A DNA stretch of 64,000 bases. It comes from Acidobacteriota bacterium (GTDB lineage Bacteria > Acidobacteriota > Vicinamibacteria > Vicinamibacterales > UBA2999). The translations under genes and the position numbers were made by a program. The first letter of the stretch is position 1. Each line of letters opens with the position of its first letter. The stretch is from positions 124,001 through 188,000 of the forward strand of contig CAUJDN010000035.1 in assembly GCA_963169195.1 (NCBI GenBank). Reading direction: 5' to 3'. The notes below the pieces were generated by a model. It was not told where the DNA came from. It saw only the letters and a list, made by a program, of their open reading frames with translations, and made no database searches. Shown here one piece after another: positions 1 to 64,000 of the stretch.

Positions 1-2906
1 GGACCGGCGAGGGCGCGGCGATTGGCGCCGGCCAGGGCGAGGCCGGAGAGGCGCAGCGGGTTCTCGACGGGTCTGGTGCCGGACAGCCCGCCGACGCCGC
101 GCGTGCCCGCGCCTCCCGATTCAGGCAGACAGGAGCCATCGAGGAAGAAGCCGTGGGTCGCCAGGTGCAGCACGCGGTGGTTGTGCGCCTGCTGCTTGAA
201 CGCCTGCTCGCTGGCCTCGCGTCCGACGAGCGTGCGCGCGGCGCCAAGCGTGGTTGGCCACAGCCGCGAGACTTCCTGCGCTTCCTGGAGGGTCCCGGCC
301 AGGGGCTCGAAACTCAGGGTCCGCAGGCTTCCGCAGGGTGTCCGTCCGCTCCGCATGGCGACGTCGTCCCCAGCGCCGACGGGGGAGGTGGCGGTCGACG
401 AGCGGGCGATGGGATTGTCGTCGAAGCCGGGTCCACCAAGCGCCAGGATGCCAGATGAGAGCTGCCTGGGGCCGTCGATCATCGACACGAGATCCCGCTC
501 GGCGGTCAGGTAATGAAGCGGTGCGGACTGCTCGAGGACGTACGAGGTCCGGCCGATCGGCAGCCCGTCGAACGTCACCAGACCGAGCGCGCCGTCGGGA
601 ACCACGAACACGCGGCTGGCGCCGCGGAGGGAGCGGGCAAGGCGGTCCCAGACAGCGCCGCGCAATCGCCCGCCGGCATCGCGGTACGACTGCTCGGCAG
701 CCGCATGCGACCCTTCCAACAGCCGCGTTCGTCCGGCGGCCTCGCCGCGCCACTCGGCGATGAGTCGTTCGATCTCGCTCACGGGCCCGAGCCTGACGAG
801 CGCCACGTCTTTCGAGCCGGCCCGCAGAACAAAGGCCGCAAACGAGGGAACCGGCTGAGGCGGCGCGGCCGGTCCGCCCGCTGGTCGCTCGTGGCGCGCA
901 TACTGCACGAACGACACGAGGGCGGAGCCCTCCGGCAGTGCGGCCCGGACGGCGTCGAGACCCGCCGGGGACCGGGCCATTTCGGCGCGGGCCTCGAGGC
1001 TCTGGGAGGCGAGACTGCGTTCGGCTTCTTCCATGTCGCGACGAGCTTCGTCGAACTGATCCCGCGCAACGGCCCCCTCCAGGCTCCGGACGAGGACGTT
1101 GGCAAAGCGCTGGCGGGCGCGTCTGGTTCGCATCTGAAGATCGGCCAGCCTCGGTTCGACCGGACCGTCCAGCCGTCCCCGGGCTGCCAGCTCGTCGAGG
1201 ACGACGCCACGCGACTGGATCACCAGGTCAAGCACCCGTGCGACGTCCTCCGGCGCCCCCATCGCGGCGGCCGTCAACGCGACGTCCATTCCCCGCGGCC
1301 GTCTCGAGGCGAACGCCAGCGCCTGACGCTCCGGCAGGTACCGCACGGTGAATCGGAGGTGCTCCAGGCTTGTGCGCTCTGCCTCGATCGACGTGGCCAG
1401 AGCCGAGTGGAATCGGCCGCTGGCGAGATCGACCCCGGCGAGCGTGGCCTTGGATTGGGCGATGAGCGGATGCGCGGGTCCGAACAGGCGCTCGTAGTCC
1501 GAGAGGGCTGCGCCGACGTTGGCGCGCGCCAGAGCCCAGTGCCCTCGCCGCGCTTCGAGGCTTCCGAGCGAGTACAGTCCCTTCGCCACCAGCACTCGAT
1601 CGTCGGTGCGCCGACTCACGGCGACGGAGTCGGCGAAGTACCGGTACGCGCGATCGGGCTGGTCCATGAGCTCGAACGTCTCACCGAGGCCACTCAGCGC
1701 CTCCGCCTCGAGCCACTTCTCGTTCAGTCCGTTCACCAGATCCAATGCGCGTCGAAATGACCGTTGTGCCGACACAGCCGATCGGCGTGACAGGTGTGCC
1801 GCCCCGATGTATTTCAGTGTCCACGCCTGCCAACGGGGATTCTCCAGCTCCACAGCCAGCTTGAATGCCCGCTCGAACCAGGCAATCGCTGCGGCCTCAT
1901 CGCCAGAAGCGAGGTGCGCGTTCCCGACGGCGGTCAGCATGTCCATCGCGAAGACCTTCTGCCCGGACGCCTGGGCGAACTGCAGGGCCTTCTGAAAGTA
2001 CGCCAGCGCCCGAGGGTAGTCCGACAGGAACTGATGGATCGTGGCCAGACCAGCAAGGCACGAACCCTGCCATACTGCGTCTCCGATGGGCTCAAGCAGT
2101 TCCAGCGCCTGCTGATACTTGTCGAGCGACACTTGGTACTCGCCTCGTCGTTCGAGGAGACGCGCATCGGCGACGAGGGTGATGGCGAGACCGCGCCGAT
2201 CCCCAATCCCCTCCCAGATCGAGCGGGCACCATCGAAGGCCTGACGCGCCTCGTCGAATCGGCGCAGGTCGGAGTAGAGATAGCCCTGTGACAGGCGCGC
2301 CTGCGCAACGCCGGAGAGGTTCCCGACGCGGGCCCAGGCGGCTTCAGCGTCTCGCTGCATGGCAAGGGCGGGCTCCAGGTTGCCGCCGCGGCTGTAGATG
2401 ACCTCGCCCAGGCACGCCAGGGCCTTGGCTTCCCCGCGCAGGCCTGCCAGCATGCGCGCCTCAATCAGGGCCTTTTGGCATCGATCCTCCGCTCGCTCCA
2501 GCGTCGCGGCCCGATCCCCGATCCAGGCCTCGGCGAACCCGAGATCAGCGCTGATCTCGGCCTCGAGCAAGCGGTCCTGCGCCCGCTCCGCCAGCATCAG
2601 CGCATCGGCGAGCGCACCCATTGAGTCACCGAGGAGGCCCAGCTGGTGGTAGGTCGCTCCGAGGCCCTGCGCCGCGCGCGCGGCATCGCGCGGATTACCG
2701 GCCTGCCATGCCGCCCGCGCCCCACGATAGAGGGCGACGGCTCGCTCGGCCGCCGGCTTCTCGTACTGCACCCGAAGTGACTCGGCCTCGGCAAGAACGT
2801 CGTGAGACGCGCCGCGAGCGCAGTGGCTCGACTCGAGGACCCCGAGAATCAACACCGCGGCGAGGGCGTGTACGGTTCTCACGTTCAGAGTGCAGGCGGC
2901 CTGCAT
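1..2906 (-). CDS. TPR-CHAT caspase-like protease, partial (3' end beyond left edge)
   Basis: Read on the minus strand from an ATG at 2906, with a GTG in the same frame at 2882; the frame stays open to base 1. The N-terminus is a hydrophobic signal-like stretch (VHALAAVLILGVL). About 500 residues of helical TPR repeats follow, with recurrent A-x2-Y/F-x4-A patterns such as DYPRALAYFQKAL. The last third is a CHAT domain, recognised by VVPDGALGLVTFDGLP, HLATHGFF (likely catalytic His, near base 165) and NPLRLSGLALAGAN. The window ends before the family's SAC-x-TG segment, so the catalytic Cys cannot be checked. CHAT proteins are clan CD cysteine peptidases related to separase and caspases. The gene starts 46 nt after the stop of the C11 peptidase gene on the same strand, so they are probably co-transcribed. 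Substrate is unknown. Confidence 0.88.
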   Translation of the reverse strand, partial: MQAACTLNVRTVHALAAVLILGVLESSHCARGASHDVLAEAESLRVQYEKPAAERAVALYRGARAAWQAGNPRDAARAAQGLGATYHQLGLLGDSMGALADALMLAERAQDRLLEAEISADLGFAEAWIGDRAATLERAEDRCQKALIEARMLAGLRGEAKALACLGEVIYSRGGNLEPALAMQRDAEAAWARVGNLSGVAQARLSQGYLYSDLRRFDEARQAFDGARSIWEGIGDRRGLAITLVADARLLERRGEYQVSLDKYQQALELLEPIGDAVWQGSCLAGLATIHQFLSDYPRALAYFQKALQFAQASGQKVFAMDMLTAVGNAHLASGDEAAAIAWFERAFKLAVELENPRWQAWTLKYIGAAHLSRRSAVSAQRSFRRALDLVNGLNEKWLEAEALSGLGETFELMDQPDRAYRYFADSVAVSRRTDDRVLVAKGLYSLGSLEARRGHWALARANVGAALSDYERLFGPAHPLIAQSKATLAGVDLASGRFHSALATSIEAERTSLEHLRFTVRYLPERQALAFASRRPRGMDVALTAAAMGAPEDVARVLDLVIQSRGVVLDELAARGRLDGPVEPRLADLQMRTRRARQRFANVLVRSLEGAVARDQFDEARRDMEEAERSLASQSLEARAEMARSPAGLDAVRAALPEGSALVSFVQYARHERPAGGPAAPPQPVPSFAAFVLRAGSKDVALVRLGPVSEIERLIAEWRGEAAGRTRLLEGSHAAAEQSYRDAGGRLRGAVWDRLARSLRGASRVFVVPDGALGLVTFDGLPIGRTSYVLEQSAPLHYLTAERDLVSMIDGPRQLSSGILALGGPGFDDNPIARSSTATSPVGAGDDVAMRSGRTPCGSLRTLSFEPLAGTLQEAQEVSRLWPTTLGAARTLVGREASEQAFKQQAHNHRVLHLATHGFFLDGSCLPESGGAGTRGVGGLSGTRPVENPLRLSGLALAGANRRALAG

Positions 2907-2952
2907 GGGCCGGCGATGACTTCTCGCGGCTCCACTCGAATGGACGCGCCGT

Positions 2953-4653
2953 TCAGCGATGCCGCCTGAACCTCCCGTTCTCGAGGACGTAGGTCTTGCC
3001 TTGGTCCCGGTGCAGCACGGCACCGACAAGCGGGGGGAGGTTCTTGACCTCGAGTTCGCGCGAGGCGCCACCGCGCATGGCGTTGCCCCCAAACTTGCTG
3101 TGCGGTCCGAACTTGCTGTGCGGCCCGAACTTGCTGCGCGGCCCGAACTTGCTGCGCGGCCCGATCGTCTTCGCATCGAAGCCGCCCCGATTGAGATACT
3201 GCGCAAGCTCGGAGATGAAGTCTCTCGGCTCGATGTCCTTCTCCAAGACCTTGTCGACGGCCCGCTCTAACGCCTTTCTTCCAGCTCGCTTGGTGGCCAC
3301 TTCGAAGCCCGCCCCGAAGGCCTCTACCGCCTTCTGGAAAAGGGAGTCCCGCAAGTCCTTGGGATACCTTGGGCAGAACGTCCGCTTGTTCGGGTGCAAC
3401 CGTGCGGATTCGAGCCCGAACCCCTTCCTCGGGTACCGCTGTGTCAGCCTGATGTGCTTTCTCAAGAACTTGGTCCAGCTGGTGTTGAGGTCGGACGGGA
3501 AGTCGAGGTTGGTGTACTGCGGCGACACCACGGCCCACGGGAAATAGACGGATAGCCCGTACGCGTGCTGGCACGAGAAGCCGCTGCAGCCAGCACTGAT
3601 CACGACGTGCTCGTCCAGCGCCTCCATGGTCTCCGTGGCCGCCTCGACGACCCCAGGGTGCTTCCGCGCCGTTCGCTTCAGCTGGCTGCAGAAATCACGC
3701 AGGTCGACGAACTGGTCGAACTTGAAGGTCTGGGCGAACCAGTGCGCCAGCAGAACCTGTTGCTGGCCGGACCGGTCCAACTTGTACAGCGCCGTTGCCA
3801 GTCTCTTCAACGGCGCCGTGAGTCGGCCCATCCTGTTGAGAGCAATGGCGGACAGATCGACGGACCGCCCGGCCGCACGATCGTAATCCGCGTAGTTGAG
3901 GACGTACTGCTCGACGATGAGCGTGGCCAGTTCCTCAGGCTCCAGCGGAGCGCGCTTCCTTGCGACCGCCAGTCGGCCCGCCGTCAGGAGTCTACGGTAG
4001 GGCCATCCCAGCTCCGGCTCGAACCCCTCCGCGCCGACAAGGATTTCCGCCGAGTCACGCAGAGCATAGGCGATCTCTCCCATGGCCATGAAGCACGCGT
4101 CCAGGCCCAGGATGTCGATCTTCTTCTTCTGGCCCCTGCGGCGCCGGGCCCTCTTGGCGATGTGCGCATTCGCCAAGTTAATCGCTTCGACGAGCTCCGG
4201 GATTGTGAGCGAGTCCGTGGAACCATCGTCCTGCAGGAAGAAGTCGTCCGTGACGCCACTTCCGTGACCCGAGAGCACGAGGAGGTATCGCATCTGGCGA
4301 CCGGGGTCGTGTTCATCCACGGCCCAGGTGATGAAATCGACCAGGCTCCCGACGCTCCCCGTGCTCTGGTCGGGAAGGCTCGACACCCGGTAGTCCTCCA
4401 GTTGGACCGCCGCCCCCTGCGGCCGTTGGACCTGCGTCGACATGTCGAACCTGCCGGTCGCCAGACCATCACCCTGGGGATCCAGTTGTGCGACGACGAC
4501 GTCGCCAGGGTAGGGCACGCCGTCGACTCGCGTGACCTCCTGCAGGGCGAGCACCATGTCCTCGGTGAGGTTGTTGTCGCCCGCCAGGTACAGCATCACC
4601 AGCCAGCCGTCCTTCGGCCGACCTACGGGCTTCGCCGGAACCTTCTTCGCCAT
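2953..4653 (-). CDS. Clostripain-family (C11) cysteine peptidase with C-terminal hexapeptide repeats
   Basis: A protein of 566 residues. The start MAKKVPAKPVG is chosen because GAGGAG lies 7 nt upstream; the frame is open 27 codons further. Clan CD features are clear: the first strand WLVMLYLAGDNNL (17-29), the catalytic-type His in LLVLSGHGSG (His130) and the catalytic-type Cys in ILGLDACFMAMGEIAYAL (Cys187). A strongly basic stretch, RARRRRGQKKK (168-178), sits just before the Cys strand, where clostripain-type enzymes are often self-cleaved; that role is inferred. Near the C-terminus are four copies of a six-residue unit GP(R/H)SKF. No signal peptide is seen, so it is probably cytoplasmic. 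It is the first gene of an operon with the TPR-CHAT gene and is divergent from the sigma/kinase pair. Confidence 0.87.
   Translation of the reverse strand: MAKKVPAKPVGRPKDGWLVMLYLAGDNNLTEDMVLALQEVTRVDGVPYPGDVVVAQLDPQGDGLATGRFDMSTQVQRPQGAAVQLEDYRVSSLPDQSTGSVGSLVDFITWAVDEHDPGRQMRYLLVLSGHGSGVTDDFFLQDDGSTDSLTIPELVEAINLANAHIAKRARRRRGQKKKIDILGLDACFMAMGEIAYALRDSAEILVGAEGFEPELGWPYRRLLTAGRLAVARKRAPLEPEELATLIVEQYVLNYADYDRAAGRSVDLSAIALNRMGRLTAPLKRLATALYKLDRSGQQQVLLAHWFAQTFKFDQFVDLRDFCSQLKRTARKHPGVVEAATETMEALDEHVVISAGCSGFSCQHAYGLSVYFPWAVVSPQYTNLDFPSDLNTSWTKFLRKHIRLTQRYPRKGFGLESARLHPNKRTFCPRYPKDLRDSLFQKAVEAFGAGFEVATKRAGRKALERAVDKVLEKDIEPRDFISELAQYLNRGGFDAKTIGPRSKFGPRSKFGPHSKFGPHSKFGGNAMRGGASRELEVKNLPPLVGAVLHRDQGKTYVLENGRFRRHR
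3091..3162 (-). repeat. Four 18-bp tandem repeats inside the C11 peptidase gene
   Basis: Four in-frame 18-bp units (3091-3108, 3109-3126, 3127-3144, 3145-3162) encode GPRSKF, GPRSKF, GPHSKF and GPHSKF on the minus strand. Units differ at one or two positions only, which suggests recent slippage or duplication. Copy-number change would keep the reading frame. Confidence 0.93.
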
Positions 4654-4749
4654 GCGATGACTCCTCGGGGCATCCGGGGTTCGCTGCCTGCGAGCGTCGA
4701 CGAACCGGGCCGGACAGCGGTCGTCCGGCAACAAGCGGCGAGGCCCCGC

Positions 4750-4755
4750 AGTCTA
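4750..4755 (-). promoter_or_regulatory. Putative -10 hexamer TAGACT for the C11/CHAT operon
   Basis: TAGACT on the minus strand, 96 nt before the C11 start codon, in the context GGGCTAGACTGCGG. The same hexamer precedes several other genes in the window. No convincing -35 is visible. Confidence 0.4.
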
Positions 4756-4924
4756 GCCCAGCCGACGGCCGCCCTCAACCGGCACGATCATGCGCCTCGT
4801 CAGTCGTCAACACCGCTGCACCCGTTCGGGCGCTTACCCTGTTCGACGGACCGACCTCGGACGTTTCTCACAGGTAAGGCGTATGATTGGCACCGCGACA
4901 GTCGCGCTCGGCGGCCTGCCCCTG

Positions 4925-5545
4925 ATGGACGATGCCGACCACCGCCCGGCCCCCCGGCCGGTCGAACCGCCCGACGCCGTGGCCACGCTGGACCTGGTCC
5001 TGAAGGCCAGGGGCGGCGAGCAGGACGCGTGCGACGAGCTGTTCGCCCGTTACGAGGCCCGTCTGCGCCGGTGGGCACACGGCCGCCTCCCACCCGCCGC
5101 CCGGGGCGCCCTCGAGACCCAGGACCTCGTCCAGGAAACCCTCGTCCGCGTCTTCCGGCAACTGCCCAGCTTCGACCCGCGCCACCCCCGCGCCTTTCGC
5201 GACTACGTCTGGACGACGCTCTGGAACGCGATTCGCGACATCGCCCGCAAGTACAAGCGGCGCGGCCCCACCGGCCCGCTCGACACCGACGTGGCCGCCA
5301 ACGGCCCGTCGCCCCTCGAAGAGGCGATGGGCCGCGAGGCGTTCGCCCGCTACGACGCCGCCATGGATCGCCTGCGCCCCGAGGACCGCGAGGCCATCGT
5401 GGCCCGCGTCGAGATGGGCTTGTCGCACGTGGAAGTGGCCGCCGCGCTCGGCAAGTCGAGCGCCGCCGCCGCGCACATGGCCGTGAGCCGCGCCCTGATG
5501 CGGCTGGCTGAGGAGATGGCCCATGACCGCAAGCCCAGACGCTGA
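4925..5545 (+). CDS. ECF-type RNA polymerase sigma factor paired with a Ser/Thr kinase
   Basis: A sigma-70 family protein with region 2 (DELFARYEARLRRWAHGRL, then ALETQDLVQETLVRVFRQL) and region 4 (RLRPEDREAIVARVEMGLSHVEVAAALGKSSAAAAHMAVSRAL, ending in a helix-turn-helix). The start is uncertain. ATG 4925 is preferred because the possible -10 TATGAT (4882-4887) overlaps the earlier ATG at 4883, which has a weak AAGG upstream. The 3' end overlaps the kinase gene by 23 nt, so the two are translated together. In Acidobacteriota and Planctomycetes, sigma factors of this type often sit next to transmembrane kinases. Control of sigma activity by the kinase is inferred. Confidence 0.87.
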   Translation: MDDADHRPAPRPVEPPDAVATLDLVLKARGGEQDACDELFARYEARLRRWAHGRLPPAARGALETQDLVQETLVRVFRQLPSFDPRHPRAFRDYVWTTLWNAIRDIARKYKRRGPTGPLDTDVAANGPSPLEEAMGREAFARYDAAMDRLRPEDREAIVARVEMGLSHVEVAAALGKSSAAAAHMAVSRALMRLAEEMAHDRKPRR

Positions 5546-7247
5546 GGACCCACGCCTGCTCTCGGTGGCCTCGACGATTGCCAGAGGCCACCCCGTGGAC
5601 TGGAGCACGGTGCCCACCGATCCCGAGACCACGACCATCCTCGAGGAGCTGCGCCAGATCGAAGGGGTCTGCCAGGCGAGCTCGCCGGTCCCCGACGCCT
5701 GGGGGCCCTTCGAGATCACGGGGGAGCTCGGGCACGGATCGTACGGAACGGTCTACAGCGCGATGGACCACGACCTGGGCCTCGAGATTGCCCTCAAGGT
5801 GATCCGCCCCGGCCGGGATGGCGAGGACCACGACATCCGGCGCGCCCTCAACGAGGCGCGGCTGCTCGCGCAGATCAACCACGCGAACGTCGTCCGCGTG
5901 TACTCGGCGGAGCGGATCGGCCGGGAGGTGGGCATCGCCATGGAGCTCGTCCGGGGCCGGACGCTCCACTGGCTCGTGCGCGCCCATGGCCCGTTCAGCG
6001 CCAGCGAGACGATCCTGATTGGCCAGGAGCTGTGCCGCGCGGTCGCGGCGGTGCATGGCGCACGCCTGCTGCACGGCGACATCAAGGCCAACAACGTGAT
6101 GCGCGCCCACGGCGGGCGCACCGTGCTGATGGACTTCGGGGCCGGGCACGACCTCAAGTCGTCGCCGGAGCGCGCGCACCGGCGGGCGGCCGGCACGCCG
6201 ATCTACCTCGCGCCGGAGGTGCTGGCGGGCGCACCGCGCACGACCGCATCGGACATCTACAGCCTCGGCATCCTCCTCTTCCACCTGGCCACGGGGACCT
6301 ATCCCGTGAACGGCCACACGCGCGACGACATCGAGCGGCAGCACGAGGCCCACGCGCCGCGCCGGCTGCTCCGCGACGTCCGGCCCGACCTGCCGGAGGC
6401 GTTCATTCGCGTCGTGGAGCGCGCGTCGGCCGAACGCCCGGAGGATCGCTACCAGACGGCAGGCGAGCTCGAGACGGCCCTTCACCGCATGAGCCAGGAC
6501 GATGTCGTGCCCGATCCGGTCCCCACGCCGCTCCGGCGCTGGGCGCTCCCGCTGGCGGCAGCCCTCGTCATGGCGGCCGGGGCGGGCTACCATTGGTGGC
6601 CCTCGTCCCCAGGTGCGGTGCCTGCCCCCACCTCGGCGGCCGCGGTCACGCCCCCACCCCCGGCCGTTGGCGCGGACAGCTACGACGTGGAGGCCGCGTT
6701 CTACCGGCACCAGGGCGGGAAGGCCGTTCGCCTGCAGTCGGGCGCGCGGATTGCGCCCGGGGATGAGCTCTCCTTCGAAATCCAGAGCTCGGTCCCCACC
6801 TACGTCTACGTCGTGAACGAAGACGATCGCGGCGAGGCGTACCTGCTGTTCCCGCTGCCGGGCCAGCAGCTCGCCAACCCGCTGCCGCCCGGCGCGCGGC
6901 ACGCGATCCCAGGCGTCGTCAACGGCGAGCGGATCAACTGGCAGGTGTCGAGCGCGGGCGGCCGGGAGCACTTCGTCGTCTTCGCGAGCCCGGAGCCTCC
7001 ATCGCCGGCGTTCGAGCGCATGTTCCAGTCGCTCCCGCAACCGACGCCGGGCGCGGCCCCCGCGCCGCAGCCGCTGCCGGGTGAGCTGGCCACCGCCCTG
7101 CGCGGCGTGGGCGGATTGAAGAAGGCGCCGGCCCGTCCGGCTGGCGAGCTCATGAGCCACGCGTTCACGGCGCCGCTGCCCGACACGCGCGAGACGGCGC
7201 GGGGCGTGTGGGTGCGCCAGCTGACGCTCGAGAACCCGGGGAAGTGA
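5523..7247 (+). CDS. Transmembrane Ser/Thr protein kinase with DUF4384 domain
   Basis: 574 residues. The kinase domain (about 62-335) has the glycine loop GELGHGSYGTVY (67-78), Lys92 in ALKVI, the catalytic loop HGDIKANN (184-191, Asp186), DFG (204-206) and APEV. The catalytic loop reads HGD instead of HRD, so it is of the non-RD type. A single membrane segment follows (WALPLAAALVMAAGAGYHWW, about 340-358). The C-terminal part (about 390-500) matches the DUF4384 pattern (LQSGARIAPGDELSFEIQSSVPTYVYVVNEDDRGEAYLLFP), probably outside the cytoplasm. DUF4384 is commonly attached to caspase-like C14 peptidases, which is notable because two clan CD peptidases lie next door. The ATG lies inside the sigma gene. 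Confidence 0.92.
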   Translation: MTASPDAEDPRLLSVASTIARGHPVDWSTVPTDPETTTILEELRQIEGVCQASSPVPDAWGPFEITGELGHGSYGTVYSAMDHDLGLEIALKVIRPGRDGEDHDIRRALNEARLLAQINHANVVRVYSAERIGREVGIAMELVRGRTLHWLVRAHGPFSASETILIGQELCRAVAAVHGARLLHGDIKANNVMRAHGGRTVLMDFGAGHDLKSSPERAHRRAAGTPIYLAPEVLAGAPRTTASDIYSLGILLFHLATGTYPVNGHTRDDIERQHEAHAPRRLLRDVRPDLPEAFIRVVERASAERPEDRYQTAGELETALHRMSQDDVVPDPVPTPLRRWALPLAAALVMAAGAGYHWWPSSPGAVPAPTSAAAVTPPPPAVGADSYDVEAAFYRHQGGKAVRLQSGARIAPGDELSFEIQSSVPTYVYVVNEDDRGEAYLLFPLPGQQLANPLPPGARHAIPGVVNGERINWQVSSAGGREHFVVFASPEPPSPAFERMFQSLPQPTPGAAPAPQPLPGELATALRGVGGLKKAPARPAGELMSHAFTAPLPDTRETARGVWVRQLTLENPGK

Positions 7248-7320
7248 GCGGCTGACGGCGCGCGACCTCCCCCGGGGTGCGGCGGGCCGTTTGTTGACAA
7301 TCGGTGACAGCGGGCCCGCA

Positions 7321-7326
7321 CATAAT
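7321..7326 (+). promoter_or_regulatory. Putative -10 (CATAAT), leaderless geometry
   Basis: CATAAT ends 6 nt before ATG 7333. No Shine-Dalgarno fits in the gap. A TTGACA at 7293-7298 is too far (21 nt) to be a standard -35. Confidence 0.4.
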
Positions 7327-7332
7327 GGCGCC

Positions 7333-10300
7333 ATGAAGCGCCTCCTCCTCTTCCTCGTCGCCGTGCTGGGCGTCACCCTCGCGCCGCAGCTGCCGGCTCA
7401 GCAAGTCGCCCTGCAGTCCCGGGACCTCTCGGGCCTGCGCCTCCGGAACATCGGCCCTGCCACCATGTCCGGCCGCATGGTGGACATGGACGTGGTCGAG
7501 TCCGACCCGTACGTCATGTACGTCGCCTCGTCCACGGGCGGCATCTTCCGGACGCGCGACAACGGGGTCATGTGGGAGCCCGTCTTCGAGAAGGAGCCCG
7601 TGCACTCGGTGGGCGACATCGCCATCTTCCAGCCCAATCCGAACATCATCTGGGTGGGGACCGGCGAGCGCGCCAACCGCCAGAGCGTCGGCTGGGGCGA
7701 TGGCGTCTACAAGACCACCGACGCCGGGAAGACCTGGTCGAACGTGGGCCTGAAGGCCAGCCGGCACATCGGCCGCATCGTCCTGCACCCGACGAACCCG
7801 GACATCGCCTACGTGGCCGCGCAGGGCTCGGTGTGGGGACCGGGCGGGGACCGCGGGCTCTACCGAACGACGGACGGCGGCCGCACGTGGACCCGCACGC
7901 TCTACGTGGACGAGGACACGGGCGCCACGGACGTGGCGATGGACTGGCGCGACCCGGGCATCCTCTACGCCGCCACCTACCAGCGGCGGCGCAGCGCCTT
8001 CGGCTTCAACGGGGGCGGCCCGGGCAGCGCGCTGTGGAAGAGCACGGACGCGGGCGCCACGTGGGCGAAGCTCACGGGCAACGGCCTGCCCGACGGCGAG
8101 TACGGGCGCATCGGCATCGCCGTCTACCGCAAGGACCCGAGCGTCGTCTACGTGAGCATCGAGCAGGGCACGCGCTACAACGCGTCCACCGCCTACATCA
8201 CCCGCAAGGGCGGCATCTACCGGAGCAACGACCGCGGCCGGACCTGGCGGTTCATGTCCGACTGGAACCCGCGGCCGATGTACGCCAGCCAGCCCGCCAT
8301 CGACCCGAACGACGATCGACGCATCTACATGATGAACAGCTACTCGTACTCGGACGACGGGGGCGAGACGTTCACCACGCCGCGGCAGACGCTGCACGGC
8401 GACGATCGCTTCGTCTGGGTGAACCCGCGGGATTCGCGCCACGTGGTGAAGCTCGACGACGGCGGCATCGGCATCTCGTACGATCGCGGCAACAAGTTCC
8501 TCTATGTCACGTCACTGCCCGTCTCGCAGTTCTACCGCCTGGCGGTGGACAACGCGCATCCCTACAACGTCTACGGCGGCCTGCAGGACAACGGCTGCTG
8601 GGTGGGCCCGAACGCGAGCTGGACGTCGAACGGCGTGCTGAACGAGCACTGGGCGCGGCTGTGCGGCGGCGACGGGTTCTTCGCGGTGCCGGATCCGAAG
8701 GACCCGCGCGTGGTCTTCTCGGCCTCGCAGTTCCTCGGGCTCCAGCGCAACGATACGCGCACGTGGCAGACACAGGACATCCGGCCCGGTGACCCGACCG
8801 GGGCCATCAGCGACCGGCGCAACTGGAACACCTGGGGGAAGCACGTGCCCGAGCAGGTGCTGGGCAACGCCATGCACCCCGCCAACTGGGACTCGCCGGT
8901 CGTGATCTCGCCGCACGACTCCGCCACCATCTATGCGGGCGCGAAGCACCTGTTCCGCTCGCGCGACCGCGGCCTCACCTGGCAGGACCTGGGCGACATG
9001 ACGAGCGGCGTGGACCGCGCCACCCTGCCGCTGATGGGCCGGCTGCCCGACGAGAACATCCTGTCCATCGACGACGGCGTGCCGTACTATCCGGGCACGA
9101 CGGCGATCGCCGAGTCGCCGCGGCGGCGCGGCGTGCTCTACGTCGGCACCGACGACGGGAAGTTCCGCATTTCGATGGACGACGGCAAGGCGTTCGAGAG
9201 TGCGGAGTCGCGGTTCCCGGGCCTCCCGGCTTCGTCGTGGTTCGGGGGCATCGAGGCCTCGCGTCACGCGGACGGGACGGTCTACGTGAGCGTGGACAAC
9301 CACCGGAGCAACGACTTCAGGAACTACGTGTTCAAGTCCACGGACTTCGGCAGGACGTTCACGTCCATCGTGGGCGACCTGCCGTCGGAGCGCGTGGCGC
9401 GCACCATCCGCGAGGATCCACGGAGCCCGAACCTGCTCTACCTCGGCACCGAGCTGGGCCTCTTCATCAGCGTGAACGGCGGGCAGAACTGGGTGGAGCT
9501 GAAGAACAACATGCCGACGCTCCCCTTCAACGACCTGACCATCCACACGCGTGACAACGATCTGGTGCTCGCCTCGCACGGGCGTGGCATCTGGATCCTC
9601 GACCAGCTGACGGCGCTCCAGGGCCTGACGCCGGCGGCGCTCGGCAGCGACGCCCACCTCTTCCCCATCGACCCGGCGGAGCAGATTCGCTACACGAACC
9701 TCAAGGCGCACGCCGGCGACATGCTGTTCCGCGGGGAGAACCCGCCAAACGGCGCCATCATCGACTACTGGCTGGCGAATCCCACGAGCGAGGTGGCCCT
9801 CTCTGTGCACGACTCGTCAGGCACGCTGGTGCAGACGCTCACCCCGGCACGCGGGCGTGGCGTGAACCGCGTGGTGTGGAACCTGCGCCACGCGGACCTG
9901 CCGGTCCGGGCGGGTGGATTCGGCGACGACGACGGGCCGCGCACGAACCTCGCGGGTCCGTACGTGACACCGGGCATCTACACCGTGCGGCTCGTCTCCG
10001 GCAGCCGGACGCTGGAGCAGAAGGTCGAGGTGAAGGACGACCCGCGCATCGACGCACCGGCCCCGGACCGCAAGGAGTGGTCGGACTTCCAGCTCGCGGT
10101 CGCCGGCGCCATCCGCCAGTTCGCGCCGGTCGCCGACAAGGTGCAGAAGGCGCCCGCCGGCGACGCGCAGATGACGGACCTCAAGCGCCAGGCGCGCGAG
10201 CTGATGTCGCGCCTCACGCGGCTCTACGGCGAAACCGGCCGCTGGGCGGGCCGGCCGACGGTGGACCAGCTGGGTGAGTTCAGGTTCTATCAGCAGGCTG

Positions 10301-10335
10301 TGGAGAGGTTGACGGCCGCCGCCGGTGGAATCTGA
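7333..10335 (+). CDS. Exported BNR/VPS10-type beta-propeller protein
   Basis: About 1000 residues. The signal peptide MKRLLLFLVAVLGVTLAPQLPAQQ sets the start at 7333. The body contains repeated Asp-box/BNR motifs, including STGGIFRTRDNGVMWEPV, YKTTDAGKTWSNV, YRTTDGGRTWTRT, WKSTDAGATWAKL, YRSNDRGRTWRFM, FRSRDRGLTWQDL and FKSTDFGRTFTSI. This pattern is typical of sortilin/VPS10-like or glycosyl-hydrolase-related propellers common in Acidobacteriota. The C-terminal 200 residues have an Ig-like stretch (SSGTLVQTLTPARGRGVNRVVWNLRHADLPVRAGG) and a helical tail. No catalytic motif can be assigned; binding or scaffold roles are possible. It stands alone between the kinase and the M24 peptidase. Confidence 0.87.
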   Translation: MKRLLLFLVAVLGVTLAPQLPAQQVALQSRDLSGLRLRNIGPATMSGRMVDMDVVESDPYVMYVASSTGGIFRTRDNGVMWEPVFEKEPVHSVGDIAIFQPNPNIIWVGTGERANRQSVGWGDGVYKTTDAGKTWSNVGLKASRHIGRIVLHPTNPDIAYVAAQGSVWGPGGDRGLYRTTDGGRTWTRTLYVDEDTGATDVAMDWRDPGILYAATYQRRRSAFGFNGGGPGSALWKSTDAGATWAKLTGNGLPDGEYGRIGIAVYRKDPSVVYVSIEQGTRYNASTAYITRKGGIYRSNDRGRTWRFMSDWNPRPMYASQPAIDPNDDRRIYMMNSYSYSDDGGETFTTPRQTLHGDDRFVWVNPRDSRHVVKLDDGGIGISYDRGNKFLYVTSLPVSQFYRLAVDNAHPYNVYGGLQDNGCWVGPNASWTSNGVLNEHWARLCGGDGFFAVPDPKDPRVVFSASQFLGLQRNDTRTWQTQDIRPGDPTGAISDRRNWNTWGKHVPEQVLGNAMHPANWDSPVVISPHDSATIYAGAKHLFRSRDRGLTWQDLGDMTSGVDRATLPLMGRLPDENILSIDDGVPYYPGTTAIAESPRRRGVLYVGTDDGKFRISMDDGKAFESAESRFPGLPASSWFGGIEASRHADGTVYVSVDNHRSNDFRNYVFKSTDFGRTFTSIVGDLPSERVARTIREDPRSPNLLYLGTELGLFISVNGGQNWVELKNNMPTLPFNDLTIHTRDNDLVLASHGRGIWILDQLTALQGLTPAALGSDAHLFPIDPAEQIRYTNLKAHAGDMLFRGENPPNGAIIDYWLANPTSEVALSVHDSSGTLVQTLTPARGRGVNRVVWNLRHADLPVRAGGFGDDDGPRTNLAGPYVTPGIYTVRLVSGSRTLEQKVEVKDDPRIDAPAPDRKEWSDFQLAVAGAIRQFAPVADKVQKAPAGDAQMTDLKRQARELMSRLTRLYGETGRWAGRPTVDQLGEFRFYQQAVERLTAAAGGI

Positions 10336-10350
10336 GCCCTGCCCAGCGGC

Positions 10351-10390
10351 TGCGGACAGGTGCGGGCGTGTGCGGACAGGTGCGGGCGGG
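10351..10390. repeat. 20-bp tandem duplication in the 3' intergenic region
   Basis: Two adjacent 20-bp copies (10351-10370 and 10371-10390), nearly identical, of TGCGGACAGGTGCGGGCG plus two bases. They lie in the 167-bp gap between the propeller and M24 genes. A second local repetition of CATCTGCG follows at about 10451-10470. No ORF is supported in this gap. Confidence 0.85.
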
Positions 10391-10489
10391 TGCCCCAGCG
10401 GGGAGGAACCCGCCACGTGCCTGACCGGCCCGTCCTGACCCTGCCAGCGTCATCTGCGCCATCTGCGGTCCGCCCTGCGCCATCAGCGT

Positions 10490-10495
10490 TACACT
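10490..10495 (+). promoter_or_regulatory. Putative -10 (TACACT), leaderless geometry
   Basis: TACACT ends 7 nt before ATG 10503 in the context GCGTTACACTCGACGTC. No Shine-Dalgarno is present before the start. Confidence 0.45.
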
Positions 10496-10502
10496 CGACG
10501 TC

Positions 10503-11846
10503 ATGACTGCTGCGAAGCATCTCCTCCTGGCCGCCGCCACCACTGCAGCCATCGCCGTTGGCGAGGTCCGCCCGTCTGCCCAATCACGGGGCTCCTATCC
10601 CGACCCCGCCGTCCGCGTCCTCACCCATCGCGAGCAGAACGAGCTGGTCACGCCCTGGATCAAGAAGCGGTTCGACACGCTGCTGCCGGGGCTCATGGCG
10701 CGCGAGGGCATCGACATGTGGATCATTCCCACACGCGAGTACAACGAGGATCCCGTATTCGCGTCGATGTCGCCGCTCACCTACTTCGCGTCGAGGCGGC
10801 GCACGATCCTCGTCTTCTACAACCCCGGCGGCGGCAGGCCCGTGGAGCGCTACTCCATCGGCCGCTTCGACTACGACAGGATCTACACACCCATCCCCAC
10901 CAGCAACGACGGGCAGCACGCGGGCCTCCGCACGCTGGTCGAGGAGAAGCAGCCGAAGGTGATCGGCATCAACGAGTCGGACGCCTGGAACCACGCCGAC
11001 GGCCTCACCGCCAACGAGAAGCGGCGCCTCCTCGACGCCCTGGGCCCCACCTATGCGGCGCGCGTGAAGTCGGCGGAGATGCTCGCCGTCGGCTGGCTCG
11101 AAGTGAAGCTCCCCGAGGAGCTCGAGGCCTACCGGCACGCCATGAAGGCGGCGCACATGGTCATCCGCGAGGCGTTCTCGAACACGGTGATCACCCCGGG
11201 CACGACCACGTCACAGGACGTCGTGTGGTGGATGCGCCAGCGCGTTGCGGAGCTCGGCCTGGGCTCCTGGTTCCAGCCGTCCATCAACATCGCGCGCCGG
11301 GGCGAGAAGGGCACCCTCCAGGGGGTCATCCAGCCAGGCGACATGCTCCACACCGACTTCGGCATCGTCTACATGGGTTTCTCCACCGACACGCAGCACA
11401 ACGCCTACGTTTTGCGTCCCGGCGAGACCGACGCGCCGCAGGGCCTGAAGGACGGCCTGAAGGCCGCGAACCGGCTGCAGGACCTGACGATGCAGTACGC
11501 GCGGGTGGAGCGGACGGGGAACGAGGCGCTGGCCGACGCGCTGGCACACGCGAAGAAGGAAGGGCTCGTGCCTTCCATCTACTGCCACGCGATCGGGTAT
11601 CACGGCCACGGCGCCGGCCCGCCCATCGGCATGTCCGACTACCAGTCCGGCGTCCCCGTGCGCGGGGACTACGTCTTCCGTCCGAGCACGTGGCATTCCA
11701 TCGAGCTCAACGCCACGCACCCCGTGCCCGAGTGGAACAACCAGCCCGTGCGCTTCGCCCTCGAGGAGGACGCGGCGCTCATGCCGGATGGGAAGTGGGA
11801 CTGGATCGACGGGCGGCAGACGGAGTTTTACCTGATAAGGCCTTGA
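10503..11846 (+). CDS. Exported M24-family metallopeptidase (Xaa-Pro aminopeptidase-like)
   Basis: 447 residues. The N-terminus MTAAKHLLLAAATTAAIAVGEVRPSAQS is a signal peptide. The middle holds a creatinase-type N-terminal domain (about 40-200). The C-terminal pita-bread domain has the expected two-metal ligand order: Asp in MLHTDFGIVYMGF (about 284), Asp in STDTQHNAYV (about 294), His in AIGYHGHGAGPPIG (about 365-368), Glu in HSIELNATH (about 401) and Glu in FALEEDAAL (about 420). Enzymes of this family remove an N-terminal residue before proline, or act on creatine-like substrates. Substrate here is unknown. It converges with the CcmH-like gene over an inverted repeat. Confidence 0.88.
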   Translation: MTAAKHLLLAAATTAAIAVGEVRPSAQSRGSYPDPAVRVLTHREQNELVTPWIKKRFDTLLPGLMAREGIDMWIIPTREYNEDPVFASMSPLTYFASRRRTILVFYNPGGGRPVERYSIGRFDYDRIYTPIPTSNDGQHAGLRTLVEEKQPKVIGINESDAWNHADGLTANEKRRLLDALGPTYAARVKSAEMLAVGWLEVKLPEELEAYRHAMKAAHMVIREAFSNTVITPGTTTSQDVVWWMRQRVAELGLGSWFQPSINIARRGEKGTLQGVIQPGDMLHTDFGIVYMGFSTDTQHNAYVLRPGETDAPQGLKDGLKAANRLQDLTMQYARVERTGNEALADALAHAKKEGLVPSIYCHAIGYHGHGAGPPIGMSDYQSGVPVRGDYVFRPSTWHSIELNATHPVPEWNNQPVRFALEEDAALMPDGKWDWIDGRQTEFYLIRP

Positions 11847-11941
11847 GGTCTTGGGGTCTTGAGGCCCTGGCAGGCGTGTCTCCTGGCGCGGCCGTCGAGC
11901 GCTGAAAGATCCACCTCCCAAGACCTCAAGACCCCAAGACC
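11847..11941. terminator. 18-bp perfect inverted repeat between convergent genes
   Basis: GGTCTTGGGGTCTTGAGG (11847-11864) pairs exactly with CCTCAAGACCCCAAGACC (11924-11941) across a 59-nt loop. The left arm starts one base after the stop codon of the M24 gene. It could act as a two-way terminator for the convergent M24 and CcmH-like genes, although there is no T-run. Confidence 0.5.
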
Positions 11942-11959
11942 CCAAGACCCCAAGACCCC
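11928..11959. repeat. 8-bp tandem repeat (CAAGACCC)n
   Basis: Four head-to-tail copies of CAAGACCC directly 3' of the CcmH-like gene. The same word, inverted, lies at the other gene's stop codon, so the two arrays form the dyad described separately. Confidence 0.85.
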
Positions 11960-11966
11960 ACAACTC

Positions 11967-12470
11967 TCAGTCCAGCGCCGCCAGCTCCTCGTCCAGCCGC
12001 TCGCGGACGGCGGGGGTCTCGGCGCCGCCAGGCATCTCCGCGCCCTGCCCGCGCGTCATCCGCCGCACGAGCCACGCCAGCACGCCCGCCGCCAGCGCCG
12101 CGAGCAGGAACGGCACACCCCAGACCACCCGGCCGATGGGCGTGTCCGACGGGTCGGACAGCAGCTCGGTGCCGTACTGCGCCACCAGCGCATCGACGAT
12201 GGCCTCGCGGCTCTCGCCTCGCTCGAGGCGCGCCTGGATGTCCTTGCGCAGTTCGAAGGCGTTCGGCGACGGGCAGTCGGCCAGGGTGAGGCCCGGGCAG
12301 AAGGGGCTCATCACCTCGCGGAAGAGCACCTGCGCCTCGGCCTGGGCGGCCTCCTTGTCACCGGAGGGCGGCGCCTGCGCCAGCGCCGGGCCGGCGGCCA
12401 GCAGTGTGACGGCGATGGCCAGCGACCAGGGCAGCGAGCGCAGCGCAGCGGGAATCCGCGGACGGGTCAT
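11967..12470 (-). CDS. ccmH: CcmH-like cytochrome c maturation protein, variant cysteine motif
   Basis: 167 residues. Signal peptide (PWSLAIAVTLLAAGPALAQA), a CcmH-like periplasmic domain, then one membrane segment near the C-terminus (VWGVPFLLAALAAGVLAWLVRR). CcmH proteins hold apocytochrome c thiols reduced through an LRCxxC motif. Here the corresponding place reads MSPFCPGLTLADCPSP, so the two cysteines are separated by seven residues. The following helix (LRKDIQARLERGESREAIVDALVAQYG) fits the family well. It lies 76 nt downstream of the SCO1 gene on the same strand. The cluster suggests work on haem-copper oxidase or cytochrome c assembly. Confidence 0.78.
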   Translation of the reverse strand: MTRPRIPAALRSLPWSLAIAVTLLAAGPALAQAPPSGDKEAAQAEAQVLFREVMSPFCPGLTLADCPSPNAFELRKDIQARLERGESREAIVDALVAQYGTELLSDPSDTPIGRVVWGVPFLLAALAAGVLAWLVRRMTRGQGAEMPGGAETPAVRERLDEELAALD

Positions 12471-12546
12471 ACACCACCACCTGCGTCCAGTGTGCGCCCG
12501 CGCGGGCCGCCAGGGGGTGCGGTGAATCGTCGCAGGCGCCCGGATG

Positions 12547-13155
12547 TCACGCCGCCGCCAGCAGGGCCCGGATTTCCTTCACGACGGTGTCCACGCTGGC
12601 CTCGTAGTCGATGAGCACCCGCGTCTGGCCATTCGCATCCAGGCCGAACACCGAGACGGTGTGCGACATCAGGTAGCCTGCCGCGGTCTTGTCCGCCGTC
12701 TTCTCGAAGTGCGCGGCGAATTGTCGCGCCACTTTCGCCGTGTCTTCGGGCGTCCCCGTGAGCCCGATGGCGTCCACGCCGAAGTAGGTGAGGTGCTCTT
12801 TCATCACGGCCGGGGTATCGCGCTCGGGATCGATGCTGATGTACACCGCCTTCACCCGCGCGCGCTCGTCTGGCGCGAGTCGTGAGTAGGCCGAGCTCAG
12901 CTTGGAGAGTGTCGTGGGGCAGGCATCCGGGCACATGGTGTAGCCGAAGAAGATCAGCACGACCTTGCCCCTCAGCGACGACAGCGTGAAGGGCCTGGCG
13001 TCCTGGTCGATCAGGGTGAAATCGCCGCCGATGGGCAGGACCGGCAGTTCGGCGCTGGCTGCCCCGCCTGTCCCCGCCGGCGCACCGCGCTCGCCGCCGG
13101 GCGCGCACGCCGCCATCCACAGCACCAGGGCCGTCACGAGCAGGCGCATCGTCAT
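12547..13155 (-). CDS. SCO1/SenC copper-insertion lipoprotein
   Basis: 202 residues. The N-terminus has a lipobox-like site (LVLWMAAC, Cys17). The thioredoxin-like fold carries the copper ligands CPDAC (Cys75, Cys79) and a His in MSHTVSVFG (His165). SCO proteins deliver copper to the CuA centre of cytochrome c oxidase subunit II or act as thiol reductants. The start codon overlaps the stop of the PCuAC gene (ATGA, 13152-13155), so translation is coupled. Order on the minus strand is cytochrome c, PCuAC, SCO1, CcmH-like. An alternative ATG is at 13149. Confidence 0.93.
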   Translation of the reverse strand: MTMRLLVTALVLWMAACAPGGERGAPAGTGGAASAELPVLPIGGDFTLIDQDARPFTLSSLRGKVVLIFFGYTMCPDACPTTLSKLSSAYSRLAPDERARVKAVYISIDPERDTPAVMKEHLTYFGVDAIGLTGTPEDTAKVARQFAAHFEKTADKTAAGYLMSHTVSVFGLDANGQTRVLIDYEASVDTVVKEIRALLAAA

Positions 13156-13595
13156 GGCTGCATCCGGAACTTCCTGACCGCCGCGGTCACATGGATGGAG
13201 CCACCCGTGTCGGTCGTCAGTGCCAGGTTCACCGTCTCGCCCTCCTTCAGGGGCCTCTTCAGCTCGAAGAGCATCAGGTGCAGCCCGCCGGGCTTCAGCT
13301 CCACCTTGCCCTTCGCGGGCACCGCGATGCTCTTCACCGGCGCCATCTTCATCATGTCGCCGCTCCGCACCATCTCGTGCAGCTCGACGATGCCTGCGGC
13401 ATCGGACGTCGCGCCGACGATCTGCACGTCGGAGGCGCCCGGGTTCTCGATGACGACGAAGGCGGCGGTGACCGTGCGGCCGGGCACGGGCTCGCGCACC
13501 CAGGCGCCGGAGGCCGTGAGCGGCGCCTGCGCCTCGGCCACGCCGAGGCCGGCGACGAGCACGGCCGCGGCCGCACCACTAATGAGTCGGAACAT
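13152..13595 (-). CDS. PCuAC-type periplasmic copper chaperone
   Basis: 147 residues. Signal peptide MFRLISGAAAAVLVAGLGVAEA. The copper site is complete: HEM (His73, Met75), Met84 and HLM (His106, Met108), with 21 residues between Met84 and His106 as in the family consensus. PCuAC passes Cu(I) to cytochrome oxidase CuA sites, often together with SCO1, which is the next gene. It overlaps the upstream cytochrome gene by 17 nt and the SCO1 gene by 4 nt. Compare the degenerate paralogue at 54.6-55.1 kb. Confidence 0.93.
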   Translation of the reverse strand: MFRLISGAAAAVLVAGLGVAEAQAPLTASGAWVREPVPGRTVTAAFVVIENPGASDVQIVGATSDAAGIVELHEMVRSGDMMKMAPVKSIAVPAKGKVELKPGGLHLMLFELKRPLKEGETVNLALTTDTGGSIHVTAAVRKFRMQP

Positions 13596-13974
13596 GGCCA
13601 GCTCCAGGGGAAGAGGACTCTCGGAGGGAAATCACGTAGCGCGCGATGAGGTAGCGCTCGCGGTCGGACAGGTGGAAATACGACTGCATCTGCCCGCCGT
13701 CGCGGGTGAGGCCCGTCGCGAGCGTGTTGGCGATGGACGAGGGATCCGTGCCGTTCTTGAACGCCTCCGCGTCGCGGAAGTCGCGCGGGGGCGGGTTGAG
13801 CGTCGCGGCCACGGGACCATCACCCCGGCCCTGCATGCCGTGGCACGTGCCGCACCCGTTGGCCGCGTAGAGCCGGCGGCCCCGGTCGATCTCCTCGGAG
13901 AGCTGCTGAGGCCGGTTGTCCTGGCACGCGGCGGCCAGCACGGCCATGAGCACGAGTACCGCACGAACGGGCAT
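13579..13974 (-). CDS. Small c-type cytochrome lipoprotein
   Basis: 131 residues. The N-terminus ends in a lipobox-like AVLAAAC (Cys17). A single haem c site CGTCH (Cys41, Cys44, His45) lies in the usual YAANGCGTCHGMQGRGDGP setting, and the likely axial Met is in GGQMQSYFHLSD. It resembles mono-haem cytochromes that feed oxidases. First gene of the copper/cytochrome operon, with a putative leaderless promoter. It is divergent from the DUF5916 gene at 14053. Confidence 0.9.
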   Translation of the reverse strand: MPVRAVLVLMAVLAAACQDNRPQQLSEEIDRGRRLYAANGCGTCHGMQGRGDGPVAATLNPPPRDFRDAEAFKNGTDPSSIANTLATGLTRDGGQMQSYFHLSDRERYLIARYVISLRESSSPGAGHVPTH

Positions 13975-13980
13975 GCGATC

Positions 13981-13986
13981 AGCCTA
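13981..13986 (-). promoter_or_regulatory. Putative -10 (TAGGCT), leaderless geometry
   Basis: On the minus strand TAGGCT (13986 to 13981), in the context CTGTTAGGCTGATCGC, ends 6 nt before ATG 13974. Confidence 0.4.
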
Positions 13987-14039
13987 ACAGGGCCGGGCCG
14001 GCCGGACATGCGGCAAATCGCCGCACGGACAGGATCGCA

Positions 14040-14045
14040 TAGAAT
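14040..14045 (+). promoter_or_regulatory. Putative -10 (TAGAAT), leaderless geometry
   Basis: TAGAAT ends 7 nt before TTG 14053, in the context GCATAGAATTCTCCTG. This supports TTG 14053 as the start of the DUF5916 gene in preference to ATG 14008. Confidence 0.35.
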
Positions 14046-14052
14046 TCTCCTG

Positions 14053-16347
14053 TTGTACGTCCGTGTCCCCATCGTGTCGCTGGCGCTGCTGCTGGCGGCT
14101 GGCTCTCCCGTGGCGGCGTCCCAGCAGACGGCGGTCGTCTGGGCCGGGCCGCCGGCGCCCGTCTCCCCCGAGGTCCTCGCGACGGACGATCAGGGGCGCG
14201 TCACGCTGCGCGCGACCCGACTCACGGCGCCCCTCTCGCTGGACGGCCACCTCGACGAGCCGGACTACCGCCTGGTTCAGCCCATCGAGCACTTCATCCA
14301 GCAGGAGCCGCGCGAAGGGCAGCCGGCGACCGAGCGCACGCTGGCGTGGCTCTTCTTCGACGACGAGCGCTTCTACGTGAGCGTCCGGGCCTTCGACTCG
14401 CAACCCGAGCGGCTCGTGGCCAACGAGCTGCGCCGCGACAGCTTCAACATCTTCCAGAACGACAACATCTCGATCAGCATCGACCCGCTGTACACACGCC
14501 GGAGCGGCGTGTTCTTCCAGACCAACGCGCTCGGCGCCCAGCGCGACCAGGAGATCCAGGACGAGCGAAGCAACAACAACGACTGGAACACCATCTGGTA
14601 CACGCGCTCGCGCATCCTCCCCGACGGCTGGACGATGGAGTTCGCCATTCCCTTCGTCTCGCTCCGCTACCGCGGGGAAGGTCCGCAGGTCTGGGGGTTC
14701 AACCTCCGGCGCGTGATTCGCTGGAAGAACGAACACGTGTCGATCGCGCCCATTCCGGCGGCCGCCTCCGTGCGCGCGATGTACCGTTTCGACATCTTCG
14801 CCACCCTGGTCGGGGTCGAGACGCCCACCACGCGCCGGCCGGTGGACGTCAAGCCGTACGCCATCGCCTCGAGCACCACCAACCTCGGCGCCACGCCGCC
14901 CTTCCGGAACGACCCGACCGCCAATGCCGGCTTCGACGTGAAGTACGGCATCACCAACAGCCTGGTGGCCGATTTCACCTACCGCACGGACTTCGCGCAG
15001 GTCGAGGAGGACCAGCAGCAGGTCAACCTGACCCGCTTCAGCCTGTTCTTCCCGGAGCGGCGCGACTTCTTCCTCGAGGGCCAGGGGCTGTTCGGCTTCG
15101 GCGGCGAGCAGCGGGGCGGGGGCGGAGGCGGCCAGTCCTCGGCCCGCACGCAGACGCCCAGCCTCACGCCCGTCGTCTTCTACAGCCGCCGCATCGGGCT
15201 CGGGACCGGCGGCATCGTCCCCATCGTGGCCGGCGGGCGGCTGGCCGGACGGGCCGGGCGGACGGCGGTGGGCGTGCTGAACATCCAGACGGAGGCCGCG
15301 CCCGCGCTCGGCGCGCGGTCGACGAACTTCTCCGTCGTCCGCCTGCGGCGGGACATCCTCCGGCGGAGCAACGTCGGCCTCGTCTACACGCGGCGCGCGC
15401 CGGACGGGCAGGCGGTGAACGACGTCTTCGGCATCGATGCGAACTTCTGGTTCTTCCAGAACGTGACGCTCACCGGGTTCTATGCGCAATCGAGGACGGG
15501 ATCGGACACGCGCGCGGCCACGGATCGGAGCAGCTATCGCGCGGAGTTCGAGTGGTCGCCGGATCGCTACGGCCTGCGCTACGAGCACCTCGTCGTCGGG
15601 TCGGCGTTCCAGCCCGAGGTCGGGTTCCTCCGCCGGACGGCCTTCCGGCGCAACTACGCCTCGGCACGCTTCAGCCCGCGCCCGCGGGGGCCCGGCCTCA
15701 TCCGACGCCATGTCTTCGAGGGCGAGTTCGATCACATCACGGGCACCGACGGCGTGCTGGAGACGCGCGAGGCCAAGGTGGCCTACCGGATGGAGATGAA
15801 CAACAACGATCAGTGGTCCGTCGATCTGTCGCGGAATTACGAGTTCCTCCGGGAGGGGTTCACCATCGTGCCGGGCCAGCAGATCGGCGCGGGCGCCTAC
15901 CACTTCGGGGATGTCAGGGGCACGTATGTGTTCGGCCCCCAGCGTCGGCTGTCGGGCTCGGTGAGCGGCGCGCACGGAACGTTCTACGACGGCACGAACA
16001 CCGAGTTCGGCTATCGGGGCATCCTCGAGGTGTCGCCGCGCCTCAACGTGGAGCCCGGCTTCACGATCAACCGGATTGACCGGCCGGCGGGCGACTTCAC
16101 CACGAAGGTGGTCAGCATCCGCTCCACGTTCATGGTCTCGCCGCGGATGGCCGTGAGCGGTCTCTCCCAGTACAACTCGACGTCGCGCAGCCTGGGGTCG
16201 AGCGTGCGGTTCCGCTGGGAGTACCAGCCCGGCAGCGACCTCTTCCTCGTCTACAGCGACGGCCGTGACACGCGCCTCGGCGATCGATTCCCGGGACTGG
16301 TGAACCGCACGTTCGTCGTGAAGGGCACGCGGCTGTTCCGATTCTAG
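14053..16347 (+). CDS. DUF5916 outer-membrane protein with CBM9-like N-terminal domain
   Basis: About 764 residues from TTG 14053. That start gives a compact signal peptide (LYVRVPIVSLALLLAAGSPVAAS) and sits 7 nt after a TAGAAT hexamer; ATG 14008 is an alternative in the same frame. The N-terminal domain (LSLDGHLDEPDYRLVQPIEHFIQQEPREG, then WLFFDDERFYVSVRAFD) is of the carbohydrate-binding family 9 type. The DUF5916 region (TDFAQVEEDQQQVNLTRFSLFFPERRDFFLEGQGLF) and a long C-terminal series of amphipathic strands suggest a beta-barrel. These proteins are abundant in Acidobacteriota and Bacteroidota, but their substrate is not established. A second member lies at 39.7-42.0 kb. Confidence 0.87.
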   Translation: MYVRVPIVSLALLLAAGSPVAASQQTAVVWAGPPAPVSPEVLATDDQGRVTLRATRLTAPLSLDGHLDEPDYRLVQPIEHFIQQEPREGQPATERTLAWLFFDDERFYVSVRAFDSQPERLVANELRRDSFNIFQNDNISISIDPLYTRRSGVFFQTNALGAQRDQEIQDERSNNNDWNTIWYTRSRILPDGWTMEFAIPFVSLRYRGEGPQVWGFNLRRVIRWKNEHVSIAPIPAAASVRAMYRFDIFATLVGVETPTTRRPVDVKPYAIASSTTNLGATPPFRNDPTANAGFDVKYGITNSLVADFTYRTDFAQVEEDQQQVNLTRFSLFFPERRDFFLEGQGLFGFGGEQRGGGGGGQSSARTQTPSLTPVVFYSRRIGLGTGGIVPIVAGGRLAGRAGRTAVGVLNIQTEAAPALGARSTNFSVVRLRRDILRRSNVGLVYTRRAPDGQAVNDVFGIDANFWFFQNVTLTGFYAQSRTGSDTRAATDRSSYRAEFEWSPDRYGLRYEHLVVGSAFQPEVGFLRRTAFRRNYASARFSPRPRGPGLIRRHVFEGEFDHITGTDGVLETREAKVAYRMEMNNNDQWSVDLSRNYEFLREGFTIVPGQQIGAGAYHFGDVRGTYVFGPQRRLSGSVSGAHGTFYDGTNTEFGYRGILEVSPRLNVEPGFTINRIDRPAGDFTTKVVSIRSTFMVSPRMAVSGLSQYNSTSRSLGSSVRFRWEYQPGSDLFLVYSDGRDTRLGDRFPGLVNRTFVVKGTRLFRF

Positions 16348-16351
16348 GCGC

Positions 16352-16369
16352 GCGGGGTAGACTCCCCGC
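16352..16369 (+). promoter_or_regulatory. -10 TAGACT framed by a GCGGGG/CCCCGC dyad
   Basis: GCGGGG (16352-16357), TAGACT (16358-16363) and CCCCGC (16364-16369) lead straight into ATG 16370. The hexamer is 6 nt from the start codon, the spacing expected of leaderless transcription. The flanking perfect 6-bp dyad could be an operator. Confidence 0.45.
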
Positions 16370-18859
16370 ATGCCGCGCCCCTCGCACCTCCACGGCTTCC
16401 TCGTCGCGCTGGCGCTCGCCTGCGTCCTGGTGGCGCACAGTGCCGCCGTGACACGACTGCCGTCCGCCGACGGCCAGTTCTGGGACATCCAGGACACCTC
16501 GCCCTGGGCGCAGGACAGCGGCGGCATCGCCACCGGGGGCCGCGCGAACCCGTTCAACGGCTTCGGCTACCTGAAGCTCGAGACCGGGCGAGCGGGCGCG
16601 CCCCCGGCGGTGACGAACCGCTACCTGAAGGGCTTCGGCCTCGCGCACGACGGGGGCGAGCGGTTCGACTCGATCACGCCGGTGCTCCACGATCAGGTCG
16701 TCGTCTCGCGCGCGGTGTTCGCACCGAAGGACACGAACTACCTCCGCTATGTCGACACGTTCCACAACAGCGGCGCCGAGCCGCTCACGGTGCGTGTGGC
16801 GTGGGGGGGCGCCACCGGCGCGTTCGAGGACGGCGGACGCGTGACGGTGGCCGAGACGTCGAGCGGGGATCGCCGCATCGATCCGTCGGACACCTTCGTC
16901 ACGGTGATGCAGAACGCACGGGACGCGGCCGACCCGGCGCAGGGGCCATCGGGCCACGGCCCGTCTGCGCACGTGCTCGGCTCGAAGGCCGGCGCGCTCA
17001 CGTCGGTGGGTGACATGTACGGCGACCCGTTCACGGGCGCCTATCCGGGATACGACCCGGCACACATCGGCTATGTCTTCACCCTGCGGCTGGCGCCCGG
17101 GGAGACGGCGGCGCTGGTGACCTTCGTGGTGAAGGGGCTCAGCGAGGTCTACGATCCACGCGGCGGGTATCCCATCCCACGCAGGGACGCGCTCGTCTCG
17201 AACTGGTCCGACCCCGTCTACGCGGGGCCGGACGCGCGCGTGCCGGCACCAGGCTCCGAGATCGCGCGTGTCACGGCCGTCGCCCGCGCGCTGGTGGCGA
17301 ATCCGGATCTCCGCGGCCTCACGCCGCGCCAGCGCGCGCAGATCGTCAACTGGGTGCTCCCCCCCGCCGCCGCGCTTGCGCCGTTCACGGTCGTCGAGAA
17401 GTCCGTCACCGAGCTGCAGGACGCGATGGCGCGTGGCGTGGTCACCAGCGAAGACATCGTGCGCGAATACCTCACGCGGCTCACGCTGTACGACCGGAAC
17501 GGTCCGGCGTTCCGTGCGCTGCTGTCCCTGAACCCGCGCGCCCTCGCCGATGCCCGCGCGCGCGACGCCGAGCGTGCGGCCGGACGGGCCCGCAGCCCCT
17601 TCCACGGCGTGCCCATCGTCTTCAAGGACAACATCGACACGACGGAGCTCCCCACCACCGGGGGGGCGCGCGCGCTCGAGGCTCATCGGCCGCGGCTCGA
17701 TTCGCGCGTGGCCGCGGGCATGAAGGCTGGCGGTGCGGTCGTGCTGGGCAAGGCCAACCTGGACGAGTTCCCGTTCGGGGACTTCGGCATCAGCACCGTG
17801 GGCGGCACCGTGGGCAACGCCTACGATCCGTCGCTCAGCACGGCCGGCTCGAGCGGCGGCAGCGCCACGGCAGTGGCCGCCAGCCTCGCGGCCCTCGGTT
17901 TCGGCACCGACACGTGCAACTCGCTCTCGAACCCGGCGTCGTTTGCGTCGCTCGCCACCATCCGGACGACGCGCGGCCTCACCAGCCGCGCGGGCGTGAT
18001 GCCCCTCAACACGTACAACGACGCCGTCGGGCCCATGGCGAAGTCGGTGCGCGACCTCGCCCTCGCCCTGGATCTGGTGACGGGCGCCGATGCCGAGGAC
18101 CCGGTCACCGCCGAGGCCGGCGCCCACATCGCGGGCTCCTTCGCCGCAGGGCTCGACGCCGCCACGCTGCAGGGCCGCCGGATCGGCGTGTTCCGCCAGC
18201 GCTTCGTCGGCGTCACCGGTGAGCGGGAGGTGGCCGATGCGATGGCTCGGGTGGTGAAGGAATTCGAGGCCGCAGGCGCCACGCTCGTGGAGGTCGCCAT
18301 CCCGGACTACGACGCGAAGTACCGCATCGCCGCGGGCGCCGCGCCCGGGTCCCTGGCCGCAGGATGGAGGGCGTATCTCGCCCGTGGAGCGAAGCCGGGC
18401 GAGCGCGTGCTCACCATCGAGGACCTGATCGCCTCGGGCAGGATGGCACCGGCCGGGCAGCGCCGTCTCGAGGGTGCGCTCGCGCCCACCCCCACGGGCG
18501 CCGCGCTCGAGCAGGCCACGCGCGACTTCATCGCACGCCGCGAGGCCTTCCGGCGGCTCTTCGTGGACCTGATGGAGCGCGAGCGCCTCGACGCCATCCT
18601 CTACCCGGCCAACCAGGCGCGCCCGCACACGCACGAAGGCGGCGCCGAGCGCTACGGCACCGAGCCGGGCACCTGTCAGGAGAGTGCCGCCACGGGCCTG
18701 CCGCAGGTCACCGTGCCGGCCGGCTTCATCGGCGGTCGCCATCCCGTCGGCGCCTCGCTCCTCGGACGAATGTGGAACGACCGAACGCTGCTGGAGATGG
18801 CGCACGCCTACGAGCGGGCGACAAGGCATCGGCGCCCGCCATCGACCGTCGGTTCGTAG
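16370..18859 (+). CDS. Exported amidase with long extra N-terminal domain
   Basis: 829 residues. Signal peptide PSHLHGFLVALALACVLVAHSAA. Residues about 30-330 form an N-terminal domain I cannot name, rich in beta-strands. The amidase-signature domain (about 345-829) has the triad Lys in IVFKDNIDTTELPTTGG, the cis-Ser segment STAGSSGGSATAVA and the nucleophile segment GTDTCNSLSNPAS. The last differs from the common GTDTGGSIRxPA but keeps the central Ser. Family members hydrolyse amide bonds; substrate is unknown. A separate amidase without the extra domain lies at 48.2-49.7 kb. The N-terminal domain may bind substrate or partner; this is inference. Confidence 0.87.
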   Translation: MPRPSHLHGFLVALALACVLVAHSAAVTRLPSADGQFWDIQDTSPWAQDSGGIATGGRANPFNGFGYLKLETGRAGAPPAVTNRYLKGFGLAHDGGERFDSITPVLHDQVVVSRAVFAPKDTNYLRYVDTFHNSGAEPLTVRVAWGGATGAFEDGGRVTVAETSSGDRRIDPSDTFVTVMQNARDAADPAQGPSGHGPSAHVLGSKAGALTSVGDMYGDPFTGAYPGYDPAHIGYVFTLRLAPGETAALVTFVVKGLSEVYDPRGGYPIPRRDALVSNWSDPVYAGPDARVPAPGSEIARVTAVARALVANPDLRGLTPRQRAQIVNWVLPPAAALAPFTVVEKSVTELQDAMARGVVTSEDIVREYLTRLTLYDRNGPAFRALLSLNPRALADARARDAERAAGRARSPFHGVPIVFKDNIDTTELPTTGGARALEAHRPRLDSRVAAGMKAGGAVVLGKANLDEFPFGDFGISTVGGTVGNAYDPSLSTAGSSGGSATAVAASLAALGFGTDTCNSLSNPASFASLATIRTTRGLTSRAGVMPLNTYNDAVGPMAKSVRDLALALDLVTGADAEDPVTAEAGAHIAGSFAAGLDAATLQGRRIGVFRQRFVGVTGEREVADAMARVVKEFEAAGATLVEVAIPDYDAKYRIAAGAAPGSLAAGWRAYLARGAKPGERVLTIEDLIASGRMAPAGQRRLEGALAPTPTGAALEQATRDFIARREAFRRLFVDLMERERLDAILYPANQARPHTHEGGAERYGTEPGTCQESAATGLPQVTVPAGFIGGRHPVGASLLGRMWNDRTLLEMAHAYERATRHRRPPSTVGS

Positions 18860-18880
18860 CAGGAGGGGCGATGGAGCGTC

Positions 18881-18894
18881 GGGCCTGCAGGCCC
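18881..18894. repeat. Palindrome GGGCCTGCAGGCCC in the amidase 3' gap
   Basis: A perfect 14-bp palindrome 22 bp after the amidase stop codon, inside CGTCGGGCCTGCAGGCCCGG. It may be a REP-like element or a weak terminator. The 104-bp gap shows no ORF. Confidence 0.4.
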
Positions 18895-18963
18895 GGCGAA
18901 CGTCGCGCACTACAGGTGCGTCGGACCCGGGCCGATACGAGATCGAACTCCCGGAGTGGCACG

Positions 18964-20073
18964 ATGAGATCCCCCGTTTCCTCCCTCGCCCTGGCCGTTC
19001 TCGTGGCCACGCTGGCCGGCCCCGTGGCCATCGGGGCCCAGGCCGACCAGTCGCGGCTGACCGGGCGCGTCACGGATGGGTCGGGCGGCGCACTGCCCGG
19101 TGCCACCGTGACGATGACCGGCCCGGGCGCGTCGAGGCCGGTCACGGTCGTCACCGACGAGGTCGGCCAGTACCAGACACCGCCGCTCCCTCCCGGTGCC
19201 TACAGCGTCACGTTCGAGATGTCCGGCTTCGAGACGCGGACGAATCCCACGATCGTGCTCGGCCCCGGCGAAGTGTTCGTCCTCGACCGCCAGCTGGGCC
19301 TGGCCGCCCTCACCGAGACCGTGACCGTCACCGGCGAGGCCCCCAAGCCGCCTCCGCCTCCGGCCGCGCCGCTGCCTCCGCTGCGGACGCGTCCCCAGGC
19401 CGTGCCGGTACCGAAGGCCATGCTCGCCTCGGTGTGCGGACCCGACAAACCCGCGGATGTCAGCTACACCGTCGGCCACATCGCCGCGCACCGCGACGAC
19501 CCGCGGCGCGAGCTCTACGGTCCCGGCGACGTCCTGCTGGTGGACGTCGGCGCCGACATGGGGATGAAGGCCGGCCAGAACTTCGTCGTCCGGCGCCGCT
19601 TCCGCTACGGCGACAAGAGCGCGCCGGCCAAGCACGCGACCTTCGGCGAGCACACGGCCGGGCTCGTGCAGGTGGTGGACACCACGCCCGAGACATCGGT
19701 CGTCGTCGTCGTGTACGCCTGCGGTGAGTTCATGGCGGGTGATGCGCTGGAGCCATTCGATCCGATGCCCGTCGTGACCGCGCAGGCCGAGGGTTCGCCG
19801 CAGTTCGACGACCCCGCGCGCATCGTGTTCGGCGAGCTCGGGCGCGTCACCAGCGGGCCGCAGCAGCTCATGGTCATCGACCGGGGCTTCAATCAGGGCG
19901 TGGCACGGGGTCAGCGCCTCACGATCTTCCGCCGCTCGATGGGCGAGCGCGGGCCGGCCACCTCCGTCGGCGACGCCATCGTCGTCGTGACGCGGCCGCA
20001 GTCGGCGACGATCCGGATCGAGCGCGTCTCCGACGTCGTCGAGGTGGGAGACCTCGTGGCACTGCACAGGTAG
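18964..20073 (+). CDS. Exported protein with carboxypeptidase-regulatory domain
   Basis: 369 residues, starting at ATG 18964 with GGAG 9 nt upstream. Signal peptide MRSPVSSLALAVLVATLAGPVAIGAQA. Residues about 28-125 are a carboxypeptidase-regulatory-like (Ig-like) domain: SRLTGRVTDGSGGALPGATVTMTG, YQTPPLPPGAYSVTFEMSGFETR, LTETVTVTGEAP. This is the module usually found at the N-terminus of acidobacterial TonB receptors. Here it is followed by a proline-rich linker and a second domain (about 155-369) of unknown function, with repeated GD/GQ-type beta turns (YGPGDVLLVDVGADMGMKAGQNFVVRRRF, DRGFNQGVARGQRLTIFRR) that look like two copies of one fold. Probably periplasmic. Confidence 0.8.
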   Translation: MRSPVSSLALAVLVATLAGPVAIGAQADQSRLTGRVTDGSGGALPGATVTMTGPGASRPVTVVTDEVGQYQTPPLPPGAYSVTFEMSGFETRTNPTIVLGPGEVFVLDRQLGLAALTETVTVTGEAPKPPPPPAAPLPPLRTRPQAVPVPKAMLASVCGPDKPADVSYTVGHIAAHRDDPRRELYGPGDVLLVDVGADMGMKAGQNFVVRRRFRYGDKSAPAKHATFGEHTAGLVQVVDTTPETSVVVVVYACGEFMAGDALEPFDPMPVVTAQAEGSPQFDDPARIVFGELGRVTSGPQQLMVIDRGFNQGVARGQRLTIFRRSMGERGPATSVGDAIVVVTRPQSATIRIERVSDVVEVGDLVALHR

Positions 20074-20158
20074 CTGGCGCGGCGTCCTCCGACGGCCGCA
20101 CGGCCGGGACAGTTCCAACCGCTCTCCGACGGGTTTCGTCGAAAAGTCCGTGGCGTGT

Positions 20159-20195
20159 TTCTCCTCCGTTTGTCGAATAGACAGATGGAGGAGAA
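20159..20195 (+). promoter_or_regulatory. Long dyad that sequesters the Shine-Dalgarno of the next gene
   Basis: TTCTCCTCCGTTTGTC (20159-20174) and GACAGATGGAGGAGAA (20180-20195) pair at 14 of 16 positions around the loop GAATA. The right arm contains the ribosome-binding site GGAGGAG, placed correctly before ATG 20202. Folded in RNA, it would hide the site. As DNA, it could be a repressor operator. Confidence 0.6.
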
Positions 20196-20201
20196 CCAGC
20201 C

Positions 20202-20543
20202 ATGTCACAGACCGCAGTTCAGGAACCGAAGAAGGAGCGCGGGCCGCTCAACGGCGTGGTCACGCCGACCCTGTTCGCCACCAACGATGGCCTCACCTGC
20301 GTCCATGCGCTCGTGGCCACAGACCTGCCCTGGCCCGGGACGGTGTTTCTGAGCCAGAACTGGAAGTTCACCGCGCCGGTCTACATCGGCGACACCATCA
20401 CGGCCCACGCCGAGGTACTGAAGGTGCACCAGGCCAGGCCGGTGTCGCAGCTGGCCGTCCGCGTCACGCGTCAGACAGGCGAAACGGTCCTCGAGGGCGA
20501 AGCCTGGTGCTACCGGATCACGCCCGGTGCGGGCCTGCCCTAG
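20202..20543 (+). CDS. Short MaoC/hotdog-like protein lacking the dehydratase catalytic segment
   Basis: 113 residues. The C-terminal two thirds match a MaoC-type hotdog fold: PGTVFLSQNWKFTAPVYIGDTITAHAEVLKV, then VTRQTGETVLEGEAWCYRI. Family dehydratases or hydratases carry a D-x4-H active-site segment (such as GDxNPxH) about 30-40 residues before this strand. Here that part is short (GVVTPTLFATNDGLTCVHALVATDLPW) and has no such motif. It may be a thioesterase- or acyl-binding-like protein, or a decayed dehydratase. The ribosome-binding site lies in a strong dyad. Neighbours give no pathway clue. Confidence 0.62.
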   Translation: MSQTAVQEPKKERGPLNGVVTPTLFATNDGLTCVHALVATDLPWPGTVFLSQNWKFTAPVYIGDTITAHAEVLKVHQARPVSQLAVRVTRQTGETVLEGEAWCYRITPGAGLP

Positions 20544-20655
20544 TCCTACGCGAAGCGCCCACCGGGCCGCGAAGCGGCGAGGCCCACCGTGAGGCCTACC
20601 GTGCGAAGCGCGGCCCATCCGGAACAACCCCCTCCCCGCTCTCGTCCTAGCCCCC

Positions 20656-23172
20656 GTGGACGATCTCAAGGTCTCGCTGCGGCTGCTGATGAGGTCTCCC
20701 GGCTTCTCCCTCGCCGCCATCGTCGTGCTGGCGCTCGGCATCGGGCTCAACGCCACGATGTTCAGCGTGGTCTATGCGTTCACCATCGCCGGCCGGCCGT
20801 TTCCGGAGCCGGACCGCATCGTTCAGCTGTATTCACGCGACGCGCGGACCACGAACGACTACCGCGCCTTTTCCTACCCCGTCTACCAGGAGCTGGCCGG
20901 GCGCGCCGACATGTTCAGCGGCCTGCTGGCACACAACGCCACGATCGTGGGCATCGGCGAAGGCGAGCAGTCACGCCGGGCCTTCTCGGTGATCGCCAGC
21001 GCGAACTACTTCGACGTGCTCGGCGTAACGCTGCTCCAGGGCCGCACGTTCTCCGCCCAGGAGGATCGGCCCGGCCAGGACATTCCGGTCACCATCGCCA
21101 GCCATGCCTACTGGAAGCGCACCGGGTTCGATCCGGGGCTCGTCGGCAAGACGGTCCGGGTCAACGAGCGGCTCTTCACCATCATCGGCATCGCCCCGGA
21201 GGGCTTCACGGGAACGATGAGCGTGTTCGGGCCCGAACTCTTCTTCCCGCTCGGGGTGTTCCACACGCTGGCGAACGACTTTCAGGGCGAGAGCACGCGG
21301 TCGCTGCGGCGCGCGGACGCGTACAACCTGTTCCTCGTCGGGCGCCTGAAGGACGGAGTGGCCGCTTCCGGGGCATCGGTGGGGCTGGAGCTCGTCGGCA
21401 GGAGCCTGTCCCAGGCCTTCCCTGTCGAGCACGAGCACCAGGTGCTGTCGCTGGCGCCGCTCCCGAAATTCTCCACGGGCACGTCGCCGGCGAACGAGAC
21501 CGTGCTGGGCACGCTCGGTGCCCTGATGATGGGCCTGACCGGCGCCGTGCTCCTGACGGTGTGCCTGAACCTTGCGTCCATGCTGCTGGCGCGAGGACGC
21601 GCGCGGCGCAAGGAGTTCGCCGTGCGCCTGGCCCTCGGCGGCGGGCGCGGGCGCATCGTCCGACAACTGCTGGTGGAGGGCCTGCTGCTCTCGATCGTGG
21701 GCGGTTCACTGGGCGTGGCGCTCGGTCTCTACGCCATCGACTTCCTGACCACCTCGCTGTCCAGCATGGTGCCCATCACGCTGACGCTCGGGAGCATGGC
21801 CTCGCCGGCGCTGGTGGGCGGGTCCATCGGCTTCTGCCTGCTCGCCACGATCGGCTTCGCGCTGGGACCGGCGCTCAAGCACTCGCGCGCGGACATCCTC
21901 ACAGACCTCAAGGTGCAGGCGGGCGACGACCCGGCGCCGCGGCGGTGGCGCTTCGTGCCGCGCAACCCGCTCGTGGCGGCGCAGGTGGCGCTGTCGCTGT
22001 GCCTGCTCATCGCGGCGGGCCTCTTCCTCCGCATGGCGCTCGTCGCGGCCAGCACGGATTTCGGCTTCCGCGCGGACGACACCGTGCTTGCGGAAGTGGA
22101 CAGCCGCCTCGGCGGGCTGGACGAGGCGCGGAGCCTGGACGCGTACGCGCGGATCGAGGAGCGGCTCGCGTCGCTGCCGGGCATGCAGTCGGCGAGCATT
22201 GGCGCCATCGTGCCGATGGGCATGATCAGCATGGGCAAGGCGGTGCAGCGCGCGGGGGTGAGCCCTCCGCCCGGCTCGAAGCCGTCCACGCCCGAGGCCG
22301 GCCAGAGTTTCGGTGCGCCTTGGAACGCGATTGGCGCCGCCTATTTCGACGCGATGGGCGTGCCGGTGCTGCAGGGACGCACCTTCACGCAGGCGGAGGC
22401 CTTCGGCAAGGGTGCGCCGCTCGTGGCCATGCTCGACGAATCGCTGGCCCGCAGGCTGTGGCCGGACGGCTCGGCGCTGGGCCAGCGGATTCAGTGGGCG
22501 GCCGAGGAGGGCGGCAAGCCCGGCGAGCCGATGGAAGTCGTGGGCATCGTCGCCCCGACGCGGCTCGGCCTGTTCGAGCGTGAGCCGCGCGGCAATGTTT
22601 ATGTGCCCTTCGCCCAGGGCTTCATGAGCAGCGCGTTCTTTCACGTGCGGCCGGCGGCGCCGGCGATCGGCCTCGAGGACACCGTGCGTCGCGAGCTGCG
22701 GGCCACGGCGCCAGGCGTGCCGATCTTCGGCGTGCGAACGTTCGCATCGCACCTCGAGAATGCCGCGGAGTACTGGATGCTGCGGCTGTCGACGTCCCTC
22801 TTCGCGTTCTTCGGCGCCATGGCGATGATCGTCGCCCTGGTCGGCATCTACGGGGTCACGTCCCACGCGGTGGCGCGGCGCACGCGAGAGATCGGCGTGC
22901 GCATGGCCGTGGGCGCCCGGCCGGCCGCGGTCTTGCGCATGATTCTCTCCGAGAGCCTTCGGACCACGACGACCGGCGTCGCCGTGGGGTGGGTGCTGGG
23001 CCTGGGTATCGGCCGCGTGCTGGCCAGCACGTTCGTTGACATGCAGGCTTTCGATCCGTGGACCTTCGCGCTGCTCCCTGTCGGTTTCCTGGCAGCCTCG
23101 ATCGTGGCCACGTGGATGCCGGCCCGGCGGGCAACGGAGGTGAACCCCGTCACGGCGCTCCGGACCGAGTAG
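20656..23172 (+). CDS. Orphan MacB/FtsX-type ABC permease (acidobacterial duplicated permease)
   Basis: About 838 residues from GTG 20656. The start matches the family opening DDLKVSLRLLMRSPGFSLAAIVVLALGIGLNATMFSVV. There are two permease halves. The first has a MacB-type periplasmic domain (LLQGRTFSAQEDRPGQDIPVTIASHAYWKR) and an FtsX core (NLASMLLARGRARRKEFAVRLALGGGRGRIVRQLL). The second repeats this (YFDAMGVPVLQGRTFTQAEA..., VGIYGVTSHAVARRTREIGVRMAVGARPAAVL) and ends MPARRATEVNPVTALRTE. No ATPase gene is adjacent, which is usual for these acidobacterial duplicated orphan permeases. Probable role is envelope export or mechanotransmission; the partner ATPase is unknown. Confidence 0.9.
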   Translation: MDDLKVSLRLLMRSPGFSLAAIVVLALGIGLNATMFSVVYAFTIAGRPFPEPDRIVQLYSRDARTTNDYRAFSYPVYQELAGRADMFSGLLAHNATIVGIGEGEQSRRAFSVIASANYFDVLGVTLLQGRTFSAQEDRPGQDIPVTIASHAYWKRTGFDPGLVGKTVRVNERLFTIIGIAPEGFTGTMSVFGPELFFPLGVFHTLANDFQGESTRSLRRADAYNLFLVGRLKDGVAASGASVGLELVGRSLSQAFPVEHEHQVLSLAPLPKFSTGTSPANETVLGTLGALMMGLTGAVLLTVCLNLASMLLARGRARRKEFAVRLALGGGRGRIVRQLLVEGLLLSIVGGSLGVALGLYAIDFLTTSLSSMVPITLTLGSMASPALVGGSIGFCLLATIGFALGPALKHSRADILTDLKVQAGDDPAPRRWRFVPRNPLVAAQVALSLCLLIAAGLFLRMALVAASTDFGFRADDTVLAEVDSRLGGLDEARSLDAYARIEERLASLPGMQSASIGAIVPMGMISMGKAVQRAGVSPPPGSKPSTPEAGQSFGAPWNAIGAAYFDAMGVPVLQGRTFTQAEAFGKGAPLVAMLDESLARRLWPDGSALGQRIQWAAEEGGKPGEPMEVVGIVAPTRLGLFEREPRGNVYVPFAQGFMSSAFFHVRPAAPAIGLEDTVRRELRATAPGVPIFGVRTFASHLENAAEYWMLRLSTSLFAFFGAMAMIVALVGIYGVTSHAVARRTREIGVRMAVGARPAAVLRMILSESLRTTTTGVAVGWVLGLGIGRVLASTFVDMQAFDPWTFALLPVGFLAASIVATWMPARRATEVNPVTALRTE

Positions 23173-23187
23173 GGCCCGAATCGGGGG

Positions 23188-23222
23188 AATCGGGGACAGT
23201 CCCTGTAAAGTCCCTGTAAAAT
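23188..23222. repeat. Direct repeat GTCCCTGTAAA with GGGGACAGTCCC palindrome
   Basis: In the 55-bp gap between convergent genes, GGGGACAGTCCCTGTAAA is followed by AGTCCCTGTAAAAT, giving two direct copies of GTCCCTGTAAA. GGGACAGTCCC is a near-perfect palindrome. The pattern resembles remnants of REP-type elements. Confidence 0.5.
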
Positions 23223-23227
23223 CCGGG

Positions 23228-25000
23228 CTAGGAGCTACCGGCCGGCAGCTCATCGATCCGCCGCCGCAGGGCGGCCAGATCGCCGGCCGTCCCGCGCAGC
23301 TCGTCGCGCGTGCTCTGTAACCGCTGCTGCTCCGCCCGCACGAACCGGGTGTAGGGCGCGATGGCGTCGCGCACGCGGCCGACGCTGCGCTCCACCTCGC
23401 GATCGAACTGCGCAGTGAGCGTTCCGACCAGCTGCGTCCGCATACCCTCGATCGTCTCGCGCATCGCCGCCTTCGCCTGCCTCCGCCGCACGGGGATGAC
23501 GAACAGCCCGATGACGGCCAGCGCGCCCGCCGCGAGGATGCCGGTCACGTCCGCAAACGTGGTCGTCGCCAGCGCCGTGACCGCGGCGCCCAGCCCGATG
23601 GCCCCGGCTTCCGCCAGCGCCGTGCCCGCCACGGCCATCCGGACCGATTCGGCCATGGTCTCGCTCTCGCGCGCGATGTCGTAGCTCTCGACGGTCCGCT
23701 CGGCCGCCCGGCCCACGGTCTCGAGCAGCTGCGCCCGGTCGTACTCGAAGCGGCTGTCGATGGCGCCTGCCAGACGGTCGGCGTGGGTGGTGCGCCTCGC
23801 CTGGATGCGCTCCATCACACCCTGCCACTGGCGCAGGTCGCTGGCGACCATCCAGTCGATGATGTCGCCCACCTGACGCTCGATGAGCTGCGGCATGTCC
23901 TGCACGACATCGCGCTCGAACTCGGCCTTGAGCCGGCTCTTGTTCATCAGGTCGAACACCCGCCCCAGGCGCAGCGTGTCGTCGAAGAACGACACACCGC
24001 GGCGCTCGAACGCGTGGAGGACGTTGTCCACCGAGGACAGGCGGTGACGGAACTCCCGGGCCATGTCCTCCCGGTACACGGACAGCTGCCCCTCGATGTC
24101 GTCCATCGCCCGCACGTCGTCCTTCAGGACGTGCAGGTCGGCCTCGACCAGGCCCAGGTATCGCTCGCCGAGGCGCAGGCCCACACCAACGGGGTTCAGC
24201 AGCTTCAGCCGGACACGCTCCCGTTCGTCGAGCGTGGACGCGATGTACCGCTCGAGCGCGGCGAAGGCTCCGGCGCCGGGCGTGCCGCCCTGAGCGCTCG
24301 CTTCCTCCGGAAGCACCCCGGCCAGCTTGGCCCTGAGCGCGGCACGCGCCGAGACCAGGAACACCCGCGGCTCCGAGCCCAGCAGGTCCGCGGCGCTCTG
24401 CCGGACGAACTGCTCGACGCTGGCCCGGTCCTCAGCCGTCTCGAGGATGTCCGACTTGTTGACCACGACGACGATCTTCTTGCCCCACTCGCGGATGGCC
24501 TCCATGAACCCACGCTCGGTCTCCGTGAAGGGGCGATCGGCCGAAGTGACGAACAGGACGAAGTCGGCTCGCGGGACGAAGTCGGTGGTGATGGCCTCGT
24601 GCTCGCGGAAGATGGCGTTGGTGCCGGGCGTGTCCACGATGTGGATGTCCCGCAGCATGGCGGCCGGCGCCGTCACCACGTCCACTGCCGCCTCGGAGAC
24701 GACGCGCGTGATCTCGGGACCGTGGGTCAGGATCTGGATCCGCCGCGTGGTGGGCGTCGCCCCTTCCTCGAGCACGCGCTGCCCGGCCAGCGCGTTGATG
24801 AACGTGCTCTTGCCCGAGTTGAACTCCCCCACCACGACGAGGAGGAACAGCTCGTCGAGGCGGCGGATGGAACGCGCCAGCGCCTCCTGGTCCTCGGTGC
24901 TGCCCTCGACGCGCGCCAGCGCCCGCTGCAGCCGGCCCAGGACGGCGCGCTCGTCCGCCAGCAGCGCATGTTCGTCTTTCGTCAGGACGTGATCGATCAT
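23228..25000 (-). CDS. Bacterial dynamin-like GTPase
   Basis: 590 residues. GTPase motifs: G1 GEFNSGKST (58-66), G2 threonines in ATPTTRR (81-87), G3 DTPG (123-126), G4 NKSD (181-184). A long helical stalk follows (about 260-450). There is a hydrophobic hairpin (about 455-510: [44 protein letters not shown]) and a C-terminal coiled coil ending [29 protein letters not shown]. This layout matches bacterial dynamin-like proteins, which bind or remodel membranes. It is encoded singly, not as the tandem pair seen for some family members. A TACAAT lies 15 nt upstream of the start. Confidence 0.92.
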
Positions 25001-25015
25001 GGGCCCGCGCGCCCA

Positions 25016-25021
25016 ATTGTA
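25016..25021 (-). promoter_or_regulatory. Putative -10 (TACAAT) for the dynamin-like gene
   Basis: TACAAT on the minus strand, 15 nt before ATG 25000, which would leave a leader of about 9 nt with no Shine-Dalgarno. Confidence 0.35.
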
Positions 25022-25095
25022 TGCGCGATGCCTCCGCCCGCCGGGAGTGGCCCCCGGGAGCGGCCGGGCGCCCCGCGTAGCTACACGGCATAGTC

Positions 25096-25120
25096 GGATA
25101 TACTCATCGCATGAGTATCC
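25096..25120. promoter_or_regulatory. Antitoxin operator/promoter: dyad over -10 and start codon
   Basis: TACTCAT (25101-25107), CGC, ATGAGTA (25111-25117) is a perfect 7-bp dyad, extended outward by GGAT/TCC with a small bulge. It overlaps a -10 TATACT (25099-25104) and the ATG at 25111. Such a site fits autorepression by the ribbon-helix-helix antitoxin. Confidence 0.55.
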
Positions 25121-25365
25121 GGCTGCAGGTCGTCATGGACGAGGCCGAGCTCCGCGAGATCCAGCGCAGCGCGCGGCGTCAGCGGATGACGGTCTCGGAG
25201 TGGGTGCGGAACGCGCTGCGTGCGGCCCGGCGGGCGGAGCCTGGACCGGACCGCGGCCGGAAGCTCGAGGCCATCCGCGCCTCGAGCCGTCACGCCTTTC
25301 CGACGGCGGACATCGATCAGATGCTCGCCGAAATCGCCCGCGGTCGCGCGGAGTCCGACCGGTGA
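25111..25365 (+). CDS. Ribbon-helix-helix antitoxin of a type II toxin-antitoxin pair
   Basis: 84 residues. The N-terminus [41 protein letters not shown] has the strand-helix-helix pattern of MetJ/Arc-type (RHH) DNA-binding antitoxins, with a polar strand followed by the [11 protein letters not shown] helix. The C-terminal tail ([25 protein letters not shown]) is the likely toxin-binding part. It overlaps the PIN toxin gene by 4 nt (GTGA). The start codon sits in a putative operator. Confidence 0.88.
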
Positions 25366-25757
25366 CCTTCGTCGATTCGAACATCCCGATGTACCTGGTC
25401 GGGGCCGCGCATCCCCACAAGGCCGATGCCCAGCGATTGCTCGAGCGCGCGGTCGCAGACGGCGACAAGCTCGTGACGAGCGCCGAGGTCTTCCAGGAGA
25501 TCCTGCACCGCTACACCGCCATCGGCCGGCGCGATGCGATCCAGCCCGCCTGGGATGCCCTCGCCGCCGTGACCGACGAGGTGTTCGCGATCGAGGTGGC
25601 CGACGCCGACCGGGCCCGGGCGATCGTGCTCGAGCGCCAGGCGCTCTCGGCGCGCGATGCACTTCATGCCGCGGTGATGGAGCGGCATGGCGTGACGCGC
25701 ATCCTCAGCTTCGACGCCGGCTTCGACACCCTGCCGGGCCTTACCCGCCTGTACTAA
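25362..25757 (+). CDS. vapC: PIN-domain ribonuclease toxin (VapC type)
   Basis: 131 residues from GTG 25362. PIN motifs: first Asp in [14 protein letters not shown] (Asp5), Glu in [13 protein letters not shown] (about 43), Asp in [17 protein letters not shown] (about 94), and Asp in ILSFDAGFD (about 117). PIN toxins cleave tRNA or other RNA and are held inactive by the partner antitoxin encoded just upstream. The four-base overlap gives translational coupling. It converges with the oxidase gene 33 bp downstream. Confidence 0.9.
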
Positions 25758-25790
25758 CGCCCGCCGTTTGGGCTCGCACGGCGGCGCACG

Positions 25791-27035
25791 TCAATCGGCC
25801 GTGTGCCAGTCGAAGAAGCGCTCGGCAGCAGGCGCCACGCGCGGCGGCTCTGAACGCGTGAGGCGTGTTCCGGGCGCCGGCGGCGCCATGCGCGAGAAGA
25901 ACGCGATCGCGTTGTCCACGTTCCGCTTCCGGATCTCCTCGTTCGGCTCCATCGACCAGACGCCCCGCTCCTGCGAGTTGCCGACCACGATGCCGTCGCT
26001 CCGGGGGTTGATGCTCGCATTGCTGTCATCGGCCAGCCGGGCGGACGCCCGGTAGTTCACCTCGGGCTGCGGCACGAGCAGCGTCAGCTGCCCCTTCACC
26101 GGCACCAGCTCCTGGTCGTCGAAGAGCGAGAACGACCCCAGCCCCGTGCAGTTGACGATGACGGGCTCGGGAAGCGCGGCCAGCTCGCGGCGCGACTCGA
26201 AGCGGCGGATGACGACGCGCCCGCCGAACGCGAGGAAGTCCTGCACGAGCGCGTCCATGTAGATGGAGGGCTCGATGGCCAGGTTCGACTGGCGGATCGC
26301 GTACCGCGTCGGGAACGGGTGCTCGCCGGGCCCGAGCACCTCACGATCGCGCCCGGTCCGCAGGGGCTCGGGCAGCAGGTCGCTGTCGCTCCCGCCCCGC
26401 GGGCGCGGGTTGGGATCGTCGGTGGCGTTGTAGCTGTCGATCCAGTAGACGCCGTAGCGCGGGCCGGCCATCAGCTGCAGCTGGCGGTAGGACACCTCGG
26501 CCGCGGTGCGGAACTGCGCATCCCACCCCGGCGTGCGCCGCTCGGGCTCGATGAGTCCAGAAGTGGGCGTGTAGCCCGCCCACGACATGTTGGACGTCGT
26601 GTCGGGCGGCACCGTGGCGGTGTAGATGGTGACGTCGTAGCCGCGGCGTTGCAGCTGCCGGGCGGTGGAAAGACCGGGCGAGCCGCACCCGATGACGGCC
26701 GCACGACGGACGCCGGCCGGCTCCGCCAGCTCTCCCACGAGCGTGCCGCATCCCCACGCCAGCGACATGCCGGCCCCGCCATGCCCGTAGTTGTGGACGA
26801 GCACCTTGTCGTCCAGCTTGTCGGCGCGCAGGACGAAACCACCGTCCCGGTGCGGGCGCAGGCCCACCGTGGTCCGAATCACGCGGTCCCACGACACGCG
26901 CACGGGCGCCAGGTTCACACGCGGGCGAGGGGGCCGCGCCGCCGACACGCGGGGCGGTCCCGCGGCCCGACACCCCCCCAACCCCAGGCCCAGGAGGGCC
27001 GCGCCCCCGGACGCGAGCCACGTACGTCGGTTCAT
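25791..27035 (-). CDS. FAD-dependent D-amino-acid-oxidase-like protein with permuted motif order
   Basis: 414 residues from ATG 27035, chosen for the MNRRTWLASGGAALLGLGLGGC signal (twin-arginine-like, with lipobox Cys22) and a TAAGAT 7 nt upstream. In D-amino-acid oxidases the dinucleotide-binding motif is at the N-terminus and the RPxR...HNYGHGG...G segment at the C-terminus. Here the latter comes first: VGLRPHRDGGFVLR (58-70) and HNYGHGGAGMSLAWGCG (81-97). The Rossmann motif AAVIGCGSPGLSTARQLQRRGYDVTIY (112-138) follows. Later parts keep the family order (VIVNCTGLGSFSLFDDQELVPVKGQ; DGIVVGNSQERGVW). The C-terminus lacks a second HNYGHGG block. It probably oxidises an amino acid or amine in the periplasm; substrate is unknown. 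Confidence 0.85.
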   Translation of the reverse strand: MNRRTWLASGGAALLGLGLGGCRAAGPPRVSAARPPRPRVNLAPVRVSWDRVIRTTVGLRPHRDGGFVLRADKLDDKVLVHNYGHGGAGMSLAWGCGTLVGELAEPAGVRRAAVIGCGSPGLSTARQLQRRGYDVTIYTATVPPDTTSNMSWAGYTPTSGLIEPERRTPGWDAQFRTAAEVSYRQLQLMAGPRYGVYWIDSYNATDDPNPRPRGGSDSDLLPEPLRTGRDREVLGPGEHPFPTRYAIRQSNLAIEPSIYMDALVQDFLAFGGRVVIRRFESRRELAALPEPVIVNCTGLGSFSLFDDQELVPVKGQLTLLVPQPEVNYRASARLADDSNASINPRSDGIVVGNSQERGVWSMEPNEEIRKRNVDNAIAFFSRMAPPAPGTRLTRSEPPRVAPAAERFFDWHTAD

Positions 27036-27042
27036 GCGGGCA

Positions 27043-27048
27043 ATCTTA
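27043..27048 (-). promoter_or_regulatory. Putative -10 (TAAGAT), leaderless geometry
   Basis: TAAGAT (27048 to 27043, minus strand) ends 7 nt before ATG 27035 in the context GCCGGTAAGATTGCCCGC. Confidence 0.45.
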
Positions 27049-27109
27049 CCGGCATTGAGCGGCTCGCGGTCACGGCAGCCAGATGGAAGGGCCCGCACCC
27101 GCGCGCGGT

Positions 27110-27724
27110 TCACCGCGGCGCCAGCAGCACCTCCACCCAGAACCAGCCGCGCAGGTCCCCCGCCGCGAAACCCACGGCCTGATCATCCGGATACGACGTG
27201 CGAAGGACGTCGCCAATGGCGGCCTCGACCTGCTCCCGCGGCCCATGGCAGGTCTCGCACATCGCCATCTGGCCAATCGGCCGCAACACGCCAACGCGGT
27301 CGCCCAGGTCGAACACCGCCGGCCGGGCGCCCGTGATGGGACGGCCGGCGCTCGACGCCACGGTGCCGGCGGCCCACGCGCGCGGGGCGTTGCGCGGATT
27401 GCGGATCTTGTGGCTGGTCCGGCCAATGGCCAGATCCTGCGCCTTCCCGACCGAGTCGGTCAGTTGCTGCGCCTCGTCACGGCACACCGTGACCGCCGCC
27501 TTCGGTCCGCCGCGGCCCAGCTCCTCCTTCAGTCGGGAGATGAGGGTCAGCTGCAGCTGACGGACCGCGGCGTCGGCCCGGTCCACGGCCGCGGCCACCC
27601 GCGGCGTGGGGGCCGACATGTCGATGGGCCTGGCCGCCTGCGCAGCCGGGGGAGCCTGTGACGACAGGGGGGCGGACGCGCTGGCAAGGAGGGCTGCAAG
27701 GAGGATTCGAGCGTGGGTGCGCAT
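27110..27724 (-). CDS. Exported Tll0287-like (DUF3365) haem-binding protein
   Basis: 204 residues from ATG 27724, with an in-frame GTG two codons earlier. Signal peptide MRTHARILLAALLASASAPLSSQA. The domain around AAVTVCRDEAQQLTDSVGKAQDLAIGRTSHKIRNPRNAPRAWA and a single CETCH haem c site (in MAMCETCHGPREQVEAAIGDVL) match the DUF3365/Tll0287 type, a periplasmic PAS-like fold that binds haem in sensors or small cytochromes. It has no kinase domain here, so it is a free haem protein. A TAACCT hexamer lies 6 nt upstream. Confidence 0.82.
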   Translation of the reverse strand: MRTHARILLAALLASASAPLSSQAPPAAQAARPIDMSAPTPRVAAAVDRADAAVRQLQLTLISRLKEELGRGGPKAAVTVCRDEAQQLTDSVGKAQDLAIGRTSHKIRNPRNAPRAWAAGTVASSAGRPITGARPAVFDLGDRVGVLRPIGQMAMCETCHGPREQVEAAIGDVLRTSYPDDQAVGFAAGDLRGWFWVEVLLAPR

Positions 27725-27730
27725 ACCCAC

Positions 27731-27736
27731 AGGTTA
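27731..27736 (-). promoter_or_regulatory. Putative -10 (TAACCT), leaderless geometry
   Basis: TAACCT on the minus strand ends 6 nt before ATG 27724. The adjoining GTGGGT/ACCCAC dyad (27713-27730) spans the start codon. Confidence 0.35.
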
Positions 27737-27821
27737 CGCCTCCCCGCGCCGCACGGCACCTGCCGCCGTCGGCGCCTGGGGCGCCGCCCCTCGATCCGTG
27801 CGAACGGGACCGATTAGCCGT

Positions 27822-27827
27822 TAGACT
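27822..27827 (+). promoter_or_regulatory. Putative -10 (TAGACT), leaderless geometry
   Basis: TAGACT ends 6 nt before ATG 27834 in the context CCGTTAGACTGCCGAC. Confidence 0.45.
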
Positions 27828-27833
27828 GCCGAC

Positions 27834-29717
27834 ATGCGTCCACGACTTCTCCTGGCCGTGCTGGCGGTGTCCGGCGCGGCGCTCGTCTCCGCCCAGCAGC
27901 CGCCCGCTGATACGCCAAACCCGGTCCGCGCGGCCTACACGAAATACGAGCACATGGTCCCGATGCGGGACGGCGTGAAGCTGTTCACCTCGGTGTACGT
28001 GCCGAAGGCGTGCGATGCCCCCTATCCCATCATCATGCAGCGCACGCCGTACTCCGTCGCGCCGTACGGCATCGACAACTACCGCACGACCATCGGCCCC
28101 TCCGAGCACTTCCTGAAGGAGGGCATCATCGCCGTGTACCAGGACGTGCGCGGGCGCTACCTGTCCGAGGGTCAGTGGGTCGAGGTGCGGCCGCACAACC
28201 CGAAGAAGGGGCCACGCGACATCGACGAGAGCACCGACACGTGGGACACCATCGACTGGCTGGTGAAGAACGTGCCCTGCAACAACGGGCGCGTGGGCAT
28301 GTGGGGCATCTCGTACCCGGGCTTCTACGTGTCGGCCGGCATGATCGACGCCCATCCGGCGCTCGAAGCCGTCTCGCCGCAGGCGCCGGTGACCGACTAC
28401 TACCTGGGCGACGACTCCTTCCACAATGGCGCGTTCATGCTGGCCGCGAACTTCGGCTTCTACTCGAGCTTCAAGCCGCGACCCGAACCCACGCGTCCGC
28501 GGGCCGCCCTGCCCTTCGACTACGGGACACCGAGCGGGTACGAGTTCTACCTGCAGATGGGGCCCCTCTGGGCCGGCGCGGAACGTTACGGCGTGCTCGC
28601 GAACCCGTACTACCGCCTGAACCTCGAGCACACGACGTACGACGACTTCTGGAGAGCGCGGTCCATCTGGAGGCACTTCAAGGGCATCGCGCCCGCCGTC
28701 CTCACCGTGGGTGGGTGGTACGACGCCGAGGATCTCGCCGGGCCGCTGCTGACCTACCGCACGATTCGCGCCGAGAGCCCGTCCACGACGAACCACCTCG
28801 TGATGGGCCCGTGGACGCACGGCAGCTGGGCACGGGACACGGGCCGCACCGTGGGCAACCTCGACTTCGGCCAGGACACCTCCGCCTGGTACCGCGAGCA
28901 CGTGGAGTTCCCGTTCTTCATGCAGCACCTGAAGGACAAGGGTCGGGGCGTGGCCCCCGTCACCATGTACGAGACCGGCACCAATCGCTGGCGCACCTTC
29001 GACGCCTGGCCCCCCTCCACGGCGCAGCGGACGATGTACCTCGCGGCCGGCGGCCTGTTGACCCCGGCGGCGCCGGCGGAAGCCGAGGCCTTCGACGAGT
29101 ACCTGAGCGATCCCAACCGGCCGGTGCCCTATGTCGGCCACGTCCAGATGGGCATGCAGCGCGATTACATGACCGAAGACCAGCGCTTCGCCGCGACGCG
29201 CCCCGACGTCCTCGTCTACGCCACGCCTCCGCTCGAGGAGGACCTGATCGTGCACGGCCCCATCGCCGTGGACCTGCACGTCGCCACCTCGGGCACCGAC
29301 GCCGACTTCGTGGTCAAGGTGATTGACGGGTTCCCGGCCGACTATCCCACGCCCGACTGGAAGGGGCCGACGCCCGAGCCCGCGAACCGCGTGCGGATGG
29401 GTGGCTACCAGCAGCTCGTGCGCGGCGAGCCGTTCCGCGGGAAGTTCCGCCAGAGCTTCGAGAAGCCGGTGCCGTTCGTGCCCAATCAGCCGGATCGCAT
29501 CCGCTTCGACCTGCCCGACGTGGCGCACACGTTCCGGCGTGGCCACCGGCTGATGCTGCACGTCCAGAGCTCCTGGTTCCCGCTGACGGATCGCAATCCA
29601 CAGGTCTTCACCGACATCCCGAAGGCCAGGCCCGAGGAGTTCAAGCCGGCCACCCAGCGCGTCTACAGGAGCCAGGCGCGGCCCTCGTCCATCACGCTGG
29701 TCGTGGGGAAGCCGTAG
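27834..29717 (+). CDS. Exported CocE/NonD-family hydrolase (S15-type alpha/beta hydrolase)
   Basis: 627 residues. Signal peptide MRPRLLLAVLAVSGAALVSAQQ. The catalytic triad is visible: Ser in GMWGISYPGFYVS (about 160), Asp in VGGWYDAEDLAG (about 295) and His in MGPWTHGSWA (about 328). The N-terminal opening EHMVPMRDGVKLFTSVYVP and the C-terminal galactose-binding-like jelly roll (VHGPIAVDLHVATSGTDADFVVKVIDGFP, FRRGHRLMLHVQSSWFP) fit X-Pro dipeptidyl peptidase or cocaine-esterase relatives. It acts on ester or acyl-peptide substrates outside the cytoplasm; substrate is unknown. Divergent from the Tll0287-like gene. Confidence 0.93.
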   Translation: MRPRLLLAVLAVSGAALVSAQQPPADTPNPVRAAYTKYEHMVPMRDGVKLFTSVYVPKACDAPYPIIMQRTPYSVAPYGIDNYRTTIGPSEHFLKEGIIAVYQDVRGRYLSEGQWVEVRPHNPKKGPRDIDESTDTWDTIDWLVKNVPCNNGRVGMWGISYPGFYVSAGMIDAHPALEAVSPQAPVTDYYLGDDSFHNGAFMLAANFGFYSSFKPRPEPTRPRAALPFDYGTPSGYEFYLQMGPLWAGAERYGVLANPYYRLNLEHTTYDDFWRARSIWRHFKGIAPAVLTVGGWYDAEDLAGPLLTYRTIRAESPSTTNHLVMGPWTHGSWARDTGRTVGNLDFGQDTSAWYREHVEFPFFMQHLKDKGRGVAPVTMYETGTNRWRTFDAWPPSTAQRTMYLAAGGLLTPAAPAEAEAFDEYLSDPNRPVPYVGHVQMGMQRDYMTEDQRFAATRPDVLVYATPPLEEDLIVHGPIAVDLHVATSGTDADFVVKVIDGFPADYPTPDWKGPTPEPANRVRMGGYQQLVRGEPFRGKFRQSFEKPVPFVPNQPDRIRFDLPDVAHTFRRGHRLMLHVQSSWFPLTDRNPQVFTDIPKARPEEFKPATQRVYRSQARPSSITLVVGKP

Positions 29718-29756
29718 AGCGCCCCGCCGGGCTGGCACGAATGGAGAGCGCGGACG

Positions 29757-30788
29757 TCAGCCGAGCTCGAACGTCAGCTCGCCGAGCTTCTCCACGCTGC
29801 AGGCGATCCGGTCGCCCGGCTTCAGCCACGCCTGCTTCTCCTTCGGCATGCCCTGGATGACGCCCTGCGGGGTGCCGGTGTAGATGACGTCCCCGGGCTT
29901 CAGCGTGAAGTGGTGAGAGATGTAGCTGATCATCGTCCGCGTGCTGAAGATGAAGTCGGCGGTCGTGGACGACTGGCGGGTTTCGCCGTTGACGCGGCAT
30001 TCGAGCGCGAGGTTGTCGGGGTCGACCTGGTCGGCCGTCACCAGGTAGGGCCCGATGGGCGCGAAGCCGTCGATGGCCTTCCCCACCATCCACTGCCCGC
30101 CGCGCTGGTACTGCAGGTCACGCGCGGTGAAGTCGTTTCCGGTGGCGTAGCCGGCGACAACGGTGAGCGCGTCGGCGTCGGTCACGCGGTGCGCCGTGGC
30201 GCCCATCACGATGACCAGCTCCACCTCGTAGTCGAAGTTCGTGGCCAGGTCCACCGGCAGCGTCACCGTGCCCTTGTGCCGGTTGAGCGACGCGTTGAAC
30301 TTGTTGAACAGCACCGGGTACGCAGGCACGGGCGACCCGATCTCCTCGGCGTGCTTCCGGTAGTTGAGGCCCACGCAGATGATCTTGTCGGGCCGGCCGA
30401 CCAGCGGTCCGTACTCGAGGCCGTCTTCGGCGCGGAACGCGGGCTGCGCCTCGCTGCCGCGCAGCGAGGCCTCGACGACGGCCTGCACGCTGGGGCCGTC
30501 CTCCTGCTGCAGCATCTCGTCCATCGTGGCCGGCGCGTACAGGCCAAGCAGCGACGCCGCGCGCGCCACGTCCAGGATACCCTTGTCCGTCTTCGCGCCC
30601 AGCCGATCCTGGCCCTGCTCTCGGAAGGTCAGCAGCGTCAGGCCCCTGGCCAGCCCCCGCCCCAGCGTCCGCGAGGGCGGCACGCTCGAACCCGGCGCCG
30701 TGGGCGCGCATCCCGCCGCCGCGCCCACGGCTGCCAGTGTGCCCATCGCGCCAGCGTTCCTCAGGAAACCACGTCGATTCGTCCGCAC
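29757..30788 (-). CDS. Tat-exported fumarylacetoacetate-hydrolase-fold protein
   Basis: 343 residues from GTG 30788, with GGAG 9 nt upstream. The N-terminus VRTNRRGFLRNAGAMGTLAAVGAAAGC has a twin-arginine motif and a lipobox-like Cys. The FAH domain has the PDKIICVGLNYRKHAEEIG signature and metal ligands Glu/Glu in NFDYEVELVIVMG and Asp in GNDFTARDLQ, then KPGDVIYTGTPQGV. FAH-fold enzymes are normally cytoplasmic hydrolases or decarboxylases of aromatic catabolism, so the export signal is unusual. The gene is followed on the same strand by nothing for 39 bp before the convergent hydrolase; the VKOR gene lies upstream. Confidence 0.88.
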   Translation of the reverse strand: MRTNRRGFLRNAGAMGTLAAVGAAAGCAPTAPGSSVPPSRTLGRGLARGLTLLTFREQGQDRLGAKTDKGILDVARAASLLGLYAPATMDEMLQQEDGPSVQAVVEASLRGSEAQPAFRAEDGLEYGPLVGRPDKIICVGLNYRKHAEEIGSPVPAYPVLFNKFNASLNRHKGTVTLPVDLATNFDYEVELVIVMGATAHRVTDADALTVVAGYATGNDFTARDLQYQRGGQWMVGKAIDGFAPIGPYLVTADQVDPDNLALECRVNGETRQSSTTADFIFSTRTMISYISHHFTLKPGDVIYTGTPQGVIQGMPKEKQAWLKPGDRIACSVEKLGELTFELG

Positions 30789-30840
30789 GATCACCCACTC
30801 CAATCTCTCAACGCACCTGAATCGCCAATTCCCCGATACC

Positions 30841-30890
30841 CCGGGGCCCCAATCACCCATCACCCGTTCGGCAATCGGCAATCGCTCGTT
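30841..30890. repeat. Short-word repeats in the 118-bp gap
   Basis: The gap between the VKOR and FAH genes holds AATCACCCATCACCC and CGGCAATCGGCAATCG, local repeats of 7 bp. No ORF is supported. Confidence 0.4.
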
Positions 30891-30906
30891 GGACAGCCGC
30901 CACTCC

Positions 30907-31809
30907 CTACGGCGCCGAGGCGGGCCGGGTCGCGGCAGCCAGGTCGAACCCGGTGAGCTGGGCCAGCCGGAGCGGCGACAGTACCTCCTCGTACCGCTTC
31001 CCGGCAATCTCCCACGTCGGGTACGTGTTGATGCGCGCCTCACGGCACTCGGCGGTCTGCGGCGCGCCCTGCCGGGCGCCCATGCTGCACTCGACGTACG
31101 GCAGGCGCCGCGCCGCCACGCCGAACAGCGCCTTCTGGTCCTGGCAGTGCGGGCACCACTCCGCGCCGTACATCTTCGCGCCGGTCTGGGCGAGGTGGAC
31201 GGCCAGCGCACGCAGGGTGGGATCCTCAACGGCGGGCGCCTTCCCCACCAGGCCGATGTAGTTGAGGTGCAGGAACGCGATGATCCCCACGGCCACGGGC
31301 CCCCGGATGCGCAGCCACCGCGGCCACGAGAACCCGGGAATCCCGTCCGGCCGCTGAAACGTGACGACCGTGAAGATGGCGGTCATCAGCGCCAGCGACG
31401 TGAGGCAATAGGGGCAGGTCGCTCCCAGCATCGCCACCGAAACCGTCGTCAGGTACAGGCTGTAGAGCAGGCCGAAGCACGACAGCGTCCACGCCAGGCG
31501 CCACTGCCGGTGAGCGCTCGCGATCCATGCGGTGCCGGCAAGCGCAAGATAGGCCAGCAGGCCCCAGAAGGCGGTGGGCAGGCCCAGGAGCGTGGCCCAT
31601 CGGCTCGACAGGACCAGGTCGCACCCGCTGCCCGCGCTGCAGCCCTGCACCGCCCCACCCGACCAGCTCGTCCACGACAGGTAGCCCGCCAGCGCGACGC
31701 CAGTCACGCTGAGCGCCAGCAGCGGCCAGTTCGGCGTCGTGCCGGACACGACGCTCGCGGCGCCGCCTGCGTCCCGGGGTTCCTTCCTGGCCCTGGCTTT
31801 CCGACCCAT
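30907..31809 (-). CDS. VKOR-thioredoxin fusion, periplasmic disulfide formation
   Basis: 300 residues from ATG 31809. Four or five membrane segments carry a VKOR domain with the outer loop cysteines in GCSAGSGCDLVLSSRWATLLGLP and the quinone-side CxxC in ATCPYCLTSLALM. A thioredoxin-like domain follows (about 215-300), with YGAEWCPHCQDQKALFG and a downstream CREARINTYPTWEI. Such fusions take electrons from substrate thiols to quinones, replacing DsbA/DsbB. Fits the many exported Cys-containing proteins here. A TAGACT lies 7 nt upstream of the start. Confidence 0.94.
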   Translation of the reverse strand: MGRKARARKEPRDAGGAASVVSGTTPNWPLLALSVTGVALAGYLSWTSWSGGAVQGCSAGSGCDLVLSSRWATLLGLPTAFWGLLAYLALAGTAWIASAHRQWRLAWTLSCFGLLYSLYLTTVSVAMLGATCPYCLTSLALMTAIFTVVTFQRPDGIPGFSWPRWLRIRGPVAVGIIAFLHLNYIGLVGKAPAVEDPTLRALAVHLAQTGAKMYGAEWCPHCQDQKALFGVAARRLPYVECSMGARQGAPQTAECREARINTYPTWEIAGKRYEEVLSPLRLAQLTGFDLAAATRPASAP

Positions 31810-31816
31810 GCGCCAG

Positions 31817-31822
31817 AGTCTA
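31817..31822 (-). promoter_or_regulatory. Putative -10 (TAGACT), leaderless geometry
   Basis: TAGACT on the minus strand ends 7 nt before ATG 31809, in the context AGTAGTAGACTCTGGCGC. Confidence 0.45.
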
Positions 31823-31868
31823 CTACTCCCTCGCGGTCGCCACCGATACCGGCGATCGCGCCTCGGTG

Positions 31869-31874
31869 TAAGCT
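31869..31874 (+). promoter_or_regulatory. Putative -10 (TAAGCT) for the DsrE gene
   Basis: TAAGCT in the context TCGGTGTAAGCTGAATCG, 59 nt before ATG 31934. The same GGTGTAAGCTG word precedes the SOD gene. Confidence 0.4.
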
Positions 31875-31933
31875 GAATCGCCTCGGGGGCCGCGAAGGCG
31901 CGGCCCCGGGCGTCACGACCGAGGAGGCCGACG

Positions 31934-32470
31934 ATGCGACGAACGGTGATGGTGCTGACGCTGGGCGCGACGTTGATGGGGACCGGCCTGGCCGCGGCCC
32001 AGGCGCTGCCCGTCCCCGGAGTCGACCCCGCGCGCGATGTTCCCGGTGCGAAGGAGATGCCGAATCCGAACGTCGCGCACAAGGTCGTCTTCGACCTCGC
32101 CACGGCGAACCCGAAGGACGCGAAGGTGCACCCGATGCTGCAGGCCGTGGCCCGCTACGTGAACACGCTCGCAAAGACGGGCGTGCCGGCCGCCAGTCGC
32201 AAGGTGGCCCTCGTCTTCCACCAGGGCTCGACCGACTACATCCTCAGGAACGACGCCTACAAGGCCCGGCACGAGGGCCAGGACAACCCCAACCTGCCCA
32301 TGATCCAGGCGCTGAAGCAGGCGGGCGTGGACTTCCGCGTCTGCGGTCAGGCCGCCCTCGGGCGGAAGATCGACCCGAAGGACATCACGCCCGAAGTGCA
32401 GCTGGATCTGTGGGCGCTCACCACCATCATCGCGTTGCAGCAGCAGGGCTACGTGCTGGTCGCGCCGTAG
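31934..32470 (+). CDS. Exported DsrE/DsrF-like protein
   Basis: 178 residues with a good ribosome-binding site (GAGGAGG, about 7 nt upstream of ATG 31934). Signal peptide MRRTVMVLTLGATLMGTGLAAAQA. The fold pattern HKVVFDLATANPKDAKVHPMLQAVARYVNTLAKTGV, KVALVFHQGSTDYILRND, MIQALKQAGVDFRVCGQAALGRK and LDLWALTTIIALQQQGYVLVAP matches DsrE-like sulfur-relay proteins, with the single conserved Cys in RVCGQA. Exported versions have been linked to thiol or sulfur handling. Here it sits next to the VKOR-Trx gene, divergently. Confidence 0.87.
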   Translation: MRRTVMVLTLGATLMGTGLAAAQALPVPGVDPARDVPGAKEMPNPNVAHKVVFDLATANPKDAKVHPMLQAVARYVNTLAKTGVPAASRKVALVFHQGSTDYILRNDAYKARHEGQDNPNLPMIQALKQAGVDFRVCGQAALGRKIDPKDITPEVQLDLWALTTIIALQQQGYVLVAP

Positions 32471-32474
32471 GAGT

Positions 32475-32523
32475 TTCTCACTTCTCACTTCTCACTTCTC
32501 ACTTCTCACTTCCCACTTCTCTT
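32475..32523. repeat. 7-bp tandem repeat (TTCTCAC)n before the M28 gene
   Basis: About seven copies of TTCTCAC, one altered to TTCCCAC, fill the whole 54-bp gap between the DsrE stop codon and ATG 32525. The strand is pure pyrimidine apart from the A, so no Shine-Dalgarno exists for the M28 start. Confidence 0.92.
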
Positions 32524-32524
32524 C

Positions 32525-34672
32525 ATGAGACTCCCGCTCCTCCTGTCCACCGCCATCCTGGCGGCCGGCTGCACCTCCAGCACGCCGCAGCCCATCGTCC
32601 GCACACGCCTCGGCTACACGCAGGCGTCGTCTGCCGCCAGCGCCTCGCTCGAGCAGCGCTTCCAGGCGACGGTGAAGGCCGACTCGATGTCGGCACTGCA
32701 CGGGCAGCTGACCGCGCGACCACACCCGGCGGGTTCGCCCGGCACGGCGGAACTGGTGAAACACCTGCAGCAGACCCTGGCGGCCTTCGGCCTCGAGGTC
32801 GAGACGCACGAATACCAGGTGCTGCTGTCGAGCCCGCGCACGGTCGAGGTCACGATGACCGCGCCGGCGCGTCGCCGCCTGAGCGTCGACGAGCCTGCCA
32901 TGACGGCCGATCCCACGTCGTCACACCCCGAGCTCGGCGGCGGATACATCTCCTATTCCGCGTCGGGCACGGCGTCGGGCCAGGTGGTCTACGTGAACTA
33001 CGGCCTGCCGCCGGACTACGCCGAGCTCGAAAAGCTCGGTGTCTCGGTGAAGAACCGAATCGTGGTGGCGCGTTACGGGCGCAGCCATCGTGCGGTGAAG
33101 GCACACACGGCCCAGCAGGCCGGCGCACGCGCGCTCATCCTCTACAGCGACCCGGCTGACGATGGCTTCGTGAAGGGCCCCGCCTGGCCCGAAGGCTACT
33201 GGCGCGGCGAGCACATGCTGCAGCGCGGCAACGCCAAGTACAGCTGGTACTGGCACGGCGATGCGCTCACGCCGGGCGTGGCCGCCACTGCCAGCGCGCC
33301 ACGCATCGACGTCGCGACGGCACCAACCCTTCCGAAGATCCCGGTGGTGGCCCTCAGCTGGGGCGAGGCGCAGCACCTGCTGTCGTCGCTCCGCGGCCCC
33401 GAGGCGCCGGCACCCTTTCGCGGCGGGTTGCCCTTCACGTATCACGTCGGCCCGGGGGCCACGGCCGTCACGGTCTCGGTGGACATGGATCAGCGGCTCG
33501 GCCCGATCTACAACGTGGTGGCGTCGCTCCGCGGCACCGCGACGCCGGAGCGCACCATCCTTTTCGGCACGCATCACGACGCGTGGACCTTCGGCGGCGT
33601 CGATCCCGGCACCGGCGCGACGGCGCTGCTGGAGGTCGCGAAGGGCCTGGGCGTGCTGGCCAAGACGGGGTGGCGGCCCGCACGCACCATCGCGTTTGCG
33701 TTCTGGGACGCGGAGGAGCTGGGGCTCGTGGGCTCCACCGAGTACGCCGAGGACCAGCGCGATCGCCTGAAGGACCAGCTCGTGATGTACGTGAACATCG
33801 ACATGTACATGAAGGGCCGGTTCGACCCGGGCGGCGTGCCCTCGCTGCGGGCGTTCGTCGCGGACGTGGTCAAGGACGTGCCCGGCGGCGCCGGCACGGT
33901 CTACGAGGGCTGGCAGGCTTCGGAGTGGGCGCGGAAGCCCGCGGCCGCGCGGCAGGGTGACCAGGCAGCGTTCGCGCCGGACCTGAAGCCGCTCGGCAGC
34001 GGCGCGGACTTCGTGCCGTTCCAGGATCACCTCGGCGTGCCCACGCTCGCCATCGAGTTCATCGGCGAGAACGGCTACGCCTTCGGCACCTATCACTCGA
34101 ACTACGACTCACGCGCGTACGCGGAGAAGATCGCCGACCCGGGCTTCGCACAGGGCGTCACGATGGCGCAGGTCCTGGGCACCCTGGCGCTCAGGATGAG
34201 CGAGGCCGACGTGCTGCCCTTCCGCTTCTCGCACTACGCCACGAAGCTGGGCGAGGCGGTGAGCGCCGCCGAGGGATGGGCGCGGGACGCCGGTGTCACC
34301 GTGGACGTGACGCCGCTCCGCCAGCGCGCCGCGGCCGTCGGACAGGCGGCCCTGGCCCTCGAGGCCGCCATCGACGGGCGGCTCGCCGCCGGCGACATCC
34401 CGCGCGACGCGCTGCCCGCGCTCAACGATCGCCTCGCGCGCATGGAGCAGCAGCTGGCCGACGATGACGGCGCGCCGGAGTCGAAGTGGTACCGGCACGT
34501 CTTCTACGGCTGGAACATCTACTCGATGTACGACGGTCAGCCGTTCCCCGGCCTGGGTGAGGCGCTGCGTCTGAAGGACCAGGCCCGCGTCACGCGCGAG
34601 TTGGGCCGCATCGAGCGCGCGCTGGACCGCATGAACTCGGAGCTCGACGCCGCACTCGCGCTCGTCCGCTGA
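32525..34672 (+). CDS. M28 peptidase of the glutamate carboxypeptidase II type (lipoprotein)
   Basis: 715 residues. Lipoprotein signal MRLPLLLSTAILAAGC. Domains: peptidase M28 interrupted by a PA domain (about 125-270: GQVVYVNYGLPPDYAEL, VRVVARYGRSHRAVKAHTAQQAGARALILYSDP-like pattern) and a C-terminal transferrin-receptor-like dimerisation domain (about 580-715). Zinc ligands: His in FGTHHDAWTFGG, Asp in GVDPGTGATALLE, Glu pair in WDAEELGLVGSTEY, Asp in VNIDMYMKG and His in GTYHSNYDS. Substrates of the family are acidic C-terminal dipeptides. Ends 4 bp before the convergent M14 gene. Confidence 0.93.
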   Translation: MRLPLLLSTAILAAGCTSSTPQPIVRTRLGYTQASSAASASLEQRFQATVKADSMSALHGQLTARPHPAGSPGTAELVKHLQQTLAAFGLEVETHEYQVLLSSPRTVEVTMTAPARRRLSVDEPAMTADPTSSHPELGGGYISYSASGTASGQVVYVNYGLPPDYAELEKLGVSVKNRIVVARYGRSHRAVKAHTAQQAGARALILYSDPADDGFVKGPAWPEGYWRGEHMLQRGNAKYSWYWHGDALTPGVAATASAPRIDVATAPTLPKIPVVALSWGEAQHLLSSLRGPEAPAPFRGGLPFTYHVGPGATAVTVSVDMDQRLGPIYNVVASLRGTATPERTILFGTHHDAWTFGGVDPGTGATALLEVAKGLGVLAKTGWRPARTIAFAFWDAEELGLVGSTEYAEDQRDRLKDQLVMYVNIDMYMKGRFDPGGVPSLRAFVADVVKDVPGGAGTVYEGWQASEWARKPAAARQGDQAAFAPDLKPLGSGADFVPFQDHLGVPTLAIEFIGENGYAFGTYHSNYDSRAYAEKIADPGFAQGVTMAQVLGTLALRMSEADVLPFRFSHYATKLGEAVSAAEGWARDAGVTVDVTPLRQRAAAVGQAALALEAAIDGRLAAGDIPRDALPALNDRLARMEQQLADDDGAPESKWYRHVFYGWNIYSMYDGQPFPGLGEALRLKDQARVTRELGRIERALDRMNSELDAALALVR

Positions 34673-34676
34673 CCTT

Positions 34677-35786
34677 CTACAGTGGCCCCTTCGCGGGTAT
34701 GCCGATGGTGACCACGGCCTCGCCAGCCCTGACCGGGGGACCCGTGAGGCCGTACATCACATAACCGTCCACGGGCGAGACGATGCGCTCCCGCTCGCGG
34801 CCCGCATAGTCGGTGACCGTTCCTATCAGGTCGCCCTTCCTCACCGTCCGCCCCGTCGTCGCCACCGGGGTGTAGATGCCGGTGACGGTTGCCGTCGGAT
34901 CCGCTGTCCCCTCGAACCACCGGAGATCGGCACGCGACGGATCCGGAGCCCCCGGCATCATCTTCAGCACCCGCAGCAGGTTGTCCACGCCCTTCACGAT
35001 CGCGTCCACGAACGAGGCGTCGCGCCGGCCGTTCTCCCCAATCTCGATGAGCACCGTGGGCTTGCCGTCGGCCACCGCCTGCCGGTTCAACGAGCGGCCG
35101 GAGTCGACCTGGGCCTGCGTCTCCATCGAGTACTTCACGATGTTCTGGAGGCCGAAAGCGAGCCCGATATCACGCGACCTCGCGTACTGTGCCGCGGCGA
35201 GCCTCCCGCCATAGATTCCCGCAAAGGCCTCGAGCCATTCGGCCCCGTCTCCGCTGTGCAGCTCGACGTGGAGGTCGCTCCGGCGGATCACCTCGCGTGT
35301 CAGCACCCAGGCGATGTGCTCGGTCTGGGTCCCGTCCGCCTTGCCGGGAAAGACACGGTTCAGGTTCCTCCGGTCGAACGGGTTCACATACGGCACCCGA
35401 TGCTCGAAGGCGGCAACGTGGGCCAGGCGCACGAGGATCACGGTGCCCGCCAGCCGGCCCGGGTCGATGCGAGTCAGGAGCTGCTGCCCGGCCAGGATCG
35501 GCGGGAACTCGTAGCCGTGCACCCCGGCGGTCAGGGCCAGCACCGGACCGGCGCCAGCGCCGTGGAACACGGTCACCGGGACGATGGTGGCTGGGTCGGC
35601 GGGCCCCGCAGGCACGGGGATGTCAATGTCGGCCCGTTGGCCGGCGGAAACGCCCTGACCGGCCAGCATGAAGGGTGCCCGCGGCTGAACATGACCGTTG
35701 ACGCGGACGCCGGGCCCCATCCCGACCACCAGGGCCGCTACGGCGCCAAGAGCCAGCGGTGACAGGGGTAGTCTCATGGGACCCAT
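34677..35786 (-). CDS. Exported M14-type succinylglutamate desuccinylase/aspartoacylase-like protein
   Basis: 369 residues from ATG 35786, with a second ATG at 35777. Signal peptide LPLSPLALGAVAALVVGMGPGVRV. Zinc site: HGYEFPP (His and Glu) and His in HVELHSGDGAEW, with the Glu of TVLIEIGENG as likely catalytic residue. Motif NPFDRRNLNRVFPG is typical of the AstE/AspA branch. The C-terminal 90 residues form a beta-barrel cap (TGIYTPVATTGRTVRKGDLIGTVTDYAG). Family enzymes remove acyl groups from amino acids. Signal peptide suggests periplasmic action. Divergent from the PBP gene. Confidence 0.88.
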   Translation of the reverse strand: MGPMRLPLSPLALGAVAALVVGMGPGVRVNGHVQPRAPFMLAGQGVSAGQRADIDIPVPAGPADPATIVPVTVFHGAGAGPVLALTAGVHGYEFPPILAGQQLLTRIDPGRLAGTVILVRLAHVAAFEHRVPYVNPFDRRNLNRVFPGKADGTQTEHIAWVLTREVIRRSDLHVELHSGDGAEWLEAFAGIYGGRLAAAQYARSRDIGLAFGLQNIVKYSMETQAQVDSGRSLNRQAVADGKPTVLIEIGENGRRDASFVDAIVKGVDNLLRVLKMMPGAPDPSRADLRWFEGTADPTATVTGIYTPVATTGRTVRKGDLIGTVTDYAGRERERIVSPVDGYVMYGLTGPPVRAGEAVVTIGIPAKGPL

Positions 35787-35899
35787 TCTGCCCCCGGACG
35801 GAATCCCGGGTCAGCACCCTCCAACCAGTGGTCGGAATCGACCGGCGGACGCGCGACCCGACGCCCGCGGCGGCGTCTAAAGATTGGGAGGTTCTGGTC

Positions 35900-38800
35900 G
35901 TGTTGCCCCGGGGTCAGTGGCCCTTCCGCTGGAAGGCCGCCGAAGCCGATCAGGTCTGGTCGGCCGCTACCGGTCAGCTGGCGCGCTCGCTGACCGTCGC
36001 TTCGAAGACCGCGCGGAGCCGAGTCCGGCACGCCCGGCTGTGGCTTCTCCTCAATCCGTCCCGCTGGCTGGCGGCGCTGGGGCTGGTCTGCATCTGGCTG
36101 GTCGCCATCGAGGTCCAGACCTCCTGGCTGCAGTCCCGGCTGCTGGCGGCGGTGGGACGGCGTATTTCCTACACGCCGGGGGCAGGACCCAGCCCATCCG
36201 TTCGCTATCCCACCAACGGTCCGCATGACGTGCGCCTGGGTTACACGCGGCAGCCCCAGTTCGTCCATCGACTGCAGGGGCAGGGATTCATGGTGGCGCA
36301 CCAGGCCCGCTGGTCCCCGACCGCAGAGGCCGTGGTCGACGGAGGCCTGTTCCCCATCCACGCCGAGAAGGGCCAGGCGGGGCTGCAGGTGCTGGACCGC
36401 AACGACCGCCCGCTCTACGTTGTGCGGCACCCCGGCCGGATCTACACGCGCTTCGAGGACATCCCGCCCGTCATCGTCGAGTCGCTGCTGTTCGCGGAGA
36501 ACCGCGAACTGCTGCAGACGCGCATGGCGCGGCGGAACCCCGCCATCGAGTACCCGCGCCTGGCCAACGCGGTGCTGGACGTCACGCGGCGGCTGCTGGA
36601 CCCGGGGCACCCGATGAGCGGCGGCAGCACACTCGCCACACAACTGGAGAAGGTGCGCCACTCCCCCGAGGGACGGACCAGCTCGATGATCGAGAAGGGC
36701 CGCCAGATGCTCTCCGCGTCCCTGCGCGCGTATCGGCAGGGAGAGGAGACGCTCGCGGCACGACATCTCATCGTGCGCGATTACGTCAATGCCCTGCCGC
36801 TCGGGGCCATCGCCGGTCACGGCGAGGTGGTCGGCCTGGCCGACGGCCTGTGGGCATGGTACGGGGCGGATGTCGATGAGGTGAACCGGCTGCTGGCCGG
36901 CGGGGCGGGCGTCGGGGAGGCCGATCCGACCCTGGCGGAGCGGGCGCGCGCCTATCGACAGGCGCTCAGCCTGCTGCTGGCGGCTCGACAGCCCACCACC
37001 TACCTGCTCAGCGTTCCCGGTGCGCTGGAGGGACGCGTGGACAGCTACCTGCGCCTGCTCGCTCAGGCGGGCATCATTTCGCCTGCGCTCCGTGACGCGG
37101 CGCTTGCCACGCGCCTCCAGGTCCGGGCGCGCGTGCCCCTCTCGCAGCCGGACTTCGCCGAGCGGAAGGGCGTGGACGGCGTCCGGTTGGAGCTGGCGTC
37201 GCGCCTGGGCCTGTCGGGCACGTACGACCTCGACCGCCTGGACGTGGTGGTGCGCACCACGCTCGATGGCCCAGGGAGCGCCGAGGTGTCGCGCGTCCTG
37301 AGCGACGTGGCCAACCCGGCCAGCGCCCGCAAGGCGGGACTCACCGAGTCCCGGCTTCTCGGGACCAGTCGCCCGGAGAAGGTCATCTACAGCCTGACGC
37401 TCTACGAACGGGGTGACGAGGGCAACCTGCTACGCGTCCAGGCCGACAACCACGGTCAACCGCTCAACATCACCGAGGGGACGCGCCTCGAGCTCGGCTC
37501 CACGGCCAAGCTGCGAACGCTGGTCAGCTATCTGGAGGTCATCGAGCAGCTGCACGCGCAGTACGCGGGCCTCTCCGACGACGCGCTCCGCGCGGTCCAG
37601 CCGCGCGGTCGCCTGCGCGCGTGGGCGGTGGCCTACCTCACCCGCGCCGGCGACCGCAGCCTGGCGCCGATGATCGACGCGGCGCTCGCCCGGCGCTACT
37701 CCGCGAGCCCGGCCGAGTCGTTCTTCACGGGCGGCGGCGTGCACCGCTTCAACAACTTCGACAGCAGGCACGACGGGACGACGCTGACGGTGCGCCAGGC
37801 GCTCCGCGATTCGGTCAACCTCGTGTTCATCCGCCTGATGCGCGACCTGGTCGCGCACTACACGTTCGAGAATCCCGAGTGGGCCGGCGTGCTCCTGGAT
37901 CCGGCACACCCGGCACGGCCCGGCTACCTCGCGCGCTTCGCGGATCGGGAAGGGCGGGAGTTCCTCCGTCGCTTCCACCGGCAGCACGGGGCCTCCTCTC
38001 CAGCGGAGGCGATCGACACGCTGGGCCGTCGCGCGGCCGGCAGTCCGGCGCGCCTGGCCGCGATTCTTCGCACCGTCAGACCCGAGGCGCCGGTGGAAGG
38101 GCTCGAGGCCTTCCTTCTTGCACACGCGAAGTCCGGCACGCTGAACGCGTCACGCGTGCAGGCCCTCTTCGACGAGTCCGACCCGGCGCGGTGGAGCTGG
38201 CAGGACCTCGGCCACCTCGCGCGCGTGCACCCCCTGGAGCTGTGGCTGGTGCGCTTCTTCCACCAGCGCCCGGGTGCCAGCCTCCCTGAGGCCATCGAGG
38301 CCAGCGCCGCGGAGCGACAGGACGCCTACCAGTGGCTGTTCAGGACCTCGAACGCGCGTGCCCGGCAGCGAGTCATCGCCACGCTCGTCGAGGAGGGCGC
38401 CTTCGGCCGCATCCATGCGTCCTGGCGGCGGCAGGGCTACCCCTTCGCGTCGCTGGTCCCTTCGTATGCGACCGCGATCGGCAGCTCGGGCGACAACCCG
38501 GCGGCGCTCTCGGAGCTGATGGGCATCATCCAGAACGACGGCCTCCGCCTGCCGACCGTGCGCATCGCCGAGGTCCAGTTTGGTGCAGGCACGCCGTACG
38601 ATACGCGGCTGACGCGGATGCTCCCCGCAGGTGAGCGGGTGCTGACCTCTGCGGTGGCGACCGTGCTGAGGCGCGAGCTCGTAGCTGTCGTGGAACACGG
38701 CACGGGCCGCCGGCTTGCGGGCGGCGTCGAGCAGGCCGACGGGCGGGTGCTGCCAATCGGCGGCAAGACGGGAACCGGCGACAACCGCTTCATCACGAAC

Positions 38801-38995
38801 GGCCCGGACGGGCGCCGTTCGCGCGTGGTGAACCGGACCGCGACGTTTGCGTTCACGATCGGGGACCGCCACTTCGGCACGATTGTCGCGTATGTGCCCG
38901 GCGGGGAGGCGGCCCGCTACGACTTCACCAGCGCGCTGCCGGTGCAGCTGCTGAAGGAGATGCTGCCGGTGCTGACGCCGCTGCTCGAAAGCTGA
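35900..38995 (+). CDS. Class A penicillin-binding protein with a large insertion
   Basis: 1031 residues from GTG 35900, with GGGAGG 8 nt upstream. Short cytoplasmic tail, one membrane segment (WLAALGLVCIWLVAIEV), then a GT51 glycosyltransferase domain (SLLFAENRELLQTR, GGSTLATQLEKVRH) and a transpeptidase domain. Transpeptidase motifs are STAK (SxxK) in LGSTAKLRTL, SVN in RDSVNLVFIR, and KTG in GGKTGTGDNRF. Between SVN and KTG is an extra helical region of roughly 200 residues with two similar units (FLRRFHRQHGASSPAEAIDT and LVRFFHQRPGASLPEAIEAS). Makes and cross-links peptidoglycan. Function of the insertion is unknown. Confidence 0.9.
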   Translation: MLPRGQWPFRWKAAEADQVWSAATGQLARSLTVASKTARSRVRHARLWLLLNPSRWLAALGLVCIWLVAIEVQTSWLQSRLLAAVGRRISYTPGAGPSPSVRYPTNGPHDVRLGYTRQPQFVHRLQGQGFMVAHQARWSPTAEAVVDGGLFPIHAEKGQAGLQVLDRNDRPLYVVRHPGRIYTRFEDIPPVIVESLLFAENRELLQTRMARRNPAIEYPRLANAVLDVTRRLLDPGHPMSGGSTLATQLEKVRHSPEGRTSSMIEKGRQMLSASLRAYRQGEETLAARHLIVRDYVNALPLGAIAGHGEVVGLADGLWAWYGADVDEVNRLLAGGAGVGEADPTLAERARAYRQALSLLLAARQPTTYLLSVPGALEGRVDSYLRLLAQAGIISPALRDAALATRLQVRARVPLSQPDFAERKGVDGVRLELASRLGLSGTYDLDRLDVVVRTTLDGPGSAEVSRVLSDVANPASARKAGLTESRLLGTSRPEKVIYSLTLYERGDEGNLLRVQADNHGQPLNITEGTRLELGSTAKLRTLVSYLEVIEQLHAQYAGLSDDALRAVQPRGRLRAWAVAYLTRAGDRSLAPMIDAALARRYSASPAESFFTGGGVHRFNNFDSRHDGTTLTVRQALRDSVNLVFIRLMRDLVAHYTFENPEWAGVLLDPAHPARPGYLARFADREGREFLRRFHRQHGASSPAEAIDTLGRRAAGSPARLAAILRTVRPEAPVEGLEAFLLAHAKSGTLNASRVQALFDESDPARWSWQDLGHLARVHPLELWLVRFFHQRPGASLPEAIEASAAERQDAYQWLFRTSNARARQRVIATLVEEGAFGRIHASWRRQGYPFASLVPSYATAIGSSGDNPAALSELMGIIQNDGLRLPTVRIAEVQFGAGTPYDTRLTRMLPAGERVLTSAVATVLRRELVAVVEHGTGRRLAGGVEQADGRVLPIGGKTGTGDNRFITNGPDGRRSRVVNRTATFAFTIGDRHFGTIVAYVPGGEAARYDFTSALPVQLLKEMLPVLTPLLES

Positions 38996-39013
38996 CGACG
39001 CGCCAAGTTCCGA

Positions 39014-39471
39014 TTACTGCCGGAGGGCGTCGAGCCACTCCGCCTCGGCCTCTTCGAGCGTCACGCCAAGCGCCGCCTGCAGCCGCGCACGAGTGGTGGC
39101 CAGCGAATGATCCCTCGCCGCGCCGCGAAAGAAGCCCAGCACCGCCGGCAGCCCGAAGCGTTCGGTCAGGTAGAGCACGAACGACCCGGCCATCCGCGAC
39201 AGGCTTCCTGCACCTGCTGCCCGTTGAATCTCACCGTCAGATCGCTCCGGCCCGGATCGGCCTGGAAGGACACCGCGAGGCCCTCGTTGTTGAAGTCGGA
39301 CGGGCGGCCGATCATCGCCGAGTAGACGTGCACCACCTCGTGATTGTCGTAGGGCCCGATCGTACGGAAGCGCCACCGGGTCGGCGAGTCGTTGCACCCC
39401 CGAGGGGCGCCGACCATCAGCGCAAGCAACGCAGGGAGGACAACGCGCGGCAGGCGGATTGCCTCGACCAT
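39014..39471 (-). pseudogene. Broken gluzincin metallopeptidase gene (frameshift and N-terminal loss)
   Basis: The minus-strand frame from ATG 39471 gives a signal-like segment (RLPRVVLPALLALMVGAPRGC), then almost at once the zinc motif HEVVH in GPYDNHEVVHVYSAMIGRPSDFNNEGLA, with the third ligand in NNEGLA. It stops at 39166. A different frame, joining near 39200, supplies the expected C-terminal tail RMAGSFVLYLTERFGLPAVLGFFRGAARDH...EEAEAEWLDALRQ. So a one-base frameshift splits the peptidase domain, and the region usually found before HExxH is missing. A sequencing error at 39200 would repair the frame but not the shortened N-terminus. Confidence 0.7.
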
Positions 39472-39706
39472 GCCGTCGTGCGAAAGCAAGTGTCCGGCCA
39501 GCCACCGGCGTTGCGACTTCGTGACGAACGGTCGGCTTGAAGGGACCAAAGGCAGCACAAGGCGCCACGTGACCCCGGAAGTCTGGTGAGCACGTGCGAT
39601 CCTTCCGCTGCGGTGAGTTGTCGCAGGCAATCTCTGCCACGTTCGGAGGGGGATCGTGCCAGGCCCCGGGACGTGCCGCCGAGCTTGAGTTCGTCAGGCC
39701 GGCGGT
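39472..39706. other. 235-bp gap without recognised feature
   Basis: Lies between the broken peptidase gene and the promoter of the second DUF5916 gene. I see no credible ORF, RNA or repeat, only a few CACGTG words. It may include decayed upstream sequence of the pseudogene. Confidence 0.4.
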
Positions 39707-39712
39707 TAGACT
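39707..39712 (+). promoter_or_regulatory. Putative -10 (TAGACT) for the second DUF5916 gene
   Basis: TAGACT in GGCGGTTAGACTGTGAGG, 18 nt before ATG 39731 and 57 nt before ATG 39770. It makes the in-frame GTG at 39713 unlikely as a start. Confidence 0.4.
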
Positions 39713-39730
39713 GTGAGGGGCGGCTGCTCG

Positions 39731-41959
39731 ATGCGGTCCCGCCGCACGGATTCGAGACCGGCACCGCCGATGGACCTCCCCTTTCGCCTGCTCGTCGTGT
39801 GCGCCGCCCTCGCCGCGGCGGTCGTGCCCGTCCGGGCGCAGTCGAGCGAGCTCCTGCCGGCCGTCGAGGCCGTCCGCCTGGCGCCCGAGGATCGCATCGT
39901 GCTCGACGGCGTGCTGAGCGAGCCGATCTGGAAACGGACAGCGCCCGCCACGGACTTCCGGCAGCAGGAGCCGGGCGAGGGCGCGCCACCCACCGAGCAG
40001 ACGGAGGTGCACGTCGCCTTCGACGACGGGAACCTGTACATCGGCGCCATGCTCCACGACTCGGATCCATCCGGCATCAGGGGATATCAGCGGCGGCGTG
40101 ACGCCGGGCTGGGCTCCGACGATCGGTTCATGTGGATCCTCGACACCTTTCTCGACGGAAGGTCCGCCTACTTCTTCGAGATCAACCCACAGGGGCTGCT
40201 GGGCGACGGGCTGATGCGTGCGGCGAGCGGCAACACGCTCAACAAGTCCTGGGACGGCATCTGGGACGTTCAGGTGGCGCGGCACGACCAGGGCTGGTCG
40301 GCGGAGATCCGGATTCCGTTCCGCACCCTCAACTTCGACCCTACGCTCGACGCCTGGGGCATCAATTTCCAGCGGACCATTCGCCGGCGGAACGAGGAGC
40401 TTCTCTGGAGCGGGTGGCGGCGCAACCAGGGCCTGTTCCGCCCGGTGAACGCCGGGCGGCTGACCGGGCTCACAGGGCTCTCGCAGGGCATCGGGCTCGA
40501 AGCCCGCCCCTATGTCTCCGGAGGCGCCCGGGAGGCCGGCGGCGTCGTGGACGGCACGAGCAACATCGGCTTCGACCTCGGCTACAGCATCACGCCGGGC
40601 CTTCGGGCCGCGCTCACCGTGAATACCGACTTCGCCGAGACCGACGTCGACGACCGCCAGGTCAACCTGACGCGCTTCCCGCTCTTCTTCCCCGAACGGC
40701 GCCAGTTCTTCCTCGAGGGATCGAGTGTCTACACCTTCGCGCCGGCCAGCGGGATCAACCCGTTCTTCAGCCGTCGCATCGGACTGGCGGCAGGCCAGGC
40801 GATCCCCATCACGTACGGCGCCCGACTGGGTGGACAGGCCGGGGCCTTCGACCTGGGTTTCCTGCAGGTGAGAACGGGCCGTGAGGGTGCCCAGCCGTCC
40901 GAGCAGTTCACCGTGGGACGCGTCCGGCGAAACGTGTTCGCGCAGTCCTCGATCGGCGTCATCTACACGCGGCGGGCCACCGAGCGCCTCGGCGAGGTGG
41001 ACCTCCCCGATCGACACACGCTGGGCTTCGATCTGGACCTCTCGACGGCACGGTTCCTCGGCAACAAGAACCTCCAGTTCGAGGCCTTCTTCGTGGGCCA
41101 TACGGTTGGCACGCGCGACGAGACGACCACGCTCGGCGATCGATCGACACGCGGCTTCCGCCTGAACTATCCCAACGACATCTGGCAGGCCCACGTCTCC
41201 TTCCGCGAGTTCGGCGATGCCTGGGATCCGGCCGTAGGTTTCGCGCCCCGTCGCGGCTTCCGCCGCGTCCAGCCGACCGTGTCGTGGAACCCCAGGCCAC
41301 TCTCCTCCCGCCTGGTACGGCAGTACGAGTTCGAGGCGTATTTCGAGCACCTCGCGGACCTCGGCGGCGTGCTCGAAACACGCCGTGCCTCGGCGCGCCC
41401 GCTCGGAGTACGGTTCAACAGCGGCGACCGGCTCAACGTGACCGTGGCCAACCAGCACGAGCTCCTGAAACAGCCGTTCCAGATTTCGAACGACATCGCG
41501 CTGGCACCTGGCGGTTACTCGTTCAACGACGTGACGGTCGACCTGTCGTCCGCGTCGCAACGCAGGGTATCAGCGGGGCTGGAGGTCCAGCGGGGTGAAT
41601 TCTGGTCGGGCCGCCGCACGCGCCTGGCAGGCGACGTCACTCTCAGGCCACGACCGGGTCTCCAGCTGTCGGGGTTCGTGGAGAGCCAGGACGTGACACT
41701 GCCGGAAGGCGAGTTCTCGACGCTCCTCTACCGGTTGACCACGAACTGGGACCTGAGCCCGTGGGCGTCAGTCACCAACAACCTGCAGTACGACGACGTC
41801 AGCGGGTTGATGGGACTGAATGCGCGCCTGCGGTGGATCGTGCGGCCCGGCAGCGACTTCTTCGTCGTCTACGCGCACAACTGGAGCGACATGGAACAGC
41901 GCCTCGCCACCGTCTCGCGCGGCATCACCACGAAGATCAACTACACACACCGGTTCTGA
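39731..41959 (+). CDS. DUF5916 outer-membrane protein with CBM9-like domain (second copy)
   Basis: About 742 residues from ATG 39731; ATG 39770 is an alternative that begins directly at the signal peptide MDLPFRLLVVCAALAAAVVPVRAQS. The CBM9-like part is IVLDGVLSEPIWKRTAPATDFRQQEPGEG and VHVAFDDGNLYIGAMLHDSD. The DUF5916 part has TDFAETDVDDRQVNLTRFPLFFPERRQFFLEGSSVYTF, nearly the same signature as in the 14-kb gene, then a run of amphipathic strands ending in INYTHRF with a terminal aromatic residue, as in outer-membrane barrels. Distantly related paralogue rather than a recent copy. Substrate unknown. Confidence 0.88.
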   Translation: MRSRRTDSRPAPPMDLPFRLLVVCAALAAAVVPVRAQSSELLPAVEAVRLAPEDRIVLDGVLSEPIWKRTAPATDFRQQEPGEGAPPTEQTEVHVAFDDGNLYIGAMLHDSDPSGIRGYQRRRDAGLGSDDRFMWILDTFLDGRSAYFFEINPQGLLGDGLMRAASGNTLNKSWDGIWDVQVARHDQGWSAEIRIPFRTLNFDPTLDAWGINFQRTIRRRNEELLWSGWRRNQGLFRPVNAGRLTGLTGLSQGIGLEARPYVSGGAREAGGVVDGTSNIGFDLGYSITPGLRAALTVNTDFAETDVDDRQVNLTRFPLFFPERRQFFLEGSSVYTFAPASGINPFFSRRIGLAAGQAIPITYGARLGGQAGAFDLGFLQVRTGREGAQPSEQFTVGRVRRNVFAQSSIGVIYTRRATERLGEVDLPDRHTLGFDLDLSTARFLGNKNLQFEAFFVGHTVGTRDETTTLGDRSTRGFRLNYPNDIWQAHVSFREFGDAWDPAVGFAPRRGFRRVQPTVSWNPRPLSSRLVRQYEFEAYFEHLADLGGVLETRRASARPLGVRFNSGDRLNVTVANQHELLKQPFQISNDIALAPGGYSFNDVTVDLSSASQRRVSAGLEVQRGEFWSGRRTRLAGDVTLRPRPGLQLSGFVESQDVTLPEGEFSTLLYRLTTNWDLSPWASVTNNLQYDDVSGLMGLNARLRWIVRPGSDFFVVYAHNWSDMEQRLATVSRGITTKINYTHRF

Positions 41960-41982
41960 GCCACGGAAGGAGAGCGGAAGGG

Positions 41983-42459
41983 CTACTTGCCCAGCGCGGC
42001 CACGCCGGCGGCCGCCACCTGCGCGTCCTGCTGCGAGGTAACGCCGCTCACGCCCACGGCGCCGATGATGCGGCCATCGAGCGTGACCGGCACGCCACCT
42101 TCGAGGGGCACGATGCCCTCCACGGCCAGCATCAGCGTGCGCCCGCCCGCTACCGCGTCTTCGAGTGCCTTGGTCGGGCGCTTCATCCGGGCCGCCGTCC
42201 GCGCCTTGCCAATCGCGATGTCGATGCTGCCCACCTGCGTGTCGTCCAGTTTCGCGAACGCGATGAGGTTGCCGGACTCGTCCACCACGGCCATGGCGAC
42301 GTTCCAGTTGTTCTTGCGGGCCTCGGCCTCGGCGGCCGCCAGGATGCGCTTGGCGCCTTCGAGCGTGATGACCTTGCGGTCGGCCACCTGTGCCGAGGCG
42401 GCGGCGGCCAGGCCGAGCAGCAGTGCCGGGAACAGGGAGACGAGGGTCAATCGAATCAT
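41983..42459 (-). CDS. Exported GlcG/HbpS-family protein
   Basis: 158 residues. Signal peptide MIRLTLVSLFPALLLGLAAAASAQ. The domain VITLEGAKRILAAAEAEARKNNWNVAMAVVDESGNLIAFAKLDDTQVGSIDIAIGKARTAARMKRPT, with GGVPVTLDGRIIGAVGVSGVTSQQDAQVAAAGVAAL, is the HbpS/GlcG fold. HbpS binds haem in some bacteria; other members are of unknown role. It starts 9 nt after the PhoD gene ends on the same strand, so the two are likely one operon. Confidence 0.9.
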   Translation of the reverse strand: MIRLTLVSLFPALLLGLAAAASAQVADRKVITLEGAKRILAAAEAEARKNNWNVAMAVVDESGNLIAFAKLDDTQVGSIDIAIGKARTAARMKRPTKALEDAVAGGRTLMLAVEGIVPLEGGVPVTLDGRIIGAVGVSGVTSQQDAQVAAAGVAALGK

Positions 42460-42468
42460 GGCCCTATC

Positions 42469-44049
42469 CTACCCGCGCACGCACCCGGGCTTACCCGCCT
42501 CCATCACCAGCGACCCGCCCGTCAGGACCGGCAGGCCCGGCACTGACACCTTCTCGACGATCTTGAAGTCGGCCCTGAGCGTCGATGGCGTGGCCGTGCA
42601 GTCGATGTATCCCCTCCGGCCGCTGTGATACTTGATGTGAGGGTTGTCGGCGCGCGTCGCCTCCCAGTTGGGGGCCACGTCCCCCCCGTCGCCGGCGGAC
42701 GAGATGGACGTGTTCGTGAACTCCGCGCCGATCGTCTCCGAGGCCGGGTCGGTGAAGTCGAGCTTCAGATCCGCGCCGTAGTGCAGGTGGACGTCGCCGG
42801 ACAACACCAGCGGGTTTGGCGCCCTCGTCTCCCTGAGGCGCGCGTACAGGCGCTGTCGGGCCACCACGTAGCCGTCCCACTTGTCCATGGCGAACTGCCC
42901 CGACGGGCTGGCCTCGAGGTTGTCGCGCGCGAAGGTCGGCACCTGCTGGCCGAGCACGGTCCAGCGAGCCCTGACGGTGGCCAGGTGCTCGAACAGCCAT
43001 CGCTCCTGCTCGTCGCCGAGCATCGTCCGTGCGGGGTCGAGGGCCGCGGCGCACCCCGTGGCGGTGGCGCCGCCACACGCCTGGTCCGAGCGGTACTGGC
43101 GCGTGTCGAGGACACTCAGGTCGATGAGCGAGCCGAAGCGCAGGCGCCGGAAGAGCCGAAGCGACGCGCCCCTGGGCCACTGGGCCCGCCGAAGCGGCAT
43201 CGACTCGAAGTACGCCTGGTAGGCGGCGGCACGCCGGAGCAGGAAGACCTCGGGCGGCGTGTCGTGCTCGTCGCGGTCCCCCGCGTAGTCGTTGTCGGTC
43301 TCGTGGTCGTCCCAGGTGACGATGAAGGGGGCGGACAGGTGCGCCGCGCGCAGGGCCGGATCCAGCTTGTACTGCGCGTAGCGGTTCCGGTAATCCACGA
43401 GCGTGAAGATCTCGTCGCCGTGGTGCTGGCGCACGCGGTTCGCGTTGCGCCCGCCGTCGCCTCGGTCCTCGTAGATGTAGTCGCCGGTGTGGAAGACGAA
43501 GTCGAACGCCTGCTCGGCGATGTGCTGATACGCCGTGAAGTATCCCGTCTCGTAATGGTTGCAGCCGCAGACCGCGAAGCGCAACCGGTCCACCGACGCC
43601 GGGTCCGCGGGCGCGGTCCGGGTGCGGCCGACCTGGCTGACCTCGCCACCGGCGTGGAAGCGATACCAGAACTCGCGGCCGGGCTCGAGGCCTTCCACCT
43701 CCACGTGCACGCTGTGGCCGAGTTCTGGCCGCGCCACCTCGGTGCCGGTCTGGACGATCGTGCGGAACGCCGGGTCGCGAGCCACCTCCCAGCCGACCGG
43801 GACGCGTGCCATCGGCATCCCGCCACCCGCCAGCGGATCGGGCGCCAGCCGGGTCCAGAGCACCACGCCGTCCGGCAGCGGATCACCCGAGGCCACGCCG
43901 AGCGCGAACGGATACGCGCGGAAGTACGGCTGGGCGAGCGTGACCCTCGACACGACCGGCGCCGCCACCGCCGCGGCGCCCAGCTTCCACGCCGCGTTCA
44001 GGAGTTGACGGCGGGTGAGCCTGGACAGCGTCTGGTCGTAGATGCGCAT
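42469..44049 (-). CDS. phoD: PhoD-type alkaline phosphatase/phosphodiesterase (Tat-exported)
   Basis: 526 residues from ATG 44049, with GAGG about 7 nt upstream. N-terminus has RLTRRQLLNAAWKLGAAAVAAP, a twin-arginine signal. An N-terminal Ig-like domain (ALGVASGDPLPDGVVLWTRLAPDP) is followed by the metallophosphatase core: CGCNHYETGYFTAYQHIAE, FVFHTGDYIYEDRGDGG, VTWDDHETDNDYAGD, VLGQQVPTF and VLSGDVHLHY. PhoD enzymes use Ca/Fe and release phosphate from mono- and diesters outside the cytoplasm. Operon with the HbpS-like gene. Confidence 0.95.
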   Translation of the reverse strand: MRIYDQTLSRLTRRQLLNAAWKLGAAAVAAPVVSRVTLAQPYFRAYPFALGVASGDPLPDGVVLWTRLAPDPLAGGGMPMARVPVGWEVARDPAFRTIVQTGTEVARPELGHSVHVEVEGLEPGREFWYRFHAGGEVSQVGRTRTAPADPASVDRLRFAVCGCNHYETGYFTAYQHIAEQAFDFVFHTGDYIYEDRGDGGRNANRVRQHHGDEIFTLVDYRNRYAQYKLDPALRAAHLSAPFIVTWDDHETDNDYAGDRDEHDTPPEVFLLRRAAAYQAYFESMPLRRAQWPRGASLRLFRRLRFGSLIDLSVLDTRQYRSDQACGGATATGCAAALDPARTMLGDEQERWLFEHLATVRARWTVLGQQVPTFARDNLEASPSGQFAMDKWDGYVVARQRLYARLRETRAPNPLVLSGDVHLHYGADLKLDFTDPASETIGAEFTNTSISSAGDGGDVAPNWEATRADNPHIKYHSGRRGYIDCTATPSTLRADFKIVEKVSVPGLPVLTGGSLVMEAGKPGCVRG

Positions 44050-44112
44050 CGGGTGCCTCGTCTAATGGCTCACTCGTCGTCCACGCCCTGCGCGCTCATC
44101 CCATGCGGGCGG

Positions 44113-45363
44113 CTACGCCCGCTCCATGAGATCGCGCGGCGCCGGCGACGGGGCCGCGTCCTGGGCGCCGGCCCTCCGCGCCGGCCAGATCAGGTCGGCA
44201 AAGCCCTGGGTGACCGGCCACCACAGCCGGGTCAGCCCGAGGGCCGCCGCAAGGTAAAGCGGCAGCACGGGCCACAGCCACCCGGAAAGCGGCACGCCAA
44301 GGCTGATGGCCGTTCCCACGACGAAGCGCAGCGCATCCTGCACGACGAGCAGGGCGAGCGACACCCCGCCCGCCCACACCAGCAGGGCATGGACGGGCCC
44401 CGGCATCGCGCCGGCCAGGAGCCACAACCCCACCATCGCGGGCGGCACCGCCAGCGATGGCCCCACGGCCAGCGCCACGTTGACCGGCAGCAGGTGGCCG
44501 GCGCTGATCCATCCGGCGACGAGCAGCAGCGCGGCCGCGACCACGAGCCGGAAGGCGGTGCCGCCCGGGCGCGCACCCGCCTCCGCCCGGACCCTCAGCC
44601 ATGGCGCCACCACCATGCCGAGGGCCGGCGACGCGAGTCGGAACGGCAGGAAGGACGCCAGCGCGGACACCGGATCGAACGACCCCGTCGGCAGGCCATT
44701 CAGGACCGCCGCCCGGCACGCCAGCATGGTGAGGGTGCACACGACGAGGAACCCGGAAGCGCCCAGCCGCATCAGCATCCAGCGCATCAACGGGTACGCC
44801 ACGTAGAACTGTGCGACCAGCGCGATGTACCAGAGCGAAGGGGAAACGACCTGGACGGTGGCGGGCGACTGGAATCGGCCCACGACCGTCGCGGATCGGA
44901 GCACGTCCTCGGGTGCGAACAGGTAGGGGTTTCCGGCCAGCCGGGATCCGGCGAGCGCTTCCTCCGTGAAGGGTGTGCCGAGCACGGCCGCACGCAGGCC
45001 GGCACACAGCATGAGGACGGCGGTGACGGCCAGGGTACCCAGCCAGTAGCCTGGCAGGATGGCGCGCGCGCGCCGGATCAGCAGAGGGATGGCCGGCAGG
45101 GGCCGACCGAGCGACAGCACCAGCCCCGTCACGAACAGCAGGAGATCGAGGCGGAACCCGGGCAGGAAGAGGATGCCGGTCACGGCGCCCCCGAGCGTGC
45201 CGAAGACATCGCCGCTCGAGAGCCGGGCCCACAGGGCCGGCGGTCCGATCTCGGCACCGGGCAGACCACGGGTGTCGGCCGCGAAGTGCATGGTCGCGAC
45301 CCACAGAATGGTCACCCCGCGCAGCGCGTCGAGCGCGCGCAGCCGGGGGGGAGGGCTGGTCAT
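44113..45363 (-). CDS. Acyltransferase-3 family membrane protein
   Basis: 416 residues from ATG 45363, with about ten membrane segments. The opening RLRALDALRGVTILWVATMHFA is the acyltransferase-3 signature (R-x-L-D-A-L-R-G, with His in the first membrane helix). FLPGFRLDLLLFVTGLVLSLGRPL and LIRRARAILPGYWLG also fit the OafA/YrhL type. These enzymes add acyl groups to sugars or other acceptors of the envelope. Acceptor is unknown. Upstream 137 bp contain no recognised feature. Confidence 0.85.
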   Translation of the reverse strand: MTSPPPRLRALDALRGVTILWVATMHFAADTRGLPGAEIGPPALWARLSSGDVFGTLGGAVTGILFLPGFRLDLLLFVTGLVLSLGRPLPAIPLLIRRARAILPGYWLGTLAVTAVLMLCAGLRAAVLGTPFTEEALAGSRLAGNPYLFAPEDVLRSATVVGRFQSPATVQVVSPSLWYIALVAQFYVAYPLMRWMLMRLGASGFLVVCTLTMLACRAAVLNGLPTGSFDPVSALASFLPFRLASPALGMVVAPWLRVRAEAGARPGGTAFRLVVAAALLLVAGWISAGHLLPVNVALAVGPSLAVPPAMVGLWLLAGAMPGPVHALLVWAGGVSLALLVVQDALRFVVGTAISLGVPLSGWLWPVLPLYLAAALGLTRLWWPVTQGFADLIWPARRAGAQDAAPSPAPRDLMERA

Positions 45364-45500
45364 CGAGCGTGCTCGGATCTTGCGCCAACCACACACGAGC
45401 TGGCAAGTCATCAAGTGTCACTCGCGCGCCAGGCCGCGTGCTCCGGCACTGGATGGTGGGCGATGCCGGCGGCGCCTCCGGGCCCGTGTCACCCGGTCGG

Positions 45501-45632
45501 CTACTTCTTCAGGTTCTTGAGGGGAACGAACGTGGTGGCGACCTTGCGCGTCGGCCGGCCGAAGAACTTGCGCGCGAGGTACGCCACGGCGCCACCGACC
45601 ACGATGACCACACCGAGGTCCTGCCAGGTCAT
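45501..45632 (-). CDS. 43-residue membrane protein coupled to feoB
   Basis: MTWQDLGVVIVVGGAVAYLARKFFGRP, then a short basic tail ending FVPLKNLKK. One membrane segment (about 6-22) and a cytoplasmic tail. Its ATG overlaps the feoB stop codon (ATGA, 45629-45632), so it is translated with feoB. Position and size fit the FeoB-associated small membrane proteins (FeoC-like or Cys-rich group), but there is no cysteine. Confidence 0.75.
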   Translation of the reverse strand: MTWQDLGVVIVVGGAVAYLARKFFGRPTRKVATTFVPLKNLKK

Positions 45633-47851
45633 CCGAGTCCCCAGCCCAGGCGGCTGCCCACCTGGTACACGAGGAGCGACGCGGTGTAGGCCAGGACCGT
45701 CATGTAGGCCACCATGAACAGCGGCCACCGCCAGCCGCCCGACTCGCGCTTCACCACCGCGACGGTGCTCATGCACTGGCACGCGAGCACGAAGAAGACC
45801 ATCAGCGAGATGCCGGCCAGCGGCGTCATCAACGGCGCGCCATCCGGCCACGTGGCGCGGCGAAGGACCTCGCGCAGGGGCTCGTTGGTCTCGTCCGCGT
45901 CGGAGATGTCGAAGACGACGCCGAGCGTGCCGACGAACACCTCACGCGCGGCGAAGGCGCCGAGGATGCCGACGCCAATCCGCCAGTCGAAGCCGAGCGG
46001 AGCGATGACCGGCTCCATGAGGCGCCCGATGCGCCCCGCCACGCTGTTGCGGAGCTGCGCGCCGCTCTCGCGGCTGTCGATCTCGGCCTGGCGCGCCTCG
46101 CGATCCTCGTCCGCCAGCGACGCGGCCGCGACGGCCGCGCGCTCGGCCTCGGCCTGCGCGGCCACGACATCGCTCTTCGGGTAGGACAGCAGCGCCCACA
46201 ACACGATGGTGAGTGCGAGGATGACGGTGCCCGCATCCACCAGGAACGTCTTCACGCGCTGCCACACGCCCCTCAGCAGCACGCGCAGAACCGGCATCCG
46301 GTAGGGCGGCAGCTCCAAAACCAGTGCCGGCACGGGTCCCTTCAGCACCGTGCGCCGCAGGACCGCCGCCGCCACCAGGGCCGCGACGACGGACAGGGCG
46401 TACATCGAGAACAACGCGACCGCACCGGCACTGAGGAACCCGACGCTCGCGCCCGGACCGAACACCGTGGCCGTCACCAGCACGTACACCGGGAGCCTCG
46501 CGCTGCACGACGTCAGCGGCAGCACGAGCATCGTCAGCAGGCGGTCGGTGCGGCTCTCGAGCGTGCGCGTCGCCATCACGGCCGGCACGGCGCAGGAGAA
46601 GCCGGACAGCATCGGCACGAAGGCCTTGCCGTGCAGGCCGACCGCGCGCATCACGCGGTCGATGACGAACGCCGCGCGCGCGAGGTAGCCCAGGTCCTCG
46701 AGGAGGCCGATGAAGAGGAACAGCAGCGCGATCTGGGGGACGAAGACGACCACGTTGCCCACGCCGGCAATCACGCCGTCGATGATGAGGCTGGTCAGCG
46801 GCCCTGCCGGCATGACGCCGCCCACCCAGGACTGCACGGCCGCGATGGCATCCTCGATGGCGGCAATCGCCGGCTCGGACCAGCTGAAGAGCGCCTGGAA
46901 CACGACCATCATGACGGCGGCAAACGCCAGGGCGCCGCCGACCTTGTGCGTGAGGACGGCGTCCAGTCGGTCGGTCCAGCTCTTGCGCTTCGCCGCCGGC
47001 GCCTCGCAGACCTCCCCCATCAACCGATCCACGAGGGCGTAGCGCGCGCCGATGATCTCCAGGTCCATGTTCCGCCCGGCCTCGGCGCCGCGCTGGTGGA
47101 TGCGATGGACGGCCTCGCGAATCGTGGCGGGAATGCCGGTCAGCTCGTCGGCGCCGTCGTGATCCAGCGACAGGAGGAGCCACTGCGCCCAGACCCTGGC
47201 CTCCTCGGGCCGATCCATCAGGCGCTCGGCGAGAATCTGCGCTTCGAGCTCGGCCAGGTCCGCCTGGAGCGCGGGCGGCCGCGTCACCTCCGGGCGCTGC
47301 GGCAGCGCCTGGGTGCGCACGGCCTCGGCCAGCGCCGCCTTCAGCGCCGCCGTACCGACGCCCTTGCTGGCGACGGTGGGGACGACGCGTGCCCCGGTCA
47401 GCCGCTCCAGGCGTGCGGCGTCGATGGAGATGCCCTCGCGTGCGGCCTCATCGGTCATGTTGAGCGCGATGACGACGGGCCGGCCAATCTCGAGGATCTC
47501 CAGGGTCAGGTACAGCGCCCGCGCCAGGGCCGTGGCATCGGCCACCACGAGGATGGCATCCGGTCGGCGAGGGCCGCGCCCGAGGAGCGACTCGACGGCA
47601 ATCTGTTCCTCGCGCGAGCGCGCGCTGAGCGAGTAGGTGCCGGGAAGGTCCGTCAGCTCGATGGACGTGCCGCCGCCCAGGGCAACCGTGGCCGAGCGGC
47701 GTTCGATGGTGACGCCGGGATAGTTCGCCACGCGCGTGCGCGCGCCGGACAGGGCGTTGAAGACGGTGGACTTGCCCGAGTTGGGATTGCCCGCAACCAG
47801 CACCAGCGCCTGGCGCGTGCGGGGGCCCTGCGCCAGCACGGTCGGGGTCAT
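45629..47851 (-). CDS. feoB: FeoB ferrous iron transporter
   Basis: 740 residues from ATG 47851. N-terminal G-protein: G1 GNPNSGKST (about 22-30), G2 TRVANYPGVTIE, G3 DLPGTYSL, G4 NMTD. A helical GDI-like domain follows, then the membrane domain with two gate repeats (SGFSCAVPAVMATRTLESRTDRLLTMLVLPLTSCSARLPVYVL and later ILGAFAAREVFVGTLGVVF) and VFFVLACQCMSTVAVVKRE. Imports Fe2+ through the inner membrane. Preceded by feoA and followed by an overlapping small membrane protein. Confidence 0.97.
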   Translation of the reverse strand: MTPTVLAQGPRTRQALVLVAGNPNSGKSTVFNALSGARTRVANYPGVTIERRSATVALGGGTSIELTDLPGTYSLSARSREEQIAVESLLGRGPRRPDAILVVADATALARALYLTLEILEIGRPVVIALNMTDEAAREGISIDAARLERLTGARVVPTVASKGVGTAALKAALAEAVRTQALPQRPEVTRPPALQADLAELEAQILAERLMDRPEEARVWAQWLLLSLDHDGADELTGIPATIREAVHRIHQRGAEAGRNMDLEIIGARYALVDRLMGEVCEAPAAKRKSWTDRLDAVLTHKVGGALAFAAVMMVVFQALFSWSEPAIAAIEDAIAAVQSWVGGVMPAGPLTSLIIDGVIAGVGNVVVFVPQIALLFLFIGLLEDLGYLARAAFVIDRVMRAVGLHGKAFVPMLSGFSCAVPAVMATRTLESRTDRLLTMLVLPLTSCSARLPVYVLVTATVFGPGASVGFLSAGAVALFSMYALSVVAALVAAAVLRRTVLKGPVPALVLELPPYRMPVLRVLLRGVWQRVKTFLVDAGTVILALTIVLWALLSYPKSDVVAAQAEAERAAVAAASLADEDREARQAEIDSRESGAQLRNSVAGRIGRLMEPVIAPLGFDWRIGVGILGAFAAREVFVGTLGVVFDISDADETNEPLREVLRRATWPDGAPLMTPLAGISLMVFFVLACQCMSTVAVVKRESGGWRWPLFMVAYMTVLAYTASLLVYQVGSRLGWGLG

Positions 47852-47852
47852 C

Positions 47853-48083
47853 TCACTCCACTTCGATACCGAGCGCGTCGGCCCGCCGGATGGACAGGGC
47901 GTAGTTGCGCACGCGAAGCTCCACCGGATCACCGAGGGGGGCCGTCCGCTGGACGGTGACGGGCGTGCCCGGCACCAGGCCCATTTCCATCAGTCGCCTC
48001 ACGACGCTCCGGGTGCCGGACACGCGGGAAACGATGGCGGTGGAGCCGACGGGCACGCGGGCGAGCGGGCGGTGATGGTGCAT
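47853..48083 (-). CDS. feoA: FeoA, SH3-like partner of FeoB
   Basis: 76 residues from ATG 48083. FeoA pattern: PLARVPVGSTAIVSRVSGTRSVVRRLMEMGLVPGTPVTVQRTAPLGDPVELRVRNYALSIRRADALGIEVE. The stop codon lies 1 nt before the feoB start. FeoA is a small cytoplasmic protein needed for FeoB activity. The N-terminus MHHHRP is rich in His. A perfect dyad lies 12 nt upstream. Confidence 0.93.
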   Translation of the reverse strand: MHHHRPLARVPVGSTAIVSRVSGTRSVVRRLMEMGLVPGTPVTVQRTAPLGDPVELRVRNYALSIRRADALGIEVE

Positions 48084-48094
48084 GGCTGGGTCCG

Positions 48095-48115
48095 AAGTGA
48101 GACTTGATCTCACTT
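48095..48115. promoter_or_regulatory. Putative metalloregulator operator of the feo operon
   Basis: AAGTGAGA (48095-48102), CTTGA, TCTCACTT (48108-48115) is a perfect 8-bp dyad just before feoA. On the coding strand a TAGGAT (48126 to 48121), a possible -10, lies just upstream of it, so a bound repressor would sit at the transcription start. The sequence is not an obvious Fur box or DtxR box. Confidence 0.55.
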
Positions 48116-48163
48116 TGGTCATCCTATCACGGCCTCGCCCGCACGGCCCCATGACGGCCGTCA

Positions 48164-49669
48164 TCAGGCCCGCAGCGACGGATGAGCCAGCGGTGGCGTG
48201 CTGGCCGGCGGTCGGCGCGTGCCTGCGCCCCATTCGAACGCGTGGGCAAACCCCAGGAGCCGGTACTCGCTCCAGGCCGGCCCCAGCATCTCCAGTCCCA
48301 CCGGCACGCCGAGCGGCGCCGAGGCCGTCGGCGGCGAGAACCCGGCGGGAAACACGACGGCCGGGCACCCGGTGCTGTTGGCGAGCACGCCGTTGCGGTC
48401 CACCTGCTCCTCGCCCACCGGCACGGCCAGCCGTCGCTGATGCGGGTAGAGGATGGCATCGAGCCCGTCGGCCCCGAAGGCCCGCTGCACGGCGGCACGG
48501 AGCACGGCGCGGCGGCGGTGCAGCTCGGCACGTTCGGGGGATGCGGCCGCGCGTTGCGCCGCGAGCGCCGCCTCGAGATCGGCCCTGAGCGACGGGTGGA
48601 ACTCGCCGCGGGCGACGAACTCGGCCAGCGTCCGCACCGGCGCCGCGGTGCCGAGCGTGGTCAGGTACGCGTCGAAGGCGTCGGCCAGCTCGAGGCGCAT
48701 GAGACTGAGGTCGCGCGCCAGCGCCTCGAGGCCCGGGATGGCCAGGGGGACGATGACCGCGCCAAGCCGTTCGAGGTGCCGCACGGCCTCGTGGAACACG
48801 GCGTTGACGGGCTGGTGAACGTCGTCGGTGCCCAGGAAGGCTTCGAGCAGGCCGAGTCGGGCCCCGCGGAGCGCGCCGGGCCGCAGGGCGTCACGAAAGG
48901 ACCCGGGCGCCTGGCCGACGCCCAGGGTGGTCTCGGGATCCTCCGGGTCGGCCCCTGCCATCACGTCGAGCATGCGGGCCGCGTCCTCGGCGGTGCGCGC
49001 GATGGGACCCGCCTCGTCCTGCGAAGGGCTGAACGGCATGATGCCGCGCCGGCTCACGAGCCCGCGCGTCGGCCGTACGCCGACCAGTGCGCACGCCGAC
49101 GCGGGCGAGCGGATGGACTGGCCGGTGTCGCTGCCAGTCCCGAGCACGGCAAAGCTCGCGGCGAGGGCCGCTCCGGTTCCGCCGCTCGATCCGCCGGGCG
49201 TGCGCGTCAGGTCGTACGGGTTGAGCGTCTGCCCGCCGAGCGAGCTGACCGACGACCCGTTGAGTGCCAGTTCCGTCTGGTTGGCCTTGCCGATGATGAC
49301 GGCGCCGGCCGCGCGGAGGCGCGAGACGACGAATGCATCGCGGGGCGGGACCGAACCCACCAGCGTCGCGGCGCCGCCGGTGGTGGGCAGGTCCGCCGTG
49401 TCGAAGTTGTCCTTCAGGACGAGCGGAATGCCGTGCAGCGGCGGCAGGGCGGCCCCGGTCGTGCGAAGCCGATCCCTCTCGGCGGCGGCCTCGAGCGCGC
49501 GGGGATTCACCGCGATGATGGCGTGGAGCGCCGGCCCCTTCCCGTCGTACGCCTCGATGCGATCGAGGCACGCGCGCACGACATCGACGCACGTCGTCTC
49601 GCCGGACGCGAGCGCCGCGTGCACGCCCGCCACCGTGGCTTCGACGACGGAGAAGCGACCGCGGTTCAC
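48164..49669 (-). CDS. Amidase-signature enzyme
   Basis: 501 residues from GTG 49669, which overlaps the stop of the S9 peptidase gene (GTGA). Amidase triad: Lys in LVLKDNFDTADLPTTGG (about 90), the cis-Ser in TPGGSSGGTGAALA, and the nucleophile Ser in GTGSDTGQSIRSPAS. No signal peptide is seen, so it may be cytoplasmic, unlike the exported amidase at 16-19 kb. Coupled translation with a peptidase suggests joint use on peptide-derived substrates; this is inference. Confidence 0.9.
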   Translation of the reverse strand: MNRGRFSVVEATVAGVHAALASGETTCVDVVRACLDRIEAYDGKGPALHAIIAVNPRALEAAAERDRLRTTGAALPPLHGIPLVLKDNFDTADLPTTGGAATLVGSVPPRDAFVVSRLRAAGAVIIGKANQTELALNGSSVSSLGGQTLNPYDLTRTPGGSSGGTGAALAASFAVLGTGSDTGQSIRSPASACALVGVRPTRGLVSRRGIMPFSPSQDEAGPIARTAEDAARMLDVMAGADPEDPETTLGVGQAPGSFRDALRPGALRGARLGLLEAFLGTDDVHQPVNAVFHEAVRHLERLGAVIVPLAIPGLEALARDLSLMRLELADAFDAYLTTLGTAAPVRTLAEFVARGEFHPSLRADLEAALAAQRAAASPERAELHRRRAVLRAAVQRAFGADGLDAILYPHQRRLAVPVGEEQVDRNGVLANSTGCPAVVFPAGFSPPTASAPLGVPVGLEMLGPAWSEYRLLGFAHAFEWGAGTRRPPASTPPLAHPSLRA

Positions 49670-51735
49670 CGGCCTGCGGACGTCGCGCCGGGCGGCTGCA
49701 GGTACTTGTTGAACCAGTCCAGGTACCGCTGCAGCCGATCGCGCTGGTAGCTGGGGATGGTCAGCGAGTGGAACTGCCCCGGATAGATCACCAGCTCGGT
49801 GGGCACACCCAGGCTCCTGAGCGCCTGGTACATCTGCTCGCTCCCGGCGATGGGCACGTTGAAGTCCTTCTCGCCGCCCAGGAACAGCGTGGGCGTCCTG
49901 ATGCGGTCCGCGTGGAAGAAGGGGTAGGACACTTTCTCGTACACGTCCTTCGCCTTCCACGGCGGTCCGATCTCCACGTCCCACTGGACGATGTACTGGT
50001 CCAGCCCGTACATCGAGGCCTGCGCCGAGCTGCCGGCGCCGCTGACCGCCGCCTTGAAGCGCGGGTCGGTCGCGATGGTGTAGTTGGTCGAGATGCCGCC
50101 GTAGCTCCACCCGCCGATGCCAAGGCGTTCCGGGTCGGCAATGCCCTGCCGCACGGCCTCGTCCACCATGCCCAGGATGTCCACGACCTCGAGGTTGCCC
50201 CAGTCCCCGTAGATCGCCTTCTGGAAGGCGCTGCCCCGTCCCGAGCTGCCGCGATAGTTGACGGTGAGCACCACGTAGCCGTGCGCGGCGTACCACTCGC
50301 GCTCGAAGTCGAACTCGTGCTCGTCCTGGCCGTTCGGGCCACCGTGGATGATGAGCAGCGTCGGGTACGCCCGCCCGGCCACGTAGCCGGCGGGTTTCAC
50401 GATGAGCCCGTGCACCTCGGTGCCGTCCTTGCTCGTCGACTGGAAGTCCTCGGTCTCGGCCAGCTGCAGCTCCTTCATCAGCGCATCGTTGTGCGTCGTC
50501 AGCTGCCGGAAGGCGCCTCCCTCGAGCGCGAACACCTCGGGCGGCTGCGTGGGCGTGGTCATCAGCACGGCGAAGTGGCCGTCCTTGCCGGGACTGAGCG
50601 CACGCACCGCGCGATTCCCCGTCGTGAGCGGCTCCACGCCACGGGTGGACACGCGGCCGGTCGGCACCGAGGCCAGCTGCACGCGCCGATCGTCCTCCAC
50701 CAGGAAGGCCACGGATTCACCGTCGGCCGACCACTCGAGGTTCGACACCGCGCGATCCAGCTGCGACATGAAGAGTGCGGGCTTCGCCACCGGGGCAGAC
50801 GCCCCCGTCGGCGCGGGCACCATGGCCAGCTTGTTCATGTCGTAGGCGTAGTACCGATCCACGTCGCCCAGCAGCACGGCGATGCGCGAGCCGTCCGGGC
50901 TCCAGACCGGCCGGCCGCTCTCGCTCTCCGGGGTGCTGGTCACCTGGCGCGGCGTCGTGCCCTCGCGCGCATCGATCACCCAGAGATCCTGGTTCGCGGT
51001 GCGATCCGGGTCGGCATGTGCCCGCTTGCTCAGAAACGCGATCCGGGTCCCGTCCGGCGACCACGACGGGCTCGAGTCGTCCACCTGCCCGCTGGTGAGC
51101 ACGGTGTGCTTCCCGGTCGCGATGTCGAGCACGGCGATGTGGTCGTAGAGCCGGCGGAGGTACCCCTCGCGATCCTCCTTGAAGTGATAGCGGTCGATGA
51201 CGACGGGCGGCGGCGTCTTCCGCTTCCAGCCCTCCTTCTTCTCGGGTTCCTCGTCCGGGTCCTCGTCGCCGATGACGAAGGCGATGCGCGTGCCGTCGGG
51301 CGACCACTGGATCCCCGAGACCCCGCCCTTCACGTCGCTGCCCTTGCGCGCCTCGCCGCCGCGCCGATCCAGCAGCCAGATCTGGGCGCCCTTCTTCTGC
51401 TCCTCCTCGGTGCCTCGCGACGCAACGAAGGCCAGGTACCGTCCGTCGGGACTCCACCGCGGAGACGATTCGCTCTCCGGAGACGAGGTCAGCTGCACGC
51501 GCGCGCTGCCATCCCACTTCACCATCCAGACGTCCGTGTTCCGCTTGTCCTTGTCGACGTCGTTGGTGGTCACGGTGTAGGCCACCCAGTCCCCCTCGGG
51601 CGACCGCTGGGGATCGGCCACGGCCACCAGGCGCGAGTGATCGTCCAGCGCGATCGGGCGGCGGGCATCCTGCGCGGCCGAGGGAAGGGCGGCGACGGCC
51701 AGCAGGCCAAGGGCGACGGGAGCATGGGCACGCAT
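49666..51735 (-). CDS. Exported S9-family prolyl oligopeptidase/acylaminoacyl peptidase
   Basis: 689 residues from ATG 51735. Signal peptide MRAHAPVALGLLAVAALPSAAQ. The N-terminal WD40/TolB-like propeller has repeats such as SSPRWSPDGRYLAFVAS, SGIQWSPDGTRIAFVIGD, SSPSWSPDGTRIAFLSK and GRPVWSPDGSRIAVLLG. The C-terminal hydrolase domain has Ser in IGGWSYGGISTNY, Asp in GGEKDFNVPI and His in YPGQFHSLT. Cleaves oligopeptides in the periplasm. A TATAGT lies 6 nt upstream; the amidase gene overlaps its end. Confidence 0.95.
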   Translation of the reverse strand: MRAHAPVALGLLAVAALPSAAQDARRPIALDDHSRLVAVADPQRSPEGDWVAYTVTTNDVDKDKRNTDVWMVKWDGSARVQLTSSPESESSPRWSPDGRYLAFVASRGTEEEQKKGAQIWLLDRRGGEARKGSDVKGGVSGIQWSPDGTRIAFVIGDEDPDEEPEKKEGWKRKTPPPVVIDRYHFKEDREGYLRRLYDHIAVLDIATGKHTVLTSGQVDDSSPSWSPDGTRIAFLSKRAHADPDRTANQDLWVIDAREGTTPRQVTSTPESESGRPVWSPDGSRIAVLLGDVDRYYAYDMNKLAMVPAPTGASAPVAKPALFMSQLDRAVSNLEWSADGESVAFLVEDDRRVQLASVPTGRVSTRGVEPLTTGNRAVRALSPGKDGHFAVLMTTPTQPPEVFALEGGAFRQLTTHNDALMKELQLAETEDFQSTSKDGTEVHGLIVKPAGYVAGRAYPTLLIIHGGPNGQDEHEFDFEREWYAAHGYVVLTVNYRGSSGRGSAFQKAIYGDWGNLEVVDILGMVDEAVRQGIADPERLGIGGWSYGGISTNYTIATDPRFKAAVSGAGSSAQASMYGLDQYIVQWDVEIGPPWKAKDVYEKVSYPFFHADRIRTPTLFLGGEKDFNVPIAGSEQMYQALRSLGVPTELVIYPGQFHSLTIPSYQRDRLQRYLDWFNKYLQPPGATSAGR

Positions 51736-51741
51736 GCGGTC

Positions 51742-51747
51742 ACTATA
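51742..51747 (-). promoter_or_regulatory. Putative -10 (TATAGT), leaderless geometry
   Basis: TATAGT on the minus strand, in CGGGTATAGTGACC, ends 6 nt before ATG 51735. Confidence 0.45.
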
Positions 51748-51757
51748 CCCGGAGGTG

Positions 51758-51763
51758 TAAGCT
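51758..51763 (+). promoter_or_regulatory. Putative -10 (TAAGCT) for the SOD gene
   Basis: TAAGCT in GGAGGTGTAAGCTGTAGG, 25 nt before ATG 51789. Shares GGTGTAAGCTG with the DsrE promoter at 31869. Confidence 0.4.
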
Positions 51764-51788
51764 GTAGGCTCGTTCCAGGGGGCGACGC

Positions 51789-52513
<725 letters not shown>

Positions 52514-52514
<1 letters not shown>

Positions 52515-52560
52515 GCAGAAGGCAAGAGGCAGAGGAGCTTTGTCCCTTTTGCCTTCTGCC
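52514..52560 (+). terminator. 12-bp stem of simple-sequence words after the SOD gene
   Basis: GGCAGAAGGCAA (52514-52525) pairs exactly with TTGCCTTCTGCC (52549-52560), loop 23 nt; the left arm starts in the SOD stop codon. The right side continues TTTTGCCTTGCC. It could terminate SOD transcription, although the following T-run is short. Confidence 0.5.
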
Positions 52561-52605
52561 TTTTGCCTTGCCTTCCCTCCCCCTCGTCCGTCATCCTTCT
52601 CTGCT

Positions 52606-54024
52606 GTGGCCACCCTTCTCGACAAGGTCTGGGACCTGCACACCGTCCGGCGGCTGCCGACGGGACAGACCCAGCTGTTCATCGGCCTGCACCTCATTCA
52701 CGAGGTGACCACGCCGCAGGCCTTCGCGATGCTGCGCGAGCGCGGACTCGTGCCGGCGTTCCCCGATCGGATCTTCGGGACGATGGACCACATCATCCCG
52801 ACCTCGAGCCTCTGCCGGCCCGCGCCGGATCCGGTGGCGGAGGAGATGATCGCCACGCTCGAGGCCAATTGCCGCGAGCACCACATCCCGCTCTTCGGCC
52901 TCGGCGACTCGCACCAGGGCATCGTCCACGTGATCGGGCCCGAGCTGGGGCTGACGCAGCCGGGCATGACCATCGCGTGCGGTGACAGCCACACCTCGAC
53001 GCACGGCGCGTTCGGCGCGCTGGCCTTCGGCATCGGCACCTCGCAGGTGCGCGACGTGCTGGCGTCGCAGTGCCTCGCGATGGACAAGCCGAAGCTGCGG
53101 CGGGTGCGTTTCGAGGGTGCGATGGGGCCCGGCGTCACGGCGAAGGACCTGGCGCTCGCGATGATCCGCCAGCTCGGGGTGAACGGCGGCGTGGGCTTCG
53201 CCTACGAGTACGCCGGCGACACCGTGGCGCGCATGACGATGGACGAGCGCATGACGCTGTGCAACCTGTCCATCGAGGGCGGCGCGCGCATGGGCTACGT
53301 GAACCCGGACGACACGACGTTCGCCTTCCTGCGGGGGCGCGAGCACGCGCCGAAGGGCGAGGCGTGGGACCGGGCCGTCAACTGGTGGCGCCGCATGGCG
53401 TCGGACTCGAACGCCGCGGCCGACGACGAGCGGACCATCGACGTGCCGAGGATTGGCCCGGTGGTCACCTGGGGCACCAACCCCGGGCAGAGCGTGATGG
53501 TGGACGAACCGATCCCCGACACGGCGTCGCTGCCGCCTGGAGAGCGCGAGGCGGCGCTCGAGGCATTGCAGTTCATGGGCTTCGACGCCGGCGAGACGGT
53601 GAAGGGCCGCCGCGTGGACGTGGCGTTCATCGGGTCGTGCACCAACGCGCGATTGTCGGACCTGAGGGCCGCAGCCAGCCTGGTGCGGGGCCAGCGCGTG
53701 GCGCGGCACGTCCGCGGGCTGGTGGTCCCCGGCTCCCGCGAGGTCCAGCACGCCGCCGAGGCCGAAGGCCTGGACGAGGTGTTCAAGGCCGCCGGCTTCG
53801 AGTGGCGCGAGCCTGGATGCTCGCTCTGCCTCGGCATGAACGACGACAAGCTGTCCGGCGCCGAGACCTGCGCGTCGTCGTCGAACCGGAATTTCCGCGG
53901 CCGCCAGGGCAGTCCCACGGGGCGCACCCTGCTGATGAGTCCCGCCATGGTGGCGGCGGCGGCGATCGCCGGCGAGGTCGTGGACGTGCGGAGTGTCGTC
54001 CCGCGCGGGGGAGTGGTGCAATGA
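52606..54024 (+). CDS. leuC: 3-isopropylmalate dehydratase large subunit
   Basis: 472 residues from GTG 52606. Opening [38 protein letters not shown] is LeuC-like. The 4Fe-4S cluster cysteines are in [12 protein letters not shown] (about 345) and CSLCLGMN (about 405 and 408). [23 protein letters not shown] and [11 protein letters not shown] also match. With LeuD it converts 2-isopropylmalate to 3-isopropylmalate in leucine synthesis. Stop codon overlaps the leuD start (ATGA). No clear Shine-Dalgarno before the GTG. Confidence 0.96.
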
Positions 54025-54629
54025 GCGCGTCGCGCATTCTCTCGGTCGCCGGCCGCGCCCTCCCCCTGGTCGGCGACGACATCGATACGGATCGCATCAT
54101 GCCCGCGCGCCACCTGCGCGCCATCACCTTCGACGGGCTCGAGCGCCACGTCTTCGGCGACGACCGCGCGCATGCCGCGCGGGACGGGCGCGTCCACCCG
54201 ATGGACGACCCGCGCTTCGCGGGCGCGTCCCTCATGGTGGTGAACCGGAACTTCGGCTGCGGATCGTCTCGCGAGCATGCGCCGCAGGGTATCGTCCGCT
54301 GGGGCATCCGCGGCATCGTCGGCGAGTCGTTCTCGGAGATTTTCTTCGGGAACGCCGTGATGCTGGGCCTGCCCGCCGTCACGGCCGCCCACGAGGATGT
54401 GGCGGCGCTGCAGGCCGCCATCGACCGCGATCCGCGGACCGAGGTGCGCCTCGACCTGGAGTCGATGCGGGCGACCGCCGGCCCGCTGGCCTTCGCGGTC
54501 CATCTGCCCGCCGCCGCGCGCGACGCCCTGGTCACCGGGCGATGGGACGGCCTCGGGCTGCTGCTGCAGGACTTCGACCAGATCCGCGACTTCGCGGCGA
54601 AGCTCCCCTACCTGCGCGACTTCGCATGA
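54021..54629 (+). CDS. leuD: 3-isopropylmalate dehydratase small subunit
   Basis: 202 residues from ATG 54021. Motifs: [59 protein letters not shown], matching the swivel domain of LeuD. Forms the isomerase with LeuC, whose gene overlaps it by 4 nt. No other leu genes are in the window. Ends 19 bp before the convergent PCuAC-like gene. Confidence 0.96.
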
Positions 54630-54648
54630 GCGCCGTCGCCGCTGACCC

Positions 54649-55074
54649 TCACCCCTTCTTCACCGGCGCCGAGACCGTGATCGTCACGCCGCCGTCGGTC
54701 GTCAGCGTCAGCTGCACCGAATCGCCTTCCTTCAGCGGCTGCTTCAGGTCCTTCAGCCGGATGTGCGCCCCGCCCGGCTCGAGCTCGGCCCGACCATAGG
54801 CCGGCACCGCCAACTCCGGCACGGGCTTCACGGCCTCCGGGGGCCCGGTCACGACCTCGGCCGCCTCGGCAGCGTCGGCGGAGACGCTCACGACGTAGAT
54901 CTCGTACATCGAGGGATTCTCGATCACCGCAAACGCGGCGGTTGACGTGGCCCCCGCGGCAGGCTCGCGCACCCACGCCCCCGTGGCCGAGGCCTGCGCC
55001 TGCTGCGCGCTCCCGGCCTGCCCCGCCAGGAGCAGCGCCACGCCCGCCACCCCTATCGCTCTCGTCACCATCAT
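54649..55074 (-). CDS. PCuAC-like protein lacking most copper ligands
   Basis: 141 residues from ATG 55074, with GAGGAG 6 nt upstream. Signal peptide VTRAIGVAGVALLLAGQAGSAQ. The frame of the fold matches the copper chaperone at 13.2-13.6 kb (TGAWVREPAAGATSTAAFAVIENPS; LAVPAYGRAELEPGGAHIRLKDLKQPLKEGDSVQLTLTTDGG). However the ligand segment HEM...MxM is replaced by AEVVTGPPEAVKP, and HLM by HIR. Only one His (about 104) remains. It is unlikely to bind copper like PCuAC; it may have another role. Neighbours do not explain it. Confidence 0.85.
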   Translation of the reverse strand: MMVTRAIGVAGVALLLAGQAGSAQQAQASATGAWVREPAAGATSTAAFAVIENPSMYEIYVVSVSADAAEAAEVVTGPPEAVKPVPELAVPAYGRAELEPGGAHIRLKDLKQPLKEGDSVQLTLTTDGGVTITVSAPVKKG

Positions 55075-55228
55075 CCGTGCTCCTCGCTCCTCACGTCCCG
55101 CTTCGCGTCCTTCCCTTTTCTCTGCTCGCATTCCCTTCAGCCCGCCGGCACACCGTCATCCCGCCTGGGCGCGGCGCCGAGTTGCCGACACAGCCCCCGG
55201 CCGGTGACCCCCGAGTCGGCAGCCGGGA

Positions 55229-56152
55229 TCAGGCGGCTTCCGGCGTCTCCACGCCACGAACCGTCAACACCGGGCACTCCGCGGCGCGAACCACCTGGTG
55301 GGTGGCCGAGCCGAGGAGACGGAGGCCGAGCCCGCCGCGCCCCTGCGCGCCCATCACGACGAGGTCGGCCTTCCGTTCACCGGCCACTCGGAGGATCTCG
55401 CGGTACGCCCGGCCCACCGTGATCACGTTCTCGATCTCGCACCAGGTGCGCTCCTCACCCGACACCAGCTGATCGAGCCGCTTCCTCGCGTCGTCGATCA
55501 GGTAGGTACGGTACTCGGACACATTGAAGTGGGTGTGAACGCGAGGCTCTTCCTCCGCCAGCCACTCGATGGAGTGGAGGACCGTGACGACGCCGTTGGC
55601 CTGACGGCCCAGGTCGAGGGCGAAGCCCAGGGCCTGGAGCGACGCCGGTGAGAAGTCCATGGCACATACGATGTGCTTGAACGTCACGTCGCCGGGCGCC
55701 CCGTGCGCATGGGGCGGCACGGTCAGGACAGGGCACGACGCGCGGTGCAGCACCTGCTCGGTCACCGATCCGTGCAGCAGCCGGTTGAAGCCACTCCGGC
55801 CGTGGGTGCCCAAGACGATGAGATCCGACGGGATCGTCAGGGCCTGATCGACGATGGTGCCCACGGAGTCGCCGGATTCGGCGAGCAGATACGGGCTCGC
55901 GGCTGCGGCGCCCGTTGCGTCGGCCTGGCGTTGCATGGCCGCGACGACCTCTTCGCGGGTGGACGGATAGACCACCTGCACCGACTCGCCGAGCGTTCCC
56001 GGCGGCACCTGGACCGCGTCGAAGGTGGGGACGACGTGCAGGAGGGACAGCTTGGCGCCATACCACACCGTGAAGGCTGCGGCGTAGGCCAGGGCCGGGC
56101 GCGACGCGTCGCTCAGATCCGTCGGGCAGAGGATGTGTTTGAACTCGACCAT
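55229..56152 (-). CDS. Tandem universal stress protein (two UspA domains)
   Basis: 307 residues from ATG 56152, with GGAG 6 nt upstream. Two UspA domains. The first opens VEFKHILCPTDLSDASRPALAYA and has the ATP-binding pattern LIVLGTHGRSGFNRLLHGSVTEQVLHRASCPVLTV. The second opens FKHIVCAMDFSPASLQALGFAL and has LVVMGAQGRGGLGLRLLGSATHQVVRAAECPVLTV. G-x2-G-x9-G(S/T) is intact in both, so ATP binding is likely. Lies upstream of the RegB/RegA pair on the same strand orientation, separated by 128 bp. Confidence 0.94.
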   Translation of the reverse strand: MVEFKHILCPTDLSDASRPALAYAAAFTVWYGAKLSLLHVVPTFDAVQVPPGTLGESVQVVYPSTREEVVAAMQRQADATGAAAASPYLLAESGDSVGTIVDQALTIPSDLIVLGTHGRSGFNRLLHGSVTEQVLHRASCPVLTVPPHAHGAPGDVTFKHIVCAMDFSPASLQALGFALDLGRQANGVVTVLHSIEWLAEEEPRVHTHFNVSEYRTYLIDDARKRLDQLVSGEERTWCEIENVITVGRAYREILRVAGERKADLVVMGAQGRGGLGLRLLGSATHQVVRAAECPVLTVRGVETPEAA

Positions 56153-56280
56153 AACGACTCCAGTCACGATGTGAGGAACGGGTGAAGCCTCATGCCGCAA
56201 GGTGCCTTATACCGTAACCGAAAAGCAGAAACCGTGCCGGCTCGGGCCTCGTCGCGGGCCCCCTGCGGCCCGCCCTGCGT

Positions 56281-56826
56281 TCACCGGTTCGCCGGGTACT
56301 TCGAGAGCTTCCGCTGCAGCGAGCGTCGGTGCAGGCCGAGCAGGCGGGCGGCCTGCGAGACGTTGCCCCCGCACTCGGTCATGACCCGCTGGATGTGCTC
56401 CCACTCCACGCGGGCCAGCGAGGGCACGGTGAACTCGCGTGCCTCGCCAAGGGTGACCTTCTCCTTCTCTCCTTTCTCGAGTGCGGCCACGACCTGGTCC
56501 GCGTCGACGGGCTTGGTCAGGTAGTCGGAGGCGCCGCGTTTCAGGCTCTCCACCGCGGTGGCGATGGCGCCGTAGCCGGTGAGCACCACGATGCGCGTCG
56601 TCTGGTCGATGGCGTGCAGATCGGCCACGACGTCCAGGCCGTGGCCGTCCGGGAGCCGCAGGTCCACCAGCGCGCATTCGGGGCTTTCCGTCCGCGCCGA
56701 CGCGAGGGCCTCGGCGGCGGTGGCGGCGCGCGTCACCTCGAACCCGCGGGCCGCGAGCGCCTTCGCCATCCGCGAGGCGAACACGTCGTCATCGTCGAGC
56801 AGCAGGAGCGTGCGATCGTCGTTCAT
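56281..56826 (-). CDS. regA: RegA/PrrA/ActR-type response regulator
   Basis: 181 residues from ATG 56826. Receiver domain (about 5-115): acidic pocket in LLLDDDDVFASRMAKAL, phospho-acceptor Asp in CALVDLRLPDGHGLDVV, TGYGAIATAVESLKRGASDYLTKPVD. A short linker leads to a Fis-type helix-turn-helix (EWEHIQRVMTECGGNVSQAARLLGLHRRSLQRKLSKYP), the conserved output domain of the RegA family. Overlaps the sensor gene by 4 nt. RegA controls respiration, carbon and nitrogen genes by redox state in Proteobacteria; targets here are unknown. Confidence 0.94.
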   Translation of the reverse strand: MNDDRTLLLLDDDDVFASRMAKALAARGFEVTRAATAAEALASARTESPECALVDLRLPDGHGLDVVADLHAIDQTTRIVVLTGYGAIATAVESLKRGASDYLTKPVDADQVVAALEKGEKEKVTLGEAREFTVPSLARVEWEHIQRVMTECGGNVSQAARLLGLHRRSLQRKLSKYPANR

Positions 56827-58178
56827 GCCGGGCGTGCGTCGGTGGCGGCGGGCGGGAGCAGCAGCGTGGCCGTCGTGCCTTGACCTGTCGCGGACGAGAG
56901 CGAAAGGCGTCCGCCCCAGCGCTCGGCGAAGGTGCGGGCCAGGAACAGGCCGAGGCCAAACCCCGAGCCGACGGGCTTGGTGGTGAAGAACGGTTCGCCC
57001 GCGCGCTGCAGCGTCCCGGGTTCCATGCCCGATCCGCGGTCGGTGACGCGGAAGCGCACGAAGGGGCGGTGCTCGTCCACGCTGACCTGGACGGGGACGC
57101 CTGCCGGCGAGGCATCGAACGCGTTCCTGACCAGCGTCCGGAGTGATCGCGCAGCGCCCTCGAGCGGTGCCTGCACGCTCGGGGTCCCGGGCGCGATCGA
57201 CACGAGCACACGCTCCCGATCGCGAGTGGCCAACGTGGCGAGCATGGCCTCGATGACGCGGGCCGGCGGCAGCCTCTGCGCCTCCTGCGCCACCGAGGCA
57301 TCGGCGCGCCCGCTCATCTGGTCCAGGATCTCTCGGCAACGGTCCACCTGCGATCTGATGAGCCGCGCATCGTCCGCGATCGCTGCCGGGATGCCGGCCC
57401 CCGACGCGGCCAGATCCAGCTCGTGGGCCGCCACCGCGATGGCGCTGAGCGGCGTGGCCAGCTCGTGGGCCGCCCCCGCCGCCAGCGTGGTCAGCGACGC
57501 CAGGCGCTCCTGTTGCGCCGCCACGCGACGGGCTTCGCCCAGGGCGCGCTCCCGCGCCTCGAGCGCCAGCCGGATCCGCGTCACGAAGCTGGCCGTCAGC
57601 AGGGCGGCCGCGGCAAACGCGACGCCCATGCCCACCTGGTGGCTGAGCGAGGGGTCCATCCCGGCGTGGCCGGCTTGCGGATCCACCAGCGCGCGAAGCG
57701 GCGTCACGAAGAGCAGGCCATAGGCGCCCAGGGACGCGGCGGCCGCGGTCCAGGCCCAGGCCGCGTTCAAGGTGACGGCCGCGAGCGTGATGTAGACCAG
57801 GTAGCTGATCGTGAAGGGATTCGAGGGCCCGCCGGTCAGCGCCATGAGGGCCGTCAGGATGCCGATGTCGAAGAGGATGAGCCCACCAAGGATGCCGTCC
57901 GACGGCTCGGAGCCGCGTCGCAGCCGGAGGTCGAGCCACGCGTTGCTGGCCACCTGCGCGACCAGCAGGAGCAGGCTCCCACCAGCGGAAAAGGCGGCGC
58001 CGAGGAGCGAGCGCGCGATGACCAGGGTCGCCACCGCACCGAGGGCGACGGCCCAGCGGAATCGGGCCAGCCAGCGGGCCGTGACAACGGGACCGGCTTC
58101 GGACCACCCCGCGCCCTCGACCCTGGCGGGAGCGGCGTCGATGGCTCCCGAGTCAATCTGCCGCACCACGGCTTCCAT
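56823..58178 (-). CDS. regB: RegB/PrrB-type redox sensor histidine kinase
   Basis: 451 residues from ATG 58178. Six or so membrane segments (about 35-190) include the quinone-sensing heptapeptide GGPSNPF. H-box is LAAGAAHELATPLSAIAV. A Cys lies 43 residues after the phospho-His (VDRCREIL), the place of the redox Cys of RegB. Kinase motifs: N in LVRNAFDASP, DRGSGM, GEPFFTTKPVGSGFGLGLFLAR. RegB is inhibited by oxidised quinone and thiol oxidation. Translationally coupled to regA (ATGA). The upstream 192 bp contain no recognised gene. Confidence 0.95.
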   Translation of the reverse strand: MEAVVRQIDSGAIDAAPARVEGAGWSEAGPVVTARWLARFRWAVALGAVATLVIARSLLGAAFSAGGSLLLLVAQVASNAWLDLRLRRGSEPSDGILGGLILFDIGILTALMALTGGPSNPFTISYLVYITLAAVTLNAAWAWTAAAASLGAYGLLFVTPLRALVDPQAGHAGMDPSLSHQVGMGVAFAAAALLTASFVTRIRLALEARERALGEARRVAAQQERLASLTTLAAGAAHELATPLSAIAVAAHELDLAASGAGIPAAIADDARLIRSQVDRCREILDQMSGRADASVAQEAQRLPPARVIEAMLATLATRDRERVLVSIAPGTPSVQAPLEGAARSLRTLVRNAFDASPAGVPVQVSVDEHRPFVRFRVTDRGSGMEPGTLQRAGEPFFTTKPVGSGFGLGLFLARTFAERWGGRLSLSSATGQGTTATLLLPPAATDARPA

Positions 58179-58370
58179 CGTCTCACGTAGGCTACACGCA
58201 AAGCGCACGGCGGACCCTGAAGGTCGATGCAGCCGGCCAGCTGCGCGTCGGCACGACCACCCGCCTCGGCGCGGCAGGCCCCCCTCCTCGTCCCCCGTCC
58301 TCGCCCATGCCGCAGGCTGGCGATCCAGGTCGAAGGCGAGCCCGGCGCGTCAGCCGCCCCCCGTGCGCAC

Positions 58371-59780
58371 CTACTTGGGCAGCCTCTCCGGCATCTCCGC
58401 CACCACATAGGTCATCACCGCGAGTGACGCCGCCGCCTTCGACACCTCGGCCGGCAGAATCCGCTCGACGGTGTCGGCCGGCGTGTGATGGATGGTGAAG
58501 TACTTCGTCGAGTCGCCCGAGTAGGCCATCATCGGCACGCGGCCGAGCTGCGCGATGGGACCGATGTCCGCCCCTCCGCCGCCGGGGCCGATGCTCTGCA
58601 TGTCGATGCCGGCCAGCAACGTCCCGATGTCGGCGATGATGCGGCGCGCCGACTCGGACCCGCTGAAGGCGAGACGCGCGGGAGCGAAGACGCCCGAGTC
58701 CGACTCGATGGCCAGGATGTGGTTCTCGGCCTCGGCGGCATGAGCGTCCCTGTACGCGGTGCCGCCGCGCAGGCCGTTCTCCTCGTTGGTGAAGAGCACC
58801 ACCCGCACCGTACGCCTCGGCTGGATTCCGAGCGTCTTCATCAGGCGCACGCCCTCCCACGTGACGATGCAGCCGACGGCATCGTCGGACGCCCCCGTGC
58901 CGGGGTCCCAGGAGTCGAAGTGGCACCCGACCAGGACAATCTCGTCGGGACGCTCGCGCCCGACCAGCTCGCCAATGACGTTGGCCGACTCGACGTCGGC
59001 CTCGAAGCGCGCCTCCATCGTGAGCCGCACGCGCACCGCTCGCCCGCGGTTCACGATCCGGTGGATGCGCTGCGAGTCCTCCGCGGAGATGGCCGCCGCG
59101 GGAATCCTCGGCCCGTCCTCGCCGTACGCCATGCCGCCGGTGTGCGTTGTGCGAAGGCCCATCGGCCCGACCGATCGCAGCAGCATGCCGACCGCCCCGT
59201 GCCGCGCAGCCGCGCGGGCGCCGCCGGATCGATAGGCCACGGTCTCCCCGTAGTTCGTGTACGGCACGTCGAACAGGACGATGCGGCCCTTCGCCTCCGC
59301 CGAGCGCTTCTGGAGCTCCTCCATCGTGGAGACGACCATCACCTCGGCTTCGACGCCCCCGGGCGGCGTGGCCACGCTGCCGCCGAGCCCGAGCATGGGG
59401 ATGACGTGATGGGGCGGGTCAAGAATCTCGAGGCTCTCCCGGCCACGCACCCACCGGGGCGCCATCACCTTCTCGGTGCGGACGCGTTCGAGCCCGTCCT
59501 TCTTCATGGTCTCCACGGCCCAGGCAATGGCCCGGGTCAGGTTGTCGGAGCCGGTCAGCCGGGCGCCGTAGGTATCGGTGAGCTCCGCCAGACGGTCCCA
59601 TCCGAACTGGTCGGCCATCGCGGCCGAGATGAGGCGCTGCGCGGTGTCACGATAGGGGGAGAGCCACCCCGGGACCGGGGTCTGGGCAGTGTCGGTCCCG
59701 GCCGAAAGGGCCGCCGGCCACCCGGCGGCCGCGGCCAGCCCGAACCCCAGGACGAGGACGAAGGAAACGATCCGATGCAT
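58371..59780 (-). CDS. Exported M28-family aminopeptidase/carboxypeptidase (CPQ-like)
   Basis: 469 residues. Signal peptide MHRIVSFVLVLGFGLAAAAGWPAALS. A PA-like inserted region (about 140-250) lies within the M28 domain. Zinc ligands: His in VLVGCHFDSWDPGTG with Asp in GASDDAVGC, Glu pair in LFTNEENGLRGG, Asp in AIESDSGVF and His in YFTIHHTPADTVE. This resembles plasma glutamate carboxypeptidase-type enzymes that hydrolyse short peptides. It shares a 29-bp divergent gap with ybaN, containing a palindromic -10. Confidence 0.93.
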   Translation of the reverse strand: MHRIVSFVLVLGFGLAAAAGWPAALSAGTDTAQTPVPGWLSPYRDTAQRLISAAMADQFGWDRLAELTDTYGARLTGSDNLTRAIAWAVETMKKDGLERVRTEKVMAPRWVRGRESLEILDPPHHVIPMLGLGGSVATPPGGVEAEVMVVSTMEELQKRSAEAKGRIVLFDVPYTNYGETVAYRSGGARAAARHGAVGMLLRSVGPMGLRTTHTGGMAYGEDGPRIPAAAISAEDSQRIHRIVNRGRAVRVRLTMEARFEADVESANVIGELVGRERPDEIVLVGCHFDSWDPGTGASDDAVGCIVTWEGVRLMKTLGIQPRRTVRVVLFTNEENGLRGGTAYRDAHAAEAENHILAIESDSGVFAPARLAFSGSESARRIIADIGTLLAGIDMQSIGPGGGGADIGPIAQLGRVPMMAYSGDSTKYFTIHHTPADTVERILPAEVSKAAASLAVMTYVVAEMPERLPK

Positions 59781-59787
59781 GGGCGCG

Positions 59788-59797
59788 GATTATAATC
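59788..59797. promoter_or_regulatory. Palindromic -10 (GATTATAATC) between divergent genes
   Basis: GATTATAATC reads TATAAT on both strands (plus 59791-59796, minus 59794-59789). Its two reads lie 13 nt before ATG 59810 (ybaN) and 8 nt before ATG 59780 (M28). A single symmetric element may serve both genes. Confidence 0.5.
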
Positions 59798-59809
59798 GGG
59801 ACCGTCGTC

Positions 59810-60202
59810 ATGCCCCTCTTCGCCCGTGCCGTCTACATCGTCGTGGGCCTCTCCTCCGTCGGGCTGGCCACGCTCGGCGCCCTGTTGCCGGGGCTGCCGA
59901 CGACAGTCTTCCTGCTGGTGGCGTTGTGGGCGTTCTCACGCTCCAGCGATCGACTGCACGGATGGGTGAAGCGCATGCCCCTGTTCCGCGAGGCGCTGGT
60001 GCACGTGGAGCGCTATCATGCGGACCGATCGATCTCGCGGGGCGTGAAGCTGGTGGCCGTGTCCTGCGCGTGGTTCTCGGTGGCGCTCTTCTTCGTCAGC
60101 CGTGGCCTCGAGCCGTCGCTGACGGCCGTCATCCTCGTGACGCTGGCCATGGCGTGCACCATCTTCATGGCCCTCACGCGCACGGCCGCCGAGCGGCGCT
60201 GA
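59810..60202 (+). CDS. ybaN: YbaN (DUF454) inner-membrane protein
   Basis: 130 residues. DUF454 pattern: VYIVVGLSSVGLATLGALLPGLPTTVFLLVALWAFSRSSDRLHGWVKRMPLFREALVHVERYHADRSISRGVKLVAVS, followed by two more membrane helices. About four membrane segments. Function is not established for the family. Converges with the TonB receptor gene over a 10-bp tandem repeat. Confidence 0.93.
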   Translation: MPLFARAVYIVVGLSSVGLATLGALLPGLPTTVFLLVALWAFSRSSDRLHGWVKRMPLFREALVHVERYHADRSISRGVKLVAVSCAWFSVALFFVSRGLEPSLTAVILVTLAMACTIFMALTRTAAERR

Positions 60203-60250
60203 GCCGCCTCCGCTCGACCGCTTTGCCATCCCGAGCTACAGCGGGCCAAG

Positions 60251-60298
60251 CCTGCTCGCACCTGCTCGCACCCGCTCGCACCCGTTCGCACCCGCTCA
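60251..60298. repeat. 10-bp tandem repeat between convergent genes
   Basis: Five near-copies of CC(T/C)GCTCGCA: 60251-60260, 60261-60270, 60271-60280, 60281-60290 (one change) and a partial copy running into the end of the TonB receptor gene. Confidence 0.88.
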
Positions 60299-62548
60299 GA
60301 ACCCCAGCGCGTAGACCAGCCGGAAGCTCCTTCCGATCTCCGGCAGTTCGTTCTTCAGGTAGTTCAGGTGATTCCGGTAAAGCGTGTTCGTGGCGTTCTC
60401 GAGCCGCGCCGTGATGGTGTTGAGCAGCCGTCCCTGCGTGAACGAGTAGGATGCGTGAAACCGGGCCGTTGCCCACCCGGCCGTCGGGGTTTCGTCGCCG
60501 TAGACGCGCGTCTGGTCCGCCACGGCCGTGACCGACGCGCCGGCCTGGAACGCGTTCTTCTGGTAGCGCAGGCCCACGATGCCGCGGTAGGGCGGAATGC
60601 GGGGCAGCGGCTCGTTGGTGTCGTCCAGTTGCCCGCGCACCATGTCGAAGGTGAACTCCACCGTCCATTCCGGCGTGAGCTTCACGTCCCCGTGCGCCTC
60701 CATGCCCCACAGCGTGGCGTCGCGCCCCAGGAACTCCACGAACGGCAGGCCCTCGCCGTGCCCGTGGCCCTCATCTGCCTCTTCCTCGCCGTGCTCGACA
60801 CCGAACCGGTCGTCGAACTCCTCCTCGCGCTCCTCGAATTCCTCGTCGCTGAGCGGGTTTCGGAAGATGAAGTTACTGATGGCGTTGTGGAAGAAGGAAA
60901 CCTCGCCCTCGAAGCGCTCGCCGCGCACGCGTACCGCGAGGTCGAAGCCCAGCGCGCGCTCGGCCTTCAGGTCGGGGTTGCCGATCTCGTACGCGAAGTT
61001 GCCCAGGTGCGGGCCGAAGAAATACAGCTCCTCCAGCGCGGGGGCCCGTGCGGCGCGCGCCAGGCTCGCCGCGATCACGAGGTTGTCGTTGGCGGCCTCG
61101 GGCCGCACCAGCAGGCCCACCGAACTGGACCACTCCGTGAAGTCCCGACCCCGCAGCCCGTTCTCAGGCGTGTACCGGGTGTGGTCGAGGCGTCCGCCGA
61201 ACTGGAGCGTGGCGTGCGACCACGCCACTTCCTCGTAGGCGAAGGCGGCGAGGCTGTTCTGATCGACGGGTGGCGACAGCGCCTCGGCGCCCCGGGCGGC
61301 GAACTGGCGGTTGAGGAGCCACCCGCCGACGCTGCCGAGCAGCGCGCCCGTCTTCCGGTGTGAGAGCAGCACTTCACCCTCGAGCGTGTCGTTCTCGAAG
61401 ATCGTGCCAACCTCGGTCCCTTCCAGCTCCTGGTGCTCGTACCGCCGCACGCCGAACGTGGCGCGGTAGGACTGGATGAATCCCGGCAGGGCCGATCCAC
61501 CGGCGCGGACGTTGAACGCGTGTCGCCTGGGCGTGAGGCTGATCTGCCCTTCTTCGACCACCGGGATGCCGTACTTCTGGTCGGTGTATCCGTAGCTGGC
61601 GCCGGCGTAGGAGTTCTCGCCCGTCCACGCGCCGCCGAAGCTGGCCGTGCCCGTGCGTGACTGCGTGTTGGCGGCATCGCCCGCCGGCGTGCTGTACTCC
61701 CCCATCCGCTGGCCGCTGCCGCCGAAGTGGAACGCCCATTGGCCGTTGCCGACGTGGATGTCGCCCGCCCCGCCCGCCTGCCCGCCGTTGGTGCCGAGGT
61801 CGAACGTGAAGGTGCCGGAGGTGCCGGTGAAGCGCTCGCTCGGGATCTGGTCCGTGATGACGTTCACGAGGCCGCCGATCGCGTTCGCGCCGTAGAGCAG
61901 CGTGGCGGGCCCGCGGACGACTTCGAGCTTGCTGGCCGCCGCCGGGTTGATGGGCACGCCGTGATCGCCCGACTGGCTGGAGACGTCCCCCATGCGCTGG
62001 CCGTCCTCGAGCACGACGACGCGGTCACCATCCAGGCCGCGGATGACCGGCCGTGCCGGCGCCGCGCCGAACGAGCGCGTGGCGATGCCGGGCTCGGATT
62101 GCAGCGTGCCGGCCACCGTGCTGTCGAGCTGCCGCGTCAGGTCCTGGCCGGTCAGCACGGAAGTGGGTTGGTAGGATTCGAACTGCGGTCGCGGATTGGG
62201 ACTCACCGAGACGACCTCCGCGAAGTGGAGATCGAACTCCACCGCGAGGTCCAGCGTGGCCGGCACCGTGCCCACGGTCACTTCGGTGCGGCGGGTCGTG
62301 TAGCCCTCGGCACGCACACCCACGTGATAGTTCCCCGGCGGCACGCCCTCGAACCGATACGTGCCATCGTCGCCGGTCCGCGATTCGCGCCGAAGCTCGT
62401 CGATGATCACCAGGGCGCCCGCCATCGGCTGGCCGCCCTCGGCCTGTGTCACCGTGCCGGTCAGCGTGGTGCCCACCTGCCCGAAGGCCGGGGTATCGGC
62501 CAGCGCCAGGGCGGCCGCGATGAGTACCAGGACAAGGGTCGTGTGCAT
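60296..62548 (-). CDS. TonB-dependent receptor with carboxypeptidase-regulatory N-terminus and acidic/His loop
   Basis: 750 residues from ATG 62548. Signal peptide MHTTLVLVLIAAALALADTPAFG. A carboxypeptidase-regulatory domain (about 28-110: TGTVTQAEGGQPMAGALVIIDELRRESRT, YRFEGVPPGNYHVGVRAEGY) precedes the plug (GQDLTRQLDSTVAGTLQSEPGIATRSFG; VIRGLDGDRVVVLEDGQRMGDVSSQSGDHGVPINP; VEVVRGPATLLYGANAIGG-like) and barrel ending in RLVYALGF. An extracellular loop is very rich in Glu, Asp and His (EEFEEREEEFDDRFGVEHGEEE, then EGHGHGEG). Plug and loop resemble zinc/metal receptors such as ZnuD. A TACGCT lies 8 nt upstream. Confidence 0.92.
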   Translation of the reverse strand: MHTTLVLVLIAAALALADTPAFGQVGTTLTGTVTQAEGGQPMAGALVIIDELRRESRTGDDGTYRFEGVPPGNYHVGVRAEGYTTRRTEVTVGTVPATLDLAVEFDLHFAEVVSVSPNPRPQFESYQPTSVLTGQDLTRQLDSTVAGTLQSEPGIATRSFGAAPARPVIRGLDGDRVVVLEDGQRMGDVSSQSGDHGVPINPAAASKLEVVRGPATLLYGANAIGGLVNVITDQIPSERFTGTSGTFTFDLGTNGGQAGGAGDIHVGNGQWAFHFGGSGQRMGEYSTPAGDAANTQSRTGTASFGGAWTGENSYAGASYGYTDQKYGIPVVEEGQISLTPRRHAFNVRAGGSALPGFIQSYRATFGVRRYEHQELEGTEVGTIFENDTLEGEVLLSHRKTGALLGSVGGWLLNRQFAARGAEALSPPVDQNSLAAFAYEEVAWSHATLQFGGRLDHTRYTPENGLRGRDFTEWSSSVGLLVRPEAANDNLVIAASLARAARAPALEELYFFGPHLGNFAYEIGNPDLKAERALGFDLAVRVRGERFEGEVSFFHNAISNFIFRNPLSDEEFEEREEEFDDRFGVEHGEEEADEGHGHGEGLPFVEFLGRDATLWGMEAHGDVKLTPEWTVEFTFDMVRGQLDDTNEPLPRIPPYRGIVGLRYQKNAFQAGASVTAVADQTRVYGDETPTAGWATARFHASYSFTQGRLLNTITARLENATNTLYRNHLNYLKNELPEIGRSFRLVYALGF

Positions 62549-62556
62549 AGCCTGAG

Positions 62557-62562
62557 AGCGTA
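62557..62562 (-). promoter_or_regulatory. Putative -10 (TACGCT) of the TonB receptor gene
   Basis: TACGCT on the minus strand, in CAGTACGCTCTCAGGC, ends 8 nt before ATG 62548. No Shine-Dalgarno is evident. Confidence 0.3.
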
Positions 62563-62687
62563 CTGCGCCCGCGGGCCGCCGGTGACCAAAAGCCGGCGGA
62601 TGGCCTCCCCGGGGCAATGGATGGATGGAAACGGGCCCTGGAAGGCTCAGCGGCCGGACTCGTCCCGGGGGTAGAGACCCTGCGCCC

Positions 62688-62843
62688 TCAGCTGGTGCGG
62701 TAGGAGAACAGCCGGACGAGATCCAGGCGCGCGACTTCCTTCAACGCGTGAACGACCGTGTCGGTCTTCGACGTGAATCCCAGTACCGCGCGAGCGTCAT
62801 CGATGAGGGCATCCGGCAGGTCCTGGGTCGTACGCATAACCAT
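62688..62843 (-). CDS. Orphan VapB-type (DUF2191-like) antitoxin
   Basis: 51 residues from ATG 62843, with GGAG 8 nt upstream; ATG 62837 is also in frame. MRTTQDLPDALIDDARAVLGFTSKTDTVVHALKEVARLD is the classic antitoxin pattern (strand MRTTxDLPDAL, then two helices with TSKTDTVVHAL). The usual partner, a PIN toxin, is absent: downstream is the TonB receptor, and upstream the propeller protein. So it is an orphan antitoxin, or a remnant of a lost pair. Confidence 0.78.
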   Translation of the reverse strand: MVMRTTQDLPDALIDDARAVLGFTSKTDTVVHALKEVARLDLVRLFSYRTS

Positions 62844-62939
62844 GGAGGCCACTCCATATGCACGAGGGCGTCAGCAGACGTGAGATCCATATGATTTCAG
62901 GCAGACCTGCCAGACGCCCTGTCGGCACACCCGACCCCG

Positions 62940-64000
62940 CTACCGAATGGCCAGGAGCGCCGCGTCGGTCCGCCAGTACCAGGTCCCGTCCACGAGGGCC
63001 GGCGATGCCAGCGTGCGCCCTCCGAGCTCGTTGGTGTACAGCAGCGTGAACTCGCGCCCCGCCTGGACGACGAACGTCTGCCCCTCGTCGTTGGTGAAGA
63101 ACACCTTGCCGTTCACGGCCACGGGCGAAGCCGAGAAGCCTTCGCGCTGGGTCACGCCCAGTCGTCCCTGGTACACGAGCGTTCCCGTGGCGGCCTCGTA
63201 CACCGTGAGGATGCTCTGCATGTCGTTCACCAGGTAGAGCAGGTCGTCCACGACAATGCCGGAAGGGACGAAGGGCGAGCCTTTGGGCGTGCTCCAGGCG
63301 ACGTGCGTCCGCGTGACGTCGCCCGACCCGCCCGGGCGAATGGCGAGGGTCGGGCCCGCTCGACCGGAGGACGCGAAGACGAGCCCGTGCGCGACGACGG
63401 GCGTCGGGATGACCTCGAACGTCATGCCGCGCACGGTCCAGAGCTCGCGGCCCGTGTCCGGGTCGTAGGCCGCCACGCGACGCTGGCCCGACACGACGAG
63501 CTCATCGCGCGGACCCGCGTCGATGACGACCGGTGTGCCCCAGCCGACCGTCTCGGCTCGCGGCGTCTGCCACAGGGTCCTGCCCGTGGCCGTGTCGAAC
63601 GCCGCGACAAACGCGGTCTGGCTCGCCGTCGGGTTCTGATCCTGATAGAGGAAGATGCGGTCCTTGTGGAGGACGGGCGAGCCGGCGGGCCCGTGGTAGT
63701 TGTCGATGACGCCGAAGCGACGGTGCCAGACCAGACGGCCGGCGAAGTCGAAGGCGGCCAGGCCGTGGCGGCCGAACGAAGCGTAGACGCGCTGGCCGTC
63801 GGTGACGGGCGTGGCGGAGGCGTAGCCGTTCTTCGGGTGTACCTGCTCCGTACCTTCCTGAGGAATGAAGGTTTCCCACAGCAGCCTGCCGTCGGCGCGG
63901 CTGAACGCCAGCATGGACAGGCGGCGCCCGTCGTCGCGCGCGCTGGTCAGGAACACGCGGTCGCCCCAGACGATCGGCGACGAGTTGCCTCGTCCCGGCA
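62940..64000 (-). CDS. PQQ-type beta-propeller protein, partial (5' end beyond right edge)
   Basis: At least 353 residues; the frame is open to the right edge (GRGNSSPIVWGDRVFLTSARDD at the boundary), so the start is outside. Repeated blades of the PQQ/quinoprotein-like type: SRADGRLLWETFIPQEG, DFAGRLVWHRRFGV, FDTATGRTLWQTPRAE, YDPDTGRELWTVRGM, YEAATGTLVYQGRLG. PQQ-binding residues and a dehydrogenase active-site Asp cannot be assigned, so this may be a non-enzymatic BamB-like or sensor propeller. Stop codon at 62940-62942. Confidence 0.9.
   Translation of the reverse strand, partial: PGRGNSSPIVWGDRVFLTSARDDGRRLSMLAFSRADGRLLWETFIPQEGTEQVHPKNGYASATPVTDGQRVYASFGRHGLAAFDFAGRLVWHRRFGVIDNYHGPAGSPVLHKDRIFLYQDQNPTASQTAFVAAFDTATGRTLWQTPRAETVGWGTPVVIDAGPRDELVVSGQRRVAAYDPDTGRELWTVRGMTFEVIPTPVVAHGLVFASSGRAGPTLAIRPGGSGDVTRTHVAWSTPKGSPFVPSGIVVDDLLYLVNDMQSILTVYEAATGTLVYQGRLGVTQREGFSASPVAVNGKVFFTNDEGQTFVVQAGREFTLLYTNELGGRTLASPALVDGTWYWRTDAALLAIR

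Follow-up and report, generated by a model that had tools for sequence, protein, structure and literature searches.

The dyad that ends a few bases before position 20202 of the window (the whole 64,000-nt stretch of Acidobacteriota DNA that was analysed) is a real structure beyond chance, and comparison with related genomes indicates that it belonged to a four-gene operon led by an OsmC gene that has since been lost. Our preferred reading, tentative and given somewhat less than an even chance, is that the dyad was an inverted repeat embedded in the promoter of this operon, with its left arm inside a promoter-like block and its Shine-Dalgarno (SD) sequence hidden only in RNA reading through from upstream. 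The promoter role of the block, the position of the RNA start, the read-through and any use made of these are what we infer. In the window genome itself (G000) the dyad is most likely a relic, since deletion has left nothing of the operon but a fused 113-aa remnant.

The 16-nt arms form 14 Watson-Crick and two G-T pairs around a 5-nt loop (Table 1), which confirms the 16-bp arm pair with 14 matches described in an earlier sequence-only reading and accounts for its two remaining positions. That reading also placed GGAGGAG in the stem, which is correct, and 6 nt before the ATG; the gap to the ATG at 20202 is in fact 8 nt, and it shrinks to 6 nt when the site is read as GGAGGAGAA. A pattern of the dyad allowing up to three mismatches matched only the site itself in the window, on both strands, and a repeated or mobile element was rejected partly on this ground.

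Table 1. Positions in the window of the dyad, the promoter-like block and the neighbouring reading frames.
Feature	Position	Strand	Remarks
Upstream gene for a CarboxypepD_reg domain protein, codirectional	19012..20073	+	possible source of read-through; no terminator-like site in 19900-20700
Bipartite promoter-like block TGGCG-N15-TGTCG	20151..20175 (20151-20155 and 20171-20175)	+	from recurrence; 25/25 identical in G004
Left arm of dyad (anti-SD arm)	20159..20174	+	TTCTCCTCCGTTTGTC; 16/16 identical in G004
Loop GAATA	20175..20179	+	5 nt; 1/5 changed in G004
Right arm of dyad, contains SD	20180..20195	+	GACAGATGGAGGAGAA; 4/16 changed in G004
Shine-Dalgarno GGAGGAG	20187..20193	+	in right arm
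113-aa fusion reading frame	20202..20543	+	deletion remnant, three pieces
OsmC start piece of fusion frame	20202 to ~20283	+	by comparison with G004
FAD monooxygenase piece in fusion frame	~20278-20300	+	about 20 nt
MaoC C-terminal part of fusion frame	from ~20302	+	by comparison with G004

RNA from 20130 to 20230 was predicted to fold at -47.2 kcal/mol (z -5.9), with none of 200 shuffles equally stable, and when the SD and tail were kept fixed and only the upstream part was shuffled the z was -6.0 and 0/1000 shuffles were equally stable. The dyad was further compared with 99 background gene starts having an SD match of at least 5 nt, drawn from about 0.5 Mb of the window genome and its relatives (the window, six regions surrounding related loci and another 20 pieces no longer than 20 kb). 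In this background, where start codons and SDs were chosen by a script in a crude automatic way, the start behind the dyad had the lowest z of all (-7.0); below -3 it was joined only by the OsmC gene of the relative G047, and the remaining 97 were above -3. A first background of 39 starts had included the OsmC gene of G004 twice; the set of 99 lacks the OsmC starts of G004 and G059, probably because of overlapping frames. It is the long stem that is rare, not an anti-SD/SD pair before an ATG, which is loosely common: the pattern TCCTCC-N8-40-GGAGGA-N3-9-ATG was matched in 50/59 genomes, and G000 has five matches compared with three for the reversed control. Such pairs were accordingly rejected as a genome-wide device, the matches being frequent, with only a loose excess over the reversed control. 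Folding with successive 5' ends gave a probability of 1.0 that the SD is paired for RNAs beginning at or before 20160 and of 0.40-0.57 for those beginning at 20165-20184, in which the SD is about half free. Masking of the SD, as proposed in the earlier reading, is thus supported by folding for any RNA that contains both arms.

The gene behind the dyad is not the MaoC-like gene that it was taken for. The Pfam MaoC match of the frame at 20202-20543 covers profile positions 62-117 of 123, falls below the cut-off and lacks the N-terminal half of the domain, whereas the intact MaoC homologue of G047 passes the cut-off. In the same-genus genome G004, the match to residues 30-111 and the match to residues 1-31 are separated by about 3.1 kb. 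The order in G004 is dyad, intact OsmC (195 aa), flavin oxidoreductase, FAD monooxygenase and complete MaoC; Pfam supports the OsmC and FAD_binding_3 genes of G004 and the copies of the first flavoprotein and of MaoC in G047. About 3 kb of this OsmC/flavoprotein/flavoprotein/MaoC operon (L012 4447-7876) are absent from the window genome, although the flanks in the window are collinear with G004 on both sides. The sequence CCACCA is common to both sides of the first fusion junction and all three pieces are in their own frames. No OsmC was found in the window genome at E 1e-20, and a 3.2-kb operon query against G000 returned the known 106-nt stretch only. The frame thus appears to be a deletion-made fusion of OsmC, FAD monooxygenase and MaoC and not a working MaoC gene, which rules out a MaoC gene with its own leader; it may also be an assembly fault at the deletion. 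In the MaoC piece dN against G004 is 0.02 and dS is 0.56, and given this low dN relative to dS the loss of the operon may be recent. The case illustrates that a gene label resting on half a domain can mislead.

OsmC genes at E 1e-55 or better were found in 7/162 genomes of the order, 10/193 genomes of the class and 8/396 genomes drawn from the phylum, one of the latter with three copies. Eighteen upstream sequences were compared, the window remnant and those of 17 OsmC genes. Strong folds masking the SD were present in G000, G004, G047 and G059 (z -6.3, -3.7, -3.6 and -4.5), with a probability of at least 0.93 that the SD is paired; with the SD fixed during shuffling, z was -3.6 for G004, -3.8 for G047 and -4.5 for G059, and at most 3/1000 shuffles were equally stable. 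Such a fold is therefore found in 3/17 OsmC genes, with different stems, and is absent from most others. The strong hairpin of G190 (z -3.9), which lies over the block, masks the SD only weakly (probability 0.70, equalled by 10.8% of shuffles), and the other 13/18 leaders have z above -2.5. The anti-SD/SD pairing of G047 spans two enclosed self-contained hairpins, and the inner stem of G047 differs from that of G004 by paired changes; G059 has a different stem. The four differences between the right arms of G000 and G004 keep pairing or improve it in G000, which hints at a constraint on the fold itself. Covariation of the arms, the check suggested in the sequence-only reading, thus gave a mixed answer, with strong masking folds of differing stems in 4/18 leaders and not in the other 14/18. 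A larger collection comprised 80 OsmC loci of named genomes; 49/80 of their upstream sequences were viewed by eye, and among these the dyad was seen in the G004 record only. Several Actinobacterial OsmC genes in this survey (L064, L073, L074, L076, L081, L083, L085 and L102) have repeated CCTTCC/GGAAGG words upstream, followed in several of them by TAGCGTC-like words, perhaps the sites of another regulator as judged by eye.

The left arm of the dyad overlaps a promoter-like block, TGGCG[G/T]... followed by TGTCG, that recurs upstream of OsmC genes; the arm lies in the spacer and second half of this block. Between G000 and G004 the block has 0/25 changes, compared with 4/16 in the right arm and 3/6 in the rest of the leader (together 7/22), and in an alignment of four leaders a stretch stays conserved, in contrast to the right side of the hairpin. 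Nine OsmC upstream sequences were scanned without bias for pairs of five-base words at a fixed distance, and TGGCG-N15-TG.CG was found in five of them (G004, G047, G059, G010 and G088), whereas 277/300 shuffled sets reached two and 23/300 reached three, the maximum. A wider form, TGGCGG[G/A]-N15/16-CGT, occurs in 8/18 upstream sequences, whereas none of 300 shuffled sets had it in more than one; some of the sequences counted here had also served to discover the motif. Among 96 background upstream sequences it occurs in two, those of the OsmC gene of G047 itself and of the SBP56 gene of the same genome. G000 and G004 have TCGA in the second half where most others have CGT, and when this form is added the block is present in 10/18 upstream sequences. 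It starts 50-105 nt before the start codon, and the distance between its two halves changes by one base, which is also a trait of -35/-10 promoters. In G010, G088, G171, G172 and G483b the block is present and a significant hairpin is not. Given that the block recurs, also in upstream sequences that have no hairpin, the best reading of the left arm is that it belongs to a predicted DNA element of the promoter kind.

Promoters of ECF sigma factors are bipartite, with near-fixed spacing and a CGT-like second half. The block shares this bipartite form, but its TGGCGGG -35-like part was matched to no named ECF group and no sigma factor gene was linked to it. A scan for promoters of the sigma-70 type found none in 19900-20700, and the sigma factor serving the block may be of another type. 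A sigma-54 promoter was rejected by eye, since no GC stands where such a promoter would need it. A literature search on promoter mapping in Vicinamibacter returned no match.

If the block is a promoter, RNA would start within the loop or the right arm, a few bases past TGTCG. Transcripts from this promoter would lack the anti-SD arm and be translatable, and RNA arriving from the codirectional upstream gene, which ends 128 nt before the fusion frame, would contain both arms, fold and have its SD hidden. Because the SD is paired when the RNA includes the left arm and about half free when it does not, only read-through RNA would be masked, and the outcome would be a filter by which the operon is translated from its own promoter only. 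Transcription starting inside the dyad, which the sequence-only reading had named as a ground for abandoning its proposal, is on this reading the likelier case. No intrinsic terminator (a stem followed by a T run) was found in 19900-20700. Neighbours were checked at nine OsmC loci that have the block: an SD-masking hairpin is present at both loci whose neighbour is codirectional (G004 and G059) and at one (G047) of the seven whose neighbour is divergent. This tie between neighbour orientation and hairpin is suggestive only, with nine loci and a pattern noticed after the fact. Counter to a filter, G047 masks its SD despite its divergent neighbour and the hairpin of G190 masks weakly; counter to a promoter with no role for the hairpin, the good match between the arms would be left unexplained. 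The exceptions of G047 and G190, the TCGA form of G000 and G004, the negative sigma-70-type scan, the folds with different stems and the changes that keep pairing are among the reasons why the promoter-embedded reading is placed below an even chance.

Arrangements of this kind are known from other systems. At the outer-end inverted repeat of IS10, with its promoter pIN, read-through RNA folds and hides the SD of the transposase and the internal transcript starts inside the repeat; there, however, the repeat is a transposon end and a site for the transposase, whereas at the dyad nothing mobile was found. There is also a likeness to the leader hairpins of the phage T4 genes e (lysozyme), soc, 49 and I-TevI, which have the SD and/or the start codon in the stem (PMC3014915). 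For gene e, long early transcripts fold, while late-promoter transcripts lack the hairpin and are well translated, a promoter being situated within the coding DNA of the stem's 5' strand (PMC3014915). As in gene e, the SD of the dyad is in the stem when both arms are transcribed. The T4 examples are phage genes whose late promoters have been mapped and whose repression has been tested, whereas here we deal with a bacterial operon and a promoter of another type predicted from its sequence. That chromosomal operons of Vicinamibacteria use promoter-embedded hairpins as read-through filters, which would restrict translation of an OsmC/flavoprotein operon to RNA from its own promoter, a function kept while the stems were replaced between lineages, is a broader proposal that we regard as doubtful. 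If true, it would extend an arrangement documented in T4 and familiar from IS10 to the control of bacterial operons and would provide a simple insulation of an operon from a busy upstream gene.

The sequence-only reading had offered an RNA switch or a repressor operator. Both are weakened, since one arm alone is conserved and this arm belongs to a block that is also found where there is no dyad. RNA thermometers and riboswitches that sequester the SD hold it inside a stem near the start codon, and the dyad could be such a cis-acting element (a thermosensor, a ligand switch or a site bound by a repressor protein) in the normal mRNA, with the promoter further upstream. The SD-masking hairpins with different stems before OsmC in G004, G047 and G059, the paired changes between the inner stems of G047 and G004 and the pairing preserved or improved by the right-arm differences agree with this. 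We nevertheless consider it unlikely: a conserved promoter-like block lies over the left arm in G004 and G047 and explains that arm as DNA, most other OsmC upstream sequences have no hairpin, the stability of the continuous 16-bp stem is very high for a thermosensor, and no Rfam family fitted at the gathering score in 19900-20700 (one chance match at E 0.51 was far below it).

Binding of a repressor dimer to the palindrome as DNA, over the -10/+1 region, appears quite unlikely to us. The palindrome is placed where an operator over a promoter would be and G000, G004 and G047 all retain its TGTC...GACA core, but half-sites conserved at a fixed spacing were not found: in G047 the spacing is 7 nt instead of 5, G059 and G010 have lost the palindrome, and between G000 and G004 only one arm is identical where an operator should hold both. 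The window has no further copy and no adjacent regulator gene was identified in it. An absence of any function is improbable in our view, though the operon is deleted in the window genome and therefore dead there, and though block-bearing loci without hairpins exist. On this account the pairing of a pyrimidine-rich promoter spacer with a purine-rich SD would be accidental, the C-rich spacer opposite the G-rich SD favouring it. Against accident stand the z of -6 to -7 here, the values below -3.5 at three other OsmC loci with the SD fixed, and the 0/97 other starts below -3.

Block pattern searches for further targets gave 26 matches compared with 3 for the control in 59 genomes, and 25 compared with 5 in nine genomes, most matches in both searches falling in coding frames. 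The candidates that emerged are the SBP56 gene of G047 and, in G172, the genes for a BBE-type (berberine-type) FAD oxidoreductase and a methyltransferase; a TGGCGGGTTTC...CGT block was seen before each of these genes (L224, L222 and L207). This suggests a possible small regulon of an unnamed sigma factor or activator, and it would point to an uncharacterised promoter class common to OsmC, SBP56, berberine-type oxidoreductase and methyltransferase genes. The second block match on contig 37 of G004, TGGCGGGTTTCCCCTCTCCTTGTCG, was rejected as a sister dyad; it lies between two divergent kinase genes and is better taken as the leader of the opposite gene. A dyad-like inverted repeat of G004 (L189, about 1470-1530, between two divergent Ser/Thr kinase genes) contains on the opposite strand the likely SD of one of the kinase genes.

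Elsewhere in the window, a 17-nt inverted repeat (94% complementary, arms 15 nt apart) was noted at 52513-52561, and at 25111-25757 a small gene is followed by a gene for a PIN-like protein, by eye a toxin-antitoxin-like pair.

Follow-up and report, generated by a model that had tools for sequence, protein, structure and literature searches.

The window analyzed here, i.e., a stretch of 64,000 nucleotides from a draft acidobacterial genome (135 contigs; the host is referred to as a soil bacterium), carries a gene on the minus strand (25791..27035) that very probably encodes a genuine, naturally occurring circular permutant of the D-amino-acid oxidase/D-aspartate oxidase (DAAO/DASPO) family, a member of a bacterial subfamily that appears to have arisen once. 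This assessment derives from sequence comparisons and covers the permutation, not the substrate. DAAO is a classic flavoenzyme that is widely used in biotechnology. In the canonical DAAO/DASPO architecture, the Rossmann motif is N-terminal and the Arg/YGHGG block is C-terminal. The window protein has the features of the family, i.e., the GxGxxG FAD motif, the GxRPxR arginine and the YGHGGxG signature, but since the order of the segments is reversed it is a permuted relative and not a canonical member. Both GxRPxR and YGHGGxG have been published as signatures of bacterial DAAOs (PMC9844085). Circular permutation as such is well known (PMC3320104); our search of the open-access literature found neither a permuted DAAO or glycine oxidase nor any other permuted member of the DAO superfamily. 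We consider it probable that these enzymes form an undescribed, once-arisen, cross-phylum subfamily of permuted DAAO-like enzymes, mostly exported lipoproteins, that pass as 'FAD-dependent oxidoreductase'.

The open reading frame (P0001) is intact, with an ATG start and 414 amino acids followed by a stop codon, and its parts, all on the minus strand, can be assigned as follows. Residues 1-24 (26964..27035) make up a signal peptide region with an RR motif and a lipobox cysteine. Residues 50-105 (26721..26888), located near the N-terminus here, correspond in PDB matches to the C-terminus of DAAO, including the GxRPxR strand, NYGHGG, WG and a helix. Within this block, residues 57-70 read VGLRPHRDGGFVLR; GLRPHR with the substrate arginine, as found in DAAO endings, lies inside the first 110 residues. 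Arg60 (26856..26858) aligns with the substrate-carboxylate arginine, R283 in mammalian DAAO and R285 in RgDAAO. HNYGHGG occupies residues 81-87 (26775..26795); residues 81-89 are HNYGHGGAG, and residues 81-97 run HNYGHGG...WGCG. The permutation junction, where the family C-terminus is joined to the N-terminus, was placed by the rotation scan described below at residues 104-111 (26703..26726). Residues 110-383 (25887..26708) extend from the start of the FAD Rossmann region up to and including the helix that, in ordinary DAAOs, comes before the GxRPxR strand, corresponding to positions 23-305 of 7ct4; residues 112-383 match Pfam DAO (2.3e-28). Residues 112-128 are AAVIGCGSPGLSTARQL, with the FAD Rossmann motif GCGSPG at 116-121. 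A new C-terminal tail, residues 384-414 (25794..25886), is variable among relatives and was modeled with low confidence (pLDDT about 30).

The initial annotation had proposed that the substrate block precedes the Rossmann motif, and this domain order was borne out by motif positions, phmmer, profile matches and a rotation scan. In a phmmer search of the PDB, residues 52-105 of the window protein matched residues 320-373 of Rasamsonia DAAO (7ct4), and residues 111-389 matched residues 25-314 of the same chain. The block at 50-105 also matched human DASPO (280-336) and the DAAO 8hy5 (295-352). Human DAAO was nearly all accounted for, with profile positions 112-362 equivalent to its residues 2-255 and positions 50-104 to residues 272-329. 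For the profile search of the PDB, a profile built from ten permutants (A2) was used; its full two-part matches were DAAO/DASPO chains only, always in the opposite order, and neither phmmer nor this profile found a collinear, permuted-order chain in the PDB.

In the rotation scan, the segment 41-390 was rotated at each residue in turn, and every version was aligned with a set of ten bacterial DAAOs of ordinary order. Alignment scores averaged 197 for the sequence as encoded versus 294.6 for the best rotation, and shuffled sequences scored about 37. The optimum corresponded to a cut before residues 106-108, with a plateau at 104-111, and because it falls there, the join is the family's own C-to-N meeting point, as had been claimed at the outset. 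Four ordinary DAAOs subjected to the same scan scored best uncut, or equally well within one unit. Neither GxRPxR nor YGHGG occurs a second time further downstream in the window protein, in agreement with the earlier statement that a second substrate block is absent from the C-terminus. Thus, both segments are homologous to the parent family, their order is swapped and there is no second copy. The proposed search for homologues with the same motif order found them: the order was identical in 45/45 de-duplicated permutant sequences, and every sequence caught by the motif-order scan was either permuted or ordinary, with zero mixed cases.

Could the order have resulted from an assembly chimera, a frameshift or an annotation artefact? 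The draft state of the source genome and frameshifts in some relatives (L012 and L052) might point that way, but intact same-order homologues are present across dozens of genomes, among them genomes in a single contig as well as annotated plasmids, and because the permuted order recurs across genomes, we regard this reading as refuted, with a negligible residual probability. The source genome itself holds three copies of the permuted gene, and nine further acidobacterial contigs show the permuted order; on one of these contigs (L011:2801-6385), three permuted genes are arranged in tandem in identical order and orientation. A profile census gave collinear matches across block and core (E < 1e-100), and hence the permutant, in 26 of the 297 Acidobacteriota genomes sampled. 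Seven other census genomes encode ordinary-order DAAOs, in which the match to profile positions 109-373 comes first, followed by that to about 47-108. These seven genomes serve as an internal control for order, and no genome in the 297-genome census was listed with both permuted and ordinary DAAO. Beyond Acidobacteriota, permutants were found in records of Niveispirillum, Kozakia, Rhizobium, Bradyrhizobium and Nonomuraea (Alphaproteobacteria and Actinomycetota), where they are annotated merely as FAD-dependent oxidoreductase.

One Mesorhizobium copy (L052:3974-5037) is annotated as two overlapping genes. A split, two-gene permutant was considered for this locus and rejected; because the two frames meet within the Rossmann motif, it looks like a frameshift. 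Scans of viral sequences yielded only two near-identical permutant contigs. These IMG/VR contigs (L018 and L019) hold a permutant of the clade without a signal peptide and could be mis-sorted bacterial DNA.

Phylogenetic analysis was carried out with de-rotated permutants together with ordinary bacterial, fungal and human enzymes (the fungal and human rows being aligned segments from the PDB profile search) and with a DadA-type sequence as outgroup. All 39 permuted rows formed one clade with support of 100/99. An earlier tree lacking eukaryotic sequences also gave a single permuted clade (96/94). When rooted on the one distant DadA-type outgroup, the permuted clade was nested among ordinary DAAOs, a placement that is less firm than the clade itself because the outgroup branch is long. 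The simplest reading of these trees is that a single derived permutation appears to have occurred long ago and then spread over phyla.

A similar order could be produced by domain shuffling, i.e., acquisition of an N-terminal block from another DAAO and loss of the original C-terminal block, as opposed to tandem duplication, fusion and trimming. The block comprises only about 56 residues, and the two routes leave the same kind of sequence. However, the join and the new termini leave the chain almost complete, with little of it lost or present twice, and the permutants form one clade; we therefore judge shuffling unlikely, and either route ends in a circular permutation.

A structure model of the permutant was built from a shallow alignment of 13 sequences (that of the window protein plus 12 from relatives, of which one is truncated) and reached a pLDDT of 72 and a pTM of 0.73; a single-sequence prediction gave a pLDDT of 33.5 only. 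The first 33 Foldseek matches of the 13-permutant model in the PDB were all DAAO/DASPO. TM-scores to these proteins were about 0.5-0.56, with the block at 50-105 not superposed; such values are expected, as Foldseek aligns in chain order only and a sequential aligner gains nothing from a block that has moved. In the trimmed model, helix 57-74 (residues 90-107) leads into the first Rossmann strand within four residues, so the fused termini must be close together. A short run of residues connects the canonical C-terminus, the helix after NYGHGG, with strand beta-1 of the FAD Rossmann motif at the canonical N-terminus, and the new termini open in the loop between a late helix and the GxRPxR strand. 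Because the set of strands and helices is unchanged, the permutant should fold as a DAAO. The analysis demonstrates motif order, junction, homology, the single clade, the conserved Arg and the signal motif; from these we infer the three-dimensional fold, FAD occupancy, export, the D-amino-acid substrate and the electron acceptor.

Among characterized enzymes, DAAO (EC 1.4.3.3), represented by Rasamsonia emersonii 7ct4, Rhodotorula gracilis 1c0i and the mammalian enzymes, shares the FAD Rossmann region, the GxRPxR arginine and NYGHGG with the window protein and is homologous to it over both segments. It differs in that the segment order is reversed in the window protein, which in addition has the carboxylate-site Tyr replaced and carries an export signal. 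D-aspartate oxidase gave both the best phmmer E-value (human, 6rkf) and the best Foldseek match (Cryptococcus humicola, 9vpf); it has the ordinary order, and its acidic-substrate arginine, R237, is Gln in the window protein. Ordinary bacterial DAAOs of Acidobacteriota and Actinomycetota (L046-L049 and L091-L096) have the same signatures as the permutants, in ordinary order. Glycine oxidase ThiO, another DAO-superfamily enzyme, gave a weak NCBIfam match (1.7e-9; 37 bits versus a cutoff of 250.8). ThiO and the DadA-type D-amino-acid dehydrogenase, which is also a DAO-superfamily member and served only as outgroup, have the ordinary order.

The FAD motif, the substrate arginine and NYGHGG are retained. 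The Arg60 equivalent is R in all 39 aligned permutants and in 16/16 ordinary DAAOs, and the Gly of HGG is kept in 39/39 permutants. The carboxylate-binding tyrosine (Y223 in RgDAAO, Y228 in the human enzyme) is Ser341 in the window protein; this position is variable, with the tyrosine retained in 12 of the 39 permutants. DAAO chemistry consists of hydride transfer to the flavin and does not require an acid-base residue, so the replacement need not abolish activity. A survey of bacterial DAAOs likewise reported that this tyrosine is not strictly conserved (PMC9844085). Substrate specificity probably differs from that of known DAAOs, and a D-amino-acid substrate seems marginally favored.

A possible, if somewhat doubtful, alternative is that the permuted oxidoreductase fold supports other chemistry, acting on another amine or carboxylate, or passing electrons to a respiratory acceptor alone in a dehydrogenase reaction. 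It would fit with the missing active-site tyrosine and variable lid region in the clade of the window protein, as well as with a cytochrome c gene adjoining the Kozakia permutant, a haem-motif gene upstream in the window and a thiamine-pyrophosphate (TPP) enzyme gene next to members of the rhizobial/actinobacterial clade. Against it stand the retention of Arg, NYGHGG and the FAD motif, and the rarity of haem-motif (CxxCH) neighbors, which occur at just 5 of 36 permutant loci. The upstream gene in the window (27110..27730, minus strand, co-oriented) encodes a Tll0287-like protein (PF11845, 2.6e-12) that contains the haem motif CETCH; it is a possible electron partner and is not conserved. Clustering of neighbors at the Acidobacteriota permutant loci did not reveal a widely shared partner gene, nor did it find at permutant loci a conserved neighborhood pointing to D-amino acids. 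The idea of an operon partner was dropped, as no neighbor is widely shared and haem-motif neighbors are rare.

An export signal had also been proposed for this protein. At the motif level the proposal holds, as MNRRTWLASGGAALLGLGLGGC comprises RR, a hydrophobic stretch and a lipobox Cys and looks like a Tat-type lipoprotein signal; these features are common to most relatives. An RR (Tat-type) signal was found in 41 of the 45 permutants, and 33 of 45 matched the lipobox pattern used. Such a signal suggests that the holoenzyme is exported through Tat in folded form and anchored to a membrane. One clade, comprising the rhizobial and actinobacterial permutants, is missing the signal; the idea that export lies behind the permutation was therefore not adopted, since it does not explain the permuted order in this clade.

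For the circular permutant, a working scheme can be outlined. FAD would be bound at GCGSPG, and Arg60 would hold a carboxylate-bearing substrate in place so that hydride can pass to the flavin. Because the new N-terminus bears an RR lipoprotein signal, the protein would probably be exported folded through Tat and remain anchored in the envelope. There, it may oxidize a D-amino acid or a related amino acid. The Ser at the tyrosine position and the lack of a conserved neighborhood pointing to D-amino acids weigh against this reading. The electron acceptor could be oxygen or a respiratory carrier, the latter being considered given the occasional haem-protein neighbors. A natural permutant shows where the DAAO fold tolerates new termini and offers a scaffold, ready for use, whose N-terminus is available for attachment. 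The permutation also explains truncated or split profile matches for these proteins. As one phylum has both orders, its cost or benefit is directly testable by comparison of enzymes.

Several further features of the loci were observed. On a Kozakia plasmid (L016:1-12951), the permutant is accompanied by genes for cytochrome c, a CocE/NonD hydrolase, serine hydrolases, a DadA-type oxidoreductase and a TonB receptor, a cluster that suggests the use of D-amino-acid-containing peptides. In the second, signal-less permuted clade (L013, L015, L017 and L052), the permutant adjoins the TPP enzyme gene in both rhizobia and Nonomuraea; in L013 and L017 a gene annotated as FAD-binding oxidoreductase (of the berberine-bridge type in L013) comes before it, and these genes may form a small pathway. 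In the window, a small gene and the PIN-domain gene that comes after it (PF01850, 8.6e-18) resemble a VapBC-type toxin-antitoxin pair (25111-25757, plus strand). A run of hydrolases (27834-35786) comprises an S15 peptidase, an M28 peptidase with a TFR dimer domain and an AstE/AspA-type deacylase. The S15-family gene (27834..29717, plus strand; PF02129, 5.1e-53), of the X-Pro dipeptidyl-peptidase/CocE-NonD type, also has counterparts near the permutants in L016 and L085.
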